A stretch of DNA of 64,000 bases from Streptomyces sp. NBC_01268 (GTDB lineage Bacteria > Actinomycetota > Actinomycetes > Streptomycetales > Streptomycetaceae), in assembly GCF_036240795.1 (NCBI RefSeq), contig NZ_CP108454.1:3038001-3102000 (forward strand), written 5' to 3'. Below the pieces are notes generated by a model. The model was given only the letters and a program-made list of their open reading frames with translations. It did no database searches and was not told the origin of the DNA. The translations under genes were made by a program, and so were the position numbers. Below, piece after piece: positions 1-64,000 of this stretch. Positions within the stretch are counted from its first letter, which is position 1. Each line of letters opens with the position of its first letter.

Positions 1-169
1 GGTCGGTGGTGATCGCGAGGACCGGCGCGAGTCCGGCGGCCCGGCGCTCGGCGTTGGAGAACGCCCGGTCCCTGGCCATCTCCTTGACGACCAGGCCGAG
101 CGGCACGGCGAACGCGACGACGACCATGGCGGTGACGGCGAGCGACACCTTGACCAGTGCCCATCTCAC
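1..169 (-). CDS. Sensor histidine kinase, N-terminal fragment (runs off the window)
   Basis: Only the first 56 residues lie in the window. The chosen GTG start overlaps the TGA of the upstream response regulator in a GTGA tetranucleotide, which implies translational coupling and a two-component operon. The visible part begins VRWALVKVSLAVTAM and continues as one hydrophobic segment over about residues 4-28, followed by KEMARDRAFSNAERRAAG. This is the usual first membrane helix and start of the extracytoplasmic sensor region of an OmpR-partner kinase. No catalytic part is visible, so kinase identity rests on this start and on the coupled regulator. Confidence 0.75.
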   Translation of the reverse strand, partial: MRWALVKVSLAVTAMVVVAFAVPLGLVVKEMARDRAFSNAERRAAGLAPVLAITTD

Positions 170-876
170 GGCAGCGGCTCCAGCGGCGGTTCCAGCTTCA
201 CGCCCACCCCGCGCAGGGTGTGCAGATAGCGGGGCCGGGCGGCCGTTTCACCCAACTTACGTCGTAGCCATGACAAATGTACGTCAATGGTCTGATCGTC
301 CCCGTAGGACTGCTGCCACACCTCCGCCAGCAGCTCCTTGCGTGGCACGACCACCCCCGGGCGGCCGGCCAGGAAGGCGAGCAGGTCGAACTCCCGCCGG
401 GTCAGGTCGAGCGGGGTGCCGTCCAGGGCCGCCTGGCGGCGCAGCGGGTCGATGGCGAGCCCGCCGACCCGGATCTCCCGCGGGGGCGGCACCTCGCCCG
501 CCGAGGACCGGGCCCGGCGCAGCACCGCCGCCATCCGGGCGGACAGGTGCTCCACGGAGAAGGGCTTGGTCAGGTAGTCGTCCGCGCCGTCGTTGAGCAG
601 CCGGACGATCTCCGCCTCGTCGTCGCGCGCGGTCGCGATGATCACCGGTACGTCGGTGATGCCGCGCAGCATCTTCAGCGCCTCGGACCCGTCCAGATCG
701 GGCAGTCCGAGGTCGAGGATGACCACGTCGAAACGGAAATGGGCGACCTCGCGCAGCGCCTCCAGGGCCGTGCCGACGCTGCGCACCAGGTGCGACGCCT
801 CGGTCAGATGCCGGATGAGGGCGGAGCGCACGAACTGGTCGTCCTCGACCACGAGCACACTTGCCATGGCCCGCAC
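166..876 (-). CDS. OmpR/PhoB-family response regulator
   Basis: DNA-binding response regulator of 236 residues. The receiver occupies about residues 5-120, with the acidic pair in VVEDD and the phosphoacceptor Asp55 in VVILD. A linker follows, then a winged-helix domain at about 135-230 (LTRREFDLLAFLAGRPG, the recognition-helix region SYGDDQTIDVHLSWLRRKL, and the wing RYLHTLRGVG). It is translationally coupled to the downstream kinase. Two starts are possible: GTG at 876 or the in-frame ATG at 867, which gives MASVLVVEDD. The second matches most homologues, but neither has a clear ribosome binding site. The promoter must lie in the about 25 bp between this start and the divergent gene at 902, so the two probably share control. 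Confidence 0.92.
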   Translation of the reverse strand: MRAMASVLVVEDDQFVRSALIRHLTEASHLVRSVGTALEALREVAHFRFDVVILDLGLPDLDGSEALKMLRGITDVPVIIATARDDEAEIVRLLNDGADDYLTKPFSVEHLSARMAAVLRRARSSAGEVPPPREIRVGGLAIDPLRRQAALDGTPLDLTRREFDLLAFLAGRPGVVVPRKELLAEVWQQSYGDDQTIDVHLSWLRRKLGETAARPRYLHTLRGVGVKLEPPLEPLP

Positions 877-901
877 CGTACGCCATCCGGGGGATGGCAG
901 T

Positions 902-1498
902 ATGAGCCGGATGCGAAGAGGTCTGGTTCACGCGCTGGCGTGGTCGCTCGCCACGGGCGGCGCGGTCACGCTCTCCTGGTGGGGCGTGCACACGGTGCTC
1001 GCCGGCACGGTCTACGACCCGCCGCGCGCCCTGCCGATCCCGACCGGTGTCAGCACGGCCGGCGGCTCCGACCCGCTCGCCTCCTCGACGCGCACCACCG
1101 GCTCCCCCACCACGCCCCCGCCGGCACCCCCGGCCACCTCCCGGCCGCCGTCCTCGCCGGCCACGCCCCCGTCGCACCGCCCCACCAGCCCGAGGACCGC
1201 GACGAGCGCCCCCGGTGGCACGGGCGGGACGAGCGGCGCGTCGGGCTCGGGCGGCGGCGCCGGGAGCACGGGGAACGTGAAGAGCTACGGCACCGACGGC
1301 GGCCGGGCCGTCTTCGACATCGGTGCGTCCTCGGCCGAGCTGGTCAACGCGACCCCCGAGTCGGGCTGGCAGATGCAGGTGTGGAAGCAGACGACGTGGA
1401 TCCGGGTCACCTTCACCAAGGACGGCCGGGAGATCTCGGTCTTCTGCCTCTGGCACGACACCGCGCCCCGCGTGGAGATCGAGGAACGCGCCACCTAG
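902..1498 (+). CDS. Membrane-anchored or secreted protein with Pro/Thr/Ser linker
   Basis: Protein of 198 residues with no family I recognise. The N-terminus (MSRMRRGLVHALAWSLATG) has a basic start and a hydrophobic stretch to about residue 35, so it is a signal peptide or anchor. Residues about 50-120 are a low-complexity Pro/Thr/Ser/Gly linker, and about 125-198 form a compact domain with several Trp and one Cys (WQMQVWKQTTWIRVTF). It is divergent from the two-component genes, so it may be their target or an accessory sensor. Its TAG stop lies inside the left terminal repeat of the palindromic element that starts at 1494. ATG 902 and ATG 911 are both possible starts. Confidence 0.75.
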   Translation: MSRMRRGLVHALAWSLATGGAVTLSWWGVHTVLAGTVYDPPRALPIPTGVSTAGGSDPLASSTRTTGSPTTPPPAPPATSRPPSSPATPPSHRPTSPRTATSAPGGTGGTSGASGSGGGAGSTGNVKSYGTDGGRAVFDIGASSAELVNATPESGWQMQVWKQTTWIRVTFTKDGREISVFCLWHDTAPRVEIEERAT

Positions 1499-1674
1499 GG
1501 CCTGTCGTCACACTCCCGTCGTCGCCCGAAGGGCGGCCCCGCGGCGTCTGCTGCGTGCTCTCGGCGTGCCGGGTGGAAGCCCTCGTACTGGACGTACTCG
1601 GACTTTCACCCGGTGCGGCGAGAGCACGTGCCAGGCGTCGCGGGGCAGGCGGGAGTTTGACGACAGGCCCTAGG
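1494..1674. repeat. 181-bp near-palindromic dispersed element, copy 1
   Basis: The ends are 25-bp inverted repeats (1494-1518 and 1650-1674, one mismatch) beginning CCTAGGGCCTGTCGTC. The inner parts also pair (for example CGTGCTCTCG near 1553 with CGAGAGCACG near 1619), so almost the whole element can fold into one hairpin. A small extra stem, CGCCC-GAA-GGGCG, sits on one side. A second copy at 39919-40099 has the same length and differs at three positions. Here it lies between two convergent genes and could end transcription from both sides. The CTAG of its left end is the stop codon of the upstream gene. Confidence 0.9.
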
Positions 1675-1701
1675 GCGCCCTGGGGCGGTGGCCCCGAGGC
1701 C

Positions 1702-2577
1702 TCAGCGGAAGACGGACGCGGGCGGTACGGGCGAGGGCTTGGCGCTCGCGTCGGTGACCGGTGCGGCGCCGCCGGCGAAGTCGACGAGCGCCCGTCCGTG
1801 TTCGACCCGCCCGGGGTGCGGGTCGGTCGCGACCCGCCGGGTCAACTCGGCCACCGGCAGCTCCTGGTCGGAGGCGAGCAGCACGGCGTTGCCGAAGCGG
1901 CGGCCCCGCAGCACGGTCGGGTCCGCGGTGAGGGCGAGCTCGGGGAAGACGGTGGCGGCGGTCGCGACCTGGCCGCGCAGATGGGCCAGCGGCGGGCCGT
2001 CGGCGAGGTTGGCCGCGTAGAAGCCGCCGGGCCGCAGCACCCGCCGCACCTCGGCCAGGAACTCCGTACTGGTCAGATGCGCGGGCGTACGGGCCCCGCT
2101 GAACACGTCGGCGATGATCAGGTCCGCCCAGCCGTCCTGCACCTTGCCGAGCCCGGCCCGGGCGTCGGTGGAGCGGACCCGTATCCGGGCGGTGGTGTCG
2201 AGCGGCAGCTCACGGCGGACCAGCTGCACGAGGGGCCCGTCGAGCTCCACTATCTGCTGGGTGGAGCGGGGCCGGGTGGCCGCGATGTACCGGGCCAGGG
2301 TGAAGGCTCCGCCGCCGAGGTGCACGACCTGGACCGGCCGGTTCGGCGGGGCGACGAGATCCGCGATGTGCCCGAGGCGCCGCTGGTACTCGAAGGTGAG
2401 GTGCGCGGGATCGTCGAGGTCGACGTGCGACTGCGGGGCGCCGTCTATCAGCAGCGTCCAGCCGCGGGGCCGCTCCCGGTCGGGTATGAGTTCGGCGAGC
2501 CCGCCGTCGACGGTCTCGACGACGGCGACGGCCGCTGCCGCCCGTTCCCGCTGCTTGTTCCTGGCCACGTGCCCCAT
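1702..2577 (-). CDS. Spermidine-synthase-like protein (spermine/spermidine synthase fold)
   Basis: Protein of 291 residues with the Rossmann-like fold of polyamine aminopropyltransferases. Visible hallmarks are the glycine-rich VVHLGGGAFTLARYIA, the acidic QQIVELDGPLVQL that would hold the nucleoside ribose, and DGWADLIIADVFSG. This matches the soluble spermidine-synthase-domain proteins common in actinomycetes, many of which are not proven to make spermidine. No membrane segments are present, so it is not the MFS-fused type. I chose the ATG giving MGHVARNKQRER; the next codons include an alternative GTG (VARNKQ). It stands alone, convergent with the anchored protein, with the palindromic element between them. 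Confidence 0.82.
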   Translation of the reverse strand: MGHVARNKQRERAAAAVAVVETVDGGLAELIPDRERPRGWTLLIDGAPQSHVDLDDPAHLTFEYQRRLGHIADLVAPPNRPVQVVHLGGGAFTLARYIAATRPRSTQQIVELDGPLVQLVRRELPLDTTARIRVRSTDARAGLGKVQDGWADLIIADVFSGARTPAHLTSTEFLAEVRRVLRPGGFYAANLADGPPLAHLRGQVATAATVFPELALTADPTVLRGRRFGNAVLLASDQELPVAELTRRVATDPHPGRVEHGRALVDFAGGAAPVTDASAKPSPVPPASVFR

Positions 2578-2633
2578 TATCGGCGCAGCCGGCCGGGCAC
2601 CGCCCGACGAGCCCCGAGGGGGCCCGCTGCGGC

Positions 2634-3071
2634 TCAGCGGCAGCCGTCCGCCGCCTCGATCAGCCGGGCCGCCTGGCCGAGCGCCTCGCGGAGCATCGCC
2701 GGGTCGGTGACCTCGCCGCTGTCGCCGGGCGGCAGCAGCCAGTCCGCGGGGCGGGGGGTGACGCCGTCCGGGCCGGGCAGCTCCGGCAGCTCCGGCAGGC
2801 GCAGCCCCCGGCCGAGGGTCTCGGTACACGCGCTGCCCGGCATGTCCCAGCCCGCCGCCGTCCCCGGCGGGACCAGGAAGCCGAGCGTGTCGCAGGCGCC
2901 GTCGTGCAGTACCGGGCCGACGGCGGGAGCGCCGCCACGGCGCAGGATGTCCACGGCCTCCAGGCCCTGCCGGGCGGGCACGGTGACCAGGTCGCAGGGC
3001 TCGGCCGGGGACGCGCTCGCGTCCGGCGTGGGCGCGTGCATCGCGGTGGACTGTGATGCGGTCTCCGCCAT
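2634..3071 (-). CDS. Conserved small protein, partner of the divergent TPR-XRE regulator
   Basis: Protein of 145 residues with a strong ribosome binding site (AGGAGGGG, 3076-3083) before ATG 3071. There are no membrane segments. The core AVGPVLHDGACDTLGFLVPPGTAAGW resembles in layout the GPVATHRGRMLLFAAPGTAQ segment of the primase/polymerase-like protein at 10880-11509, so both may derive from the same N-terminal prim-pol-like fold; this is inference only. Three cysteines are present in the core. The gene is divergent from the XRE regulator at 3297, with a perfect inverted repeat in the shared promoter, so the pair is probably co-regulated. Function unknown. Confidence 0.75.
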   Translation of the reverse strand: MAETASQSTAMHAPTPDASASPAEPCDLVTVPARQGLEAVDILRRGGAPAVGPVLHDGACDTLGFLVPPGTAAGWDMPGSACTETLGRGLRLPELPELPGPDGVTPRPADWLLPPGDSGEVTDPAMLREALGQAARLIEAADGCR

Positions 3072-3087
3072 GGGACCCCTCCTCACT

Positions 3088-3120
3088 CCATGTGGAGACA
3101 CGTTCCGTCTCTCCACATGG
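3088..3120. promoter_or_regulatory. Inverted-repeat operator candidate between divergent genes
   Basis: Perfect 11-bp arms CCATGTGGAGA and TCTCCACATGG are separated by 11 bp, giving 22-bp half-site spacing (two helical turns). The site lies 17 bp upstream of the small gene start (3071) and 177 bp upstream of the XRE regulator (3297). Geometry and position fit a dimeric regulator, most simply the divergent XRE protein itself. A stem-loop role in the small gene's leader is the alternative. Confidence 0.6.
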
Positions 3121-3296
3121 TTCAACGCCCGTGGACGTCAACGGCTACGGCGGCACGCCGCCGCAAAGGATGGCAGTTCATGGCAGATCGCAGGCGAGAT
3201 ATCCGATTTGTTTGCAAACCCTGCGTGCGCACCCGGTCACAGCAGGTACGTTCTTGCCCCGCCGGACCACCGGCAGCACCAGGAGAGGGCTCGGCC

Positions 3297-4586
3297 ATGG
3301 CGTTGTCACGGGCAGTTCCCAATCTCGCCTTCCGCAGACTCCGCGGCCGGCACTCGCCGGGGGAGTTCGCCGCGACGGTCCGCCGGGCCGCGCGGGAGAT
3401 CGGCGAGCAGGTCGCATGCGACGCCCGCTACATCGGGCGCGTGGAGGCGGGCGAGATCCGCTGCCCCAACTACGCGTACGAGCGGGTGTTCCTGCACATG
3501 TTCCCCGGACTGAGCCTGGCGGACCTGGGGTTCTCGGCGCGGGAGGCCGTTCGCGGCCGGCGGCCGGCCGTCCCGGCCGGGGCACCGCCACCACCCCCCG
3601 CCATCACCACCCGGAACGATGAGGAGAGCGACGTGCTGCGTCGCGCATTCATGACCGGCGGCACCGCCACCGTGGCGGCCGCCTCGCTGGGACTCGGCGG
3701 CACCGCCGTCGCCATCCCCGCCCCCCGTGGCGTCCACCGTGTCGGCGACGCCGAGGTACGCGCCGTCGAGGACGCCGTGCGCCAGATCCGCCTGCTCGAC
3801 GACCGGCACGGCGCCGACGGCCTCTACCAGCGGGCCACCCAGCCGCTCCGTACCGCCTACGCCCTGCTGGACGCGGGCGTCAGCGCCCGCCGCTCCACCG
3901 CCGACCGGCTGCACAACGGCGCCGGCGAGCTGGCCCTCTCCGTCGGCTGGCTCGCCCACGACTCCGGCCGGCTCGACGACGCCCGCTCCCACTACGCCGA
4001 GGCCCTCGCCACCGCCCGGGTCGCCGGGGACTCCGCCCTGGAGGCGCACGCCTTCTGCAACACCTCGTTCCTGGCCCGGGACGCCGGCCGGTACCGGGAG
4101 GCGGTACGGGCCGCCCAGGCCGGGCTGCGGGCCGCGCAGCCGCTCGCCTCGGCCCGGCTGCTGACCCTGCTGACCCTGCGGGAGGCCGGGGCGTGGGCCG
4201 GGCTCGGCGAGCGCGCCGCCTGCGTCCAGGCCCTCGGCCGCGCCCACGACCTGTTCGCGCGGGGCCCCGGCGACAGCGACCCGGAGTGGATGTCCTTCTT
4301 CGGCGAGCCCGAGCTGGAGGCGCTGGAGGCCCAGTGCTGGTCGATGCTGGGCGACTGGTCCCGCGCGGCCCGGCACGCCCATCGGGCGACCGTGCTGCAG
4401 AACCCGCACTTCGCCCGCAACCTCGCCCTCTACCGGGCCCAGCTCGCCGGCAACCTCGCCCGCGCGGGCCGCCCCGAGGAGGCCGCGGCCCAGGTGCAGC
4501 GGGTGGTGGACTCCCTGGACGGCGTCGACTCCGCCCGGATCCGCACCCTGCTCGCGGAGACCCGCCGGGTCCTCGCCGCCTACTGA
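3297..4586 (+). CDS. XRE-type regulator with TPR-like C-terminal domain
   Basis: Protein of 429 residues. About residues 10-70 carry a helix-turn-helix with the VRRAAREIGEQVACDARYIGRVE pattern, where GRVEAGEIRCPN is the recognition region. After a Pro-rich linker, LRRAFMTGGTATVAAA (about 115-140) is the remnant-signal-like segment usual in this Streptomyces family. Residues about 160-429 are Ala/Leu-rich helical pairs of TPR type. Such proteins act as intracellular regulators of development and antibiotic production. I note likeness to that broad group but do not assign a named member. ATG 3297 follows AGGAGAGG at a good distance. It is divergent from the small gene at 2634-3071. Confidence 0.85.
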   Translation: MALSRAVPNLAFRRLRGRHSPGEFAATVRRAAREIGEQVACDARYIGRVEAGEIRCPNYAYERVFLHMFPGLSLADLGFSAREAVRGRRPAVPAGAPPPPPAITTRNDEESDVLRRAFMTGGTATVAAASLGLGGTAVAIPAPRGVHRVGDAEVRAVEDAVRQIRLLDDRHGADGLYQRATQPLRTAYALLDAGVSARRSTADRLHNGAGELALSVGWLAHDSGRLDDARSHYAEALATARVAGDSALEAHAFCNTSFLARDAGRYREAVRAAQAGLRAAQPLASARLLTLLTLREAGAWAGLGERAACVQALGRAHDLFARGPGDSDPEWMSFFGEPELEALEAQCWSMLGDWSRAARHAHRATVLQNPHFARNLALYRAQLAGNLARAGRPEEAAAQVQRVVDSLDGVDSARIRTLLAETRRVLAAY

Positions 4587-4623
4587 CGTCCGCCGGGCGC
4601 CGTGGGCGCGGGGCGCCGACCGC

Positions 4624-5217
4624 CTACTCCAGGTGCCCGGTGTCGTTCCAGCGCTCGATCGCGGGCGCCCCGTACGCCCAGCCGAGGACGGACAGGCTGG
4701 TCGGGTCGAGGCGGATGCACGAGGCGAAGGAGACGTCCTCCCCCAGCCAGCGCGCGCCGATCGACCGCAGGATGTGCCCGTGCGCGAAGACCAGCACGTC
4801 GCGGTCGGCCGAACGGGCCCACTCCACGATCCGGTCGGCCCGCGCGGACAGCTCCGCCAGCGTCTCGCCGTCCGGGACCGCGTCGCGCCAGATGAACCAG
4901 CCCGGCCGGACGGCCTGGATCTCGGCCGGGGTCATCCCCTCGTAGGCGCCGTAGTCCCACTCCATGAGCGCGTCCCAGTTCTCCGCGCGCTCACCGAACC
5001 CGGCGAGGTCGCAGGTCTCCCGCGCCCGCACCAGCGGGCTGGTGCGCACCTCGACCCCGTCGAGCCCGGCCCACGGGCCGCGGCTCAGCCGCTCGCCGAG
5101 CAGCTTGGCCCCGCGCCGGCCCTCGTCGAGCAGGGGGATGTCGGTCCTGCCGGTGTGCCGGCCCAGCAGCGACCATTCGGTCTGGCCGTGCCGGGCGAGC
5201 AGGATGCGCGGTGCCAT
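4624..5217 (-). CDS. Histidine phosphatase family protein (phosphoglycerate-mutase fold)
   Basis: Protein of 197 residues. The catalytic [11 protein letters not shown] motif is at residues 6-16 (His10 is the phospho-acceptor), with the partner [16 protein letters not shown] and the second catalytic His in [12 protein letters not shown]. The length is normal for the small broad-specificity phosphatases (CobC/YhfR-like), so a role in cobalamin or general phosphate ester hydrolysis cannot be told apart here. A GGAGAG site precedes the ATG. It is convergent with the XRE gene and divergent from the PAP2 gene. Confidence 0.9.
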
Positions 5218-5357
5218 GAGGTCTCTCCGGTGGTGTCACGGAACGGGATGGCTTCCATCATCCTCCACGTGAATTCCGGGTGGCCTGCGGGCAACCCCGC
5301 ACCGCCGCCCGGCGTCCTCCCACGATCGGAGCACAAGCGGGGGGAGCGGGGACTCGA

Positions 5358-6239
5358 ATGCGCAGACCACGGTGGTGGGCGGAGCTCGTACTGATCGGGG
5401 CGGTGTACGCGGCGTACTCCTGCGGGCGGTTGCTGGCCCGCGGCGACGTGGACACCGCCGTCGCCCACGGGCTCGCGATCCTGCGGATCGAGCAGAGCCT
5501 GGGGATCGACGCCGAGCATCCGCTCAACCGCCTGTTCACGGCGACGCCCGCGCTCGGCGTCCCCGCCGACTTCGCCTACGCCTCGCTGCACTACCTGGTC
5601 ACCCCGGCCGTGCTGGTCTGGCTGTTCCGGCGCCGGCCCGCGCACTACCGGGCGGCCCGGGCCTGGCTGATGGTCTCCACCCTGCTCGGCCTGATCGGCT
5701 TCACCCTGCTGCCGACCTGCCCGCCCCGGCTGCTCGACGCCGGCCACGGCTTCGTCGACACCATGGCGCAGTTCAGCGCGTACGGCTGGTGGGGCGGGGA
5801 GGCGAGCGCGCCGCGCGGGATGGGCGCGCTCACCAACCAGTACGCGGCGATGCCCAGCCTGCACGTGGGGTGGGCGCTGTGGTGCGGGGTGATGCTGTGG
5901 CGGTACGGGCGGACGCCGCTGTTCAAGGCGCTCGGCGTCGCCTACCCGCTGCTGACCTCGCTCGTGGTCATGGGCACGGCCAACCACTACCTCCTGGACG
6001 CGGTCGCCGGGGCGGCGGTGATGGGGGCGGGGCTGCTGCTCGCCCCGTACGCCACGCGGCTCGCGGACCGGATCGCCGAGCGGGTCCCGGGCCGGGCCCC
6101 GGGTGGGGTGATCGGGGTCGAATCCCCCCGAAACCCCCCGCTTGTCAGTGGCGGATGGGAGACTTCCGCGGGTGAGCACATCCCTCGGCAACGGTCCGCA
6201 GCGACCGGGGCAGACGACCGTTCGACATCAGCTCGCTGA
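5358..6239 (+). CDS. PAP2-superfamily membrane phosphatase / inositolphosphotransferase-like
   Basis: Integral membrane protein of 293 residues with about six hydrophobic segments (for example LVLIGAVYAAYSCGRLLARG, LMVSTLLGLIGFTLLPT and the helix after NHYLLDAVAG). The active-site parts are present: PSLHVGWALW holds Ser-x-x-His of the second motif and NHYLLD the His/Asp of the third. The first motif is poorly defined, as in the bacterial inositol-phosphotransferase branch. It would act on phospholipid or sugar-phosphate head groups in the membrane. I start at ATG 5358 after GGGGA; upstream residues look non-coding. Its last 23 codons overlap the next gene, whose GTG is at 6172. Confidence 0.87.
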   Translation: MRRPRWWAELVLIGAVYAAYSCGRLLARGDVDTAVAHGLAILRIEQSLGIDAEHPLNRLFTATPALGVPADFAYASLHYLVTPAVLVWLFRRRPAHYRAARAWLMVSTLLGLIGFTLLPTCPPRLLDAGHGFVDTMAQFSAYGWWGGEASAPRGMGALTNQYAAMPSLHVGWALWCGVMLWRYGRTPLFKALGVAYPLLTSLVVMGTANHYLLDAVAGAAVMGAGLLLAPYATRLADRIAERVPGRAPGGVIGVESPRNPPLVSGGWETSAGEHIPRQRSAATGADDRSTSAR

Positions 6240-7284
6240 GCTGCGCGGACCGGCCACCGCGCCGCGCCCGCTTGACGCGCGGGCGCTGGCCGCGCTGGCG
6301 GCCAACCCGGGCTGCCGGCGACGTGCGCTGCTCGACGGCGCCGGGGTCGACAAGACGGCACTGGCCGAGAAGCTGGGCTCCCCCTCGGGCTTCGGCCAGT
6401 CGCAGTTCGCGATAGCGCGGGGCAACGCCTTCGAGGCGAAGGTCAAGGCGGACGGCGGGCGGGAGCTGCTGCGGCTGCTCGGCATCGAGGACCCGGCCGA
6501 GGTGGACCTGCCGGACCTGGCTGCGGCCGGGCCGCAGGGCCGGGCGGCGCGGACCGCGCTCGCGCTGCGGGAGGCGACCGGGGCGGGACGCTGGGCGCTG
6601 CTCGACCATCCGATGCTGGCCGTGGAGGTGGCGGGCGCCCCCGTCTACCTGGAGCCGGACGTGGTGGTGGTACACCCCGACGGACGGTGGACGGTCGTGG
6701 AGATCAAGTCCTTCCCGATGGTCGACGGTTCGGCCGACGCGGCGAAGGTGGGCGCCGCGGCCCGCCAGGCCGCGGTCTACGTGCTGGCCCTCGACCGGAT
6801 CGCGGCCGTCACGCAGGGCGCGCGGGTGGCGCACTCGGTGCTGCTGGTCTGCCCGAAGGACTTCTCCAACCTGCCGACGGCCTCCGCGGTCGACGTGCGC
6901 AAGCAGCTGTCGGTGACCCGGCGCCAGTTGGAGCGGCTGACCCGCATCGAGGAGATCGTGGAGGCCCTACCCGAGGGCCTCTCCTTCGACGTCGCGGAGT
7001 GCTCGGCCGAGCAGCTGGCCGACGCGGTGGAGGCCGTGCCGCACGCGTACGCACCGGAGTGCCTGGCCGCCTGCGAGCTGGCCTTCCACTGCAGGGAGCG
7101 GGCCCGGGCCGCGGACGTGGTGGAGGCCCTGGGCCGTTCCGTGCGCGGCGAGCTGGGCGGTCTGACGACGATCGGCGAGGTCCTGGCGGCGGCGCGCGGT
7201 GAGGACGGCGACCCGGACGATCCGACGGTGGCGGCGCTGCGCCGGGCGCAGGCGCTGCGGACGGAGGCGCTGGCATGCCGCTGA
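6172..7284 (+). CDS. RecB-family PD-(D/E)XK nuclease with putative Fe-S cluster
   Basis: Protein of 370 residues. All parts of a RecB-type nuclease are visible: RGNAFE (Glu88, motif I), EPDVVVV (Asp163), and VEIK (Glu177 and Lys179), followed by the helix ARQAAVYVLAL that normally carries the QxxxY element. Cys48 ahead of the nuclease core and Cys297, Cys301 and Cys307 after it match the one-plus-three arrangement that holds a 4Fe-4S cluster in AddB, Dna2 and Cas4 type nucleases. It is the first gene of a three-gene operon; the next gene overlaps by 10 bp. Predicted role: DNA end or flap processing together with the helicase at 8855. Substrate unknown. Confidence 0.83.
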   Translation: MSTSLGNGPQRPGQTTVRHQLAELRGPATAPRPLDARALAALAANPGCRRRALLDGAGVDKTALAEKLGSPSGFGQSQFAIARGNAFEAKVKADGGRELLRLLGIEDPAEVDLPDLAAAGPQGRAARTALALREATGAGRWALLDHPMLAVEVAGAPVYLEPDVVVVHPDGRWTVVEIKSFPMVDGSADAAKVGAAARQAAVYVLALDRIAAVTQGARVAHSVLLVCPKDFSNLPTASAVDVRKQLSVTRRQLERLTRIEEIVEALPEGLSFDVAECSAEQLADAVEAVPHAYAPECLAACELAFHCRERARAADVVEALGRSVRGELGGLTTIGEVLAAARGEDGDPDDPTVAALRRAQALRTEALACR

Positions 7285-8858
7285 TCTCCACGCTGGCCCG
7301 GATGGAGGCCGTCGAGTCGGGCCGGGCCCGCCCGCTGGCCACGGTCCGCCACCGGCACCTGTCCGCACGGCCCCTCGTCCTCGTACCGCTGACGACGGCC
7401 GGTGAGGCGGGGGCGCCGCTGGGGGCCCTGGTCGGCACCGACCCCGAGGAGCCCAGGCTGCTGGTGGTGCCGCAGCCGCGCGACCGGGACCTGCGCTTCG
7501 CGTTCCTGGCCGAGCTGGCCGACGCCGTCCTGCCGTACGTCGACTCGTTCACGGACGTCGTGGAGGCGGCCGAGCGCTCCGAGACCGACCCGGAGACCGG
7601 CAAGAAGGTCAAGGTCGAGGTCGAACTGTGCGCGGACGCACCGCAGCTGGTGGTGCCGGGCCGGGCGGCCGTCGAGTACGTACGGCTGCTCGGGCGCTCG
7701 ACGCGCTTCCGGCGGACGGCCGAGCAGGACCCGGAGACGCCGTTCCCGGCGCCGCCGCGGGTGCCGCTGCTCGGCCGCTGGCTGACGCACTACGGGGAGC
7801 GGGCCCGGGTGCCGGGCTCCTCGCTGCTGGTCGCGGCGACGGACCTGCTGAACCGGCACTGGGCGACGGGCCAGTCCTCCCTGGAGGACCAGCACCTGGG
7901 CGCGCTGCTGGCGTGGATCGACCCGCCGGACGGCGCGTCGGGGGCCGAGGCGGCCCTGCGGGCGGAGCTCGGGCGGGACGCGCGGGGGCAGTTGCTGTGC
8001 CCGCCGGCCGGTCCCGCGACCGACCCCGCCTTCGACAACCGGCTGCTCGCCCCCGCGATCGAGCGCTACGACCGTGCCCGGCAGGCGCTGGGCGCCGCCG
8101 AGGACGGCGAGGCGGCCGAGGCGGGTCTGGGGGAACTGCACGGGGCCGAGCGGGAGATCCGCCGGCTGCTCGCCACCCAGCTGAAGCCGACCTGGGACGC
8201 GGTGTGGCAGGCCCTCGGCCTGCTGCGGGAGCTTCCGGCGGGGGCGCGGGTCGGCGACCGCTGGACCCGCGACCGCTGGTCGTTCACGGGCCAGCGCGAC
8301 CGGATCGCCGCGGGCGAGCCGCCGCAGCCGCGCCGGGACGACGCCGTGACCGCGGCGCAGAAGCTGGCGGCGCGCGAGCAGGCGCAGGGGCAGCTGGAGG
8401 CGCAGGAGGCGCTGGACGACCCGCTGGTCCTGGCGGGGCGGCGGCTGGCGGGCGAGGCGTTCGTCGGGGAGGTGGTGGAGGTGGCGATGACGCGCACGGA
8501 GAAGGGCCGTCCGCGCCCGCTGCTCACCGTCCGCACCGAGGACCTGCCCCAGCTGGACGAGGGCGTGAAGGTGTACCGCTCGCTCGACGGCAAGCCGCAG
8601 ACGGCGGAATGCGTCCGGCGGGAGCCCGACGGCGCCGTGGTGCTGCGGGTCACGGACCGGATGGGCCGCGCGAAGGAGCCCGCGGAGGGTTCGGTGCCGG
8701 AGAAGGGCGAGCGGATCGCCTGGACCCTGTTCGAGCACGAGGCCCGGGTGGGCGCCAAGCTGCCGGACCCGGAGGAGACCCCGTGGACGCACGGCGGTCC
8801 CCCGCGCACGGACGCCGTGGAACTGCCCGATGCCGTGACGCCGGAGGACGTGCTGTGA
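7275..8858 (+). CDS. Unknown protein between RecB-like nuclease and SF1 helicase
   Basis: Soluble protein of 527 residues that I do not recognise. The N-terminal 110 residues (PLATVRHRHLSARPLVLVPL and PRLLVVPQPRDRDLRFAFL) look like a mixed alpha/beta domain. Residues about 260-390 are highly charged and helical (QKLAAREQAQGQLEAQEAL). About residues 400-500 are beta-rich (GEVVEVAMTRTEKGRPRPLLTVRT, EGVKVYRS, GAVVLRVTDRMGRAKEP), compatible with an OB-like or 1B-type barrel such as Dna2/Upf1 helicases carry; this is inference. It overlaps the nuclease gene by 10 bp and the helicase by 4 bp (GTGA), so all three are translated together and probably form one complex. Confidence 0.8.
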   Translation: MPLISTLARMEAVESGRARPLATVRHRHLSARPLVLVPLTTAGEAGAPLGALVGTDPEEPRLLVVPQPRDRDLRFAFLAELADAVLPYVDSFTDVVEAAERSETDPETGKKVKVEVELCADAPQLVVPGRAAVEYVRLLGRSTRFRRTAEQDPETPFPAPPRVPLLGRWLTHYGERARVPGSSLLVAATDLLNRHWATGQSSLEDQHLGALLAWIDPPDGASGAEAALRAELGRDARGQLLCPPAGPATDPAFDNRLLAPAIERYDRARQALGAAEDGEAAEAGLGELHGAEREIRRLLATQLKPTWDAVWQALGLLRELPAGARVGDRWTRDRWSFTGQRDRIAAGEPPQPRRDDAVTAAQKLAAREQAQGQLEAQEALDDPLVLAGRRLAGEAFVGEVVEVAMTRTEKGRPRPLLTVRTEDLPQLDEGVKVYRSLDGKPQTAECVRREPDGAVVLRVTDRMGRAKEPAEGSVPEKGERIAWTLFEHEARVGAKLPDPEETPWTHGGPPRTDAVELPDAVTPEDVL

Positions 8859-10198
8859 GCCCGGGCCGAGACGGCTTCGACCCTTCCTCGGAGGCCGCGC
8901 GGGCCACCCGCGAGATCCTGGCCGACACGCTGCACGGGCAGTCCCGCGGCGTCGTCGTGGACTCGCCGCCGGGCGCGGGGAAGTCGACGCTCGTGGTGCG
9001 CGCCGCCCTCGAACTGGCCGAGGCGGGGCGCCCGTTGATGATCGTGGCGCAGACCAACGCGCAGGTGGACGACCTGGTCCTGCGGATCGCGGAGAAGCAG
9101 CCCGAACTGGCCGTGGGCCGGCTGCACTCCAACGACTCCGATCCGTACGACAAGGCCCTCGACGAGCTCGAACAGGTGCGGAAGTCGGCGAAGGCCGGGG
9201 AGCTCGTGGGGCTTCCGGTGGTCGTGTCGACGGCCGCGAAGTGGGCGCACGTGAAGAACGTCGAACCGTGGGCGCACGCGATCGTGGACGAGGCGTACCA
9301 GATGCGTTCGGACGCGCTGCTCGCCGTGGCGGGGCTGTTCGAGCGGGCGCTGTTCGTGGGAGATCCCGGGCAGCTGGACCCGTTCTCGGTGGTGGGCGCG
9401 GAGCAGTGGGCGGGCCTCTCGTACGACCCGTCGGCGAGCGCGGTCTCCACCCTGCTCGCGCACAATCCCGAGCTCCCGCAGCACCGCCTCCCGGTCTCCT
9501 GGCGCCTGCCCGCCTCCGCGGCCCCCCTGGTGTCGGACGCCTTCTACCCGTACACGCGGTTCCGCAGCGGCACGGACCACGGGGACCGGCGGCTCTCCTT
9601 CGGGGTGCCCTCGGACGGCTCCGGCCCCGACCGGGTCCTCGACGAGGCGGCGGAGTCCGGCTGGGGTCTGCTCGAACTCCCGGCCCGGCACACCCCGCGC
9701 ACCGACCCGGAGGCGGTCCACGCGATCGGCGCGGTGGTCCGCCGCCTCCTGGAGCGCGGTGGCGCCGCGGTGTCGGAGCGCTCCCCGGCCCCCTCGCCCC
9801 TCACCGCCGACCGCATCGCCGTGGGCACCGCCCACCGCGACCAGGCAGCGGCGGTACGGGCGGAGCTCGCGCGGCTCGGTGTGACGGGCGTGACGGTGGA
9901 CACGGCCAACCGCCTCCAGGGCCGGGAGTACGACGTGACGGTCGTCCTCCACCCGCTCTCCGGCCGCCCCGACGCGACCGCCTTCCACCTGGAGACCGGC
10001 CGCCTCTGCGTCCTGGCCTCCCGCCACCGCCACGCCTGCATCGTCGTCTGCCGCGCGGGCGTCGTCGACCTCCTGGACGAGCACCCGTCGACGGAGCCGG
10101 TCCAGCTGGGCGTGACGGTGAAGTTTCCGGACGGGTGGGAGGCGAACCACGCGGTGCTGTCGCATCTGGCGGAGCACCGGGTGAGCTGGGGGCCGTGA
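8855..10198 (+). CDS. Superfamily 1B helicase / AAA ATPase (Upf1/Dna2-like core)
   Basis: Protein of 447 residues with a complete SF1 motif series: Walker A PPGAGKST (Lys43), the Q/T motif region MIVAQTNAQVDDL, Walker B IVDEAYQ (Asp145-Glu146), motif III LFVGDPGQLDPF, motif IV-like GTAHRDQAAAVRAEL, motif V DTANRLQGREYDVTVV and motif VI LCVLASRHRHACIVV. This is the Dna2/Upf1-type arrangement without accessory insertions, so it is short. GTG 8855 overlaps the previous stop and follows GGAGG at 8842. With the coupled Fe-S RecB nuclease it suggests a nuclease-helicase machine in which functions fused in Dna2 are split over genes. Confidence 0.87.
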   Translation: MSPGRDGFDPSSEAARATREILADTLHGQSRGVVVDSPPGAGKSTLVVRAALELAEAGRPLMIVAQTNAQVDDLVLRIAEKQPELAVGRLHSNDSDPYDKALDELEQVRKSAKAGELVGLPVVVSTAAKWAHVKNVEPWAHAIVDEAYQMRSDALLAVAGLFERALFVGDPGQLDPFSVVGAEQWAGLSYDPSASAVSTLLAHNPELPQHRLPVSWRLPASAAPLVSDAFYPYTRFRSGTDHGDRRLSFGVPSDGSGPDRVLDEAAESGWGLLELPARHTPRTDPEAVHAIGAVVRRLLERGGAAVSERSPAPSPLTADRIAVGTAHRDQAAAVRAELARLGVTGVTVDTANRLQGREYDVTVVLHPLSGRPDATAFHLETGRLCVLASRHRHACIVVCRAGVVDLLDEHPSTEPVQLGVTVKFPDGWEANHAVLSHLAEHRVSWGP

Positions 10199-10321
10199 CG
10201 GGCCGGGGGTGAGCCGGCGGCCGGTGCCGGGGTGCGCGGCTCGTGTGGTGGGCGCGTTTCACGCGTCGCGCGCCGGTGGGTGCGCCCTGGGGTGGTCTTG
10301 CCAGGCGCGGGAGAATGGATG

Positions 10322-10343
10322 GTGGCCCGGGTGTCCGGGCCAC
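10322..10343. promoter_or_regulatory. Inverted repeat between helicase operon and small gene
   Basis: Perfect 9-bp arms GTGGCCCGG and CCGGGCCAC with a 4-base loop. It sits 25 bp before the ATG of the small gene at 10368 and 124 bp after the helicase stop. There is no T-tract. It may act as a factor-independent terminator for the helicase operon or as a leader hairpin or operator for the small gene. Confidence 0.4.
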
Positions 10344-10367
10344 GTGTGTGCGAGGAGGAGAAGGACG

Positions 10368-10724
10368 ATGGCGGAACCCGCGGAGCGGAGCGGACAGCGG
10401 AGGGTCAGGCCGGCCCCGTTGGTCTTCGAGCCTGCCGAGGCGACCGCCGACCCGGAGCACTTCTTCGACCTGGAGTCGATCGAGGACCCGCGGGAGCTGC
10501 TCGCCCGGGCGACGGAGCTGACCCTGGCGTTCCGGGCGGCGACGGACCGGGCGATCGAGTTCCAGGCGATCGCGGCGGCCCAGCTGGCCGATCCGCGTCG
10601 GTTCGACCGGCTCACGCCGGCGGCCGTCGCGGAGCGCGCGGAGTGGACCGAGGACTACGCCCGGAAGATGATCGAGTTCGGCGAGGGCCTGATCCGGACG
10701 AGCGGTCGCGACCCGGAGGAGTGA
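10368..10724 (+). CDS. Small conserved hypothetical protein
   Basis: Soluble acidic protein of 118 residues preceded by an extended purine-rich ribosome binding site (GAGGAGGAGAAGG). Residues about 25-118 are mostly predicted helical (PRELLARATELTLAFRAATD, ERAEWTEDYARKMIEFGEGL). It has no cysteines, membrane segments or catalytic signature that I can see. The well-formed start and typical codon use support a real gene. It follows the nuclease/helicase operon by 170 bp and could be transcribed separately. Confidence 0.75.
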   Translation: MAEPAERSGQRRVRPAPLVFEPAEATADPEHFFDLESIEDPRELLARATELTLAFRAATDRAIEFQAIAAAQLADPRRFDRLTPAAVAERAEWTEDYARKMIEFGEGLIRTSGRDPEE

Positions 10725-10779
10725 GCCGCCCGCCCGCCGTCGCCCGGACGGGTGAAAGCGGCCGCGGGCCTGGCCTTCT

Positions 10780-10789
10780 GGCATATGCC
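10780..10789. promoter_or_regulatory. GGCATATGCC palindrome, first occurrence
   Basis: A 10-bp perfect palindrome lies 91 bp upstream of the primase/polymerase-like gene, in sequence reading TCTGGCATATGCCGG. The same core, extended to 20 bp, occurs at 18603-18622 upstream of the IclR-family gene. AT-containing palindromes are rare in this GC-rich window, so both may be sites for one regulator. Which regulator is unknown. Confidence 0.4.
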
Positions 10790-10879
10790 GGGGCGCAAGA
10801 TACTCCCCCGGACCCCGCCGTGTCCGGGTTTCCGACAACCCGCTGAAACCGCACCGTCACGCCCGGTACACCTTCTCGC

Positions 10880-11509
10880 ATGACCACGTGGCTGCGCGAC
10901 GAGACGACCCCCTACGAGATCCTCCACGCCCTGCGGGATCTGGACGAGGGACGGCACCAGGCCGCGCGGGTCACCGAGGAGGGGGCCACGTGGCTCGCCT
11001 CGGCCATCGCCGAACCCCGGTCGCTGCTCGCGCTCTGGGAGGAGCACCCCGCCACTGCTGCCGTCCTGCCCTGCGGGACCGCCTTCGACGTGGTGAACGT
11101 GGAGCCGATCTTCGGGCGCCGGATGCTGGACCGGCTCTGGGCCGAGGGGCCCGGTTCCGGGCCGGTCGCCACCCACCGGGGCCGGATGCTGCTCTTCGCC
11201 GCGCCCGGCACCGCCCAGCGGCTGCCGTCCCTGCTCGACTGGGAGGAGTGGGGGCAGGCCGTGCCCCGGCCGCTCTGTCACGGCACCGGGGACGCCGTGA
11301 CGATCCCGCCGCTCGCCCCGCGCGACTCCGCGGGTCCCCGCTGGCTGGTGGCCCCCGACACCCGCTCTCCGTGGCTGCCGGGGCCCGAGGTCCTGCTCTG
11401 GGCCTGCGTCCGGGCGGCCAGGGCGGCCTCCGCCGCCGACGTGCGCGTATCGATTTTTCCTTCCACGGATCCGGGTGCTAATGTCTACGACGTCAGCAGG
11501 CGCCGCTAG
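10880..11509 (+). CDS. Primase/polymerase-like (prim-pol N-terminal) protein overlapping a tRNA gene
   Basis: Protein of 209 residues. The pattern of PCGTAFDVVNVEP (acidic residues after a Cys-Gly turn), the GPVATHRGRMLLFAAPGTA strand pair and LCHGTGDAVTIPPL matches the N-terminal archaeo-eukaryotic primase-like domain that Streptomyces genomes often carry as a short stand-alone protein. Whether it polymerises DNA is unproven. ATG 10880 lacks a clear ribosome binding site. Oddly, the reading frame stays open to a TAG at 11507-11509, inside the tRNA-Lys gene that starts at 11500, so the last codons and stop are tRNA sequence and the tRNA promoter lies inside the coding region. Confidence 0.75.
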   Translation: MTTWLRDETTPYEILHALRDLDEGRHQAARVTEEGATWLASAIAEPRSLLALWEEHPATAAVLPCGTAFDVVNVEPIFGRRMLDRLWAEGPGSGPVATHRGRMLLFAAPGTAQRLPSLLDWEEWGQAVPRPLCHGTGDAVTIPPLAPRDSAGPRWLVAPDTRSPWLPGPEVLLWACVRAARAASAADVRVSIFPSTDPGANVYDVSRRR

Positions 11510-11573
11510 CTCAGTTGGTTAGAGCAGCTGACTCTTAATCAGCGGGTCCGGGGTTCGAGTCCCTGGCGGCGCA
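11500..11573 (+). tRNA. tRNA-Lys (anticodon CUU), copy 1
   Basis: A 74-nt cloverleaf. The acceptor stem GCGCCGC pairs with GCGGCGC and the discriminator is A. The D-arm is GCTC...GAGC, the anticodon stem GCTGA/TCAGC with loop CTCTTAA (CUU), and the T-arm contains TTCGAGT. CCA is not encoded. A -10-like TAATGT (11479-11484) ends 15 bp before the gene, at the same spacing as in the other two copies. The three tRNA sequences are identical. Confidence 0.97.
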
Positions 11574-11579
11574 CCGACA

Positions 11580-11613
11580 GAAGAAGCCCCTCGCGCGAGC
11601 GGGGGGCTTCTTC
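11580..11613 (+). terminator. Terminator after tRNA-Lys copy 1
   Basis: The stem GAAGAAGCCCC...GGGGCTTCTTC with a GC-rich loop, followed by GTTT, begins 7 bp after the tRNA. It also lies 17 bp beyond the stop of the convergent protease gene, so it can act on both strands. Confidence 0.85.
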
Positions 11614-11629
11614 GTTTGCCGCGGGAGGG

Positions 11630-12907
11630 CTAGCGGGCGGCCTGGCGGCCCGTGACGCGGACCGTCCACACGCCCGCCTTCGAACGGTCGGCGACCTCCA
11701 CCCGCACGCCCGTCCCCGGCACCGTGAAGGACTCCCCCTCCTCCAGGGGCGCGTCCGCGAGCGGCGGGTAGACCGAGCGGTCCCAGCAGGCCTCGGTGCC
11801 CGGGTGGGTGTCCACGACCTCGACCGGCCCGTCGCCGGAGGCCGCCTCGTTGCGGACCCGGTAGACGAGGACGCCCTCGGTGCAGGTGTCCCGGTCGTTG
11901 CCGGTCGCCGCGCGGGCCTCGATCGCGAGGACGCTGTCCTCACCCGTACGGACGACCGCGAGCCGGGTCCCGACCGAGCCGCCGGCCACGGGCGCCGCGC
12001 CGACCGGCTCCAGGCTCACCGTGCGGGTGCCGGGGCCGCTGACACAGGCCACCTGGGAGCGGTCGAGCCAGCCCAGCTTCCACTTGTGCCAGGCGAAGAG
12101 GTCAGGGGCCAGGCCGAACTGGCTGCCCATGACGTCCCAGTCGCCCACATAGGTGTCCCAGTCGCCCTTGCCGTCCACCGGCCGGTGGTACAGGTCGGGC
12201 AGGTCGAAGATGTGGCCCGTCTCGTGTGCGAGCACGTTCCGGTCCGGCGGATGGCGCTCGAAGACCGTGACGACCCGCTTGATCTCCGTGCCGTCCGCCT
12301 CCAGCGGGTGTTCCAGGTTGACCACCTTGGTGGCGTCCGAGTCCACCCCGGGGGCGTCGGGGTCGGCGACCAGATAGACGACGTCGTAGCGGGAGAAGTC
12401 GACGGAGGCGTCGGCCGCCTCGATCGCGTCGCGCAGATAGGCCGCACGGTGCTCGGCGTCCCAGTCCCGCCGTATCCGGTACGCGTCGGAGTCCCGCGGC
12501 ATCCGGGTCCAGCTCGTCCGGGCGTCGGTGCGCAGGCGGAAGCGCCCGTACGAGGCGCGCTCGAAGAACGCGGCCGTGCCCGGGAAGTGGTCGGCGGTCA
12601 GCTCGGCCGGCCGGGTCAGCGGCGCGGAGTCCGGGAAGGACAGGAAGATCATGACCGCGTCGAGGGTCCGGGTGGGCTGCGGGTAGGCCCCGTTCCAGCT
12701 GTCGAGGCCGAGCGAGTGGTGCGCGGCGGTACGGGGCAGGGCGCAGGGTCCGGCCGAGGGCGCGGCGACGGCCGGCCCCGCCACGAGGCCGGTCGCGGCG
12801 AGCGCCGCGAGCGAGGTGAAGGCCGCCGCACCGGCCCGCAGGCGGGAGCGGGGCGGCCCTCCGGGCACTCCGTCGGGTACTCGCCCGGGTGGCTGCTGAC
12901 CCCTCAC
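11630..12907 (-). CDS. Secreted M6-type zinc metalloprotease
   Basis: Protein of 425 residues from GTG 12907, which follows GGAGG at the right distance. The N-terminus (RSRLRAGAAAFTSLAALAAT...AVAA) is a Sec signal peptide ending at about residue 48. The catalytic zinc motif is HETGHIFDLPDLY (His228-Glu229-x-x-His232), followed by the conserved DVMGSQ turn of M6 (immune inhibitor A-like) peptidases. The C-terminal 170 residues are beta-rich and contain the paired Cys typical of secreted enzymes. Predicted role: extracellular protein digestion. It is convergent with tRNA-Lys and shares its terminator. Longer starts exist but would put the signal peptide internally. Confidence 0.87.
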   Translation of the reverse strand: MRGQQPPGRVPDGVPGGPPRSRLRAGAAAFTSLAALAATGLVAGPAVAAPSAGPCALPRTAAHHSLGLDSWNGAYPQPTRTLDAVMIFLSFPDSAPLTRPAELTADHFPGTAAFFERASYGRFRLRTDARTSWTRMPRDSDAYRIRRDWDAEHRAAYLRDAIEAADASVDFSRYDVVYLVADPDAPGVDSDATKVVNLEHPLEADGTEIKRVVTVFERHPPDRNVLAHETGHIFDLPDLYHRPVDGKGDWDTYVGDWDVMGSQFGLAPDLFAWHKWKLGWLDRSQVACVSGPGTRTVSLEPVGAAPVAGGSVGTRLAVVRTGEDSVLAIEARAATGNDRDTCTEGVLVYRVRNEAASGDGPVEVVDTHPGTEACWDRSVYPPLADAPLEEGESFTVPGTGVRVEVADRSKAGVWTVRVTGRQAAR

Positions 12908-13262
12908 GTGGACCTCCGGCTCCGGAATGCGGGACACCCCACCCACCTTGTGATGGTTTGCGGTGTTTCGCACCTTTCTGCTGCCCCGGTCGGGTGAGCC
13001 GGGCCCGCCGGGTCGACGCGACACGGACGCGCAGCGACTCACGGAAAGTCACATTCGGTCAGGACTGCGTCGACCCGTGTCAGACCCGCGCAGAAACGAT
13101 CGAGCGGGGACACCGGGTGGGCAGCCTCACAAGCCGCGCGGGCCCCGCGCCGGGCCCAGGAGCTGGAACGGCCCCCCGGCCAGCCTCTATGATCGGCACA
13201 CTTTCCTCGGCCGACCATGGCGACCAGATCTGTACGGCCCGAACGCACTACGGGAGCGAGCG
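12908..13262. other. Intergenic region between divergent protease and GGDEF-EAL genes
   Basis: 355 bp with no coding signal. A TATGAT hexamer at about 13188-13193, roughly 70 bp before the GTG of the cyclic-di-GMP gene, is the best -10 candidate, with TGGAAC about 18 bp upstream of it. The protease side has no convincing promoter that I could pick out. No repeats or RNA genes are seen. Confidence 0.4.
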
Positions 13263-15125
13263 GTGAGCGGATCCCCCGAAGAACCGGTGCCCCCGTCGGC
13301 CGAGCCCGCGCTCACGGAGCGTCACTCGTCCGAACTCCGGGACTGCTCCGCCGCCTTCCGCGCCGCCCGGCTCGCGATGGCCCTGGTCGACCAGGACGGC
13401 ACCGTCGTCGCCGCCAACGACTCGCTCGGCACCCTGCTCGGCACCGAGCCCGCCGCCCTGCGCGAGCAGGCCGCCGCCGACCTCGTCGACCTCGCCTCCG
13501 ACGGGCGCACCTGGCAGGCGTACCGCGAGGTGCTGGGCGGCCGCCGCTCCCGCTTCCGCTGCACCCGCCGGCTCAAGCACCCCGACGGGCGCTCCCTGTG
13601 GGCCGAGGTGACCGTCTCCCCGGTCCCGGACAGCCCGCGCGTGCTGCTCTCGGTCTCCGACATCAGCGACCGCCGCGAGCTCCAGGCCCGGCTGCGCCAC
13701 CTCCAGATGCACGACCCGGTCACCCGGCTGCCCAACCGCGCCCTGTTCTTCGAGCGCCTCACCGCCGCGCTGGAGACCGCCGCCCTGGAGGCCCACGAGG
13801 AGGCCCCGCGGGACCGGACGTACGCGGCGCACCAGCCGCGCCAGGCGTACCGGTCACATCAGTCGTACGGGCATGGCGGAACAGGGCGGATCGGCATCTG
13901 CTACCTGGACCTGGACGGCTTCAAGGCGGTCAACGACACGCTCGGGCACCGGGTCGGCGACCGGCTGCTGGCCGCCGTCGCCGCCCGGCTCACCGAGTGC
14001 GCCGACAACTACGGCTACACCCGCAACGGCGGCCATCTCGTCGCCCGGCTCGGCGGCGACGAGTTCGCCATCCTGGTGGAGGAGTCCACCGGCACCGAGC
14101 AGCTGGCCGACCTGGCGCAGTCCGTACTGGCCTCGCTCCAGCGCCCCTTCGACCTGTCCGGGCAGCGCCTCTCGGTCTCCGCCTCCATCGGCGTCGTGGA
14201 ACGGGCCGCCCACGGCTCGACCGCGACCTGTCTGATGCAGGCCGCCGACACCACGCTGTACTGGGCCAAGGCCGACGGGAAGAGCCGCTGGACGCTCTTC
14301 GACCCCGAGCGCAACGCGCACCGGATGACCCGGCAGGCGCTCAGCTCCACCCTGCGCCCGGCCGTGGAGCGGGGGGAGTTCGCGCTGGAGTACCAGCCGC
14401 TCGTGGACCTCTCCGACGGGGCGGTGCGCGGGGTCGAGGCGCTGGTGCGCTGGAACCACCCGCAGTTCGGCACGCTGGCGCCGAATCGGTTCGTCGGCAT
14501 CGCCGAGGAGGACGGCTCGATCGTCGAGCTCGGGCGCTGGGTGCTGAACACCGCCTGCCGGCAGGCCCGGCAGTGGCAGAAGGACCACCCCGGCGACCGG
14601 CCGATCTTCGTGAGCGTCAACGTGGCGGTCCGGCAGGTGTGGGACTCGGACCTGGTGGCCGATGTCGCCGGCATCCTCGCCGAGACCGGGCTCGCGCCCC
14701 ACCTGCTCCAGCTGGAGCTCACCGAGTCCGCGGTGATGGGCTCGGCGGGCCGGCCGCTCCAGGCGCTCCAGGCGCTGAGCGACATGGGCGTGCGGATCGC
14801 CATCGACGACTTCGGCACCGGCTACTCGAACCTGGCCTATCTGAGCCGGCTGCCCGTCTCCGTGCTGAAGCTGGACGGCTCGTTCGTCCGCGGCTTCCAG
14901 GACGAAGAGCACGCCAACCCGGCGGACGAGCTGATCGTGGAGGCGCTGGTCCAGCTCGCCCACCGACTGGGGCTCACGGTCACCGCCGAGTGCGTGGAGA
15001 CCTCGGGGCAGGCCACCCGGCTGCGCCGGATCGGCTGCGACACCGGGCAGGGCTGGCTGTACTCGCGGCCGGTGGCCCCGGACCGTATCGCCCGACTGAT
15101 CGGGGTCGCACCGCTGCCCGTCTGA
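13263..15125 (+). CDS. PAS-GGDEF-EAL cyclic-di-GMP turnover protein
   Basis: Cytoplasmic protein of 620 residues. A PAS domain spans about 25-135 (AMALVDQDGTVVAANDSLGT...VSDISDRRELQARL). The GGDEF domain (about 150-335) has intact RLGGDEFAIL, so cyclase activity is possible; the RxxD inhibitory site before it is absent. The EAL domain (about 350-610) has the catalytic set: EALVRW, SVNVAV, ELTES, IDDFGTGYS, LKLDGSFV, TAECVE. So it should hydrolyse c-di-GMP and may also make it. A Gln/His/Tyr-rich insert of about 30 residues (AHQPRQAYRSHQSYG) interrupts the first part of the GGDEF domain. GTG 13263 follows GGGAG. c-di-GMP controls development through BldD in streptomycetes. Confidence 0.93.
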   Translation: MSGSPEEPVPPSAEPALTERHSSELRDCSAAFRAARLAMALVDQDGTVVAANDSLGTLLGTEPAALREQAAADLVDLASDGRTWQAYREVLGGRRSRFRCTRRLKHPDGRSLWAEVTVSPVPDSPRVLLSVSDISDRRELQARLRHLQMHDPVTRLPNRALFFERLTAALETAALEAHEEAPRDRTYAAHQPRQAYRSHQSYGHGGTGRIGICYLDLDGFKAVNDTLGHRVGDRLLAAVAARLTECADNYGYTRNGGHLVARLGGDEFAILVEESTGTEQLADLAQSVLASLQRPFDLSGQRLSVSASIGVVERAAHGSTATCLMQAADTTLYWAKADGKSRWTLFDPERNAHRMTRQALSSTLRPAVERGEFALEYQPLVDLSDGAVRGVEALVRWNHPQFGTLAPNRFVGIAEEDGSIVELGRWVLNTACRQARQWQKDHPGDRPIFVSVNVAVRQVWDSDLVADVAGILAETGLAPHLLQLELTESAVMGSAGRPLQALQALSDMGVRIAIDDFGTGYSNLAYLSRLPVSVLKLDGSFVRGFQDEEHANPADELIVEALVQLAHRLGLTVTAECVETSGQATRLRRIGCDTGQGWLYSRPVAPDRIARLIGVAPLPV

Positions 15126-15210
15126 GCGGGCGCGGGCGTGGACGGGGCTGCGGACGCGGACGCGGCTATGACGCGGGGCCGGCGCTCCCCTGCGCGGGTC
15201 CGGGCATGGA

Positions 15211-15249
15211 ACTGCCCCCGGCCGGAGGGACATTCCGGGCGGGGGCAGT
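15211..15249. terminator. Bidirectional terminator between c-di-GMP gene and chitinase
   Basis: ACTGCCCCCG pairs with CGGGGGCAGT. After one mismatch CCGGA pairs with TCCGG, leaving a short loop. It lies between the convergent stops at 15125 and 15309. Confidence 0.7.
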
Positions 15250-15308
15250 GGTTCATGCGGTGGAGCGAGGGGTCAGCGAGGGGTCAGTGAGGGATCAGCG
15301 GGGCCCGG

Positions 15309-17018
<1,710 letters not shown>

Positions 17019-17089
17019 GTGCGGCCTCCGGAAGGGGTGGCGGTACGGAAGTTGGAGCAGTGATATCCGGCGCATGAACAGCGCGTCAA

Positions 17090-17118
17090 TGGTCTGAACC
17101 AGATTGAGGACTAGACCA
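17090..17118. promoter_or_regulatory. Two DasR-responsive-element-like sites before the chitinase
   Basis: TGGTCTGAACCA (17090-17101) and AGGACTAGACCA (17107-17118) each match the known DasR consensus TGGTCTAGACCA with one to two differences. Paired 12-bp repeats of this kind are established in Streptomyces chitinase promoters, where DasR represses until glucosamine-6-phosphate accumulates. Confidence 0.8.
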
Positions 17119-17274
17119 ATTGGCGCGAGAAAGCCCTCGTCAGGGGCGTCCGGAGAGGTCGCAGCACAAAACGGAACCGCCCGCCACCACAGGTGACGAG
17201 CGGTTTAAGGTTCACTTAGGGAACGTCCGCCGGTTCGTTCAGGAGCGAACCAACGGCCCTGCGAGATCCAGGTT

Positions 17275-18396
17275 TTACTCCCCCGCGACCGGTGTCCCGG
17301 CCGAGTGCGCGGCCGGCGCCGCGGGCGCGTCGGACAGCTCGGGGAGCCCGTACGCGTCGGCGATCAGCTCGTAGCTGCGCACCCGCGCGTCCCCGCCGTG
17401 GGCGTTGCCCGTGATCATCAGCTCGTCCGCGCCGGTCCGCTTCCGCAGCCCGTCGAGCCCTTCGCGCACCTCGTCCGCCGAGCCGTACACGACGTTCGCC
17501 AGCCAGGACTCGACGAACTCCCGCTCGGCCGCGCTGTACGGGTACGCCTCGGCCTCCTCCGGCGTCGGGACGAGCCCGGGGCGGCCGGTGCGCAGCCGCA
17601 GCATCGACAGCGCGCCGGTCAGCACCTGCCGGCGGGCCTCCTTCGGGTCGTCGGCGGCGAGCGCGGCGACACCGATCAGCGCGTACGGCGCGTCGAGCAC
17701 CGCCGAGGGCCGGAAGGAGTCCCGGTAGAGGTCGAGCGCGGGGATCGTGTTCTGCGCGGAGAAGTGGTGGGCGAAGGCGAAGGGCAGACCGAGCGTTCCG
17801 GCCAGCCGCGCGCTGAAGCCGGAGGAGCCCAGCAGCCAGACCGGCGGCCGGCCCTTCGGCCCCTGCACCGGTCCGGGCACGGCATGGATGCGGGCGTACG
17901 GGTGCCCGTCCGGGAAGTCGTCGTCCAGGAACCGGGTCAGCTCGGCGAGCTGCTGCGGGAAGTCCTCGGCACCCTCGTTCAGCCGGTCGCTGCGGCGCAG
18001 GGCCGCCGCGGTGGCGCCGTCGGTGCCGGGCGCGCGGCCCAGGCCCAGGTCGACCCGGCCCGGGGCCAGCGCCTCCAGGGTGCCGAACTGCTCGGCGATC
18101 ACCAGCGGCGCGTGGTTGGGCAGCATCACGCCACCGGAGCCGAGCCGGATGCGGCGGGTGTGGGCGGCGAGGTGGGCCAGGATCACGGCCGGCGAGGAGG
18201 AGGCGACACCGGGCATGGAGTGGTGTTCGGCCACCCAGTGCCGGTGGAAGCCGCGCCGCTCGGCCAGCCGGCTGATCTCGACGCTGGTCGCCAGGGCCTG
18301 GCTCGCGGTGCGCCCGCTGCCGACGGTCACGAGATCCAGTACGGACAGCGGTACGGGCGCGGTCCCCCGCGCCTCTCCTCGAATCGCGTCGCTCAC
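17275..18396 (-). CDS. Luciferase-like (LLM class) flavin-dependent oxidoreductase
   Basis: Protein of 373 residues of the bacterial luciferase-like TIM-barrel family. Signatures are SVLDLVTVGSGRTASQAL, the RGFHRHWVAEHHSMPGVASSSPAV segment, LGSGGVMLPNHAPLVIAEQF and GRVDLGLGRAPG, all typical of the group most like MsnO8/YhbW. It would use reduced flavin supplied by another enzyme. The substrate cannot be predicted. GTG 18396 follows AGGAAGG. It is monocistronic and divergent from the IclR gene, so the IclR protein could control it. Confidence 0.9.
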   Translation of the reverse strand: MSDAIRGEARGTAPVPLSVLDLVTVGSGRTASQALATSVEISRLAERRGFHRHWVAEHHSMPGVASSSPAVILAHLAAHTRRIRLGSGGVMLPNHAPLVIAEQFGTLEALAPGRVDLGLGRAPGTDGATAAALRRSDRLNEGAEDFPQQLAELTRFLDDDFPDGHPYARIHAVPGPVQGPKGRPPVWLLGSSGFSARLAGTLGLPFAFAHHFSAQNTIPALDLYRDSFRPSAVLDAPYALIGVAALAADDPKEARRQVLTGALSMLRLRTGRPGLVPTPEEAEAYPYSAAEREFVESWLANVVYGSADEVREGLDGLRKRTGADELMITGNAHGGDARVRSYELIADAYGLPELSDAPAAPAAHSAGTPVAGE

Positions 18397-18744
18397 CGTG
18401 GACGGCCTTCCTGCGCTGTGACGTGTGTACAGCGGGCGACAACAGGAGGCAGGCTCCGCTTATTCCGCCGGCGCGCGCCGACGGCCGGTCGGCGTTCGCC
18501 GGGGCCCCGCACCGAAAAAATCTTCACGTCCGGAAGGCACCGAACGCCCGTGCGGGAACCGTCCCGCACGGCCCTGACCTCAGCCTCTGTCACAGGGCTG
18601 TGACTCTGGCATATGCCAGAGTGGCGCGCCCCAGCGTATGGCCCCTGAGGACCGAATCAATCTCGCCAACAGCCGCCCCGTATCGGGCCCTTGGCGGCTA
18701 TCGTGGTACGGAAGCTAGCGGTCACAACCTGGTAGGGGGAAACC
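18397..18744. other. Divergent promoter region with two inverted repeats
   Basis: 348 bp without a gene. It holds CGTGCGGGA/TCCCGCACG (18549-18570, perfect, 4-base loop) and the 20-bp palindrome at 18603-18622. Both are between the flavin oxidoreductase and the IclR regulator. Confidence 0.5.
18603..18622. promoter_or_regulatory. 20-bp perfect palindrome ACTCTGGCAT/ATGCCAGAGT
   Basis: The two 10-bp halves are exact reverse complements. It lies 123 bp before the IclR-family start and 207 bp before the divergent oxidoreductase. It shares GGCATATGCC with the site at 10780. IclR-family proteins bind palindromes of about this size, so autoregulation is the simplest idea. Confidence 0.55.
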
Positions 18745-19503
18745 GTGGCGCTGAAGCCCGAGCCCACCGCGCCGTTCCACTCGGTGCAATACGCGCTGCG
18801 CGTGCTGGAGACCGTCTCACGGCACGGTGGCGGCGTGACGGACGTGCAGATAGCAAGGGAGACCGGCCTGCCCGTCGCCCATCTGTCGTCGCTGCTCCTG
18901 ATGCTCAGGCGCGAGGGATACGTGGAGCAGGTCTCCGACGGCGCCTACACGATCGGCGACTCCCTCGTCCTCCTCGGCTCCGGCATGACCCGCCGCGAGG
19001 CCCTGGAGCTCAAGCTGCAGGAGACCCTGACCGAATTGCGCGACTCGGTCGGCGCGGCCGTCTACATCAGCCGGTACATCGACGGCGAGGTGAAGATCAC
19101 CCAGTTCGCGGACGGCCCGCGCACCCCGAAGGTCAACGAGTGGGTGGACTTCCGCTCCGCCGCGCACGCCAGCGCCGTCGGCAAGTGCCTGCTCACCCAG
19201 CTCGACCAGAACGGGCGCCGCGACCACCTCTCCCGCCACAAGATCGCCCGGCTGACCTCCCGGACGATCACCAACGAGAAGGTGCTGTTCTCCAAGCTGG
19301 ACAGCCAGCCGCCGACCGTCCCGGTGCTCGACCTCCAGGAGTACGCCGTGGGCACGGTCTGCGCCGCGGTCCCGCTGACGGCGGGCTCGGCCGTGGGCTG
19401 CCTCGCGCTCTCCCTGCCGATCGAGCACGCGCACCGGCTGCGCTCGGCGGCCGACACGCTGAACCGGCGGGCTGCGCCCGTGGTGCTGTCGCTGGCGATC
19501 TGA
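18745..19503 (+). CDS. IclR-family transcriptional regulator
   Basis: Protein of 252 residues. The N-terminal winged helix (about 10-75: VQYALRVLETVSRHGGGVTD, ARETGLPVAHLSSLLLMLRREGYVEQ) and the C-terminal effector domain with FRSAAHASAVGKCLLTQL and VGTVCAAVPL are both intact. GTG 18745 follows AGGGGG at good spacing. It stands alone, 88 bp before tRNA-Lys copy 2. The effector is unknown. The divergent flavin oxidoreductase and the 20-bp palindrome in between are likely regulatory partners. Confidence 0.92.
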   Translation: MALKPEPTAPFHSVQYALRVLETVSRHGGGVTDVQIARETGLPVAHLSSLLLMLRREGYVEQVSDGAYTIGDSLVLLGSGMTRREALELKLQETLTELRDSVGAAVYISRYIDGEVKITQFADGPRTPKVNEWVDFRSAAHASAVGKCLLTQLDQNGRRDHLSRHKIARLTSRTITNEKVLFSKLDSQPPTVPVLDLQEYAVGTVCAAVPLTAGSAVGCLALSLPIEHAHRLRSAADTLNRRAAPVVLSLAI

Positions 19504-19591
19504 GGCGATCCGGCCGGTGCCGGACGGGGGCGGGTCCCGAGGGTGGTCGGAAGCACCCCTCGGGACCAGGTAATATTTTCTTCGTCAGCAG

Positions 19592-19665
19592 GCGCCGCTA
19601 GCTCAGTTGGTTAGAGCAGCTGACTCTTAATCAGCGGGTCCGGGGTTCGAGTCCCTGGCGGCGCA
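19592..19665 (+). tRNA. tRNA-Lys (anticodon CUU), copy 2
   Basis: Identical to the copy at 11500: acceptor GCGCCGC/GCGGCGC, anticodon loop CTCTTAA, CCA not encoded. A good -10 hexamer TAATAT (19571-19576) ends 15 bp upstream. The eight bases before the gene (GTCAGCAG) are also shared with the other copies. Confidence 0.97.
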
Positions 19666-19673
19666 CCGACAGA

Positions 19674-19703
19674 GGAAGCCCCTCGCGAAAGCGAGGGGCT
19701 TCC
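19674..19703 (+). terminator. Terminator after tRNA-Lys copy 2
   Basis: Perfect 13-bp stem GGAAGCCCCTCGC / GCGAGGGGCTTCC with a GAAA tetraloop, followed by TTGTTG. It starts 9 bp after the tRNA and is 44 bp from the convergent regulator stop. Confidence 0.9.
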
Positions 19704-19747
19704 TTGTTGTGCGTGCGGGGCCCGCACGCCCTGGCCGGGCGCGCGCC

Positions 19748-20401
19748 CTACGCCCGCAGAAAGGCCAGCACCGCCAGGACCCGGCGGTGGGTGTCCTCCG
19801 CCGGCGGCAGGTCCAGCTTGGCCAGGATGTTGCCGATGTGCTTCCCGACCGCCGCCTCCGTGACGACCAGCCTGCGCGCGACGGCCCCGTTGGAATGCCC
19901 CTCCGCCACCAGGCCCAGGACCTCCCGCTCCCTCGGCGTCAGCGCCGCCAGCGGATCGCGGTGCCGGCGCAGCAGCTGCCGTACGACCTCCGGATCGACG
20001 ACCGTGCCGCCGTCCGCGACCCGGACGAGCGCGTCCAGGAACTCCTCGACCTGGCCGACCCGGTCCTTGAGCAGGTACCCGACGCCCCTGCCGTCACCCG
20101 CGTCCAGCAGGTCGGCGGCGTAGCTGCGCTGCACGTACTGGCTGAGCACCAGCACCGGCAGCTCCGGGTGCTCCGCCCGCAGCGCGACCGCCGCGCGCAG
20201 CCCCTCGTCCCGGAAGTCCGGCGGCATGCGGACGTCCGTCACCACGATGTCCGGCGCGTGCGCGGCGACGGCGGCCGGCAGCGCTCCGGCGTCGCCGACC
20301 GCGGCGACCACCTCGTGGCCGAAACGCGCCAGGAGCCCGATCAGTCCCTCGCGGAGGAGGACGCTGTCCTCGGCGAGGACGACACGGAGCGAACGCCGCA
20401 C
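19748..20401 (-). CDS. NarL/LuxR-family response regulator
   Basis: Protein of 217 residues. The receiver (1-120) has the VVLAEDS acidic pocket and phosphoacceptor Asp in DIVVTDVRMPPD. The C-terminal LuxR helix-turn-helix starts at LTPREREVLGLVAEG (about 150-210). GTG 20401 follows GGAG and lies inside the last 61 bp of the kinase gene, so the two are translationally linked. It would control genes in response to the membrane kinase; targets are unknown. Confidence 0.93.
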   Translation of the reverse strand: MRRSLRVVLAEDSVLLREGLIGLLARFGHEVVAAVGDAGALPAAVAAHAPDIVVTDVRMPPDFRDEGLRAAVALRAEHPELPVLVLSQYVQRSYAADLLDAGDGRGVGYLLKDRVGQVEEFLDALVRVADGGTVVDPEVVRQLLRRHRDPLAALTPREREVLGLVAEGHSNGAVARRLVVTEAAVGKHIGNILAKLDLPPAEDTHRRVLAVLAFLRA

Positions 20402-21693
20402 GGGATCTCCACTCGTAGCACGGTCGGCCCGCCGGGCGGGCTGGTGATCGAAAGTGTGCCATCGAGGACGGCGAGCCGGTCGGCGAGCCCGGTCAGCCCG
20501 CTCCCCCGGGCCGGATCGGCCCCGCCCCGCCCGTCGTCCTCGACCGTCAGCCGGAGCAGCCCGCCGGTGTGGCGGGCGGTCACCCGGGCCCGGGTGGCAC
20601 CACTGTGCCGGGCGAGGTTGGCGAGGGCCTCACGGGCGGCGAAGTAGGCGGCGCTCTCCACGGGGGCGGGGAGACGGGGCAGGCTCCCGTCCCCGTCCCG
20701 GTCCCCGTCCGCCTCTCCCTCCCCATCGGTCTCCCCGTCCACGTCCACGTCGACCGGGACCGTCGAGCGGTCCGCCGCGTCGGTCAGGGCCGCGGCGAGT
20801 CCGTAGTCGGCGAGGACCTGCGGGTGGATGCCGTGGATCAGCTCGCGCAGCTCGGTCAGCACCCGGCCCGCCTCCTCGTGCGCCTTCGCCAGCTGGTCGG
20901 CGAGCGGCCCCGGAGGCACGTCGTAACGGGCGAGGCCGAGGGTCATGGTGAGGGCCACGAGGCGCTGCTGCGCCCCGTCGTGGAGGTCCCGCTCGATCCG
21001 GCGCCGCTCGGCCTCGAAGGCGGCGGCGAGCCGGGCGCGGGAGGCGGTGACCTCGCCGATCCGGTCCCGTAGTTCGGCCTCGCGCGGGGCGAGCAGCGCC
21101 CGGCCGAGGGCGGCGCGGGCACCGGCGAGGGCGGTGAGCGGATAGAGCAGCAGCGGCAGGAGGGCCAGGCCGAGCAGGGCTGCGGCGAAGGCCTGCGGGT
21201 AGGAGGTGACCAGGTACGCCTTGACCACCTTCGCCTCCTCGCCGCCGGACGCCGCGAACTGGACGGGGGCGCTGAGCAGGGCGGCGGGCAGGCCGAGCGC
21301 GACGGCGAGCACGATGAGGTCGAGCGGCCAGAGCACGGTGGCGAGCAGCACGGCGTACGCGAGCTCCCGCCAGGTGGCCTGTTCCCGCGCGCGCACCCGC
21401 AGCCAGGCGGCGAGGCCGGGCGTCTCGGGGACGCGGTGCGGGTCGGCGGCCGGCTCCCGGTCGACGAGGCGGAGGCGGCGGCGCTCCAGGCCGCCGAGGG
21501 CGACGCCGGCGAGCGGCAGCAGGGGAAGGCCGACGAGGAGGACGGAGAAACCGACGAGCACGAGGAGGACGAACAGGGCGAGCGCCCCGACGGCCGCCCC
21601 GGACGCCAGGTAGACGACGGCCCGCCACGGCCAGGCGGTGCGCAGGAAGGGGCGCGGCCGGGCCAGCGCCTGCCAAGGGGTACGGGGCTCCAT
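20341..21693 (-). CDS. Membrane histidine kinase of the NarL-partner (HisKA_3) type
   Basis: Protein of 450 residues. Hydrophobic helices lie at about 25-65, 113-145 and 165-195 with an Arg-rich cytosolic loop. The dimerisation/phosphoacceptor motif is ERRRIERDLHDGAQQRL (phospho-His in DLHDGAQ) and the ATPase domain shows ALANLARHSGA and the G-box GSGLTGLADRL. An acidic Asp/Glu/Gly insert (DVDVDGETDGEGEADGDRDG) sits just before the ATPase and is unusual. The last 26 residues overlap the regulator gene in another frame, so they are Ser-rich and probably non-essential. The ATG has no clear ribosome binding site. Confidence 0.93.
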   Translation of the reverse strand: MEPRTPWQALARPRPFLRTAWPWRAVVYLASGAAVGALALFVLLVLVGFSVLLVGLPLLPLAGVALGGLERRRLRLVDREPAADPHRVPETPGLAAWLRVRAREQATWRELAYAVLLATVLWPLDLIVLAVALGLPAALLSAPVQFAASGGEEAKVVKAYLVTSYPQAFAAALLGLALLPLLLYPLTALAGARAALGRALLAPREAELRDRIGEVTASRARLAAAFEAERRRIERDLHDGAQQRLVALTMTLGLARYDVPPGPLADQLAKAHEEAGRVLTELRELIHGIHPQVLADYGLAAALTDAADRSTVPVDVDVDGETDGEGEADGDRDGDGSLPRLPAPVESAAYFAAREALANLARHSGATRARVTARHTGGLLRLTVEDDGRGGADPARGSGLTGLADRLAVLDGTLSITSPPGGPTVLRVEIPCGVRSVSSSPRTASSSARD

Positions 21694-21750
21694 GGGCGAT
21701 CACGTTATGCGGGGGCGCGGGGGTGGAGCCATGGGTGCAGGGGGCGTGCG

Positions 21751-21774
21751 GTGGGTAGGGCTGGGCCTACCCAC
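21751..21774. terminator. Hairpin upstream of the kinase gene
   Basis: GTGGGTAGG pairs perfectly with CCTACCCAC across a 6-base loop. It lies 58 bp before the kinase start and 154 bp after the acyl-CoA synthetase stop. A terminator for the latter or an operator for the former are both possible. Confidence 0.45.
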
Positions 21775-21780
21775 CGGACG

Positions 21781-21870
21781 GGCGGACACCGGGCGGTGGA
21801 CACCGGGCCGGTGGACACCGGGCCGGTGGACACCCCGACTGGTGGACCCCGGGCTGGTGGACACCCGGGC
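21781..21870. repeat. 15-bp tandem repeat, about six units
   Basis: Unit GGTGGACACCGGGCC, with small changes in outer units. It is intergenic, between the kinase and the acyl-CoA synthetase. No coding role. Confidence 0.85.
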
Positions 21871-21900
21871 GGCGGGAGACGGGAACCGATCCCCTCCCCC

Positions 21901-21932
21901 CGGCTACCCGGCTACCCGGCTACCCGGCTACC
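21901..21932. repeat. 8-bp tandem repeat, four units, at a stop codon
   Basis: CGGCTACC repeated four times. The last unit contains the TAG stop of the acyl-CoA synthetase (21928-21930 on the minus strand). The other units are just beyond it, so copy-number change would leave the protein intact. Confidence 0.85.
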
Positions 21933-23586
21933 CGGGAAACTCGCGCCCCCGTTCCTCGTATGCCGCGCGCAAGGTCGCGCGGGCGGTCGGGGTGAGGGGC
22001 TCGTAGGGGGCGGTGGGGGTCGGGCGCCACCAGGTGGGGTCGGGGGAGGCGAGGGCGGTGCGGCGGAGGGCCACGCGGTGGATCTTGTTGGTGGCGGTGA
22101 GGGGGAGCTCGGGCACGACACGGACGAAGCGTGGCGGCATCTTGGTGCCCAGGTCGGACTGGGCCGCGAGGAAGGCGCCGAAGGCGGCCGGGTCGAAGGT
22201 GGCTCCGGGGCGCAGGGCCAGGGCGGCCATCACCTGGTCGCCGGCGGCGGGGTCGGGGACCGCGTAGACGGCGACGCCGGCGGCGCGCTCCCAGCGGGCC
22301 AGGATGTTCTCGATCATCGCCGCCGCGAGGTTCTCGCTGTCGACGCGCAGCCGGTCGTCGGTGCGGCCCGCGAAGTAGAGGAAGCCGTCCGCGTCGCGGT
22401 AGAAGAGGTCGCCGGTCCAGTACCAGCCGTCGCGCAGCCGGGCGGCCTGCGCCTCGGGGTTGCGCCAGTAGCCCTCGAAGGGGCTGCGGCCGCGGTTGAC
22501 GAGCTCGCCGACGGCCTCGTCGGCGTTGAGCAGGACCCCGGTCGCGGAGAACCGGGCCGGCGGGCATTCGCGGCGGGTCGTCTGGTCGACCACGGCCAGG
22601 TCGTCGGCGGGGGCGGCGCGGCCGATCGCGCCGGGCGGGGTGCCGGGGGTCCGCTGGATGGCGGCGCCGCCCTCGGAGGATCCGTACCCCTCGACGAGCC
22701 GGGCCCCGAACCGCGCCTGGAAGCGGGCCGCGTCCACCGCGCCGGCCTCGGTGCCGAAGCCGAGCCGGAGGCTGTGGTCGCGGTCGTGCGGGGTCTCGGG
22801 GGTGGCGAGGAGGTACTGGACGGCCCGGCCCACGTAGGTGAAGTAGGTGGCGCCGAAGCCGCGCACGTCGGGGAGGAAGCGGGAGGCCGAGAAGCGGGCC
22901 CGCAGGGCGATCCCGGCGCCGGCGACGAGGGCGGGGGCCCAGTCGGCGATCACGGCGTTGCCGTGGAACATCGGCATGCAGATGTAGTGGGTGTCCTCGG
23001 CGCGCATCCCGAAGTGGGAGACGAGCGAGGCGCCGGCCGCGGCGAGCCGGCCCTGGGAGCAGACGGCGGCCTTGGGCGCCCCGGTGGAGCCGGAGGTGAA
23101 GGAGAGCAGGAGGCGGCTGTCGGGGCCCACGGGCCGGACGGGGACGAGGTCGTCCGGGGCGGTGTCCGCGTAGGGGGCGAGGAGGGCCCGGTAGGCCTCG
23201 GTGTCGGTGACCAGGATGCGCAGGCCGGGGAGGGGGAGCCCGTCGAGGAGCGGGAGGTGGGCGCGCTGGGTGATCAGGACCCGGCAGTCGGTGTGCCGGA
23301 TGTCGCGGGCGAGTTCGGCGCCGCGCCGGGTGGGGTTGATCCCGGCGACGGCGGCCCCCGCGAGGGCCGCCGCGCCGAGCCAGAGCGGGTACTCCGGTGT
23401 GTTGTCGAGCAGGAGGCCGAGGTGCGGCTCGCTCCCCGGCCGGTCGGGCATCAGCTCCGTGAGCAGTGCGGCGCGCGCGGCGGCGCCCGCGGCGACCTCG
23501 TGGTGGGTGAGGGTGGTGTGCTCGTCCCTCAGTCCGGTCCGGTGGTCGTCCCATTGGCGTCGTACGAGCTCCGCGACGGTCCCCAT
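21928..23586 (-). CDS. AMP-binding acyl-CoA synthetase
   Basis: Protein of 552 residues of the adenylate-forming family. Core motifs are the P-loop LLSFTSGSTGAPKAAV, the A5-like EGYGSSEGG, the WYWTGDLFYRDADGFLYFAGR (A7/A8) region and the C-terminal catalytic Lys in LTATNKIHRVAL. It should activate a carboxylic acid, probably a fatty acid, with ATP and CoA. It is closest in layout to FadD17/FACL6-type enzymes of actinobacteria, but the chain length cannot be told. It is monocistronic; a 15-bp palindrome 16 bp before the start suggests control by a TetR-type regulator. ATG 23586 lacks a clear ribosome binding site. Confidence 0.93.
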   Translation of the reverse strand: MGTVAELVRRQWDDHRTGLRDEHTTLTHHEVAAGAAARAALLTELMPDRPGSEPHLGLLLDNTPEYPLWLGAAALAGAAVAGINPTRRGAELARDIRHTDCRVLITQRAHLPLLDGLPLPGLRILVTDTEAYRALLAPYADTAPDDLVPVRPVGPDSRLLLSFTSGSTGAPKAAVCSQGRLAAAGASLVSHFGMRAEDTHYICMPMFHGNAVIADWAPALVAGAGIALRARFSASRFLPDVRGFGATYFTYVGRAVQYLLATPETPHDRDHSLRLGFGTEAGAVDAARFQARFGARLVEGYGSSEGGAAIQRTPGTPPGAIGRAAPADDLAVVDQTTRRECPPARFSATGVLLNADEAVGELVNRGRSPFEGYWRNPEAQAARLRDGWYWTGDLFYRDADGFLYFAGRTDDRLRVDSENLAAAMIENILARWERAAGVAVYAVPDPAAGDQVMAALALRPGATFDPAAFGAFLAAQSDLGTKMPPRFVRVVPELPLTATNKIHRVALRRTALASPDPTWWRPTPTAPYEPLTPTARATLRAAYEERGREFPG

Positions 23587-23601
23587 GGGCGCGGATGCTA
23601 A

Positions 23602-23616
23602 CTGACGTTACGTCAG
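23602..23616. promoter_or_regulatory. TetR-like operator CTGACGT-T-ACGTCAG
   Basis: A perfect 15-bp palindrome spans the 3' end of the LPMO gene (stop at 23613-23615) and the leader of the acyl-CoA synthetase. TetR-family regulators of fatty-acid genes often bind palindromes of this type. No TetR gene is in this window. Confidence 0.6.
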
Positions 23617-24203
23617 AACTGAACGTCCGAGCACGCGTAGAAGGCGTTCCCGGTGTCGGCGACCGTCCACACGGCCAGGACGACGGCTCGGCCGCTCTTG
23701 CCCGCCGGGAAGGTCCCGGAGTGCGAGAGCGTGGACGGCGGCTGCTGGTTGTTGTAGGGGACGACCAGGAAGGGCTGGGTGTCGAGGTCGGCCCGGGTGA
23801 GGGCCTTGGTCCCGGTCCAGCCGTTCTTGGTGATGTAGTAGCGGAAGTCCGTGGTCGCGTGGCGGGCCGTGAACTGCCAGCGGAAGGTGTAGCTCTGGCC
23901 CGCGGTGACCTTGGTGGTGGGCCAGGCGCCGCCGCGGGGGTCGTCGAGCTGCGAGAAGCGGGAGTTCCCGCCGGCGCAGATCCTTCCGTCGGCGGGGCCC
24001 GCGGCCGGGAAGCCCTTGAGCCCCTCGACCGACTGGGGCTCCCACTGGATGTCGCCGCAGTTCTTCACGGTGCCGTTGGCACAGAGCTTCTGGCGGCTGA
24101 TCGGCGAGTCGGTGTAGCCGTGGCTGCTCGCGCTGGTGGTGGCGAAGAGGGAGGCGGCTGCGACGCCGAGCGCCACGGCCGCCACTCCTGTCTTTTTGCG
24201 CAT
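23613..24203 (-). CDS. AA10 chitin-active lytic polysaccharide monooxygenase
   Basis: Protein of 196 residues. The signal peptide is cleaved before His28 (SASS|HGYTDSP), which becomes the N-terminal copper ligand; the second brace His is His115 (FTARHATTDF). YYITKNGW and NAFYACSDVQF match the chitin-binding AA10 single-domain type (CBP21-like). It oxidatively opens crystalline chitin and so works with the GH18 chitinase in this window. ATG 24203 (MRKKTG) follows a GGAG; an upstream start would add 16 residues. A DasR-like operator lies 66 bp upstream. Confidence 0.95.
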   Translation of the reverse strand: MRKKTGVAAVALGVAAASLFATTSASSHGYTDSPISRQKLCANGTVKNCGDIQWEPQSVEGLKGFPAAGPADGRICAGGNSRFSQLDDPRGGAWPTTKVTAGQSYTFRWQFTARHATTDFRYYITKNGWTGTKALTRADLDTQPFLVVPYNNQQPPSTLSHSGTFPAGKSGRAVVLAVWTVADTGNAFYACSDVQF

Positions 24204-24268
24204 GCTGTCGCTCCAGGAGAACGTGGGGGAGTTCTGTGGGTCGTGCTGCACGCGTGCGGTGACACTGA

Positions 24269-24284
24269 TTCCGGTCTAGACCAA
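24269..24284. promoter_or_regulatory. DasR-responsive-element-like site before the LPMO
   Basis: The sequence CCGGTCTAGACCAAG contains the exact core GGTCTAGACC of the DasR consensus. Location and gene function (chitin oxidation) both fit known DasR regulation. Confidence 0.82.
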
Positions 24285-24334
24285 GTACCAAGGTATGGCC
24301 GGAAGTTGAGCATGTCCATACCAATGGGAGAAGG

Positions 24335-27300
24335 TCACGCGCCCTCCCCCGAGCTCGTCCGGCCCGTGTAGAACGCCACCGTCAGGTCCTTCACCAGGGC
24401 CTTGCGCTCGTAGTCGTCCAGCTCCACCAGACCACGGGAGGTCAACCGGTGGACCACGTCGTCCACCGCGTCCACGACCGAGGTCAGCACGCTGTCACGG
24501 TGCTTCGCGTCGATCGCGGCGATGCGACGGCGCTGCATCGCGGCGGCGACCTCGGGGGCGTACTCGATCCGCGTCGGCTGCGCCGAGAACACGTCGATCC
24601 CCACCGGCGCGCACTCCGCCGAGAGCATCCGGGTCAGCGCCTCGCCGACGGCCTCCGCGTCGCGCAGGGTCGGCGCGTCCTCGTGGAACGCGTCCGCCGG
24701 GAGCTGCGAGAGGACCCGGGCCATCGCCGCCTCCACCTGCTCCCGCAGGTACTCCTCGTGCCGGGCCACGCCCAGCGCGGCGCGGACCGTGTCCCGGATC
24801 CGCCACACGACCAGGACGACGACGTCCAGGGCCGTGCCCTTCGCGTCCACCGCGGGCAGCGGCTCGCTGCGCCAGTGCCGCAGGCGCACGTCCACCCGGC
24901 GGCGCTTGAGCAGGGGGCTCACCCAGAGCAGCCCGGTCCGGCGGACGGTCCCCCGGTAGTCGCCGAACAGCGTCAGGACCAGGGCGTAGCCGACCCGGCC
25001 GCGGCCGAGGCCACCGAGGAAGAACAGGGCCGCGAGGACCCCGAGCGCGAGCAGGCCCCACTGGCCGAGCGGGATCCCGTCGTACGGGCGCGAGGGCAGC
25101 CGCAGCATCCGCGCGGCCTCCTCGGGCACGACCCCCGCCCACCACACGACCGCCGCGCACCCCACCAGCGCGAACGCCCCGCCGGCCACCCCGACCCACC
25201 CCGGCAGCACCGGTCCCGGCCGCTCCACCAGCTTCGGATCGGCGGTCGGCGCGGGCCGCGCGGGCGTCCGGGCGGGAGCGGGGATCGCCCCCTTCCCCTT
25301 CTTCCGCACCGGCACGTTGGGCTTCGGCACGGGAACGGTGGCAGGCCCTCCGTCGTCACTCCCGTCACCCCCGCCCGCGTCCGGCTCCTCCCGGAACAGC
25401 AGGTGCACCGGGATGGACCCGGTCGTCTCCGCCCCGATGACGTTGCGACGCCGGGTGCCGGACGTACGGGACGGGGCGGCCACCGGGCCCGCCCCCGGGA
25501 CGGACGGCGAGGTCGCCGCGGCCCCCGACACGGAAGCGGCCACCGGCACGGCGACGGACTGGACCCGCACCCCGGCGATCCAGCCGAAGTCGCCGGAGCC
25601 GCCGGGGGCGGCCCCGGCGCGAGGAGCGCCCGGAGTCACCGCTGCGGCGGCGGACGGGGAGACGGCCGAACCGCCCGCGCGCGTCTCCACGGTGGCGGGC
25701 GCCTGAGCCGAACCGCCCGTGTCCGCCACCGCTGAGGCGGACCGACCGGGCGGGGCACCGGCGGCGGGCCGCTCCGGCGCCGACGCGCGGCCGGACCTGG
25801 CGTCCACGGTCACCGGCCCGGAGGGCGAAGCGGGCTGCGCCTGCGGCGCGGCGGGCGCGGACGTACGGTCGGGGGTCGACGTGCCGTTCCGGCCGCCGGA
25901 CGCGGGCGCCGGGGTCGGCTGGGCCGAGCGGACGGGCGCGGGCGCGGCGGGCTGCGCCGCCGGGGACCCGGCACCGGGCGCGGGGGGCGGAGCCGCCTGC
26001 GAGGAGCCGGCGGGCGAGGGAGCCTGCGGCGCAGCAGCACCTGCGGGAGCCGGCGGCCGGGCCGCCGAGAGCCCGACACCCGGCGCGGCGACCGGAGTCG
26101 GCTGCGCCGAGCGGACCGGCGCGGGAGCCGTGGGCCGCGCCGCCGAAGGCCCCGCGCCGGGCCGGGCCGCCTGGGACGCCGCTGCTGCGGCGGGCGTCGC
26201 CGGCGCCGCGTGCGGCGCGCCGGCGCCCGCCGGAGTGGTGCGCTGCGCCGCGGGCGTCGCGGCTGCGGTCGCGGGCTGGGCCGACGAGAGTCCGATGCTG
26301 GGCAGGCTGCCGCGCGTGCCCGCCCCGGCGGACGGCGCCGACGGGGCACCGGGCAGACCGGTACCCGGGGCAGTCCCGACACCCCGGTCCTGCCCGGCCG
26401 CCTGCGGCGGGGCGGAGCCGGCGGGCGTGGGCGCCACCGGAGACGTCGGGGTCGTGCGACCTGGGGCGGCCGATCCGGCGGCCCGGGGCTCCGTCGGCGA
26501 CATCGGGCGGTCGAGGCCCGGGACCGCCGGTCCTGCGGGCGGCTGCGCGAGGCCGGGACGGGCGGATCCGGCCGCCGTGGCAACCGCACCCGCGCCCGCA
26601 TCGGACGCGGCACCGCCGGACGCGGCACCGTCGAACGCGGCACCGTCGGGCGTGCCCACGGTCGGTGTCGCCGGCCGTGCGAGGCCGGTCCCGCCGGCAT
26701 CCCGCTCCAGTCGGACCGGCTGCGGCCGGTCGAGGGGGCCGGTCCGCTGCTGCTCAGCCGTCCTCGGCGACCCGTCGCGGGTCACGGGACGGGTCGCCGA
26801 GGCCCGGTCCTCCCACACCTGCCCCAGGCTCGCGGCCTCGCCCCCCGGGCCTGCCGCCCTGGAGCCGTCACCCGCCACCGGGGCCACCGCCCTGGACCCT
26901 TCACCCGCCACCGGGGCCACCGCTCGGGACCCTTCACCCGCCACCGGGCCGGCCGCGCTGGGCCCGTCACCCATCACCGGCCCCGCCGCCCTGGACCCGC
27001 CACCCGCCACCGGGGCCACCGCCCCGGACCCATCCCCCGCCACCGGCCCCACCGCCCCGGACCCGTCGCCCTCGACCGGCCCCGCACCCGCGGGCCGGCC
27101 CTCGCGCGCCTGGGTGGCGTCCGCCTTCCCGGCTCCGTCGGGAGGCTCGGTGGCGGCCCGGTCGGCGAGGTCGGGAGTCGTGGCGGAGGCGGCCGGCACG
27201 GTGGACGTGCCGGGGTTGTCCGTCGTGCCCGCGAGCGGTCCCTCCCCGGGCGCCGTGCCCGGGGGCTCGCTCGGGGGCTCGCCCGGGGTGGCGGTCGCCG

Positions 27301-27451
27301 GGGGTGCGTCCGCGGCGGGCGGCATCGGTCCGCCCGCCCCCGGCGGCCCCGCGGGGCGTAGGCGGCCGTCGGTGAGGCGGCGGGCCGTGCGGGCCGCGTC
27401 TCGGGTGGCGGCCGGGCCGGAGTCCGGGGGGTTCGGGGTCGATGCCGTCAT
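24335..27451 (-). CDS. Large SPFH/band-7 protein with Ala/Pro-rich N-terminus
   Basis: Protein of 1038 residues. The first about 700 are disordered Ala/Pro/Gly/Thr sequence that includes seven 11-residue repeats (type PVAGDGSRAVG). About 765-830 hold two or three membrane helices (VGVAGGAFALVGCAAVVWWAG, LLALGVLAALFFLGG). The C-terminal 230 residues are an SPFH domain (DYRGTVRRTGLLWVSPLL, LDVVVLVVWRIRDTVRAALG, the helix REQVEAAMARVLSQLP, and the AAMQRRRIAAIDAKHRDSVL coiled coil). Such proteins scaffold membrane microdomains. ATG 27451 follows GAGGTGG and lies 24 bp after the peptidoglycan hydrolase stop, so the two form an operon and may act together at the envelope. Confidence 0.85.
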   Translation of the reverse strand: MTASTPNPPDSGPAATRDAARTARRLTDGRLRPAGPPGAGGPMPPAADAPPATATPGEPPSEPPGTAPGEGPLAGTTDNPGTSTVPAASATTPDLADRAATEPPDGAGKADATQAREGRPAGAGPVEGDGSGAVGPVAGDGSGAVAPVAGGGSRAAGPVMGDGPSAAGPVAGEGSRAVAPVAGEGSRAVAPVAGDGSRAAGPGGEAASLGQVWEDRASATRPVTRDGSPRTAEQQRTGPLDRPQPVRLERDAGGTGLARPATPTVGTPDGAAFDGAASGGAASDAGAGAVATAAGSARPGLAQPPAGPAVPGLDRPMSPTEPRAAGSAAPGRTTPTSPVAPTPAGSAPPQAAGQDRGVGTAPGTGLPGAPSAPSAGAGTRGSLPSIGLSSAQPATAAATPAAQRTTPAGAGAPHAAPATPAAAAASQAARPGAGPSAARPTAPAPVRSAQPTPVAAPGVGLSAARPPAPAGAAAPQAPSPAGSSQAAPPPAPGAGSPAAQPAAPAPVRSAQPTPAPASGGRNGTSTPDRTSAPAAPQAQPASPSGPVTVDARSGRASAPERPAAGAPPGRSASAVADTGGSAQAPATVETRAGGSAVSPSAAAAVTPGAPRAGAAPGGSGDFGWIAGVRVQSVAVPVAASVSGAAATSPSVPGAGPVAAPSRTSGTRRRNVIGAETTGSIPVHLLFREEPDAGGGDGSDDGGPATVPVPKPNVPVRKKGKGAIPAPARTPARPAPTADPKLVERPGPVLPGWVGVAGGAFALVGCAAVVWWAGVVPEEAARMLRLPSRPYDGIPLGQWGLLALGVLAALFFLGGLGRGRVGYALVLTLFGDYRGTVRRTGLLWVSPLLKRRRVDVRLRHWRSEPLPAVDAKGTALDVVVLVVWRIRDTVRAALGVARHEEYLREQVEAAMARVLSQLPADAFHEDAPTLRDAEAVGEALTRMLSAECAPVGIDVFSAQPTRIEYAPEVAAAMQRRRIAAIDAKHRDSVLTSVVDAVDDVVHRLTSRGLVELDDYERKALVKDLTVAFYTGRTSSGEGA
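26866..27085 (-). repeat. 33-bp tandem repeat inside the SPFH gene, about seven units
   Basis: Encodes seven 11-residue units of the type PVAGDGSRAVG. Third positions vary somewhat between units while the reading frame is kept. Likely prone to copy-number change. Confidence 0.85.
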
Positions 27452-27475
27452 TCGGTCCACCTCATGCTCTCGGGG

Positions 27476-28861
27476 TCATCGGAACAAGCGCCGCCAGGTC
27501 TCCGGGCCCGGGTAGCCGTCGGCGGCGCCGCCGCGCCAGCCCTGGGCCTTCTGGAAGGCCTCGACATTGCGACGGTCCGCTTCCGTCCACCGCGGACCGG
27601 GGCCCGACGCGTAGTGCTTGCCGAAGCCCCGCTTCATCAGTTGTTTGCCCAGCTTCTCCACATATGCGTTGGATTGGCCCGGACGGAAGTAGCCACGCCC
27701 GGGGAACCCGTTCGCAGTTGCGCTCGACCCGCCCGAACCACTCGAACCGCCGATGTCCTTGCCCAGTCCGGACACCAGCAGCGTCCAGGTCCGCGGGCCC
27801 GGCAGGCCGTCCGCCGCGCCGCCCTTCCAGCCCTGGGCCTGCTGGAAGGCCTGGGTCGCCCGGCGGTCGGCCTCGCCCCAGCGGGGGCCGGGCCCCTGGG
27901 CGTAGAACCTCTTGCCGCCGCGCTCGACGAGCAGCTTCCCGAGCTGCGTGACGTACGCGTTGTTCGCGCCGGTGCCGAAGCTGGCGGTGCCGGGGAAGGG
28001 CGTCGCCGCGGCGCCGGAGCCGGCGTTCCCGCTGCCGCCGCTGACCACGCCCTTGTAGCGGTAGGCGAGGTAGCGGTCGGAGTTCTCCCAGTACGCGAGC
28101 GGGGTCGCCTGCTTCCGCGTGCGCGGTTTGGTCTGCTCGTACGCGATGTACGAGGTGTGGGTGTAGTCCGTCCACCCGCCGAAGATCGTCACGTGCGAGC
28201 CGCGCGTCGGGTCGGCCGGGTTGTGGAAGAGGAGGATGTCTCCGGGCTGGAGCTCCGTGCGGTCGACGCGGTCGGCGAAGCGGTCGAGGCTGCCGGTCCA
28301 CTCGTTGCTGCGCAGGTTCCAGGCCATGGAGATGTAGCCGGAGCAGTCCTGGCGGTAACCGTCGCTCCAGTACCTGTCCATCGAGTACGGGACCTGCGCC
28401 GCCACCCAGGTCTTCGCGCGGTTGATGATGTCGGCCCTGGTCGTCTTCCGCAGGGCGGTGGTGGAGATCTGACTGGTCGTCGGGGTCGCGTCCGGGGACG
28501 GTGCCGAGCCGGGGCCGGGGGCGCCGTGCAGCGGCCCGGCGCCGCCCTGGGGGGTCTCGGGGCCGGGGCCCGTCGCACGGTCCTCCGCCGCCGGCCGGGC
28601 GAGGACGGCCGGGTCCGCCGCCACGGCTCCGGAGCCGGACGCGTCGGACTCCGTCAGCACGTCCGCGACGCCCGTGCCCGCGCCGCCCATGACCACCCCC
28701 GCCGCCGTCACGAGGACCAGCGCGCGACGGGCGCCGTGCGCGGCCGGGTGGCCGCCCGCCCGCACGGGGAGCCCCAGGGCGAGGTCGCGCCGCTGCCGGG
28801 CGCAGCCCGCGCAGCCGCAGTCCGACGCGGGTTCGATTTCTTCGAAGACCGGCACACTCAT
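27476..28861 (-). CDS. NlpC/P60-like peptidoglycan hydrolase with two peptidoglycan-binding repeats
   Basis: Protein of 461 residues. The N-terminus has CGCAGC within a basic region and one membrane helix (about 46-66), so it is anchored rather than secreted. The catalytic domain (about 140-270) has Cys173 in QDCSGYISMAW and His223 in GSHVTIFGG. Two repeats of about 80 residues follow, each with AYVxxLGKxL, GPGPRWxEADRR and FQxAQGWxGGAADGxPGPxTW, typical of Streptomyces peptidoglycan-binding repeats. ATG 28861 follows GGAGGGG. It is the first gene of a two-gene operon with the SPFH protein. Confidence 0.9.
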   Translation of the reverse strand: MSVPVFEEIEPASDCGCAGCARQRRDLALGLPVRAGGHPAAHGARRALVLVTAAGVVMGGAGTGVADVLTESDASGSGAVAADPAVLARPAAEDRATGPGPETPQGGAGPLHGAPGPGSAPSPDATPTTSQISTTALRKTTRADIINRAKTWVAAQVPYSMDRYWSDGYRQDCSGYISMAWNLRSNEWTGSLDRFADRVDRTELQPGDILLFHNPADPTRGSHVTIFGGWTDYTHTSYIAYEQTKPRTRKQATPLAYWENSDRYLAYRYKGVVSGGSGNAGSGAAATPFPGTASFGTGANNAYVTQLGKLLVERGGKRFYAQGPGPRWGEADRRATQAFQQAQGWKGGAADGLPGPRTWTLLVSGLGKDIGGSSGSGGSSATANGFPGRGYFRPGQSNAYVEKLGKQLMKRGFGKHYASGPGPRWTEADRRNVEAFQKAQGWRGGAADGYPGPETWRRLFR

Positions 28862-29045
28862 GCGTTCCCCTCCACACTCGTCAAGATCTTTTGGCGCTCC
28901 TGCACGGGCGCCAGTGTCTCAACTGTCTGGACAAATCGCATTTTGACGGATCGAAGGCTGGATACGACCATCCGACAGGCCGGGCGGGGGTCGTCAATGG
29001 TCAGGAGCAGGGTCAGGGGTCCTGTAGAGTTATCGATGTCAGCAG

Positions 29046-29119
29046 GCGCCGCTAGCTCAGTTGGTTAGAGCAGCTGACTCTTAATCAGCGGGTCCGGGGT
29101 TCGAGTCCCTGGCGGCGCA
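29046..29119 (+). tRNA. tRNA-Lys (anticodon CUU), copy 3
   Basis: Identical 74-nt sequence to the copies at 11500 and 19592. A -10-like TAGAGT (29025-29030) again ends 15 bp upstream. The downstream sequence differs from the other copies right after the discriminator base (CGCGAAG instead of CCGACAG). Confidence 0.97.
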
Positions 29120-29126
29120 CGCGAAG

Positions 29127-29162
29127 ACTGAGGCCCTTCACCGGACGGTGAAGGGCCTCAGT
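29127..29162 (+). terminator. Terminator after tRNA-Lys copy 3
   Basis: A perfect long stem ACTGAGGCCCTTCACC / GGTGAAGGGCCTCAGT with a short loop, followed by CGTATGTG. It starts 8 bp after the tRNA. Confidence 0.88.
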
Positions 29163-29340
29163 CGTATGTGCGTGTCGTCCGGAGTCTGGGCCCCGGGTGG
29201 ACGGGGCCTCTACAGTGAGCGGAAACCCCGACCTCCCGCGGTGGCGCCGGGCTCCTCCCGCGGCCCGTGAGCCCGCGGTCGAGGGCCGGTCCGGCCGGCG
29301 GCCGGCGGGAACCGGTCCGCCGGCCGGTGCCCGGTCGGCG

Positions 29341-29991
29341 TCACCCCCGGCCGCCCCGTACCGCCGTCAGGTACGCCGAGACCACGACGTTCGCGGTGTA
29401 CGCGCCCGCCTCGCGGTCGAAGGTGCCGCCGCAGGTGATCAGGCGCAGCTCGGCCCGGTCCGCCCGGCGCTGCCCGTACGCCTTCCGGGGGTCGAAGCCC
29501 TCCCGGTCGAGGACCTGGACGTCCTCGATGGTGAATTCGGCGACGCTGCCGTCCGAACGGGTGACGTCGACGGTGGCGCCGGGGCGGGCCGCGCTCAGGC
29601 CGTAGAAGACGGCGGGGCGGGTCTCGGTGTCGACGTGGCCGACGAAGAGCGCGGCGCCCGAGGCGCCGGGCCGGGTGCCCGACCCGTACCAGCCGACCGT
29701 GTGCGGCATCTCGAACGGCGGCGGGTCGATCGCCCCCTCGCGGTCGAGTCCGCGGGCCACGACGGGGGCGGTGATCCCGACCGAGGGGATCTCGACCCGG
29801 CGCGGCTCGGCGGGCTCCACCGGGGTGTGCGCCGGGGGCAGCGGCAGTCCGAGGGGGCGCCCGACGGCGGCGATGTCGCCGGTGGCGGGCGCCGGGACGG
29901 CGGGCCCGTCGGCGGCGTCCCGGCCCCAGAGCCACAGGCCGCACAGCAGCAGTGCCCAGGCCGCCCCGGTCAGCGCCCGCCCGGACGACAC
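29341..29991 (-). CDS. Class F sortase
   Basis: Transpeptidase of 216 residues that joins substrates to the cell envelope. The N-terminal anchor is RALTGAAWALLLCGLWLWG. The sortase domain (about 60-215) has the catalytic His in FVGHVDT and Cys in LRLITCGGTF. The position where class E enzymes carry the catalytic Arg (after Tyr, in YR) reads AYTANVVV here, so Arg must come from elsewhere or be missing; the alignment is by eye. GTG 29991 lies 4 bp after the stop of the upstream gene, so the two are coupled and the upstream protein is its likely substrate or partner. Confidence 0.87.
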   Translation of the reverse strand: MSSGRALTGAAWALLLCGLWLWGRDAADGPAVPAPATGDIAAVGRPLGLPLPPAHTPVEPAEPRRVEIPSVGITAPVVARGLDREGAIDPPPFEMPHTVGWYGSGTRPGASGAALFVGHVDTETRPAVFYGLSAARPGATVDVTRSDGSVAEFTIEDVQVLDREGFDPRKAYGQRRADRAELRLITCGGTFDREAGAYTANVVVSAYLTAVRGGRG

Positions 29992-29995
29992 GCGG

Positions 29996-30619
29996 TCAGT
30001 CCGCGCCGGGGCCCGCGCCCGCACCGCGGCGGCGGGCGCTGCGGAAGGCGACGGACACGGCGGCGACGGCGGCCAGGCCGAGGCCCAGGAGGGTGTACGG
30101 CGTCCCCAGGCCCTCCTCGCCGGCGGTCTGCGCCACGCCCGGTGCCGCGGGGGCGGCGAAGGCGGCCGCGCCACCGCCGCCGGCCCGGACCGGGGCGATC
30201 GGGGACGGGTGGTGGGTGGGCTGGTGAGTGGGCTGGTGGGTGGGCTGGTGAGTCGGCTGCTCGTGCCGCTTGACCTGCACGGTTCCGACGTCGGGGTGGT
30301 CGTGGCCGTCACAGGTCACGCTGACCTTGTACGTGCCCTCGTCGAGACCCGACTTGAGGGTGGTGTCGCCGAACAGCGGGTTCTTCCCGCCGTCCCGGCC
30401 GGTGAGCTCCGCCTCCGCGACGAACGCCTGGGACCTGGCGGCGCCGGTGGTGCCCTTGCAGCCGGTGACGCGGATGTCGACGTCGGCTCCGGGGCGGGCG
30501 CTGGAAGGGGTGACGGTGGCCTGGACCCCGTCGTGGGCCAGGGCGGTGCCCGCCGTGGGCGCGAGCACCAGAACCAGAGCCGCCCCTGCGGCACGGAGAG
30601 CGATGGGACCTGAACGCAT
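29996..30619 (-). CDS. Secreted surface protein with C-terminal anchor, sortase partner
   Basis: Protein of 207 residues. Signal peptide: MRSGPIALRAAGAALVLVL...ALA (about 1-28). An Ig-like domain with one disulfide pair (GCKG, SVTCDG) covers about 30-115. A His/Pro/Thr repeat (PTHQ repeated) follows, then a tail with GTPYTLLGLGLAAVAAVSVAF and RSARRR. This has the layout of a sorted protein, but no LPxTG or LAxTG is visible; EEGLGTP occupies its place. ATG 30619 follows AGGAGG. The coupled class F sortase downstream suggests a functional pair. Confidence 0.83.
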   Translation of the reverse strand: MRSGPIALRAAGAALVLVLAPTAGTALAHDGVQATVTPSSARPGADVDIRVTGCKGTTGAARSQAFVAEAELTGRDGGKNPLFGDTTLKSGLDEGTYKVSVTCDGHDHPDVGTVQVKRHEQPTHQPTHQPTHQPTHHPSPIAPVRAGGGGAAAFAAPAAPGVAQTAGEEGLGTPYTLLGLGLAAVAAVSVAFRSARRRGAGAGPGAD

Positions 30620-30705
30620 GGTGACCTCCTGATACTGGCAGGGTCACCCGGTTCGGGCCGTTCCGCATCCGCAGGGGTCGGCCGGGGGGACGTGGGACCG
30701 GGTGG

Positions 30706-31485
30706 TCAGATGCGCTCGACGAGGTCCGCGATCGACTTGACGACCTTGGACGGGCGGAACGGGAAGCGGTCGATCTCCGCCTGCGTGGTCAGACCGGTCA
30801 GCACCAGGAAGGTCTGCATGCCCGCCTCCAGACCGGCCAGGATGTCGGTGTCCATCCGGTCGCCGATCATCGCGCTGGACTCGGAGTGGGCGCCGATGGC
30901 GTTCAGGCCGGTGCGCATCATCAGCGGGTTCGGCTTGCCCGCGAAGTACGGCTCCTTGCCCGTCGCCTTGGTGATCAGCGCGGCGACCGACCCGGTGGCG
31001 GGCAGCGGCCCCTCCAGGGACGGCCCGGTCTCGTCCGGGTTGGTGCAGATGAAGCGGGCGCCGGCGTTGATCAGCCGGACCGCCTTCGTCATCGCCTCGA
31101 AGGAGTACGTGCGGGTCTCGCCGAGGACCACGTAGTCCGGGTCGTGGTCGGTGAGCACGTAGCCGATGTCGTGCAGCGCCGTGGTGAGGCCGGCCTCGCC
31201 GATGACGTACGCGGTGCCGCCGGGGCGCTGGTCGTCCAGGAACTTCGCGGTGGCGAGCGCCGAGGTCCAGATGTTCTCGACGGGGACCTCCAGGCCCATG
31301 CGGGCCAGGCGGGCGTGCAGGTCGCGCGCGGTGTAGATCGAGTTGTTGGTGAGCACCAGGAAGGGCTTGCCGGTGTCCCGCAGCTTCGTGATGAACGCGT
31401 CGGCGCCGGGGATGGGCACGCCCTCGTGGATGAGGACGCCGTCCATGTCGGTGAGCCAGGATTCGATCGGCTTGCGTTCTGCCAT
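30706..31485 (-). CDS. HAD-IIA family sugar/nucleotide phosphatase (NagD-like)
   Basis: Protein of 259 residues. HAD motif I is WLTDMDGVL (nucleophile Asp in DxD), motif II LTNN, motif III Lys in YFAGKPNP and motif IV MIGDRMDTD. The C2-type cap between motifs II and III marks the HAD-IIA group (NagD, p-nitrophenyl phosphatase-like). The substrate is unknown. It follows the phosphodiesterase gene on the same strand, so the two could be co-transcribed (82 bp apart). ATG 31485 has GGAGT upstream. Confidence 0.92.
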   Translation of the reverse strand: MAERKPIESWLTDMDGVLIHEGVPIPGADAFITKLRDTGKPFLVLTNNSIYTARDLHARLARMGLEVPVENIWTSALATAKFLDDQRPGGTAYVIGEAGLTTALHDIGYVLTDHDPDYVVLGETRTYSFEAMTKAVRLINAGARFICTNPDETGPSLEGPLPATGSVAALITKATGKEPYFAGKPNPLMMRTGLNAIGAHSESSAMIGDRMDTDILAGLEAGMQTFLVLTGLTTQAEIDRFPFRPSKVVKSIADLVERI

Positions 31486-31567
31486 GGGTGCGGGACTCCT
31501 GCCGTACAAGACTTTCCGGTGTACTGGGGGCGACGCGACAGCGCTGTGGCGACGCCCCCAGCCTAGG

Positions 31568-33139
<1,572 letters not shown>

Positions 33140-33179
33140 GTCGGGAGTCCTCCATGATCGGGGGCGACTGGCGGCACAC

Positions 33180-33207
33180 CAACGCCCCTGATTCCTCAGG
33201 GGCGTTG
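33180..33207. terminator. Hairpin after the phosphonate operon
   Basis: A perfect 12-bp stem CAACGCCCCTGA / TCAGGGGCGTTG with a 4-base loop. It lies 77 bp beyond the binding-protein stop on the minus strand and before the phosphodiesterase start. No T-tract. Confidence 0.75.
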
Positions 33208-33283
33208 CGCGATCTGGCTGTGGTCCGTACCCGTTATCTTTCCGCGATACTTCTTCGGGACGGAAGAGGCGTGCGGTGAACTC

Positions 33284-34351
33284 TCAGCTGCCCGTGGCGG
33301 TCTTCCACGCGTCCACGTACGCGGTGAGGTTCTCGTCGATGTCGGCCCAGTCCGGCTCGAAGACCTCGACGCCGTTCATCAGCTCGGCCAGCTCGATGGC
33401 GTTGGCGTCGGTGGGCTTGACGTCCTGGCGGGCCGGGAAGCCGCCGCCGATGGCGCTGACCTCGCGCTGGGCCCGCTCGCCGAGCATGAAGTCGAGCAGC
33501 TTCTTGCCGTTCTCGCCGTGCGGGGCCTTGGCGACCAGACCGGCGGCGTACGGCAGGGCGAAGGTGGTCGGCTTGCCGCCGTCCTTGGCCGGGAACCAGA
33601 TGTCCAGGTTCGGCATGGTCCTGGCCTGGGCGAAGTTCATCTGGACGTCGCCGTTGGCGACCAGGATCTCGCCCTTGTCGACCTTCGGGGCCAGCTTGGA
33701 GGTGGAGGAGGACGGGCCGACGTTGTTGGCCTGCAGCTTCTTCAGGTACGCCATGGCGGGCTCCTGGCCGCCGAAGTCGTGCAGGGCCTTGATGAGCACG
33801 GCGGTGCCGTCGCCCGCGACGCCCGGGGTGGAGTACTGGACCTTGTCCTTGAACTTCGGGTCCAGCAGCTCCTCCCAGGTCTTCGGGGCGGGGTTCGCCT
33901 GCTTCTTGTTGCGGATGAAGCCGAAGTAGTTGTTGACGACGGAGGTCCACTTGCCGTCGTCGGCCTTGTCGGCGCCGCTGACCTGGTCGGAGCCCTTCGG
34001 CGCGTACGCCGCCAGCAGGCCCTTGGAGTCGGCCTGCTGGATGAAGGGCGGGAGGGTGACGAGGACGTCGGCCTGGGTGTTGCTCTTCTCGCGGGCGGCG
34101 CGCTGCACCATCTCGCCGGAGCCACCCTCGACGTACTTCACCTTGATGCCGGTCTCCTTCTCGAAATCCTCGAAGACCTTGTCGTACCAGCCGTCGCCCG
34201 CCTCGCCCTTGAGGCCGTCGGCGCTGTAGACGGTGACGACCTTCTCCTCGGCGGCCGCGGACGCGCCGTCGCAGGCGGTGAGGGTGGCGGCGAGGGCCAG
34301 GCAGCCGGTGACGGCGGCGATCGGCTTGACGTACGGGAAGGGGGTAAGCAT
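33284..34351 (-). CDS. Phosphonate (2-aminoethylphosphonate-type) ABC substrate-binding lipoprotein
   Basis: Protein of 355 residues. The lipobox is ALAATLTAC with Cys27 as the lipid site. The mature part is a type II periplasmic-binding fold of the iron/AEP family (VVTVYSADGLKGEAGDGWYDKVFEDFEKETG cut short here: VVTVYSADGLKGEAG, WTSVVNNYFGFIRNKK, SGADKADDGKW). It captures substrate outside the membrane for the two permeases and ATPase encoded just upstream. It is the last gene of the operon, 14 bp after the permease. AGGAGAG precedes ATG 34351. AEP specificity is inferred from the phosphonatase-like and FAD oxidase genes in the same operon. Confidence 0.87.
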   Translation of the reverse strand: MLTPFPYVKPIAAVTGCLALAATLTACDGASAAAEEKVVTVYSADGLKGEAGDGWYDKVFEDFEKETGIKVKYVEGGSGEMVQRAAREKSNTQADVLVTLPPFIQQADSKGLLAAYAPKGSDQVSGADKADDGKWTSVVNNYFGFIRNKKQANPAPKTWEELLDPKFKDKVQYSTPGVAGDGTAVLIKALHDFGGQEPAMAYLKKLQANNVGPSSSTSKLAPKVDKGEILVANGDVQMNFAQARTMPNLDIWFPAKDGGKPTTFALPYAAGLVAKAPHGENGKKLLDFMLGERAQREVSAIGGGFPARQDVKPTDANAIELAELMNGVEVFEPDWADIDENLTAYVDAWKTATGS

Positions 34352-34365
34352 GACGTCGTTCTCTC

Positions 34366-35163
34366 CTAGCGGTACGAGGCTTTGGTGCGGATACGGGAGA
34401 CGGCGAGCAGGACCAGCAGGGTCGCCGCCATGAGGACCACCGCGAGCGCGGAGCCCGTGAAGAGCGAACCGCGGTCGGTGGCCGTGAAGATGAGCACCGG
34501 CAGCGGCATCCAGTCCGGCGGGTAGAGCATCATCGTGGCGCTCAGCTCGCCCATGGAGAGGGCGAAGCAGAGCCCCGCCGCCGCGGTCAGCGACGGCAGC
34601 AGGAGCGGCAGCCGGACCCGGAGCAGGACGTACGAGGGGCGGGCGCCGAGGCTGGCCGCCGCCTGCTCGTAGACCGGGTCGAGCCGCAGGATGGCAGCGG
34701 AGACCGACTGGTGGGCGAACGCCGTGACAAGAACGGTGTGCGCGAGGATCACGATCCAGCGCGTGCCGTTCAGGAGCAGCGGCGGCTGCGAGAACGCGAC
34801 CAGGACCGCGAGCCCGACCACCACCGACGGCACGGCCACCGGCAGCACGAACAGGGCGTCGACGATCCGGCGCCCGCGCTTGCGGAGCGCGGCGGCCGCG
34901 AGTGCGGCCCAGGTGCCGGCGATCAGCGCGAACGCGCTTGCCGCGAGGGCCGTCACCAGACTGGTGGTGAGCGCCGTCAGCGACTCGCCGCGCACGGCGG
35001 CGGCGTAGTGCGCGGTGGTCGACCCGGAGGGGAAGGCGCCGGACCAGTGGGTGGAGAACGAGGCCGCGAGGATGACGAGGAGGGGCAGGGCGAAGAGCGG
35101 GACGAAGAGGACCGCGAAGAGGATCCAGACCGCCCACCTCCCGGTTCGGCTATGCACCAGCAC
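34366..35163 (-). CDS. ABC transporter permease (phosphonate uptake, second subunit)
   Basis: Protein of 265 residues with about six membrane helices and the permease EAA-type loop EQAAASLGARPSYVLLRVRLPLLLPSL that docks with the ATPase. Length and motif fit the PhnV/ThiP-like permease pair. It starts at GTG 35163, overlapping the first permease by 14 bp; GTG 35157 is an equal alternative. It should pair with the protein at 35150-36085 to form the channel. Confidence 0.88.
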   Translation of the reverse strand: MLVHSRTGRWAVWILFAVLFVPLFALPLLVILAASFSTHWSGAFPSGSTTAHYAAAVRGESLTALTTSLVTALAASAFALIAGTWAALAAAALRKRGRRIVDALFVLPVAVPSVVVGLAVLVAFSQPPLLLNGTRWIVILAHTVLVTAFAHQSVSAAILRLDPVYEQAAASLGARPSYVLLRVRLPLLLPSLTAAAGLCFALSMGELSATMMLYPPDWMPLPVLIFTATDRGSLFTGSALAVVLMAATLLVLLAVSRIRTKASYR

Positions 35164-36085
35164 GACGGCTCACCACCCGGTAGACGGCGTAGAGACCCAC
35201 GGAGATCGCCACGTTGACGACGGCGACGACGCAGGCCGCCGCGTAGTCGGATTCGAGGATGGCCTTGCCGTAGACGAGCATCGGGAGGGTCGTGACGCCC
35301 TTGGCCCCGGTGAACAGCACGATCCCGAACTCGTTGAGGCACATCACCAGGACGAGGCTGCCGCCGGCGGCGAGCGCGGGAAGCGCCTCGGGCAGGATCA
35401 CCCGCCGCACGATCCGCAGCGGCCGGGCGCCGAGCGAGGAGGCCACCTCCAGCTGGCCGGTGTCCAGTTGGGAGAAGGCGGCGAGCAGGGGGCGCATCAC
35501 GAAGGGCGTGAAGTACGTGATCTCGGCGAGCAGCACGCCCCACGGGGTGGACAGGAAGTGGAAGGGCCCCGTGGCGGCACCGGTGACGTCCGTCCACACC
35601 CCGTTCGCCATGCCGACGGTCCCGTAGAGGAACAGCAGGGCGAGGGTGATCAGGAAGGACGGGAAGGAGAGGAACACGTCGATGAACCGCGCCACCGCGC
35701 GCCCGCCCGGGAACGGTACGAACGCGACGACCAGCGCCAGCACGAACCCGAGGACCAGGCAGCCCACGGTGGCGGCGACGGCCAGCCACACGGTGGTGAC
35801 CAGCGCGTCCTGGAACGACGCCGACGCGAACACCTGGGCGTACGCCCCGGGGGCCAGGGACTCCCGGACGACGAGGGCGAGGGGGTAGAGGAAGACGACG
35901 GCCAGGGCGAGGACGGGGGGCGCGGCCCAGAGCCAGGCGGGTGCGGCCGCTCGGGCGCCGCTCGCCGGCTGCGGGCGGTCGTCCCGCGGGGCGTCGGGGG
36001 TCCCCTCGGACGGGGATCGGCGGAGGGCGGGCGCGATCTCACCGGTGCGCTGCGCCTCCACGAGGCCCTCACCCCGGCTAGCCAT
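35150..36085 (-). CDS. ABC transporter permease (phosphonate uptake, first subunit)
   Basis: Protein of 311 residues. A charged N-terminal tail of about 45 residues precedes six membrane helices. The EAA-type loop EVASSLGARPLRIVRRVILPEALPAL is intact. It overlaps the ATPase gene by 8 bp and the next permease by 14 bp, so all are translated together. Similarity in layout is greatest to PhnU-like permeases of 2-aminoethylphosphonate transporters. Confidence 0.88.
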   Translation of the reverse strand: MASRGEGLVEAQRTGEIAPALRRSPSEGTPDAPRDDRPQPASGARAAAPAWLWAAPPVLALAVVFLYPLALVVRESLAPGAYAQVFASASFQDALVTTVWLAVAATVGCLVLGFVLALVVAFVPFPGGRAVARFIDVFLSFPSFLITLALLFLYGTVGMANGVWTDVTGAATGPFHFLSTPWGVLLAEITYFTPFVMRPLLAAFSQLDTGQLEVASSLGARPLRIVRRVILPEALPALAAGGSLVLVMCLNEFGIVLFTGAKGVTTLPMLVYGKAILESDYAAACVVAVVNVAISVGLYAVYRVVSRRAGA

Positions 36086-37130
36086 CGTTCACCCCCGCGG
36101 CCAGCAGTACGGCGTCCTCCGGGGCGAAGTGCAGGGTCACCTCGGTGCCGAGCGCCGGCGTCTCCCGCAGTTCCCGCACGTCCGCCTTGACCCGCTCCCC
36201 GCCCACGTCGACGTACAGGCGGTGGGTGGAGCCGCGCCACTGGACCTCGCTGATCCGGCCCCGGAGCGCGTTCGGGCCCTCGCCGAGGCCGACGAGGTGG
36301 GGGCGGACGCAGAGGGTGGCGGCCGAGCCCGGGGCCACGCCGGAGACCGGGACCCGCAGGTCGACGCCCGCGAAGGCGACCCCGTCCGCGCCGACCCGCA
36401 CCGGCAGCAGGTTCGCGTTGCCGACGAACGAGGCCGTGAACTCCGTGCGCGGCCGGCGGTACAGCTCCTGCGGCGTGCCGCAGTCGCGCAGCCGGGCCCG
36501 GTCCATGACGGCGATCCGGTCGGCGAGGGTGAGCGCCTCGACCTGGTCATGGGTGACGTAGAGGATGGAGACGTCCGGCAACTCCCGGTGCAGCCTCGCG
36601 AGTTCGGCGAGCATGTCGGAGCGCAGCCGGGCGTCGAGCGCGGACAGCGGCTCGTCGAGGAGGAGGACGTTCGGGCGGATGGCGAGGGCGCGGGCGATGG
36701 CGACGCGCTGCTGCTGACCGCCGGAGAGCTCGCGCGGGTAGCGCTTGGCGTAGGCCCCCATGCCGGTCATCTCCAGGGCCTCGGCGACCCGGCCGGGAAT
36801 CTCGCTCTTGGGCGCCTTCCGCGCCTTCAGGCCGAAGGCCACGTTGTCCTCGACCCGCAGGTGCGGGAAGAGGGCGTACTGCTGGACGACCATGCCGATG
36901 CCGCGCTTGTGCGGCGGCAGCGCGGTGACGTCCCGGTCGCCGATGAAGACCCGTCCCGAGGCGGGCCGGACGAAGCCCGCGACGGCCCGCAGGGCGGTGG
37001 TCTTGCCGGAGCCGGAGGGCCCGAGCAGGGCCATCACCTCGCCGGGCTCGACGGTGAGGTCGAGGCGGTCGAGGACGGTGTGGTCGCCGTACCGCACGGA
37101 GACGGCGTCGAAGCGTATGCCGCTGGTCAT
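36078..37130 (-). CDS. ABC transporter ATP-binding protein (phosphonate uptake)
   Basis: Protein of 350 residues. Walker A LLGPSGSGKTT, Q-loop VVQQYALFPHL, signature LSGGQQQRVAIARAL, Walker B LLLDEPLSALD and the H-loop VTHDQ are all present. A C-terminal TOBE-like domain (about 270-350) is typical of iron/spermidine/AEP importers. ATG 37130 overlaps the stop of the phosphonatase-like gene in an ATGA. It powers uptake for the two permeases downstream. Confidence 0.95.
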   Translation of the reverse strand: MTSGIRFDAVSVRYGDHTVLDRLDLTVEPGEVMALLGPSGSGKTTALRAVAGFVRPASGRVFIGDRDVTALPPHKRGIGMVVQQYALFPHLRVEDNVAFGLKARKAPKSEIPGRVAEALEMTGMGAYAKRYPRELSGGQQQRVAIARALAIRPNVLLLDEPLSALDARLRSDMLAELARLHRELPDVSILYVTHDQVEALTLADRIAVMDRARLRDCGTPQELYRRPRTEFTASFVGNANLLPVRVGADGVAFAGVDLRVPVSGVAPGSAATLCVRPHLVGLGEGPNALRGRISEVQWRGSTHRLYVDVGGERVKADVRELRETPALGTEVTLHFAPEDAVLLAAGVNDG

Positions 37131-37819
37131 GCCTCGTACTCCCGCAGCAGTCCCGGGAGTCCGGCGACGGAGGCGAGGACGTGGGTGGCGCCGTGCTCCT
37201 TGAGCGCGGCCTCGCCGTGCGCCCCGGTGAGCACGCCCGCGACGATCCCCGCGCCGGAGCGCACACCGCTGAGCATGTCGTACGAGGTGTCGCCGGCGAC
37301 CACGACCCGGCGGACGTCGTCGACGGCGCCGGTGCGCAGGAAGGCGGCGAGCACCATGTCGGGGTAGGGGCGGCCGCGGCCGCCCGCGTCGGCGGGGCAC
37401 AGGGTGAGGGCGACGAGCTCGCGCCAGCCGAGGGCGTCGAGGATGGCGTCCTGGGTGACGCGGGCGAACCCGGTGGTCAGGACGACGGTCCTGCCCTGCT
37501 CGCGGAGGGCGGCGACGGCCTCGGCGGCGCCGGGCAGGGGCGCGATCCGGCCGTCGGCGACGAGCTCCCCGTACGCCTCCTCGAAGGCGAGGTTGGCCTG
37601 CCGGGCGCGCTGCTCGTCGCCGCCGAAGAGGTGGCGGAAGACGGAGATCTTGGACTCGCCCATGGTGGCCCGGACGTAGTCGATCATCGTGGCGGGGTCC
37701 TCGCCGAGGCGTTCGGCGGCGACCGTGAAGGCCTGCTCGACGAGGCCGCCGTCGGCGACGGTGGTACCGGCCATGTCGAGGACGACGAGGCGGTGCTGCG
37801 GTGCGGTCGTGTCGGTCAT
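37127..37819 (-). CDS. Phosphonatase-like HAD hydrolase (PhnX-like)
   Basis: Protein of 230 residues. HAD motif I LVVLDMAGTTV (Asp nucleophile and Asp/Ala partner as in phosphonatases), motif II VLTTGF, and motif IV VVAGDTSYDMLSG. It belongs to the phosphonatase-like hydrolases found beside FAD oxidoreductases in phosphonate gene clusters (known families TIGR03351 and TIGR03364). In classic PhnX a cap Lys forms a Schiff base with phosphonoacetaldehyde; Lys in MGESKISVFRHLFGG is the candidate here. Predicted step: C-P bond cleavage to release phosphate. Coupled to the ATPase gene. Confidence 0.87.
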   Translation of the reverse strand: MTDTTAPQHRLVVLDMAGTTVADGGLVEQAFTVAAERLGEDPATMIDYVRATMGESKISVFRHLFGGDEQRARQANLAFEEAYGELVADGRIAPLPGAAEAVAALREQGRTVVLTTGFARVTQDAILDALGWRELVALTLCPADAGGRGRPYPDMVLAAFLRTGAVDDVRRVVVAGDTSYDMLSGVRSGAGIVAGVLTGAHGEAALKEHGATHVLASVAGLPGLLREYEA

Positions 37820-37824
37820 CGTGG

Positions 37825-38946
37825 CTACCAGCCCAGTTCGTTCGCGGTGGTCTCGGCGATGGCGGGCGAGCAGGTCATGCCGCGTCCGCCCGGTCCGGTG
37901 ACCAGCCACACGCCGTCGCGCACCCGCTGGCGGTGGACGACGCGGCTGGTGTCGGTGCACTGCGCGTACACGCCGGCCCAGCGGCGCCGGACGCGCGGCA
38001 GCGGGCGGCCGAGGAAGGACTCGACGACGCGGGTGAGGTGCTCGTAGGGGTCTTCGAGGGTGTCGAAGGCGAAGGGGTGCTCGTACTCGTGGGTGTCGCC
38101 GATGGTCAGCCCGCCATCGAGGCGCTGCACCATGAGCAGCTGCATCTTGTGGGCGGCGGCGGTCGGGTCCTGCGCCTGCCCCGCGTTGAGGGCGTCGAGC
38201 TCCGGGGAGGCGTACGCCGGGTAGTAGCGGAAGGAGTCGGCGTCGGCGACGGAGGTGGTGAGGGCTTCGCCGAGCGGGTCGGTCTGCATCATCTGGAGCC
38301 GGACCCGGCGGACCGGGATCTCGCCCGCGACCTCGCGGACCAGGCCCGAGAGCCAGGCGCCGGTGCACAGGACGACGGCGTCGCCGGTGTGCGTGTCGCC
38401 GTGGTCGTCGCGGACCGCGTTCTCGCCGACGACCTCGCGCACCTCGCGGTGCGGCAGGAAGGTGTAGCGGCCGGTGGCCAGGAGGGCCTCGCGCAGGGCC
38501 AGCTGGGCGGTGCGGGGCTCGACCGCGGCGTCCCGCTCGCACCACAGCGCGGCCTGGAACGCGCCGCGCAGGGCCGGGTTGACGGCCCGCGCCTCGTCCG
38601 CGGTGAGCAGCTTGTAGCCGCGGGCGGCGGCGTCGGGCCGGGCCACGGCGGCCTCGGCGACGCCGAGTTCGAGCTCGTTGCGCACGGGGGTGAGGGACCC
38701 GATGGCCCGGAAGCCGAGCCCGGGGACCCGGGCGCCGACGCCCTCCCAGAGTTCGCGGGCGCGCAGGGCGGTGTCGAGCTCCTCGCCGCCCGCCCGGCCG
38801 CTGACCCAGATCTGGCCGAAGTTGCGGAGCGAGGCGCCGCGCGCCTCCGCCTCGCGCTCGATGTGGACGACCTCATGGCCGCGTTCGACTGCCTGCCAGG
38901 CGTGCATGGTTCCCACCACGCCGGCTCCTACGACGATCACCTTCAT
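37825..38946 (-). CDS. FAD-dependent oxidoreductase of phosphonate clusters
   Basis: Protein of 373 residues. The N-terminal FAD site is VIVVGAGVVGTMHAW followed by the acidic HIEREAEARGAS; the C-terminal GPGGRGMTCSPAIAE completes the DAO-like fold. It matches the type found next to phosphonatase-like hydrolases in phosphonate clusters; relatives are known to oxidise (N-methyl) aminoethylphosphonate to phosphonoacetaldehyde, which fits here but is inference. It is the first gene of the six-gene operon. A HutC-type operator candidate lies 75 bp upstream. ATG 38946 has no strong ribosome binding site. Confidence 0.87.
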   Translation of the reverse strand: MKVIVVGAGVVGTMHAWQAVERGHEVVHIEREAEARGASLRNFGQIWVSGRAGGEELDTALRARELWEGVGARVPGLGFRAIGSLTPVRNELELGVAEAAVARPDAAARGYKLLTADEARAVNPALRGAFQAALWCERDAAVEPRTAQLALREALLATGRYTFLPHREVREVVGENAVRDDHGDTHTGDAVVLCTGAWLSGLVREVAGEIPVRRVRLQMMQTDPLGEALTTSVADADSFRYYPAYASPELDALNAGQAQDPTAAAHKMQLLMVQRLDGGLTIGDTHEYEHPFAFDTLEDPYEHLTRVVESFLGRPLPRVRRRWAGVYAQCTDTSRVVHRQRVRDGVWLVTGPGGRGMTCSPAIAETTANELGW

Positions 38947-39020
38947 GCCGTCCACGGTCCTGGCGGCGCGTGACCCGGACCGATCGGGTGGGCGACGGGA
39001 CGGTGAACGGGCCGCCAAAC

Positions 39021-39034
39021 TTGGACTAGACCCG
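39021..39034. promoter_or_regulatory. GntR/HutC-type operator candidate of the phosphonate operon
   Basis: TTGGACTAGACCCG holds the near-palindrome GG-ACTA-GACC. It matches 10 of 12 positions of TGGTCTAGACCA, the type bound by HutC-subfamily GntR proteins including DasR. It lies between the GntR gene and the operon it probably controls. Confidence 0.6.
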
Positions 39035-39101
39035 TTACCGTCTCGTGATGTTCAGAGGGGGCGGGTGGTCGGAGGCCCCGTGGGCCCGGGGGCGAGTGGG
39101 C

Positions 39102-39869
39102 TCAGTCCTGGCGGCCCAGATGCGCCGTGAAGCTGAAGCGGTCACCCCGGTACAGGGTGCGCACGCGCTCCAGGGGCCGGCCCGCCGTGTCCCGCGAGAC
39201 CCGGTGGATCAGCAGCATCGGCAGCGCGGGCGGGGTGCCGACGAGCAGGGCCTCGCGCGGGGTCGCCAGCACGGTCTCGATCCGCTCGTCGGCGTCCCCG
39301 AAGGAGATGCCGAGGCGGTCGTGGAGATAGGCGTAGAAGGAGGAGTCGGGGTCGAACTCCACGTCCAGGTGCGGGGCGCGCGCCTCGGAGACGTACGTGC
39401 TCTCCAGGCCGACCCGCTCGTCGTCGGCGAGCAGCACCCGTTCCATGTGCCAGACGGGCTCGCCGCGCACCACGCCGACCTCGGGAGCGAGGACGTCGGG
39501 GCACGGGAAGCGTTCCAGGGAGATCAGCGAACGCCCGGGGCGGCGCCCCTGGCGGCGCACGCCCTCGGTGTAGCTGGCGAGCGAGAGCGGCTGCTCCAGC
39601 TTGGGCCCGGCGACCACGGTGCCGCGCCCCTGCCGGCGCAGCCGCCCCTCCAGGAGCAGCTCCCGCAGCGCCTGCCGGACGGTCTCGCGCGAGACCTCGT
39701 AGCGGACCGCGAGGTCCCGCTCGGTGGGCAGCAGTCCGCCCTCACCCAACTCGGCGATGAGCGCGGCGACTTTGGCCTTGACGGCGTAGTACTTGGGGAT
39801 GCGGCCGTGCTCGGGGATGCCGGAGCGGATGGGGGCGCCGGGGTCATCGGGGCTGTTCGGGTTCTCCAC
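39102..39869 (-). CDS. GntR-family (HutC subfamily) regulator of the phosphonate operon
   Basis: Protein of 255 residues. The N-terminal winged helix (about 25-95: KYYAVKAKVAALIAELGEGG, LPTERDLAVRYEVSRETVRQAL) is followed by a UTRA effector domain (about 105-250, ending VRTLYRGDRFSFTAHLGRQD). The layout is close to DasR, but the sequence is a paralogue and the gene lies directly upstream of the phosphonate operon on the same strand. It probably represses the operon until a phosphonate metabolite appears. The start is GTG 39869; the region before it is short before the palindromic element. Confidence 0.9.
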   Translation of the reverse strand: MENPNSPDDPGAPIRSGIPEHGRIPKYYAVKAKVAALIAELGEGGLLPTERDLAVRYEVSRETVRQALRELLLEGRLRRQGRGTVVAGPKLEQPLSLASYTEGVRRQGRRPGRSLISLERFPCPDVLAPEVGVVRGEPVWHMERVLLADDERVGLESTYVSEARAPHLDVEFDPDSSFYAYLHDRLGISFGDADERIETVLATPREALLVGTPPALPMLLIHRVSRDTAGRPLERVRTLYRGDRFSFTAHLGRQD

Positions 39870-39918
39870 CTGGTGATCGTTGCAGATGCGAGTGAACGGG
39901 ACGGTGTACGCGGGGTGG

Positions 39919-40099
39919 CCTAGGGCCTGTCGTCACACTCCCGTCGTCGCCCGAAGGGCGGCCCCGCGGCGTCTGGTGCGTGCTCTCGGCGTGCCGGGTG
40001 GAAGCCCTCGTACTGGACGTACTCGGACTTTCACCCGGTGCGGCGAGAGCGCGTGCCAGGCGTCGCGGGGCAGGCGGGAGTGTGACGACAGGCCCTAGG
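39919..40099. repeat. 181-bp near-palindromic dispersed element, copy 2
   Basis: Same length as the copy at 1494-1674 and about 98% identical (three differences). The 25-bp terminal inverted repeats match exactly here. It lies upstream of the GntR gene and just after the LARTG-protein gene; the CTAG of its right end (40095-40097) is that gene's stop codon. Any read-through transcript from the surface-protein gene toward the GntR gene would contain the hairpin. Confidence 0.9.
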
Positions 40100-41081
40100 C
40101 GTGCCGTCGGCGGCGCCGGGCGAACAGCACCAGGACCGCCCCCACCCCCAGCAGCGCCGCCGAGACCAGCGCCGCCCGGAGCGCGGACTCGCGCCGCGAG
40201 GCGGGCACCGCGCGGTGCCCGGACTCGGGCCCGGTACGGGCGAGTTCGGGGCGGACCGGGACGGGGGCCGTGCCGGGCGAGGTGGGCCGCGCCGGATCGG
40301 CCGGGACCGGGGAACGCTCGGCGGCGGGGCCGGTCGGGTCGGCCGGGTCCGCCGGGTCCGCCGGGTCCGCCGGGTCCGCCGGAAGCACGGTCAGCGGATA
40401 GTCGCCCGACTCCCCGACCCAGTCGCCGTCGTCGCCCCGCCGCTGCACGACGGCGGCGTTGACGACCACCTCGTCCGGGACGGTGTCGGCGCGGAAGGCG
40501 AGCCGCACGGGGACGGTGAGGGTGCGGTGCGCGGGGACGGCGAAGCCGGTGAAGGCGGGGGGTGCGGTGGCGGCGCCGGTCGGGCCGTCCGGCCCGTCCG
40601 ATGCGTCCGATGCATCCGGTGAACCCGTCGGACCGTCCGGCGCGTCCCCGCCGGTCCCGCCGGTCCCGCCGGTCCCGCCGGTCCCGCCGGTCCCGCCGAA
40701 GACACCCACGCTCTCCGACCGGTCCGTCCCCTCGAACGTCACGGGCCGCCACAGCCGTGCCCCGGCGTCGTAGAACTCGGCGCGGATCTGGGCGGGCCGC
40801 AGGGTCCGTTCGCGGTCGGTGAGGACGAGCACCGGGTGGATGTCCCGGCAGGGCCGGGCGGTGGTGTTGGTGAGGTCGAGGTTCCAGGTGAGGAAATCCC
40901 CGCCCGCCGCGTACGTGGCGGGCCCGTCCTCGATCCGGGTGGCGAGGGGGAAGTCCCGGGCGGCCGCCGCGCCGCACTCGGGCGGCGCCGCCACCGCCGG
41001 CACGGGGGCCAGGGCGTGGGCGACCGGGACGGCGGCGGCCGTGGTGAGGGCGGCGAGGGCGAGGGCGTTGCGCAGTCGCAT
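40095..41081 (-). CDS. Secreted LAxTG surface protein with tandem Gly-Thr and Asp-Pro-Ala repeats
   Basis: Protein of 328 residues. Signal peptide: MRLRNALALAALTTAAAVPVAHA (about 1-32). Two domains with extracytoplasmic character follow (DFLTWNLDLTNTTARPCRDI...; VVVNAAVVQRRGDDGDW). A GGT repeat near the middle and a DPA repeat (PADPADPADP) near the end come from 9-bp tandem DNA repeats. The C-terminus has the sorting motif LARTG, a helix (LRAALVSAALLGVGAVLVLFA) and RRRRRHA, so a class E sortase should attach it to the wall. The motif-to-helix distance is longer than usual. ATG 41081 was chosen because it begins the signal peptide. The stop lies in the palindromic element. Confidence 0.82.
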   Translation of the reverse strand: MRLRNALALAALTTAAAVPVAHALAPVPAVAAPPECGAAAARDFPLATRIEDGPATYAAGGDFLTWNLDLTNTTARPCRDIHPVLVLTDRERTLRPAQIRAEFYDAGARLWRPVTFEGTDRSESVGVFGGTGGTGGTGGTGGTGGDAPDGPTGSPDASDASDGPDGPTGAATAPPAFTGFAVPAHRTLTVPVRLAFRADTVPDEVVVNAAVVQRRGDDGDWVGESGDYPLTVLPADPADPADPADPADPTGPAAERSPVPADPARPTSPGTAPVPVRPELARTGPESGHRAVPASRRESALRAALVSAALLGVGAVLVLFARRRRRHA

Positions 41082-41387
41082 GGGCGGGTGCCTTTGCTGC
41101 TCGCGGCGTACGGGTCGCCCGCGACGCTGCCACGCGCGGTACGGCGGAAGCGCGAACGACGCGGCCGCGCCGTCGAACACCCGGGGGATCCCGCCCGATC
41201 AGCCTATGGTCCGACTGTCAGGATGCCGGGCCGGGCAAGGGCGGGGGCCCACGGTCCGTCCCGCGGACCTCCCCGCCGAACCCCCACGGTCCGTCCGCGG
41301 ACCTCCCCGCCGAACCCCCACGGTCCGTCCGCGGACCTCCCCGCCGAGCCCCCACGGTCCGTCCCGCGGGGCTCCACGCCGGGGGCC
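41082..41387. other. Intergenic region with 34-bp tandem repeat
   Basis: 306 bp without a gene. Most of it is taken up by the tandem repeat at 41246-41380. The rest is GC-rich with no promoter that I can place for the surface-protein gene. Confidence 0.6.
41246..41380. repeat. 34-bp tandem repeat, nearly four units, each with a hairpin
   Basis: Units start at ACGGTCCGTC at 41251, 41286, 41320 and 41354 (35, 34 and 34 bp apart). Each of the first three holds GGTCCG...CGGACC, able to form a small hairpin. It lies just beyond the ROK-gene stop, so it may end its transcript. Confidence 0.85.
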
Positions 41388-42770
41388 CTACGCCCCGACG
41401 GTCGGCGGCTCGCCCCCGAAGCCCGAGGGCCGGTTGCCGAAGACCGGCGCGAGGATCAGTTGGGCCGCGCCCTCCGCCACGGCGTGCGGGGCGGTCGCCA
41501 CCGCCACGTCCGCCGGGAGGGCGAGGCCGGCCAGGACCTCGCGGGTGCCGCGCGCGAACACCTCGGGGGCCGCCAGGACCGCACGGCCGCCGAGCAGGAC
41601 CCGGTCGACGTCCAGCAGCCGGACCAGGTTCGCCGCGCCGGTGCCGAGCACCCGGGCCGCGCCGTCGACGTCGCCGCGCGCGAGGGCCGTCAGGCACAGC
41701 ACCTCCAGGCAGCCGCGCCCGCCGCAGTCGCAGGGCGGCCCGTCGAGCTGGACGGTCTGGTGCCCGAGCTCCCCCGCCCCGGTCCTGCCCCCGCGCAGCA
41801 CCGCACCGCCGAGGACCAGGCCCGCGCCCAGACCCGTACCGAGGTGCACGTACGCGAAGGAGCCGGGGGCGCCGGGGCGCAGGGCGAGGCCCAGGGCGGC
41901 GGCGTTGGTGTCCTTGTCGAGCACGACGGGCAGTCCGAGCCCGCGCGCCAGCTCGTCCCGCAGCGGGAAACCGTCCCACTGCGGAAACCCGGTGACCCGC
42001 CCGGGCGTTCCGGCCCGGTGGTCCAGCGGCCCGGGCATGGCGACACCGACTCCGAGGACACCGGCCCCGAGCGCCGCGGCGCCCTCGCCTCCGCCACCTG
42101 CCCGGAGGGGCCCGCCGCCCTCGCCTTCGGCACCGGCCCGGGGGGCCGCGCCGCCCTCGCTCCCGATGCCCGGCCGGGCGCCCGCGCCGGCCCCGCCCGG
42201 CAGGAGCGCGGCCACCTCCGCCCGTACCGCCGCCAGGACCGGTTCCGCGCCCGCGCCCAGGTCCAGGGGGGCGCTGCGCTCGGCGACGCGTTCGCCCGCG
42301 AGGTCGAGCAGGACTGCGGTGAGCTCGTCGCGGTCGAGGTGGAGGCCGATCGCGTGGGCCGCCTCGGGGACGAGCCGCAGGACGGTGGCCGGCTTGCCGC
42401 CCGTGGAGGCCCGGCGCCCGGCGTCGGCGGCCAGGCCCTCGGCGCGCAGCCGGGCGGTGATCTTGCTGACCGCCTGCGGGGTCAGCCCGGTCCGCTCCGC
42501 CAGCTCCAGGCGGCTGATCCCCTCGCGCCCGGCCGTCCGCAGCAGGTCGAGCACCAGCGCCGCGTTGTGGCTGCGCAGCGCGGGGAGGTTCGCGCCGCCC
42601 GCTCCCGCACGCGTCCCCGCGGGGGTGTCCGTACGCGTCCCCGTACGGGGATCCGCGCCCGTCGCCCCCGTACCGGAATCCGCACGGGCTCCTGTACGGA
42701 TTCCTGCCCGGGCTCCTGTGCCGGCGTCCTTCCCCGTCCCCACGTCCGTGCCCCTCTCCGTCCTCGCCAC
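41388..42770 (-). CDS. ROK-family transcriptional regulator (NagC/XylR-like)
   Basis: Protein of 460 residues. The first about 65 residues are Arg/Thr/Gly repeats of low complexity and may be non-native; a start near LPALRSHNAALVLDLL would remove them. The winged helix (about 65-125: SRLELAERTGLTPQAVSKITARL) and the ROK domain follow: VGVGVAMPGPLDH, HLGTGLGAGLVLGG and the zinc motif GHQTVQLDGPPCDCGGRGCLE. A Gly/Ala-rich insert is at about 205-235. It is divergent from the Gfo/Idh/MocA gene with a perfect 27-bp palindrome between them, so it probably represses both and senses a sugar. Confidence 0.88.
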   Translation of the reverse strand: MARTERGTDVGTGKDAGTGARAGIRTGARADSGTGATGADPRTGTRTDTPAGTRAGAGGANLPALRSHNAALVLDLLRTAGREGISRLELAERTGLTPQAVSKITARLRAEGLAADAGRRASTGGKPATVLRLVPEAAHAIGLHLDRDELTAVLLDLAGERVAERSAPLDLGAGAEPVLAAVRAEVAALLPGGAGAGARPGIGSEGGAAPRAGAEGEGGGPLRAGGGGEGAAALGAGVLGVGVAMPGPLDHRAGTPGRVTGFPQWDGFPLRDELARGLGLPVVLDKDTNAAALGLALRPGAPGSFAYVHLGTGLGAGLVLGGAVLRGGRTGAGELGHQTVQLDGPPCDCGGRGCLEVLCLTALARGDVDGAARVLGTGAANLVRLLDVDRVLLGGRAVLAAPEVFARGTREVLAGLALPADVAVATAPHAVAEGAAQLILAPVFGNRPSGFGGEPPTVGA

Positions 42771-42793
42771 CCGCCCATTGTCCCCCCTGCTTG

Positions 42794-42820
42794 CACTTTG
42801 GCAACAGCGTTGCCAAAGTG
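42794..42820. promoter_or_regulatory. 27-bp perfect palindromic operator between ROK regulator and dehydrogenase
   Basis: The 12-bp arms CACTTTGGCAAC and GTTGCCAAAGTG are exact reverse complements with a 3-bp spacer. The right arm ends 6 bp before the ATG of the dehydrogenase, so bound regulator would also cover its ribosome binding site. Confidence 0.85.
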
Positions 42821-42826
42821 GAGGGC

Positions 42827-43909
42827 ATGACTGGCACCGCCCCCGCCCCCCTCCGCGTCGGACTCGTCGGCTACGGCCTCGCGGGCTCCGTCTTCCACGC
42901 CCCGCTGATCGCCGCCTCCCCCGACCTCGTCCTGGACACGGTCACCACCGGGAACCCGGAGCGCGCCGACCAGGCCCGCGCCGAGCACCCGGGCGTCACG
43001 GTCGCCGCCTCGCCCGAGGAGCTGTGGGCGCGGGCGGACGACCTGGACCTGGTCGTGGTCGCCTCCCCCAACAAGACCCACGTCCCGGTCGCCACCGCCG
43101 CCCTGGAGGCCGGGCTGCCCGTCGTCGTGGACAAGCCGCTCGCCGGGACCGCCGCCGAGGCCCGCGGGCTCGCCGGCCTCGCCGACGCGCGCGGACTGCT
43201 GCTCTCGGTGTTCCAGAACCGGCGCTGGGACAACGACTTCCTCACCCTCCGCGCCCTCCTCGCGGAGGGCGAACTCGGCGAGGTCCAGCGCTTCGAGTCC
43301 CGCTTCGAGCGCTGGCGGCCGCGGCCGAAGGGCGGCTGGCGCGAGTCCGGCGCCCCGGAGGAGATCGGCGGCCTGCTCTACGACCTCGGCAGCCATGTCG
43401 TCGACCAGGCCCTGGTGCTCTTCGGGCCGGCCCTCCGCGTGTACGCCGAGTCCGACGTGCGGCGCCCGGGCGCCGAGGCCGACGACGACACCTTCCTCGC
43501 GATCACCCACGCGAACGGCGTGCACTCGCACCTCTGGGTGAGCGCCACCACCGCGCAGCTCGGCCCCCGCTTCCGGGTGCTCGGGCAGCGCGCCGGCTAC
43601 GTGAAGTACGGGCTCGACCCCCAGGAGGCCGCCCTGCGCGAAGGCCTGCGCCCGGAACCCGGCGCCCCCTGGGGCGTCGAGCCGGAACAGCTCTGGGGGC
43701 GGCTCGGCTCGGGCGAGTCGCCGCTGACCGGTGGCGGCACCCCCGTCGAGACCCTGCCGGGCGCCTACCCCGCCTACTACGCGGCCGTCGCCGCCGCCCT
43801 GCGCGGCACCGGGCCGAACCCGGTGACGGCGTACGAGGCGGCCGACGCCCTCGACGTCCTGGAGGCGGCGAGGCACTCCGCCCGCGACGGCGTGGCGGTG
43901 ACGCTGTGA
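42827..43909 (+). CDS. Gfo/Idh/MocA-family oxidoreductase
   Basis: Protein of 360 residues. The N-terminal Rossmann site RVGLVGYGLAGSVFHAPLI, the VVASPNKTHVPVA strand and VVDKPLAGTAAEA (conserved Lys of EKP type) mark the family. The C-terminal domain has GGLLYDLGSHVVDQAL with the catalytic-site His. These enzymes oxidise sugars or inositols with NAD(P). The divergent ROK regulator suggests sugar-induced expression. ATG 42827 follows GGAGG only 2-3 bp away, which is tight; a leaderless start is possible. The next gene overlaps by 4 bp. Confidence 0.92.
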   Translation: MTGTAPAPLRVGLVGYGLAGSVFHAPLIAASPDLVLDTVTTGNPERADQARAEHPGVTVAASPEELWARADDLDLVVVASPNKTHVPVATAALEAGLPVVVDKPLAGTAAEARGLAGLADARGLLLSVFQNRRWDNDFLTLRALLAEGELGEVQRFESRFERWRPRPKGGWRESGAPEEIGGLLYDLGSHVVDQALVLFGPALRVYAESDVRRPGAEADDDTFLAITHANGVHSHLWVSATTAQLGPRFRVLGQRAGYVKYGLDPQEAALREGLRPEPGAPWGVEPEQLWGRLGSGESPLTGGGTPVETLPGAYPAYYAAVAAALRGTGPNPVTAYEAADALDVLEAARHSARDGVAVTL

Positions 43910-44487
43910 GCACGCCCGGGAAGAGCGGCACCACGGGAACGGCCGGCCCCGACGGAACGGCCGGAACCGTCGGAGCAGCCGGAACCGTCGGAGCGGCCGG
44001 CCCCGACGACCTCGCCGGGCTGGAGGCCCAGGAGGCGGCCCTGGTCCTGCCCCACTTCACGTACGAGGACGCCTGGACGCTCGGCACGATCCTGACCGGT
44101 CTGGCCCGCGAGCGGCGCGCGCCCGTCGCCATCGACGTCCGGCGCGGCGCGCAGCGGCTGTTCCACTGCGCGCTGCCCGGGTCGAGCGCCGACAACGACG
44201 CCTGGATCGAGCGCAAGCGTCGGGTGGTGGAGCGGTACGGCGTGAGCTCCTTCCTCGTCGGCGCCAGGTTCCGCGCGAAGGGGACCACCTTCGAGCTGTC
44301 CTCGCGCCTCGACCCCGACCGCTTCGCCGCGCACGGCGGCTCGTTCCCGCTCACGGTCGAGGGCGCGGGCGTCGTCGGCGCGGTCACCGTCTCGGGGCTG
44401 CCGCAGGCCGAGGACCACGCGCTCGTCGTCCTCGGCCTGGAACGCCTGCTCAGCTCGTACCGGTCGCGCGGCGACGCCGCCGGCTGA
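43906..44487 (+). CDS. UPF0303/heme-degrading-domain-like protein
   Basis: Protein of 193 residues, coupled to the dehydrogenase by a GTGA overlap. The first about 35 residues are Gly/Thr/Ala repeats of little value. The rest ([86 protein letters not shown]) matches the YBR137W/UPF0303 family, often annotated as heme-degrading domain. Its true reaction is unknown; pairing with Gfo/Idh/MocA genes suggests carbohydrate metabolism. The 3' end overlaps the convergent LPDTG-protein gene by 38 bp. Confidence 0.8.
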
Positions 44488-45928
44488 CCGCGACGAGCGC
44501 GCCGCCGCTGAGCGCGAGCCCGGCGGCGGTCACGCCCATGACGACCTTTCCGGTGGTGGAACCGGAACCCGTGTCGGGGAGTTCACCGCCGCCGGTGCTG
44601 CCGCTGGTGCCGTGCCCGCCGGTCGTGTGACCGCCCGTGTCGCCGCCCGCGGCTCCGCCGGTGTCCGCACCGCCGTCGGTGGAACCGCCGTCACTCGCGC
44701 CGCCGTCCGACGATCCGCCGTCGGTGGAACCGCCGTCCGTGGAGCCCCCGTCGGTGGAGCCGCCGTCACTGGATCCGCCGTCCGTCCCGTTCGACTCCGT
44801 CGGAGTCGGGGTGGGGGTCGGCGTGGGCGTGGGCGTGGGCGTCGGGGTGGGGGTCGGCGTCGGTCCGAGCCCGTCGCACTTCGGCAGGTCGCCGTCGAAC
44901 GGGTAGGCGTGCATCTCCTGCCCGCCGCCCCCGCTCGTCAGCGAGGTGTGGGTGAACGAACCGCTCGTGTAGAACCGCCCGTTCATGCCGGGCAGGGTCG
45001 CCGTCGCCATGCTCGCCGGCTGGGCGATGAGCACGCTTCCCTCCAGTTGCCCGCTGCCCTCGAAGGTCGCCCGGGTCGCGTCGGGGAAGTTCCACAGCAG
45101 CTTGTCCCGCAGGGAGTCCGGGACGTCACCGCTGTAGGTGTCGATGGTCCGGTCCGCGCCGTAGAGGTTGACGAGGACCGTCGCCCCGGCCGGGATGCCG
45201 GTGAAGCGGAAGCCCTGCGAGCCGCCGCTCTTCGACTCCAGGTCGAAGTCGACGTCGAAGATCTGGAGCGCCGACTTCCCGTCGCCGGTGAAGAGGGTCT
45301 CGCTGCCGCTGTTGACGGCGGTCCCGGTCGCCTTGCGCCGCTTGCCCTCCACGTACGCGTAGCAGCGGCTCGCGTCGGTGAGCCGCTCGCGCAGGGGCGC
45401 GAACGCGTCGACCGCGGCCGTGTCGTGCACGGATTTCGGGGAGACCGTGCCGCTGAGGGCGCCCGCGTACCGTACGACGCCGTGCACCCTCCCCTCCTCG
45501 GCGAGCAGGCGCTGGCCGGCGGCGATGGTGACGTTCCCGCCGGTGGAGAGGAAGTCGGTGCCGTCGTCCGGCGGGACGCGCGAACCGACGCCCGCGACGC
45601 CGACGTTGTAGACCTGCGAGACGCCCGCGCGCTTGTGCATGTCGAAGCGGCCGAGGACGACCACCTTGCCCTCGGCCTCGGCGGCCGCCTGCCGGACGAG
45701 GAAGTCGCCGCCGACGAAGATGTTGACGTTGTTGTCGCGCCCGGCGATCGCCCCGTTGCCGATGTCCGGGTACGGGGAGGGGCACGCGCCCGGCAGACAG
45801 GGGCCGAGGCCGCCCGGGAGCGGGTCGGCGAGGCTCGCGGTGGCGAGGCCGCCGACGAGGGCGACGGCGCCCGCCACCGCCACCGTCGCTCTCACCAGAT
45901 GCCGACGATTCGTCACATGTGCACTCAT
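44450..45928 (-). CDS. Choice-of-anchor A domain surface protein with LPDTG sorting signal
   Basis: Protein of 492 residues. Signal peptide about 8-40 ([20 protein letters not shown]...LA). The choice-of-anchor A region covers about 45-370 ([58 protein letters not shown]). A TP-repeat stalk and GGS/TDGG repeats follow, then LPDTG, a helix ([20 protein letters not shown]) and [16 protein letters not shown] differs from the LAxTG form usual for Streptomyces class E sortase. ATG 45928 has no clear ribosome binding site. Domain naming is by pattern; it may act as adhesin or wall protein. Confidence 0.83.
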
Positions 45929-46052
45929 ATAGGCCAATATGCCGAATGGGACGGCCGAGGGCGGCGCCCGACGCGCAGGGGGCGCCCGAGGCATCGCCCG
46001 GACGACTCATGACCGGCCCGCGGTCGGGGCGGCGGGCCGGACCCGCCGGGAC

Positions 46053-46910
46053 TCAGGCGCCCTTGAGCTCCTGGCGCTGGCGGCCCAGCCCCTCGATCTC
46101 CAGCTCGACGACGTCACCGGCCCGCAGGTACGGCTTGGGCTCGGGCTGCCCCAGGGCGACGCCCGCCGGGGTGCCGGTGTTGATGATGTCGCCGGGGTAC
46201 AGGGTCATGAAGCGGCTGACGTAGCGGACCACCTCGGCGACCGGGAAGATCTGGTCGGAGGTGTGGCCGTCCTGCTTCAACTCGCCGTTGACCCACAGCT
46301 TCAGGCCGAGGTCCTGCGGGTCCGGCACCTCGTCGGCGGTGACCAGCCAGGGGCCCAGCGGGTTGAAGGTCTCGCAGTTCTTGCCCTTGTCCCAGGTGCC
46401 GCCGCGCTCGATCTGGAACTCGCGCTCGGAGACGTCGTGGGCGAGCGCGTACCCGGCGACGTGGGACAGGGCCTCCTCGTCGGTCTCCAGGTAGCGGGCG
46501 GTGCGGCCGATGACGATGGCCAGCTCGACCTCCCAGTCGGTCTTCACCGAGCCGCGCGGCACGAGGACGGTGTCGTCGGGGCCGACGACGGTGTCGGCGG
46601 CCTTGAGGAAGACGACGGGCTCCGCCGGCACCGCCGCGCCGACCTCCGCCGCGTGACCGTGGTAGTTCAGCCCGATGCACACGACCTTGCCGATCCGGCC
46701 GACCGGCGGACCGATCCGCAGCCCCGTCGCGTCGAGCGCGGGCAGCACGCCCGCGCCGGCCGCGGCGCGCACCCGGTCGAGCGCCGAGGCGTCACCGAGG
46801 AGACCGCCGTCGATGTCGTCGACCAGGGCGGACAGGTCGCGGAGCGTCCCGTTCTGGTCGAGGAGGGCGGGCCGCTCGGCCCCTGGCGGGCCGACACGCA
46901 GCAGCTTCAT
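46053..46910 (-). CDS. Fumarylacetoacetate hydrolase family protein
   Basis: Protein of 285 residues. The N-terminal arm (about 1-70) precedes the FAH core: VVCIGLNYHGHAAEVG, KTDWEVELAIVIGR (metal-binding Glu pair), AGYALAHDVSEREFQ, PGDIINTGTPAGVALG. It is of the ureidoglycolate-lyase / acylpyruvate-hydrolase type; substrate undecided. GGGAGAAG precedes the ATG. It stands alone, near but not clearly linked with the YidC gene. Confidence 0.92.
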   Translation of the reverse strand: MKLLRVGPPGAERPALLDQNGTLRDLSALVDDIDGGLLGDASALDRVRAAAGAGVLPALDATGLRIGPPVGRIGKVVCIGLNYHGHAAEVGAAVPAEPVVFLKAADTVVGPDDTVLVPRGSVKTDWEVELAIVIGRTARYLETDEEALSHVAGYALAHDVSEREFQIERGGTWDKGKNCETFNPLGPWLVTADEVPDPQDLGLKLWVNGELKQDGHTSDQIFPVAEVVRYVSRFMTLYPGDIINTGTPAGVALGQPEPKPYLRAGDVVELEIEGLGRQRQELKGA

Positions 46911-47047
46911 GGTCTTCTCCCTGTGGTCGAGGTGGCCCGGGGGCGGGCCGTCGTGAACCCCGGCCGATGGAGTGCGGCCATCGGAGGATTGGTCGATCCT
47001 CCAATGGAACGGGTCACCCCGCAAGCCCCCGTTCACACCCTGGACCC

Positions 47048-47770
47048 TTACGCGGGAGTAACCAGGGCACCCGCTGCGGGCATGTCCCGGTAGAGGAAGG
47101 CCCGCTCGACGGCGGTCCAGGTGGTGCTGGTGACGATGTAGAGCGCGGCGGCCAGCGGCACGACGGCGACCGAGAGCAGGGTCGCGAAGGAGAGCAGCGG
47201 CAGGTACCGGCCCATGGCCGCCGCCACGCCGGCGCCGGGCTGGCCGGGGTCGGCCGGGACGGGGACCGGCTGGCGCCGGGCCCGGAGGTAGTTGTACGTG
47301 GCGACGGCGGCGACGACCGCGAAGAGCACCAGGTAGACCAGGCCGGCCGGGCCGAACACGCCGCCGTTCGAGAGGGCGTCGGCGTAGTGGTCGCCGAGCG
47401 GGGCGGCGAAGAGGCTGTGGCCTGCCATCTGCCCACCGGAGAACAGGTGGAACATCAGGAAGAAGGCGGGCGCCTGGAGCAGGCTCGGCAGGCAGCCGGC
47501 GAACGGCGAGACCTTCTCCTCCGCGTGCAGCTCCATGATCGCCTTCTGCAGGCGCTCGGGGTTCTTGGCGTGCTTCTTGCGCAGCTCGGCGAGGCGCGGG
47601 GCGAGCCGGGTGCGGGCCTTCTGCCCCCGGGCGGCGGCCCGCGAGAGGGGGTGGACGGCGAGGCGAACGCACATCGTGAACAGGACGATGGCGGCGGCGG
47701 TGGCGCTCAGGCCGAAGAGCGGCTGGAGCAGGTCGGCGAGGTGCTCGACCAGGGAAGCGAAAACGGACAT
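47048..47770 (-). CDS. Accessory YidC/Oxa1-type membrane insertase
   Basis: Protein of 240 residues with about five helices: ATAAAIVLFTMCVRLAVHPL (with the conserved Arg for the hydrophilic groove), the cytosolic hairpin KKHAKNPERLQKAIMELHAEE, FAGCLPSLLQAPAFFLMFHLF, GLVYLVLFAVVAAVATYNYL and LLSFATLLSVAVVPLAAALY. There is no large extracytoplasmic domain or signal peptide. It is a second, short YidC; the main one would be next to rnpA elsewhere. GGAGGG precedes ATG 47770. The DUF6412-type gene upstream lies 124 bp away and probably belongs with it. Confidence 0.9.
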   Translation of the reverse strand: MSVFASLVEHLADLLQPLFGLSATAAAIVLFTMCVRLAVHPLSRAAARGQKARTRLAPRLAELRKKHAKNPERLQKAIMELHAEEKVSPFAGCLPSLLQAPAFFLMFHLFSGGQMAGHSLFAAPLGDHYADALSNGGVFGPAGLVYLVLFAVVAAVATYNYLRARRQPVPVPADPGQPGAGVAAAMGRYLPLLSFATLLSVAVVPLAAALYIVTSTTWTAVERAFLYRDMPAAGALVTPA

Positions 47771-47894
47771 GGGGAGCCCTCCGAGGGGTCTCGTCGTGCC
47801 GGAAGAAGAGGAGATTCGGCAGGACGGAACGCGCGGAGAACCCAGGAGACCGGGGGATCAGCTGAGCTGGGAGCCCGGGGGGGGGGAGGTCCTG

Positions 47895-48197
47895 CTACGC
47901 GGCCGTCGGGAGGAGACGGCCGGGGGCCCGGGGCCTGCGACGGCCGGGGGCGTCGGGGTCGCGCTGGGGCAGGAAGGCGGTGCGCAGGGCCCGTTCGCGC
48001 AGGGCGGTGCGGACCCGGGTGGGCGGCACGGGCAGGACCGCGCCGGCGCCGATCAGGGCGCAGACGAAGGCGGTCGCGGCCATGGCGAAGGCGGCGGAGA
48101 GTCCGGCGCCGGTGGAGCCTTCGGAGAGGAGCAGGTCGGCGAGGGCGAGGAGGAAGAGGAGAGGCGCCAGGACGCGCAGCAACAGCCCGTTGCGCAT
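47895..48197 (-). CDS. Small membrane protein of DUF6412 type
   Basis: Protein of 100 residues with two helices (LLLRVLAPLLFLLALADLLL; AAFAMAATAFVCALIGAGAVL) and an Arg/Pro-rich tail. GGGAGG precedes ATG 48197. This kind of protein is commonly found beside the accessory YidC in streptomycetes; the family name is from memory of that context. The 124-bp gap to yidC holds a run of ten G residues near 47880. Confidence 0.75.
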   Translation of the reverse strand: MRNGLLLRVLAPLLFLLALADLLLSEGSTGAGLSAAFAMAATAFVCALIGAGAVLPVPPTRVRTALRERALRTAFLPQRDPDAPGRRRPRAPGRLLPTAA

Positions 48198-48338
48198 ACC
48201 GACCTCCCGTCCTGTCCCGACCACTACGGCCGCTACGGCCGCTACGGCCCTTTCGGCCACTACCGACTGCGACTCACGACGACCGGCCACTGTCGACTGT
48301 CGACCACTACCGACTACAACCCACCGGTCGTCCCACCG

Positions 48339-48869
48339 TTATACACGACCGGTCTCCAGCGGTACGAGGAGTCGGCGGGGCGCGAGGAGGGCGCGGGCGA
48401 CCGGATCGGCGGGGTCCGGATCGAGTCCGGCGCCGGGCCGCATCTCGATGTCGGCGGGGTGGACGGGGGTCCGGCAGGCCGGGCACTCGCCGTACGGACC
48501 GACCTCGGTGCCGCAGTCGACGTGATGGAAATGACGCATGGGCACGGCACCGGGCTGCGCCTCGCGCCCCCACAGCCCGAGGGAGCGCAGGACGGGCCAG
48601 AGGGCGACACCGCGCTCGGTGAGCACGTACTCGTCACGCGGCGGCGCCTCCTGGTAGCGACAGCGGTCGAGCACCCCGGCCTCGACGAGGGCCTGGAGGC
48701 GGGCGGCGAGCACGGCGCGGGGGGCGCCGAGGTGGACGAGGAAGTCGTTGTAGCGGCGGACGCCGTAGAAGGCGTCGCGCACGACGAGGAGGGTCCAGCG
48801 CTCGCCGACGACTTCGAGGGCGCGGGCGATGGAGCACTGCTGGGTCGCGTAGTCCTTGCCGAGGGCCAT
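48339..48869 (-). CDS. HxlR-family regulator with C-terminal Cys/His cluster
   Basis: Protein of 176 residues. The winged helix is CSIARALEVVGERWTLLVVRDAFYGVRRYNDFLVHLGAPRAVL (cut here to its ends: CSIARALEV, PRAVLAARL). The entry Cys is Cys12. The C-terminal HHVDCGTEVGPYGECPACRTP is absent from short HxlR proteins and could bind metal. It is divergent from the MFS gene, and two operator copies lie between, so it probably represses the transporter. Confidence 0.9.
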   Translation of the reverse strand: MALGKDYATQQCSIARALEVVGERWTLLVVRDAFYGVRRYNDFLVHLGAPRAVLAARLQALVEAGVLDRCRYQEAPPRDEYVLTERGVALWPVLRSLGLWGREAQPGAVPMRHFHHVDCGTEVGPYGECPACRTPVHPADIEMRPGAGLDPDPADPVARALLAPRRLLVPLETGRV

Positions 48870-48890
48870 GGGGACGAGTGTAAGGGAAAG

Positions 48891-48952
48891 GGTTCAGTGA
48901 ATGAACCTTGACTGGTACGGTACGAGGACGCTCAAGGTTCATTGAACGAACC
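48891..48952. promoter_or_regulatory. Twin operators between HxlR regulator and MFS gene
   Basis: GGTTCA-GTGAA-TGAACC (48891-48907) and GGTTCA-TTGAA-CGAACC (48936-48952), with centres 45 bp apart. The first is a perfect 6-5-6 inverted repeat and the second has one mismatch. Duplicate sites in the shared promoter suggest cooperative binding by the HxlR protein. Confidence 0.85.
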
Positions 48953-48973
48953 GACGGAAGCCGAGGTCCCGCC

Positions 48974-50368
48974 ATGCCCCAGCCAGCCGCTCCGGTCACC
49001 ACGGCCGATCGCCCCGCCGGTCAGGGCCGGGGCTCGGCACGGGGCCTCGCCCGCGGTCGCACGACCCTGGCCGTCACCAGCGCCGCGACCGCCCTGACGC
49101 TGATGAACTACACGGCCCCGATGCTCACCCTGCCCAGCACGGCCCGCGCCTTCGGCACCCCCGCCGCCGCCCAGGCCTGGCTGCTCAACGGCACGCCGCT
49201 CGGCCTCGCCGTCCTCCTCCTGGTGGCCGGCAGCCTGGCCGACGCCCACGGGCGGCGCCGGGTCTTCCTGCTCGGCACCCTCGGCCTCGGCCTCGCCACC
49301 GCGCTCGGCGGCTTCGCGAACTCCACGCTCACCTTCACCCTCGCCCGCGTCGCCCAGGGCGCGGCGAGCGCGGCCGTGCTCGCGGCCAGCCTCGGCCTGC
49401 TGGCCCACGCGTTCCCGACGGGCGCGGAGCGGATCAGGGCGACCGGCGTGTGGGGCGCGTTCGTCAGCGCGGGCATCGCACTGGGCCCGCTGCTCGCGGG
49501 CACCCTGAGCACGCTGGCCGACTGGCGCTGGACGTACGTGGCCCTGGGCGCCGCGACCCTCCTCGTGGCCGCGCTCGGCACCCGTACCCTCGCCGAGTCC
49601 CGCGCCCCGCGCGAGGGCCGGACGGACCTCGCCGGAGCCCTCGCGCTGGGCCTGGCCCTGGCCGCGCTGCTCACCGCGCTGACCCTGGGCCGGGACGGCT
49701 GGCTGCGCCCGTCGGTGGGCCTGCTCGCCCTCGCGGCCGTCGCCCTCGGCGCCCTGTTCGTCCGGGTCGAGCGGCGCGCCGCCGCGCCGATGATCGACCT
49801 GGCCCTGTTCCGCACCCCCGCGTTCCGCGCGGCGACGGCGGGGGCGCTGTTCACGGGCCTGGCGGTGATCGGCTTCTTCAGCGTGCTGCCGGCGCTGCTG
49901 CAGCGGGGCGCGGGGATGGCGGCGCTGACGACGGCGTGGCTCTTCCTTCTCTGGTCGGGTACGGCGTTCGTCGTCGCCCTGCAGTCCCGCCGCCTGTCCG
50001 GCCGGCTCTCCGCCACGCACCAGCTCGCCCTGGGCTTCGCGCTCTCGACGGCCGGAGTGCTCGCCCTGTACGGCGCCCTGGAGGGCGCGAGCTGGCCCCG
50101 CCTCCTGCCCGGCCTGATCGTGGCGGGCGCGGGCAGCGGCCTGCTGAACGCGGCGCTGCCGAGGCTCGCCGTGGACTCCGTACCCCGCGAGCGGGTGGCG
50201 ATGGGCTCGGGCGCCAACAACACGGCCCGCTACATCGGCTCCTCGGCGGGCGTGGCCCTGGCCCTCGCCCTGGCGACGACGGGCCCGGACACGGCCCTGC
50301 TGACCTCGGCGGCGCTGGGACTGGCCGGGGCGGCCGTGACGCTGGGGGCGGGGCGGGTACGGGGGTGA
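48974..50368 (+). CDS. MFS drug-efflux-type transporter
   Basis: Protein of 464 residues with about 14 predicted helices (DHA2-like). The LNGTPLGLAVLLLVAGSLADAHGRRRVFLLG motif A region (end: ADAHGRRRVF) and the RVAQGAASAAVLAASLGLLA (motif C-like) segment are present. It is divergent from the HxlR repressor with twin operators between them, the classic layout of an inducible export system. ATG 48974 follows GAGGT. Substrate unknown. Confidence 0.9.
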   Translation: MPQPAAPVTTADRPAGQGRGSARGLARGRTTLAVTSAATALTLMNYTAPMLTLPSTARAFGTPAAAQAWLLNGTPLGLAVLLLVAGSLADAHGRRRVFLLGTLGLGLATALGGFANSTLTFTLARVAQGAASAAVLAASLGLLAHAFPTGAERIRATGVWGAFVSAGIALGPLLAGTLSTLADWRWTYVALGAATLLVAALGTRTLAESRAPREGRTDLAGALALGLALAALLTALTLGRDGWLRPSVGLLALAAVALGALFVRVERRAAAPMIDLALFRTPAFRAATAGALFTGLAVIGFFSVLPALLQRGAGMAALTTAWLFLLWSGTAFVVALQSRRLSGRLSATHQLALGFALSTAGVLALYGALEGASWPRLLPGLIVAGAGSGLLNAALPRLAVDSVPRERVAMGSGANNTARYIGSSAGVALALALATTGPDTALLTSAALGLAGAAVTLGAGRVRG

Positions 50369-50458
50369 GGGCGAGGGGCTGGGGGCTGGCGGCGAGGCGG
50401 TAGAGGGCAGGCGGAGGGGGCAGGCGACCGGCGACCGGCGACCGGCGACCGAGAGGGA

Positions 50459-51991
50459 CTACCGGCGAGACACGGAAACCGGCCGGTCGTCCTCGTCGTC
50501 GAACCCCGGCAGCCGGGCGTCGGTGAACTCCTCGCGGGCGAGCACGTCCGCGTCCTCGCGCGGGTCGTCGGGGCCCGCGGGCCCGTACAGGCTGACGAGG
50601 ACGGCGGCGGCGAGGTTGACGAGCAGCGCGAGGAGCCCGGCGTTCACGCCCCACACCGGGTCGTTGCCGGTGAAGACGAGGCAGCAGACGAGGGCGACGC
50701 CGACGGCGAGCCCGCAGACCCCGCCGTACAGGGTCATCCGCCGCCACACGAGCCCCAGCAGGAGCAGCGGCAGCAGCTGCGCCATCCCCTCGTACGAGAT
50801 GAGGGAGAGGCGGACGAGGGTGTTGGGCGCGGTGTACGTCATGAGGAGGGCGAGCCCGCCGGCGACGACCACGACGAGCTGGGAGAGGCCCTTCTCGCGG
50901 TTCCGGAGCCGCGGCAGGAGGGAGAGCACGCTGCGCCCCCACATGGTGCCGATGACCAGCATGAAGACGGCCATCGGCACGATGGAGGAGAGCGCGGCGG
51001 CGACGCCGACGAGGCCGACGGCCCAGGGCGGGAGGGAGTCGGTGACGAGCTCGAAGAGGGCGAGGTTCGACCCGGCGCCGGTGAGGCCGGGGACGACGAA
51101 CAGGGCGGCCATGCCGAGCAGCATGGGGACGAAGAGCAGCACGTTGTAGGCGGGCAGCCAGACGGCGTTGCGGCGCAGGGTGTCGGCGTCGCGGGCGCCG
51201 AGGTAGCCGGCGACGGTGGTCGGGAAGATGACGACGGTGAGGGAGTTGAGCAGGGTGGTGGAGGCGAACCAGCCGACCCCGTACCCGCTCCGCTCGCCGC
51301 CGTGCCCGGGCAGCGCGAGCCACTCCGCCTTCTCGTCGGCGAGCCGGCCGAGGAACTCCCCGTATCCGTCGAAGTAGTGCAGCGGCACGTACACGGCGAG
51401 GAAGCCGAGGGTGAGGATGACGAGGGCGTCCTTGAGGACGGAGACCCAGGCGCTGCCGCGCAGCCCGCTGACGACGACGAAACCGGTGGTGACGGCGAAG
51501 GCGAGGAAGTAGGCGGGATCGAGCCCGATCCGCCCGTACGAGACGGTCGAGAGCACGACACCCATGCCGGTGATCTGCAGCTGGATGTACGGCAGGAGGA
51601 AGACGGTCGCGAGGACGGCGACGGCCGCGCCGAGCCAGGGTCGGCGGTAGCGGTGGGCGGCCATGTCGCTGAGGGAGACGAGCCCGTGCTTGCGGGCGTA
51701 CCCCCAGAGCATGGGGCCGACGACGTAGCCGAGGGCGTAGCCGCAGGACATGTAGGCGACGACGTAGAGGACCGGGGCGCCGTAGTTGTAGCCCCAGCCG
51801 GCGGCGCCGAGGTAGCTGAAGCTGGTGTAGCCCTCGCCCGCCATCAGCACCCAGATGAACACGGGCCCGAGCGAGCGCCCGCCGACGGACCAGTCGGCGA
51901 GCCCGCCGCTCTCCTGGCGCCGCACGGCGAGCAGCCCGAGGAGGACCGTGAGGACCAGGAAGCCGCCGAGGATCCAAAGCGCGGAACTCAC
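50459..51991 (-). CDS. Sodium:solute symporter family transporter
   Basis: Protein of 510 residues with about 13 helices. Hallmarks are VGGRSLGPVFIWVLMAGEGYTSFSYLGAAGWGY (start RSLGPVFIW), GLRGSAWVSVLKDALVI and AAALSSIVPMAVFMLVIGTMW. GTG 51991 overlaps the stop of the DUF3311 gene (GTGA), so both proteins are made together; that pairing is common and suggests a small accessory subunit. Substrate not predicted (organic acids or proline-type). Confidence 0.9.
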   Translation of the reverse strand: MSSALWILGGFLVLTVLLGLLAVRRQESGGLADWSVGGRSLGPVFIWVLMAGEGYTSFSYLGAAGWGYNYGAPVLYVVAYMSCGYALGYVVGPMLWGYARKHGLVSLSDMAAHRYRRPWLGAAVAVLATVFLLPYIQLQITGMGVVLSTVSYGRIGLDPAYFLAFAVTTGFVVVSGLRGSAWVSVLKDALVILTLGFLAVYVPLHYFDGYGEFLGRLADEKAEWLALPGHGGERSGYGVGWFASTTLLNSLTVVIFPTTVAGYLGARDADTLRRNAVWLPAYNVLLFVPMLLGMAALFVVPGLTGAGSNLALFELVTDSLPPWAVGLVGVAAALSSIVPMAVFMLVIGTMWGRSVLSLLPRLRNREKGLSQLVVVVAGGLALLMTYTAPNTLVRLSLISYEGMAQLLPLLLLGLVWRRMTLYGGVCGLAVGVALVCCLVFTGNDPVWGVNAGLLALLVNLAAAVLVSLYGPAGPDDPREDADVLAREEFTDARLPGFDDEDDRPVSVSRR

Positions 51992-52170
51992 GCCCGCCGC
52001 CCCGCCCGCCGGTCCCCGCGCCGCGCGAGGGCGACGGAGAAGGGGGTGAGGACGGTGGCCCCGAGGAGCCAGAAGAGCAGCAGCGGGACGTGGTTGACGA
52101 AGGGCGGGGCGGCGACGAAGAGGAGATAGGGCACGAGCAGCCACAGCAGATGGGGACGGCGCTTGATCAC
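51988..52170 (-). CDS. DUF3311 small membrane protein, partner of solute symporter
   Basis: Protein of 60 residues with two helices (LLWLLVPYLLFVAAPPFV; LLLFWLLGATVLTPFSVALA) and an Arg-rich end. GTG 52170 is chosen. It is coupled to the symporter gene by overlap. The family is typically found immediately upstream of such symporters. Confidence 0.87.
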   Translation of the reverse strand: MIKRRPHLLWLLVPYLLFVAAPPFVNHVPLLLFWLLGATVLTPFSVALARRGDRRAGRRA

Positions 52171-52179
52171 CGGTCGAGC

Positions 52180-53046
52180 CTAGGCCCTCGCCCGGCCCCC
52201 GCCGGGCACCAGCTTGGCCCAGACGATGAGCCGGTAGGTGGAGGTGTACTCGGGGGTGCAGGTGGTGAGGGTGAGGTAGGAGCCGAGGTCGTCGTACCCG
52301 TAGGACGGCTTGTAGAGGGACCGGGGTACGGGGGCGATGACGCCGACGTCGCGGGGCGAGGTCTGCGGGAGGACGAGGTCGACGCGGTAGCTGTACGAGC
52401 CCGCACGGGTCCGCACCTCGATGACGTCCCCCTTGCGCAGCCGGTTGACGTAACGGAAGGGCTCGCCGTGGGTGTTCCGGTGCCCGGCGAGCGCGAAGTT
52501 CCCGGCCCGGCCGGGCCCGGCGGTGCCGGGATAGTGCCCGACGAAGCCACGGTCGAGCACGCTGCGCTTGCCGACGCCGTCGGCGATGGGGACGGTGAGA
52601 CCGAGCCGGGGGATGCGGAGGACGGCGTAGGCGGAGGAGGACCCCCCGCGGCCGCCACCCCCGGCCCCGGAACCGGAACCACCCCCGGACTCCACGGCAC
52701 CGCCCCCGCCATCCCCCGAAGCCCCCCCGGGCTCAGCAGACCCACCAGACCCACCCGACCCACCAGGCTGAGCGCCCCCACCACCCCCGCCGACCTCCCC
52801 GACCTCCCCGACCTCCCCGACCTCCCCGACCTCCCCAGGTGACCTACCCCACTCCCTCTCCAGATCCCGCACCTGCTCGACGGCCTGGGCGCGGGCCTGC
52901 TCGTTCGTCCACCACATCTGGTGCAGGACAAAAAGAACGAGAACAACGCCGCAGGTGACGAAGACCTCGGCACCCACCCAGAGGGCACGGCCGACCCCGC
53001 CGCGCCGCGCGCGCCCCTGAACGACCACCGGAATTCGATCCCGCAC
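52180..53046 (-). CDS. Class E sortase with repetitive stalk
   Basis: Protein of 288 residues. The anchor helix is VFVTCGVVLVLFVLHQMWW. A Gly/Ser/Glu/Val stalk (GEV repeated, GGSGGS) comes from 9-bp tandem repeats near 52791-52838. The sortase domain (about 150-285) has catalytic His in ALAGHRNTHG, Cys in TLTTCTPEYTS and Arg in TYRLIVW, all as in known class E. It should attach LAxTG proteins such as the one at 40095 to the wall. The start (GTG 53046) is uncertain and 53055 is another option. Confidence 0.9.
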   Translation of the reverse strand: MRDRIPVVVQGRARRGGVGRALWVGAEVFVTCGVVLVLFVLHQMWWTNEQARAQAVEQVRDLEREWGRSPGEVGEVGEVGEVGEVGGGGGGAQPGGSGGSGGSAEPGGASGDGGGGAVESGGGSGSGAGGGGRGGSSSAYAVLRIPRLGLTVPIADGVGKRSVLDRGFVGHYPGTAGPGRAGNFALAGHRNTHGEPFRYVNRLRKGDVIEVRTRAGSYSYRVDLVLPQTSPRDVGVIAPVPRSLYKPSYGYDDLGSYLTLTTCTPEYTSTYRLIVWAKLVPGGGRARA

Positions 53047-53109
53047 GGCGGGCACGATAAGCGCTGAGGCACCAACTCTCCAGGGCCGTACAGCAGTACG
53101 GTGGTCGAC

Positions 53110-54126
53110 ATGCGCCCCGACATGTCTGCCGACCACACCACCGAAGCCGAGCGCCTGCTCCGCACCGCGGGGCAGTACCCGGAGGACCGCGAACCGCTCC
53201 TGCTGCGCGCGGCGGCCCACCTGGAACTGGCCGGCGAGCGCGAGCGGGCGACGTCCCTGTACGACGCGTTGCTGTCCGACTCCCCCGCCCCGGCCTCGCC
53301 CTTCCTGATCAGGTCGCTGAAGGCGGCGAACCTGTGGGAGTACGGCCACGAGGCGGAGGCCCGCGCGATCATCGAGGGCGTCCGCCGGGCCCGCCCGTCG
53401 GACCCGGCGCCGTGGGAGATCGCGGCGGAGACGCTGGAGTCCCACGACGAGCTGGAGGAGGCGGAGGCCACGTTCACGGAGGCGGCCGGGCTGCTCCTGC
53501 CGCAGCCGGCCTCGTCCGCCGACGACATCTCGTACGCCCTGCAGTCCCTCCTGGCGGCCCGCCACCGCGTCCGCCGGCTGCTGGCGCTGCCGCACGACCA
53601 GCACGACACCCTGGCGGACCGGCTCCACACCGGGGACGTCCCCCTGGACGAGCTGCACGACCCGAAGCGCCTGTGGTCCCTGGGCTCGTCGGACCCGGCC
53701 GAACTCCAGGCCGAGATCACCCGCCTCCGCTCGGAACTGGGCTCCTACCGCACCGCCCTGTCCCGCCCCTTCCCGGTAGCCGTCCTGCACTGGCCGGAAG
53801 CGGAACTGGACGAGCTCCTGGCGGCCTACCCGGAGCTGGAGGCGGAGTACCCGACCTACCGGGCGCACCTGACGGACATCGAGGCCTCCCTCCGCGAACT
53901 CGCGGCCGCGGGCACCCCGAACCTGGGCATCGTCCCCGCCACGGTCCCCTCCTACGAAGCCTTCGCCGCCTCGGAAGCCTCCACCCCCGCCAACCCGGAC
54001 CTGCTGCCGCAGTACGCCACGACCTTGGCGGCCCGGGGACGGGCGACGGCTTGGCCGCCGCTGCGGGGGGCGGCTTGCTGGTGCGGGTCGGGGCGGGCTT
54101 ACGGGGAGTGCCACGGGGTGGAGTGA
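53110..54126 (+). CDS. SEC-C-motif protein with TPR-like N-terminus
   Basis: Protein of 338 residues. About 1-170 are helical repeats (EAERLLRTAGQYPEDREPLL, LELAGERERATSLYDALL). The C-terminus ACWCGSGRAYGECHG is a SEC-C zinc motif (CxCGSG...CHG) that in SecA and other proteins binds zinc. Role unknown, perhaps a ribosome- or SecB-linked adaptor. The start could also be GTG 53101. It is divergent from the class E sortase and the last GC-rich gene before the AT-richer cassette. Confidence 0.87.
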   Translation: MRPDMSADHTTEAERLLRTAGQYPEDREPLLLRAAAHLELAGERERATSLYDALLSDSPAPASPFLIRSLKAANLWEYGHEAEARAIIEGVRRARPSDPAPWEIAAETLESHDELEEAEATFTEAAGLLLPQPASSADDISYALQSLLAARHRVRRLLALPHDQHDTLADRLHTGDVPLDELHDPKRLWSLGSSDPAELQAEITRLRSELGSYRTALSRPFPVAVLHWPEAELDELLAAYPELEAEYPTYRAHLTDIEASLRELAAAGTPNLGIVPATVPSYEAFAASEASTPANPDLLPQYATTLAARGRATAWPPLRGAACWCGSGRAYGECHGVE

Positions 54127-54136
54127 TCAGCTCGCC

Positions 54137-54187
54137 AGCTATCGGGTTCGCGCATCACCGAGAGATTGTCGGTGATGCCTGATAGCT
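54137..54187. promoter_or_regulatory. Nested inverted repeats at the left edge of the cassette
   Basis: Inner arms GCATCACCGA and TCGGTGATGC (54152-54161, 54169-54178) are perfect with a 7-base loop. Outer arms AGCTATC and GATAGCT (54137-54143, 54181-54187) are also perfect. Together they form a long two-step stem directly before the helicase. It could be an operator, a structured leader or an insertion boundary. Confidence 0.6.
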
Positions 54188-54217
54188 ATGGTGCGGTTGA
54201 TCAGGGAGGGAATCACG

Positions 54218-57200
54218 ATGAGCGAGCTATCGGACTCCAGCGGGCCGGTGTCGGGGCTCTACGAGCAGTTGGTAACCCTGCGACTCGAAGCACAGCTCAA
54301 GGAACTCGCAGGTCGGGGCGGCCATGCGATCGATGATGTCGTCGGCCCCGAGTCTTCCCCCCGCGTCCTTGCACGGCACGTGTCCGACACAGTGCGTCGC
54401 ATCCTGGAACGGTTGCCCGCAACAGAACACGTACACGCGGCCAATCACATCCTCGAATCGATGAACACCATCGAGGGCGCTCGTGAATGGGTCGAGCTCG
54501 TCGCCGATGGCCCACGCCAGCTCCTTGCAGTCGCCGGGCAAGAAGACCAGGACGTCCACCGAACCCGACCTGCGACTCCGCTGTCGGAGGCTGCCCTCCT
54601 CACCAATGCACCTGAGGACCCCAGCCTTGGATTCGAGCTGCGGGCGGAGCTTGCCACGGCTGATCGGGTAGACCTGCTGTGCGCCTTCGTGAAGTGGCAC
54701 GGTCTGCGGGTCATCGAGCAGTCGCTGGAAGCAGCTCACGCGCGAGGCGTCCCGATCCGAGTGATCACGACTACCTACATCGGGGCAACAGAGCGGCAAG
54801 CCCTCGACCGGCTCGTGAAGCGCTTCAACGCCGAGGTGAAGGTCAACTACGAGCTCCGCTCGACCCGCCTCCACGCCAAGGCCTGGCTGTTCCGCCGAGA
54901 CAGCGGATACGACACGGCGTACGTCGGCAGCTCCAACCTGTCGAAGGCAGCGCTCCTCGACGGACTGGAGTGGAACGTTCGTCTGTCGTCCGTGGCGACA
55001 CCGGACGCGGTCCGTAAGTTCGAGGCAACCTTCGATGCCTATTGGAGCGACCCGGCTTTCGAGGCGTACGACCCCGATCACGACGCCGAGCGACTCAGCG
55101 AGGCGCTCCGGGTAGCCGGCCAAGGCAAGAGCACAGCAGCGGACCAGCCGATCACGCTGTCAGGTCTGGAAGTACGACCGTACGCACACCAGCGGGACAT
55201 GCTGGAACGGCTCCAGGTGGAGCGCGAGGTTCACGGCCGACACCGGAACCTCCTCGTGGCAGCAACAGGCACGGGCAAGACCGTCATGGCAGCGCTGGAC
55301 TACAAGCAACTTCGGCAGCAGCACGGCCGTGACCTGCGACTTCTGTTCATCGCTCACCGACAGGAGATTCTGCGCCAGTCACTTCGCACGTATCAGGACG
55401 TGCTCGTAGACGCCAACTTCGGGGAGGAGCTACACAGCGGGCACGCACCTGCCCGGTGGCAGCACGTCTTCGCGAGCGTGCAGTCGCTGAAGCCACAAAG
55501 GCTGGAGCAGCTGCCGCCCGACCACTTCGACGTCATCGTCATTGACGAGTTCCACCACGGGGTCTCTTCGACCTACCAAAGGATCATTGACCACTTCCGC
55601 CCCGTGGAGTTCCTGGGACTCACCGCGACTCCGGAGCGTATGGATGGTCGCAACGTCCAGGACGAGTTCTTCGAAGGACGCATCGCCGCGGAGATGCGAC
55701 TGTGGGAGGCGCTGGAGAACGACCTGCTGAGCCCGTTCCACTACTTCGGGATCACCGACACCACTGACATGAGCGCCGTTGCGTGGAAGCGCGGGGTCTA
55801 CGACTCGACGGCGCTCAGCGCACTGTTCACGGGCAATGACGCCCGCGCGCGGCTCGTCGTGCAGGCTGTACGTGACAAGGTCGCCAACCCAGGGGCCATG
55901 CGTGCCCTCGGCTTCTGCGTCTCCGTTGCCCATGCCACCTTCATGGCGGAGTTCTTCCGACGCGCCGGTCTCAAGGCGCTTGCCCTGTCCGGCGAAAGTC
56001 CGCACGAGGAACGCAAGGCCGCGTTGGCTGCCCTTCGCGCCGGCGAGATCCAAGTGATCTTCTCGGTCGACCTGTTCAACGAAGGCTTGGACATCCCGGA
56101 CGTCGACACCCTCCTCCTGCTGCGCCCGACGTCCAGCGCCACGGTCTTTCTTCAGCAACTGGGCCGCGGGCTCCGACGCACGCAGAACAAGGCGGTCCTC
56201 ACGGTCCTGGACTTCATCGGACAGCACCGCAAGGAGTTCCGCTTCGAAGAGCAGTTCCGCGCGCTGACCAACCTGACGCGGAACCGTCTCCTCGCCAACA
56301 TGGAGCACGACTTCCCCCAGTTGCCATCCGGCTGCCAGATCATCCTTGAGTCGAAGGCCAAGGAACTAATCATCGACAACATCCGCAGCCAGATCAGCGT
56401 CAACGTCACGCAGCTCGTGCAGGAGGTCAGGCGGTACGGGGTGCCGCAACTCTCGGCGTACCTGCACGAAAGCGGTCGGGAACTCAAGGAGATCTACCGC
56501 GGCAACGGCAACTCGTGGACGGGGCTCCTCCGCCGGTCCGGATTGCTGCCGAAGGAGGCTCCGGAAGGCGAGGAGGCACTCCTGAAGCGCGTGTCCGCAT
56601 TCCACCACGCCGACGACCCCGAACGAATCGCCGCATACACCACGATCCTTGAGGACGACGCTCCTCGCTACAGCGACCTGAGCGAGCGCAACCAAGCGTT
56701 CGCCCGCATGCTCTACTTCTCGCTCTGGCCCCTCAGCGGCTTTACCAGCTACGAGGAAGGGCTGGAGTCACTTCGTCCCCAGTACGCCTTCCGAAGCGAA
56801 CTCCGCCAGGTGTTGGCGTACGCACTGGACCGACTAGACCATGTCCCGATTGCCTTGCGGGGCTCACTCGCCGGCCTCTCATTGACCGTCCACGCGTCCT
56901 ACAGCCGCGAGGAGATCCTCCCCGCCCTGGGCCAGTCCTTCGTGGACCGCGACGTACCTGGCCACTTCCGCGAGGGCGTCAAGTGGTGCGACCACACCAA
57001 GACGGATGCTCTGTTCATCACCCTCGAAAAGGATGAGAAGGACTTCTCTCCCCAAACGCGCTATCACGACTACGCCCTGAGCGAGATCCTCTTCCACTGG
57101 GAGTCCCAGAACCGAACGTCGGATACGTCAGCAACGGGTCGCCGCTACCAAACTCACAGAGAAGACGGCTCTCACATCCTCCTCTTCGTCCGCCGCTACA

Positions 57201-57355
57201 AGAAAACCGACATCGGCGGCCCCCAGCCGTGGATACTGCTTGGCCCGGCAGAGTACGTCAAACACAAGGGCAGCAAGCCTATGGGCATCACGTGGAAGCT
57301 GAAGCACGAGATCCCTGCAGACGTGTGGACCTACTCTGCGGTCGCAGCCGGATAG
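54218..57355 (+). CDS. PLD nuclease-SF2 helicase-DUF3427 protein
   Basis: Protein of 1045 residues. The N-terminal PLD-like nuclease (about 130-290) has one HxK site (RLHAKAWLF, His219 and Lys221) with VGSSNLSKAAL. The SF2 helicase (about 320-700) has Walker A VAATGTGKT (Lys354), DEFHH (443-447), LTATPER and FLQQLGRGLRR. A C-terminal DUF3427-like domain (about 850-1045) follows. This layout is known from restriction-like systems that act on foreign DNA. GGGAGGG precedes ATG 54218. Codon use is clearly more AT-rich than that of the neighbours. DUF262 and HEPN genes follow. Confidence 0.92.
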   Translation: MSELSDSSGPVSGLYEQLVTLRLEAQLKELAGRGGHAIDDVVGPESSPRVLARHVSDTVRRILERLPATEHVHAANHILESMNTIEGAREWVELVADGPRQLLAVAGQEDQDVHRTRPATPLSEAALLTNAPEDPSLGFELRAELATADRVDLLCAFVKWHGLRVIEQSLEAAHARGVPIRVITTTYIGATERQALDRLVKRFNAEVKVNYELRSTRLHAKAWLFRRDSGYDTAYVGSSNLSKAALLDGLEWNVRLSSVATPDAVRKFEATFDAYWSDPAFEAYDPDHDAERLSEALRVAGQGKSTAADQPITLSGLEVRPYAHQRDMLERLQVEREVHGRHRNLLVAATGTGKTVMAALDYKQLRQQHGRDLRLLFIAHRQEILRQSLRTYQDVLVDANFGEELHSGHAPARWQHVFASVQSLKPQRLEQLPPDHFDVIVIDEFHHGVSSTYQRIIDHFRPVEFLGLTATPERMDGRNVQDEFFEGRIAAEMRLWEALENDLLSPFHYFGITDTTDMSAVAWKRGVYDSTALSALFTGNDARARLVVQAVRDKVANPGAMRALGFCVSVAHATFMAEFFRRAGLKALALSGESPHEERKAALAALRAGEIQVIFSVDLFNEGLDIPDVDTLLLLRPTSSATVFLQQLGRGLRRTQNKAVLTVLDFIGQHRKEFRFEEQFRALTNLTRNRLLANMEHDFPQLPSGCQIILESKAKELIIDNIRSQISVNVTQLVQEVRRYGVPQLSAYLHESGRELKEIYRGNGNSWTGLLRRSGLLPKEAPEGEEALLKRVSAFHHADDPERIAAYTTILEDDAPRYSDLSERNQAFARMLYFSLWPLSGFTSYEEGLESLRPQYAFRSELRQVLAYALDRLDHVPIALRGSLAGLSLTVHASYSREEILPALGQSFVDRDVPGHFREGVKWCDHTKTDALFITLEKDEKDFSPQTRYHDYALSEILFHWESQNRTSDTSATGRRYQTHREDGSHILLFVRRYKKTDIGGPQPWILLGPAEYVKHKGSKPMGITWKLKHEIPADVWTYSAVAAG

Positions 57356-57399
57356 TCGAGAGAACCATTGAATATCCATCACCCCAAAAAGGAAAGAGA

Positions 57400-58617
57400 A
57401 TGGCGCGTACACACGAAATCAATAACGACGCCTATGACGACCTGGACGGCGAGGAGAACGAGCCATCCAATGTCTCATCCACAGACGTCACTCGCGCTGT
57501 AGTCACCGATACAGACTGGACGACTGAAACGATCCTGAGCCAGCTTCGGCGAGGAAACATTCAGCTCAACCCGAAGTTCCAGCGCCGTGACGCCTGGGAC
57601 AAGGCCAGGAAGAGCAAGTTTATTGAATCCCTCATCCTCGGGTTGCCGATCCCGCAGATCGTCTTGGCCGAGGACAAGAAGCAGCGGGGAAAATTTATCG
57701 TCCTCGACGGAAAGCAGCGGCTACTCGCGCTTCGACAATTCGCAGCTGGCTCATCATTCGCCGTATCGAAAGAGGAGCAAGACTTTAAGGGCTTCAATTT
57801 GACCAGCCTCGACGTGAGGGACGACTTGCGTCTGAAAACGCTGGAAAAAATGGAGAACGATAGCGAATTGGTCGACGATTTGAATGCGTTCCTCAATGAA
57901 ACGATTCGGACTGTCGTAGTCCGCCGTTGGCCCAACGAGGAGTTCTTGAACCTCGTATTCCTTCGCCTCAACACGGGAAGCGTCAGACTCTCCCCCCAGG
58001 AGCTGCGACAGGCCCTCCACCCTGGCCCGTTCACCAATTACCTAGACGACGCGGCATCCGCCAGCACGTGGCTCCGCAGCGCACTGCGCATCAAGAAGCC
58101 TGACTTCCGAATGCGTGACGTGGAAATAATGCTGCGATTCTTCGCCTTCCGCTACCACCTCAAGGACTATACCGGAAACCTGAAGTCGTTCCTCGACGGG
58201 ACGGTCAACACTCTCAACGATGCCTGGGAGCAACACGAAGACGAGATCAAGGAAGTCGGACAATCCTGCGAGAAGGCAATCCAGGTGACATTCGAGATCT
58301 TCGGCGATAATTCGTTCTACCGGTGGTCCGACGGCGACTATGAGGGGCGTTTCAATCGCGCCGTCTTTGACGTCATGACGCACTACTTTTCCGATGAGGG
58401 AATCGCCGCTGCTGCAATCGCCCATGGCGACGATGTCGAGGCCGCCTTCAAGAGGATCTGCGAACAGGATAGTAAGTTCGTGGAATCAATCCAGACCACA
58501 ACGAAGACCCCCGTGGCGACCCATCGACGCTTGAGCACTTGGGGTACCGAACTGGCTTCCATCATTGGCATCCCCGTGCCAATTCCCGGGTTTAGCGGCA
58601 ATCGAATCTTGACGTGA
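57400..58617 (+). CDS. DUF262-domain (GmrS-like ParB-fold) protein
   Basis: Protein of 405 residues. The DUF262 core is seen in QLNPKFQRRDAWD (about 55-67) and VLDGKQRLLALRQF (about 101-114), the family's NPxFQR and DGxQR motifs. DUF262 proteins include nucleotide-dependent restriction enzymes (GmrSD) and BrxU. There is no DUF1524 HNH domain on this polypeptide, so it would need a partner for nuclease action. AAGGAAAGAG precedes ATG 57400, 44 bp after the helicase stop. AT-rich codon use. Confidence 0.9.
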   Translation: MARTHEINNDAYDDLDGEENEPSNVSSTDVTRAVVTDTDWTTETILSQLRRGNIQLNPKFQRRDAWDKARKSKFIESLILGLPIPQIVLAEDKKQRGKFIVLDGKQRLLALRQFAAGSSFAVSKEEQDFKGFNLTSLDVRDDLRLKTLEKMENDSELVDDLNAFLNETIRTVVVRRWPNEEFLNLVFLRLNTGSVRLSPQELRQALHPGPFTNYLDDAASASTWLRSALRIKKPDFRMRDVEIMLRFFAFRYHLKDYTGNLKSFLDGTVNTLNDAWEQHEDEIKEVGQSCEKAIQVTFEIFGDNSFYRWSDGDYEGRFNRAVFDVMTHYFSDEGIAAAAIAHGDDVEAAFKRICEQDSKFVESIQTTTKTPVATHRRLSTWGTELASIIGIPVPIPGFSGNRILT

Positions 58618-58631
58618 GAGGGAGGTTCCCC

Positions 58632-59249
58632 GTGCCTTCTTCACGTTACAGAACCCTGTCCCGCCGGGTGAACGAACTCAGACGACACCTCATACCCCGC
58701 ACATTCGAACCGACCGGACTCTACTCCGACAGGGTCTACGAACACGCTCGCGCTTTCCGTGTACTCGCCCACGCAGAGTTTGAGTCGTACATAGAAGATA
58801 GGGCAATAGAGGTCGTACAGCGGGCGCACACCACCTGGGATGCGACAGGAAGAGTCCGGCCATGCCTCCTCGCCTTAATGTCGCACAGGGAATCAAAAAT
58901 CGACATACCCGACACTCTCTCCGAAGTGAGGGATTCATCTACGAAGTATCCGACGCTCAAGGGTCGCATAGAAATCGCAAAGAAGCGATACAGCACCTAC
59001 ATCCGCCGAGAAAATCACGGAATAAAGGAGCGAAACCTTCTACTAATCCTACTCCCTATCGGAATATCAAGAGAAGAGATCAACTCTGAATGGCTGGAAA
59101 CAACTGACGGTTGGGCCACGGCCCGAGGGGAGGTCGCCCACACTTCACCGAAGGTGCAGCATCAGATAAATCCCCAAATCGAACTACAAACCGTCAATAC
59201 AATCCTGAAGGGATTCAAGGAAATCGACGTAATCCTTGACGAAAAATAA
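58632..59249 (+). CDS. HEPN-domain putative RNase (RiboL-PSP / MAE_28990 type)
   Basis: Protein of 205 residues. The HEPN signatures are FRVLAHAEFESYIEDRAIE (helix with conserved Glu) and ARGEVAHTS, giving RxxxxH (Arg165, His170), the canonical RNase motif. Such HEPN proteins are known to be encoded beside DUF262 genes. GTG 58632 follows GGGAGG; another GTG at 58614 overlaps the previous stop. AT-rich codon use. Predicted effect: RNA cleavage leading to abortive infection when triggered. Stop is TAA. Confidence 0.85.
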   Translation: MPSSRYRTLSRRVNELRRHLIPRTFEPTGLYSDRVYEHARAFRVLAHAEFESYIEDRAIEVVQRAHTTWDATGRVRPCLLALMSHRESKIDIPDTLSEVRDSSTKYPTLKGRIEIAKKRYSTYIRRENHGIKERNLLLILLPIGISREEINSEWLETTDGWATARGEVAHTSPKVQHQINPQIELQTVNTILKGFKEIDVILDEK

Positions 59250-59311
59250 CCTATTGAATCAACGAGGGTGCATCGTTTTCATCGGAGGTGAATTCTGGCT
59301 GCGCTGGCCGC

Positions 59312-60040
59312 TCAGCCGAGGTAGGGGTACGTGCCAACCAGGTAGTCGCCGATCTGCTGGCGCATGCTGGGGTGGATGTCGTACTGGTCGAGGTCGGCCG
59401 GCTGGACGAAGCAGACGCCATCGGCCTCGTCGTTGATCGTGGGTTCGCCCGCGACGGGCCTGCCGATGTACGTGTTCTCGTACTGCTGGCGGATCTCACC
59501 GTCGGTGTACGCCACGATGTGGCGGGGGTTCGTGTAGACGCCCAGGAAGCCCGTGATCTCGGCAGTGATCCCCGTCTCCTCCAGGCATTCACGCAACGCG
59601 CACTCAGCAGCCGTCTCCCCGATGTCCTGGGCGCCACCCGGCAGTGCCCACTGGCCGGTGTCGCGGCGGCGCTGGAGCAGGATGGCGCCGGCATCGTCGA
59701 CGACCAGCAGGTTGCTGGCGGGGATGAGCGTGTTGGCCTTCGGGGCGTTGGGATCGTTGTAGTACTCAGTCCTGCCCATGGACGGCGGTCCCTCCTGATT
59801 GGGTGTGCAGTGTCGTGCGCCGGCCGAGACGGCTTCGGGTGCCTGAGCGTGGTGCTGCCCTCCACCGGCGGGCTCCGTCACCGTGAGCGTCTCAGGGTCC
59901 TCGGCCTCCCAAGGGTCGCCCCCGCCCCAGACGTGGCGCAGGACGTACACCGTGCCCCCTCGGACGTCAGTCACGATGGCTTTCCTGTTGGTGGCCTCGT
60001 CGTGTACCTGGTCGCCCACCCAGGGCTTGCCGTCCTTCAC
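59312..60040 (-). CDS. Two-part protein: short KOW/hypothetical domain fused in frame to NUDIX hydrolase
   Basis: 242 residues from GTG 60040, which overlaps the stop of the ATP-binding gene. About 1-60 (GDQVHDEATNRKAIVTDVRGGTVYVLR...WEAEDPETLTV) match a short protein usually encoded alone in Streptomyces regulator clusters. About 85-242 are a NUDIX domain with GGAQDIGETAAECALRECLEETG (NUDIX box: GX5EX7REUXEEXGU). The ATG at 59779 (MGRTEYYN) has AGGAGGG and would yield the NUDIX part (155 residues) alone. No stop separates them. Both forms may be made. NUDIX hydrolases clean up or sense nucleotide diphosphates. Confidence 0.8.
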   Translation of the reverse strand: MKDGKPWVGDQVHDEATNRKAIVTDVRGGTVYVLRHVWGGGDPWEAEDPETLTVTEPAGGGQHHAQAPEAVSAGARHCTPNQEGPPSMGRTEYYNDPNAPKANTLIPASNLLVVDDAGAILLQRRRDTGQWALPGGAQDIGETAAECALRECLEETGITAEITGFLGVYTNPRHIVAYTDGEIRQQYENTYIGRPVAGEPTINDEADGVCFVQPADLDQYDIHPSMRQQIGDYLVGTYPYLG

Positions 60041-60624
60041 GCTTCGTCCTCTTTCAGCTCAGCCCAGACCTGCTTGCCCCATCGGTACAGCTCGGTGCCC
60101 CACTCCTCAGTGAGCATGTCGATCAGTACCAGACCCCGTCCCCGAGGTCGGTCAGCTTCGGATTCCACCCTCAGGATCGGGAGGGTCCTGGAGCGGTCGA
60201 CGACGCCCACGCGAACCCCATTCACGGAAGGCCGGGAGACAATCACGCGGATCGACGAGAGTCGACTGTGGTCGACCGCGTTGGAGACCAGCTCAGTGAT
60301 CACAAGCGTGGCGTCCTCGGTCAACGAACCCAGGCCCCAGACAGTCAGAGCCGTTCGGACCAGCCGGCGAGCGACTGCTGCGCTCCGCGCTTCGCGCGGA
60401 AGGCTCTGCGAGTAGGCAGGGTGACCTGTCGCACAAGACGTGACAGCCGCGACGCCAACGACTCCGACAGGAGGGGGAGCGAGCTGCTCGCGTCCTCGCA
60501 TGTCTTTGCCGTCACACCGCTCTACGACAAGCGGCTTGAGACGCGGAGAGAAGGAGGGCGGCGTCGCAGACGGTTTCACCGCGGCCACCTGACCTTCCTC
60601 GTCACCCACGTGGCTGAAAGTCAC
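60037..60624 (-). CDS. ATP-binding protein, RsbW/SpoIIAB-like anti-sigma type
   Basis: Protein of 195 residues from GTG 60624, which follows AGGAGGG. The GHKL ATPase is in the C-terminal 110 residues (ALTVWGLGSLTEDATLVITE, SNAVDHS N-box, RGRGLVLIDML G-box). There is no phosphoacceptor His. The N-terminal about 85 residues have no recognised domain. It is coupled to the NUDIX fusion by overlap. Proteins of this kind are part of many Streptomyces regulator clusters with XRE partners, such as the divergent gene at 60765. Confidence 0.87.
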   Translation of the reverse strand: MTFSHVGDEEGQVAAVKPSATPPSFSPRLKPLVVERCDGKDMRGREQLAPPPVGVVGVAAVTSCATGHPAYSQSLPREARSAAVARRLVRTALTVWGLGSLTEDATLVITELVSNAVDHSRLSSIRVIVSRPSVNGVRVGVVDRSRTLPILRVESEADRPRGRGLVLIDMLTEEWGTELYRWGKQVWAELKEDEA

Positions 60625-60764
60625 CAGTTGCCCTCCTGTCGTTGCCGGTTGGTGGTTTCGTGTTCTCTCAGCGAACCGTGATTGGCGATGGGTAGGCATC
60701 CCCGTTGAGGCCTCGATGCCGTCAAACCCGTCAAGGATTGCTCTCTTGTGAACAGGGGCGCAGC

Positions 60765-62156
60765 GTGGCGCACAGAAACGACGAACTAGCCGCAGTGATC
60801 GCGGAGACGGGCTGGTCGCAGCCTGTGGTAGCTGCCGCATTAGTACGGGTAGCAGCGGAGGCCGGAGTCGACGAACTCCTCACCGTCAAGCGCTCGCACA
60901 TCGCCATGTGGGTCGCTGGAACCCGGCCTCGGGGCCGGGCAGCCGACGTCCTGCGAGAAACTCTCGCACGCCGATTGGGACGTCCCCTCACACTCGCGGA
61001 GATCGGCCTCGCTGGGAACTCGTCGGATACGGTCACCGGGTCCGAGTGGGACACCGACACGCTGGCGATTCTGGTCGACTTGGGGAGAAAAAGCATGGAT
61101 CGCGAACGCCGCCGACTCCTCACCGGTGCCGCCGTCTACTCCGTCGGCGGACTGGTCCTCCCCAGGGATCAGTGGTGGGATGAAGCTCCCCAGCGGGCGC
61201 GCTCCCGAGCGGTCGGCCCGAACCGTAGAGTCGGCGAGATCGAAGTGCGGGCTGTTCGCGAAATGACGGAATTCTTTGCCCGTCGCGATCAACGGCACGG
61301 CGGTGTCGACGGTCGAACCGCCCTCTACCAGTACATCGTCGACGACGTCGCCCGGTACGTCAGCGGAGTCTTCAGCAGTGAGACCTCACGCCGTTCTCTG
61401 TACTCGGCGGCAGCCGAGGCTGTGTACGTGGCCGGTTGGATGACTTTCGACGCCTCTCAACACGAGTCCGCACGACGCTACTTCACGCTCGCGCTCAAGC
61501 TTGCTGCCGAAGCCGACGACGCTCCTCTTGCCGGGCACATCCTGCGGGCGATGGCCCATCAGGCCATAGACCTTGGACACACCAGGGCTGCCTTGGACCT
61601 GGCCACCGCCTCCATCGAACGCAAGAGGTATGCCCATGCCACTCCACGCGAACGAGCCCTGATCGGCGTCGTGCGTGCGCGGGCGCTGGCCATGGACGGC
61701 CAGAAGGGCAACGCTATCGCCGCGATCCATCAGGCCGAAACCGACCTTGGCCAATCCGTCGCGGGAGACGGCGAACCTCAGCGGGTCTGGTTCTTCCAAG
61801 AAGCGTCCCTCGCGCATGAGACCGCCCGCACACTATGGGCCCTGGGTGATCTCAATGGCGCCTTGCGCCATTTCCGTGCCAGCGTTCGGCACCGTAGAGC
61901 GGACGCCTTCAGCCGGACCCACGCTGTCACGCTCGGCTACATGGGTGCCGTCCAGGCCGGACAGGGCCAGATCGATGCGGCGTGCGAGACCTGGTCCCGA
62001 GCCCTGGACGCCATGGACTGCGTTCAGTCCGGCAGGACGCGGGAAGCGGCTGTCACCATGCGGACAACCCTGTCCCCCTTCCGCAGTCGCGGAATCCCCG
62101 CAGCCTCCGAGGTGGACGAGCGAGCCCGGGTCGCACTTCGCCGACGAGTAGTCTGA
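60765..62156 (+). CDS. XRE-like regulator with TPR repeats
   Basis: Protein of 463 residues. The N-terminal HTH is ELAAVIAETGWSQPVVAAALVRVAAEAG with KRSHIAMWVAGTRPRGRAAD (about 5-70). RERRRLLTGAAVYSVGGL (about 110-128) is the remnant signal-like segment usual in this family. The remainder is TPR-like (HESARRYFTLALKLAAEADD, HILRAMAHQAIDLGH, ALRHFRASVRHRRADAFS). GTG 60765 follows AGGGG. It is divergent from the ATP-binding gene, and the TrmO-like gene follows it. Likely a regulator of differentiation or secondary metabolism. Confidence 0.87.
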   Translation: MAHRNDELAAVIAETGWSQPVVAAALVRVAAEAGVDELLTVKRSHIAMWVAGTRPRGRAADVLRETLARRLGRPLTLAEIGLAGNSSDTVTGSEWDTDTLAILVDLGRKSMDRERRRLLTGAAVYSVGGLVLPRDQWWDEAPQRARSRAVGPNRRVGEIEVRAVREMTEFFARRDQRHGGVDGRTALYQYIVDDVARYVSGVFSSETSRRSLYSAAAEAVYVAGWMTFDASQHESARRYFTLALKLAAEADDAPLAGHILRAMAHQAIDLGHTRAALDLATASIERKRYAHATPRERALIGVVRARALAMDGQKGNAIAAIHQAETDLGQSVAGDGEPQRVWFFQEASLAHETARTLWALGDLNGALRHFRASVRHRRADAFSRTHAVTLGYMGAVQAGQGQIDAACETWSRALDAMDCVQSGRTREAAVTMRTTLSPFRSRGIPAASEVDERARVALRRRVV

Positions 62157-62214
62157 CGGCGTCGAAGCCGCAGTACCCCATAAGTGGCGCTGCCAATAAG
62201 GAAGAAGGGAAACC

Positions 62215-62700
62215 GTGCCTGCACAGTTCATCGAGGTGCCGGTCATCGCCGACGTCGTCGGAGGTCATACCGGACGCCTCGACGACTTCAAGGGCGGCGT
62301 GGAATCGGTCATCCGCCTGCGGCCGGAGTTCCCCGTGGAGACCCTGCAAGGCATCGAGCAGTTCTCCCACCTCCAGGTCACGTGGTTCTTCAACCTCGGA
62401 TCCCCGGACGATGTCGCGCTTCATGCACGCAGCCCCCGAGGCAACCCCGCATGGCCGGCGACCGGCACCTTCGTTCACCACAACCATCGGCGTCCGGCGC
62501 GGCTGGCTACTTCCTTCCCGAGACTGCTCAAGGTCGACGGGCGCGACCTACACGTCGCGGACCTCGACGCCGACGACGGCACTCAGGTCGTCGATCTCGT
62601 GGCGGTCTTCCAAGAAATGCTCCCTCGTGGGGCCATCACTCAGCCGACGTGGCCAGGCGAAATGCTCGCGGACTATTGGCGAGACGCCTCTGAACGTTGA
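62215..62700 (+). CDS. TrmO/TsaA-like SAM-binding protein
   Basis: Protein of 161 residues. The core GIEQFSHLQVTWFFN and ARSPRGNPAWPATGTF, then RLLKVDGRDLHVADLDADDGTQVVDL, correspond to the GIEEFSH and RSPxRPNPxG motifs of TrmO (tRNA t6A37 methyltransferase), but the second motif is altered (RSPRGNP). It may thus act on another substrate. GTG 62215 has AAGGAAGAAGGG before it. Likely co-transcribed with the XRE gene, 58 bp upstream. Confidence 0.75.
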   Translation: MPAQFIEVPVIADVVGGHTGRLDDFKGGVESVIRLRPEFPVETLQGIEQFSHLQVTWFFNLGSPDDVALHARSPRGNPAWPATGTFVHHNHRRPARLATSFPRLLKVDGRDLHVADLDADDGTQVVDLVAVFQEMLPRGAITQPTWPGEMLADYWRDASER

Positions 62701-63393
62701 GGACCAATCGTGCTGCCAGCACGACATCTGACCTCAGGGGGGTGACGACAGGCCGGTAAGTGGGGGCTCGGTTTGTGGCCGGGGTGGGTGAGCCCGGTTC
62801 CGTCGGATCTCGGTGCGCGGTCGTTGGATGGGGCGGTTGGACGGTGCTTAGCGGCGGTCCGCCATCCGTCGGTTGGGCGTCATGCCCCGCTGGTCACTGC
62901 CGGTGGGTGGGAGGCGCGAACAAGTCCGCTCCACTCCTGGTAAGGGCCTCCCAGGAGGGCCCCAAAGTGCGCCACCTGATCAGTCCGAGTTACTGCGGGA
63001 GACCCACACACAGCGACCAGCGGGGCCTGAAGCCCGGCCCGAGACGACCGCAACCCGCTGAGCGCCGCCGGGCCGCCCCATTCCACTGCCGCGCACCCCG
63101 AGCCGAGGGGACCCGGTCCCACCCACCCCGGCCATGAACCCAGCCCCGCCCCACCGGCCTGTCAGGCGCTCTCCAGCCCCGGGTACTGCCCGGGCCCCCG
63201 CGCGGCCCCGCCCCCGGCCGCCCTCCGAGTGTGAAATGGCGGGCTCCGCCGCCGGGTCAAGGGTGGCGCAGCCCATCGGCGAAGCCGACGCGACGAAGGA
63301 GCGCCCTTGACGCGGTGGTGGAGGCCGCCACACTCGGAAAGAGGGCGGCCGCACCCGCACCCTCGAAGCCGGGTCACGCCGAGAAGCCCATCG
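62701..63393. other. Non-coding stretch with one end-motif of the palindromic element
   Basis: 693 bp in which I see no supported gene; open frames are short and lack ribosome binding sites. GTGACGACAGGCC at 62742-62754 is identical to 13 bp of the end repeat of the 181-bp element, without the rest, so it may be a remnant. No RNA gene or clear terminator was recognised. Confidence 0.5.
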
Positions 63394-64000
63394 TTACGCT
63401 CGCGTCGCCGGTGCCTCGCCTGAGGCGTTCTGGGTGCCGGACAGTGCTGCGTGCACGGCAGCCGCAGCGTGGAGTCGTGCAGTGGGGAAGACCGGGACAG
63501 GACAGTCCTCAGTACCGATGAGAAGCTCGATTTCGGTGCAGCCCAAGATGATGCCTTCCGCGCCGGCAGCGACCAAGTCCGTGATGACCTTCTGATAGGC
63601 GGCACGTGACTCCTCCCGCACAACGCCCAGGCAGAGTTCCTCGTAGATCACGCGGTGAACGATCGCGCGCCCGTCGGCGTCCGGGATGCGCACATCGAGT
63701 CCGCCGGCCTCGAGACGGCCTCGGTAGAACTCCTCCTCCATGGTGAATGCGGTGCCCAGCAGGCCGACTCGGTGCAGGCCCGACGCCCGTACGGCCTCCG
63801 CGGTGGCGTCGGCCAGGTGCAGCAGAGGGATGGAGACCGCCGCCTCGACGTGATCGGCGACCTTGTGCATGGTGTTGGTGCAGATCAGCACCATGTCAGC
63901 GCCTGCCGCCTCAAGAGCTTGAGCAGCCGCAGCCAGGATCTCGCCTGCCTCCGTCCAGCGGCCCTGGACCTGCAACTGCTCGATCTCCGCGAAGTCCACC
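63394..64000 (-). CDS. Aspartate/glutamate racemase family protein, C-terminal part
   Basis: The window ends in the gene; about 200 residues are present and roughly 50 N-terminal ones are missing. The first catalytic Cys is in MVLICTNTMHK and the second in GIILGCTEIELL, as in cofactor-independent Asp/Glu racemases (YgeA type). The visible start (VDFAEIEQLQ) corresponds to internal sequence of full-length relatives, so a GTG at the window edge is not the true start. It would interconvert D- and L-Asp or Glu, for wall or D-amino-acid metabolism. Confidence 0.87.
   Translation of the reverse strand, partial: VDFAEIEQLQVQGRWTEAGEILAAAAQALEAAGADMVLICTNTMHKVADHVEAAVSIPLLHLADATAEAVRASGLHRVGLLGTAFTMEEEFYRGRLEAGGLDVRIPDADGRAIVHRVIYEELCLGVVREESRAAYQKVITDLVAAGAEGIILGCTEIELLIGTEDCPVPVFPTARLHAAAAVHAALSGTQNASGEAPATRA

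Follow-up and report, generated by a model that had tools for sequence, protein, structure and literature searches.

Three intact open reading frames lie on one strand of the stretch of Streptomyces sp. NBC_01268 DNA analyzed here (64,000 nucleotides, referred to as the window). Their likely starts, ATG 54218, ATG 57400, and GTG 58632, were chosen from ribosome-binding sites and comparison with relatives, and the residue numbers used in an earlier note on this DNA (R165 and H170 of the HEPN protein, K354 of the helicase) agree with them. That note had described three same-strand genes of clearly lower GC content, and both observations held: the GC content is 0.636 in gene 1, 0.556 in the DUF262 gene, and 0.519 in the HEPN gene, compared with 0.745 in the gene upstream of gene 1 and 0.726 in the window. 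Its placing of the trio between ordinary Streptomyces genes was half right, since upstream lies the gene that marks the fixed edge of an insertion site, and the downstream genes, at 0.63 to 0.70 GC, continue to the end of the window and further. The GC content of gene 1 resembles neither the DUF262-HEPN pair nor the flank. The features are collected in Table 1; below, the SauUSI-like gene is called module A and the DUF262-HEPN pair module B, two modules that differ in GC content here and among relatives.

Table 1. Features at the locus (window positions)
Feature	Position	Strand	Basis or remark
SEC-C motif protein gene, fixed left edge of variable site	53101..54126	+	PF02810
Inverted repeat preceding SauUSI-like gene	54137..54190	.	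Fold z -4.6
PafBC/RecA-NDp-like promoter element, TTGTCGGTG-N8-TAGCTA	54166..54188	+	Motif; right half of inverted repeat
Gene 1, predicted SauUSI-type type IV restriction enzyme: PLD nuclease, SF2 ATPase, DUF3427 target-recognition region	54218..57355	+	PADLOC, 7clg, Pfam
Gene 2, DUF262 protein: ParB/Srx-fold NTPase-like domain (~30-195) plus all-helical half	57400..58617	+	PF03235; structure model
Gene 3, HEPN RNase-like protein, operon partner of DUF262	58632..59249	+	PF18735, R165-x4-H170
NUDIX gene, further cargo of SEC-C/DUF445 site, outside DUF262-HEPN pair	59312..60040	-	Pfam; opposite strand

From its sequence, gene 1 is predicted to encode a SauUSI-type type IV restriction enzyme that works on its own. 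A single chain runs from a PLD nuclease with an HxK site through SF2 ATPase motifs to DUF3427, which is the domain order of SauUSI (Pfam ResIII, Helicase_C, PLDc_2, and DUF3427), and the PLD and helicase motifs read in the earlier note were found as HAK, ATGTGKT, and DEFH. The PADLOC model mREase_IV matches at 1505 bits, and residues 154 to 685 align with the crystal structure of SauUSI from Staphylococcus aureus (PDB 7clg; E = 2.2e-85), likewise one polypeptide with a PLD nuclease, an SF2 ATPase, and a C-terminal DUF3427/target-recognition region. Unlike SauUSI, the gene 1 product is about 90 residues longer, has a damage-type promoter element upstream of its gene, and is only weakly similar in its C-terminal region (12.8 bits), so that its target preference may differ. 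SauUSI-type enzymes are described as functioning as single polypeptides (PMC3874153; PMC7913695). By homology with the steps known for SauUSI, the C-terminal domain would bind cytosine-modified foreign DNA, the SF2 motor would then be activated and translocate, and a dimer would cut with its PLD domains.

The inverted repeat upstream of gene 1 was considered as a conserved hairpin and rejected; by eye, the upstream stretches of five relatives retain its right half only, which pointed to a promoter-like element instead. A loose PafBC/RecA-NDp-like motif precedes 17 of 30 SauUSI-like genes, gene 1 included (0.05 expected); these 30 scored highest in the genus-genome search, and the pattern was fixed after five of their upstream stretches, besides that of gene 1, had been viewed. 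The strict motif occurs 20 times in the genome and its reversed pattern 0 times, the copy before gene 1 not being among the 20. More tentatively, the gene 1 promoter appears to be DNA-damage inducible, so that DNA breakage in the course of infection could increase restriction.

The DUF262 protein (405 amino acids) has PF03235 (GmrSD_N) as its sole Pfam match, and no DUF1524/HNH domain was found by Pfam or as a DHxxP motif. Both motifs noticed previously are present and conserved: among 39 aligned relatives, DGKQR is kept in all, and NPxFQR has N in 22, P in 38, F in 35, and Q and R in 39 (rows were chosen, with L099, L109, L163, and L177 excluded for in-frame stops). The solved structures nearest its model (pLDDT 89.8) are BrxU and SspE, with BrxU ranked first in both fold comparisons. 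Among PADLOC models, NsnA scores 225 bits and PD-T4-2_A 128 bits. The HEPN protein matches HEPN_RiboL-PSP (PF18735), and its RxxxxH motif, also read earlier, is R165-x4-H170, invariant in 60 of 60 aligned sequences selected from those available. The top eight rows of the structure comparison for its model (pLDDT 91) are HEPN toxins. Foldseek against the PDB gave nothing below 0.001 for either model. For the HEPN protein, zero matches occurred among 50,697 phage records, no PADLOC family, PD-T4-2_B included, matched at E up to 10, and profile comparison with the single HEPNs L181 and L182 gave no match.

Eighty loci, drawn from seven phyla or more, were compared, and in 76 of them the DUF262 gene is followed directly by the HEPN gene, at a median gap of 8 bp. 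These are the best 80 of 108 relatives obtained with an alignment of HEPN-linked DUF262s as the query, so the proportion holds for the clade here and not for all DUF262 proteins; six (L099, L102, L103, L105, L106, and L110) were already in the genus set. In the other four loci, the HEPN gene was cut by a contig end (one) or lost or broken (three). Of the 76 HEPN frames, five fall short of 190 amino acids (L099, L111, L144, L152, and L176), L099 and L111 lying at contig ends. Flanks of up to 10 kb were fetched, with at least 5 kb on both sides in 55 of the 80 loci, and no further gene family was widely common within 6 kb. Within the genus, DUF262 accompanies this HEPN in nine of nine genomes that have it. 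The earlier proposal that DUF262 and HEPN belong together was therefore upheld, as was the assignment of all three genes to defense-type families. Genes 2 and 3 form their own two-gene operon, separate from gene 1.

Of 295 genus genomes, 91 carry the SauUSI-like gene (E up to 1e-60) and 9 carry the pair. The two modules adjoin each other in 2, once in tandem (G000, the genome of this locus) and once in convergent orientation (G182). The tandem trio occurs only here, and no conserved three-gene order emerged. In the wider set, a SauUSI-like gene was found in the fetched flanks of 2 of the 80 DUF262 loci, convergent in both, one of them being G182. A comparison with control proteins gave no evidence of defense-island enrichment around the pair: at 1e-15, PADLOC recognized 6 families, with one protein each, in 88 neighbors and 36 families in 98 controls, 19 of the 25 control families listed being PD-T4-6 models, and the comparison does not discriminate (the SauUSI-like gene of G182, 1 of 89 neighbors, was left out, as were four long proteins from the 102 controls).

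The two modules occupy, as part of its cargo, a variable insertion hotspot in Streptomyces between the SEC-C gene and DUF445. The SEC-C gene is present in 240 of 295 genomes. In 52 of 56 genomes, it lies ahead of the SauUSI-like gene, with contig and strand in common, the 56 being those of the 91 genomes with a SEC-C place among the matches listed. From SEC-C to DUF445, the interval ranges from 278 bp (G094) up to 76 kb in the 70 genomes compared from the matches listed, at least four further comparable genomes being left out. The site holds a SauUSI-like gene and a small gene in two genomes (G076 and G041), the pair without a SauUSI-like gene in another (G200), and both modules, with the pair inverted, in G182.

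A named system of like composition is PD-T4-2, published as DUF262 plus a PF18735 HEPN (PMC10952713). The earlier note knew of no named system with exactly the three parts, but missed that two of them have this make-up. Like PD-T4-2 of E. coli, which was tested against T4, module B is a two-gene operon of DUF262 followed by a short HEPN (R-x4-H), as in L205, a real PD-T4-2 member (PD-T4-2_A, 527 bits; PD-T4-2_B, 209 bits). However, the DUF262 protein here reaches 128 bits with PD-T4-2_A compared with 527 for L205, and the HEPN protein matches no PD-T4-2_B model, whereas that of L205 matches three. The HEPN profile from here gives the L205 HEPN 8.1 bits (E = 0.019), and the L205 HEPN is without a Pfam match at 0.001, while the one here has PF18735. 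In a DUF262 tree of 36 rows, limited to those in which a DUF262 frame or an AAA start was clear, a branch with support 100/98 separates 23 rows of the family here from PD-T4-2, whose rows are long branches. Identity with PD-T4-2 was thus ruled out by the models and the tree; judged from these, the pair shares the gene order but is a separate lineage. AAA-linked DUF262s occupy their own side of a branch, and two rows with HEPN-type partners, L182 and L053, group beside them (the L053 partner is HEPN by our own reading, the HEPN profile giving 2.0 bits), which indicates that HEPN-linked DUF262s overall are not one group.

Menshen, suggested by the best PADLOC score, was also rejected. Its NsnA is a DUF262 protein, but the NsnA model matched all seven DUF262 proteins scanned, HEPN-linked ones too, and a Menshen-type NsnA (L183) scores 362 bits compared with 225 here; moreover, the NsnA partner is the AAA ATPase NsnB, whereas the neighbor here is HEPN, followed by NUDIX on the other strand. 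GmrSD, BrxU, and SspE share the ParB/Srx-fold DUF262 domain with its DG[KQ]QR nucleotide motif; in the pair, a separate HEPN stands in the effector place, without DUF1524/HNH nuclease. The RiboL-PSP-HEPN family has been listed as "operon with ParB" (Anantharaman et al. 2013, PMC3710099), an entry that describes no system, mechanism, or test. In the literature searched (sources other than bioRxiv, as far as their accessible text goes), this DUF262-HEPN lineage did not come up under any name.

The earlier note had joined the three genes into one system. They share a strand, 44 bp separate genes 1 and 2, and six of the nine genus genomes with the pair also carry a SauUSI-like gene. With the tandem trio in a single one of 295 genomes, convergent SauUSI-like genes at just two wider-set loci, and SauUSI reported to act alone (PMC3874153; PMC7913695) while the pair occurs elsewhere without it, an outcome that the note itself had named as refuting its view, this proposal was not borne out, and we regard it as highly improbable. 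Instead of restriction, the main task of gene 1 might be DNA repair or the damage response, with its product a RadD-like helicase that carries a PLD nuclease. A damage-type element precedes 17 of 30 such genes and the gene occurs in 91 of 295 species, both of which would fit, and RadD is the best NCBIfam model, yet at 101 bits, far below its cutoff of 720. The much stronger SauUSI match (7clg, E = 2e-85; mREase_IV), the complete domain order including DUF3427, and the patchy distribution within an insertion hotspot make a repair role improbable.

A more serious competitor concerns the pair, which could be a toxin-antitoxin (addiction) module whose DUF262 protein neutralizes a HEPN toxin, with any effect on phage secondary. 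The putative antitoxin gene comes first in a two-gene operon, the HEPN model is closest to the toxins of HEPN-MNT modules, with which it shares a HEPN domain with R-x4-6-H (Pfam, residues, and model), and family members lie on two plasmids (5 of 16 plasmid matches examined). However, the partner here is DUF262, with no MNT nucleotidyltransferase, and a conserved 405-residue NTPase-like protein with an invariant DGKQR is more elaborate than binding would require. BrxU, SspE, and GmrSD, to which it is related, are described as restriction proteins, and deletion of PD-T4-2 is reported to let T4 plaque on the native strain (PMC9519451). We consider an addiction module unlikely, though less so than the two readings above.

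Probably, then, two independent immune modules adjoin in the hotspot, a SauUSI-type enzyme and a DUF262-HEPN sensor-RNase operon. For module B (57400-59249), the conserved pairing, the separate ancestry of the DUF262 clade, the invariant active-site residues, the predicted folds, and the hotspot location are established. DUF262 would be an NTP-binding ParB/Srx-fold sensor lacking the HNH of GmrSD, BrxU, and SspE; it would sense infection and release or activate HEPN, whose R165/H170 site would cut RNA and so halt phage growth, probably along with the cell. More tentatively, the pair may be a separate, unnamed immune line, spread over at least seven phyla, in which a ParB/Srx-fold NTPase, similar in build to the modified-DNA sensors of GmrSD, BrxU, and SspE, has lost its DNA nuclease and switches a HEPN RNase instead, so that foreign DNA would be sensed, RNA cut, and the infection ended, and which in Streptomyces shares a hotspot with a damage-inducible-looking type IV enzyme.

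Here, a false three-gene system was removed and a conserved DUF262-HEPN operon put in its place. PADLOC-DB 2023 detects this pair only through DUF262 models that belong to other systems, NsnA and PD-T4-2_A, the HEPN going undetected. The SEC-C to DUF445 interval provides a named Streptomyces insertion site in which more defense genes can be sought. If the sensor-RNase reading is true, one NTP-switch domain would be wired to different effectors (HNH, AAA, and HEPN).

The earlier note had described three same-strand genes of lower GC content, and both points hold. All three ORFs are intact and lie on the plus strand, with starts placed from ribosome-binding sites and alignments to relatives that are consistent with its residue numbers K354, R165, and H170. 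The GC content is 0.636 for the SauUSI-like gene, 0.556 for the DUF262 gene, and 0.519 for the HEPN gene, compared with 0.745 in the upstream gene. Relatives of the SauUSI-like gene in six fetched loci have a GC content of 0.616 to 0.650, and the DUF262-HEPN pair has 0.51 to 0.56 in seven other genomes. Thus, the GC difference tracks the modules and not the strain. Among the other window features (see the table), the 138-nt repeat carrying tRNA-Lys(ctt) occurs three times; identity to the first copy is 92% for one of the later copies and 79% for the other.

Positions of the genes, the promoter-like element, the insertion site boundaries, and other repeats
Feature	Position	Strand	Remark
SauUSI-like gene	54218-57355	+	
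DUF262 gene	57400-58617	+	
HEPN gene	58632-59249	+	
PafBC/RecA-NDp-like DNA-damage promoter element	54166-54188	+	before SauUSI-like gene
SEC-C motif protein gene	53101 (start of site)		upstream of SauUSI-like gene
DUF445 gene	past window end		site reaches G000:C1:3104943 (window's own genome); converging on SEC-C gene
tRNA-Lys(ctt), 138-nt repeat	11479-11616		
tRNA-Lys(ctt), 138-nt repeat	19571-19708		
tRNA-Lys(ctt), 138-nt repeat	29025-29162		
33-bp-period tandem repeats	26812-27129		within 1041-aa ORF
1041-aa ORF	24335-27460	-	

The SauUSI-like gene contains the Pfam domains PLDc_2, ResIII, Helicase_C, and DUF3427 and matches the PADLOC model mREase_IV with 1505 bits. Its best solved relative is the SauUSI crystal structure 7clg (E 2e-85, residues 154-685), with a second, weak match in the C-terminal region. 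SauUSI is described as a single polypeptide that uses ATP to cut 5mC/5hmC DNA (PMC3874153; PMC7913695). From these matches and the single-polypeptide precedent, we infer that the gene encodes a stand-alone type IV enzyme with this presumed activity. The sequence TTGTCGGTG-N8-TAGCTA lies upstream of it. The RecA-independent promoter consensus is given as tTGTCRgtg-8nt-TAnnnT (PMC5656591), a motif through which PafBC is reported to work in mycobacteria (PMC6789036). A loose form was found upstream of 17 of 30 SauUSI-like genes, including that of the window, with 0.05 expected from flanking sequence, a count to be read with the shared ancestry of the relatives and a pattern fixed after some upstream stretches had been seen. 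The strict motif has 20 copies in the window's genome (reversed pattern, 0), and the genes that follow include recA, uracil-DNA glycosylase, dnaX, and dnaN, assigned by reading translations. Because the final T of the -10 is not retained before the SauUSI-like gene, promoter function there is a lead only.

The HEPN gene is present in 9/295 genus genomes, and in all nine the DUF262 gene lies immediately 5' on the same strand. When one-genome-per-species contigs were scanned with the DUF262 alignment and the best 80 of 108 relatives were kept as loci, HEPN was immediately downstream in 76 (median gap, 8 bp). Reading by eye, a contig end falls inside the HEPN start of L165, an apparent broken start is retained in L167 and L172, and a few HEPN residues at most are left in L169. 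In this last locus (Microcystis wesenbergii), an ORF resembling, by eye, a DNA cytosine methyltransferase comes downstream of DUF262 after 7338, where HEPN is lost. The 76 DUF262 rows comprise Pseudomonadota (21), Actinomycetota (20), Cyanobacteriota (20), Acidobacteriota (5), Chloroflexota (3), Thermodesulfobacteriota (2), Verrucomicrobiota (2), two groups with one row each, and one row without a group. DUF262 itself aside, the commonest neighbor family away from the pair reached only 7/76 loci, counting ORFs of at least 110 aa within 6 kb; larger clusters overlapped the pair on the opposite strand. Among 199 relatives from 55 genera, the HEPN gene was found in two, the window's genome and G020.

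The pair also occurs on Rhodococcus and Rhizobium plasmids (L179 6051-6737; L180 6014-6787), and the HEPN gene is absent from the PLSDB gene table. Near the pair in seven Streptomyces loci (L074-L078, L080, and L081; alignment A5), 6/88 neighbor proteins are GntR regulators and 2/88 are DUF2637, both common in Streptomyces conjugative elements, which suggests a mobile origin.

A known system with this architecture is PD-T4-2, which defends E. coli against T4 (PMC9519451) and is listed as DUF262 plus a PF18735 HEPN (PMC10952713). A real PD-T4-2 pair, the single match among 229 genomes searched, was found at locus L205 (PD-T4-2_A, 527 bits; PD-T4-2_B, 209 bits). Its gene order is that of the window's pair, whereas the window's DUF262 scores only 128 bits for PD-T4-2_A and its HEPN has no match to the PD-T4-2_B models. 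The L205 HEPN (1501-2004) itself has no Pfam match at 0.001, although the review PMC10952713 places PD-T4-2 under PF18735. An unrooted tree was built from 36 DUF262 proteins; it has long branches, and the rows of the window's family were picked by similarity. In it, a branch with support 100/98 sets this family apart, a second branch (100/98) does so for the AAA-linked, Menshen-type rows, and PD-T4-2 falls outside both. The PADLOC NsnA model matched 7/7 DUF262 proteins scanned, HEPN-linked ones included, and therefore an NsnA match alone is no proof of Menshen. The entry for the window's HEPN family in a 2013 survey already records "operon with ParB". Given these scores, branches, and survey entry, the architecture of the pair is already known, and its lineage is distinct and without a name in the literature searched.

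The earlier note had further proposed that the three genes form one defense system, which is unsupported. A SauUSI-like gene lies in the fetched flanks of only 2/80 loci (L105, which is genome G182, and L107), and in both it is oriented convergently to the pair; each of the two flanks was 5 kb or longer in 55/80. In the genus, 91/295 genomes carry the gene (E 1e-60), and it is co-present in 6/9 pair genomes and adjacent in 2/9. This co-occurrence is above chance (0.027, genus), which counts against reading the modules as separate. The insertion site argues for separate modules. The SEC-C gene is present in 240/295 and the DUF445 gene in 291/295 genus genomes (E 1e-80), and the interval between them, taken from listed places in 70 genomes, has a median of 18.8 kb, with a minimum of 278 bp and a maximum of 76 kb. 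It is almost empty in two genomes (G094 and G187), contains a SauUSI-like gene and one small gene in two (G076 and G041), holds the pair without a SauUSI-like gene in G200, and holds both with the pair inverted in G182. The pair and SEC-C gene are on different contigs in G020 and G222 and are ~0.9 Mb (G273) and ~1.2 Mb (G170) apart; the pair in G223 and G258 may or may not lie at the site (contig end; no DUF445 in the fetched 15.6 kb). Of the 56 genomes that carry a SauUSI-like gene and have a listed SEC-C place, 52 have the former behind the SEC-C gene, with contig and strand shared (median gap, 461 bp). From the empty, single-module, and inverted intervals, we conclude that the SauUSI-like gene and the pair are independent cargo sharing a single hotspot: a known type IV enzyme adjoining an uncharacterized, widely conserved DUF262-HEPN operon.
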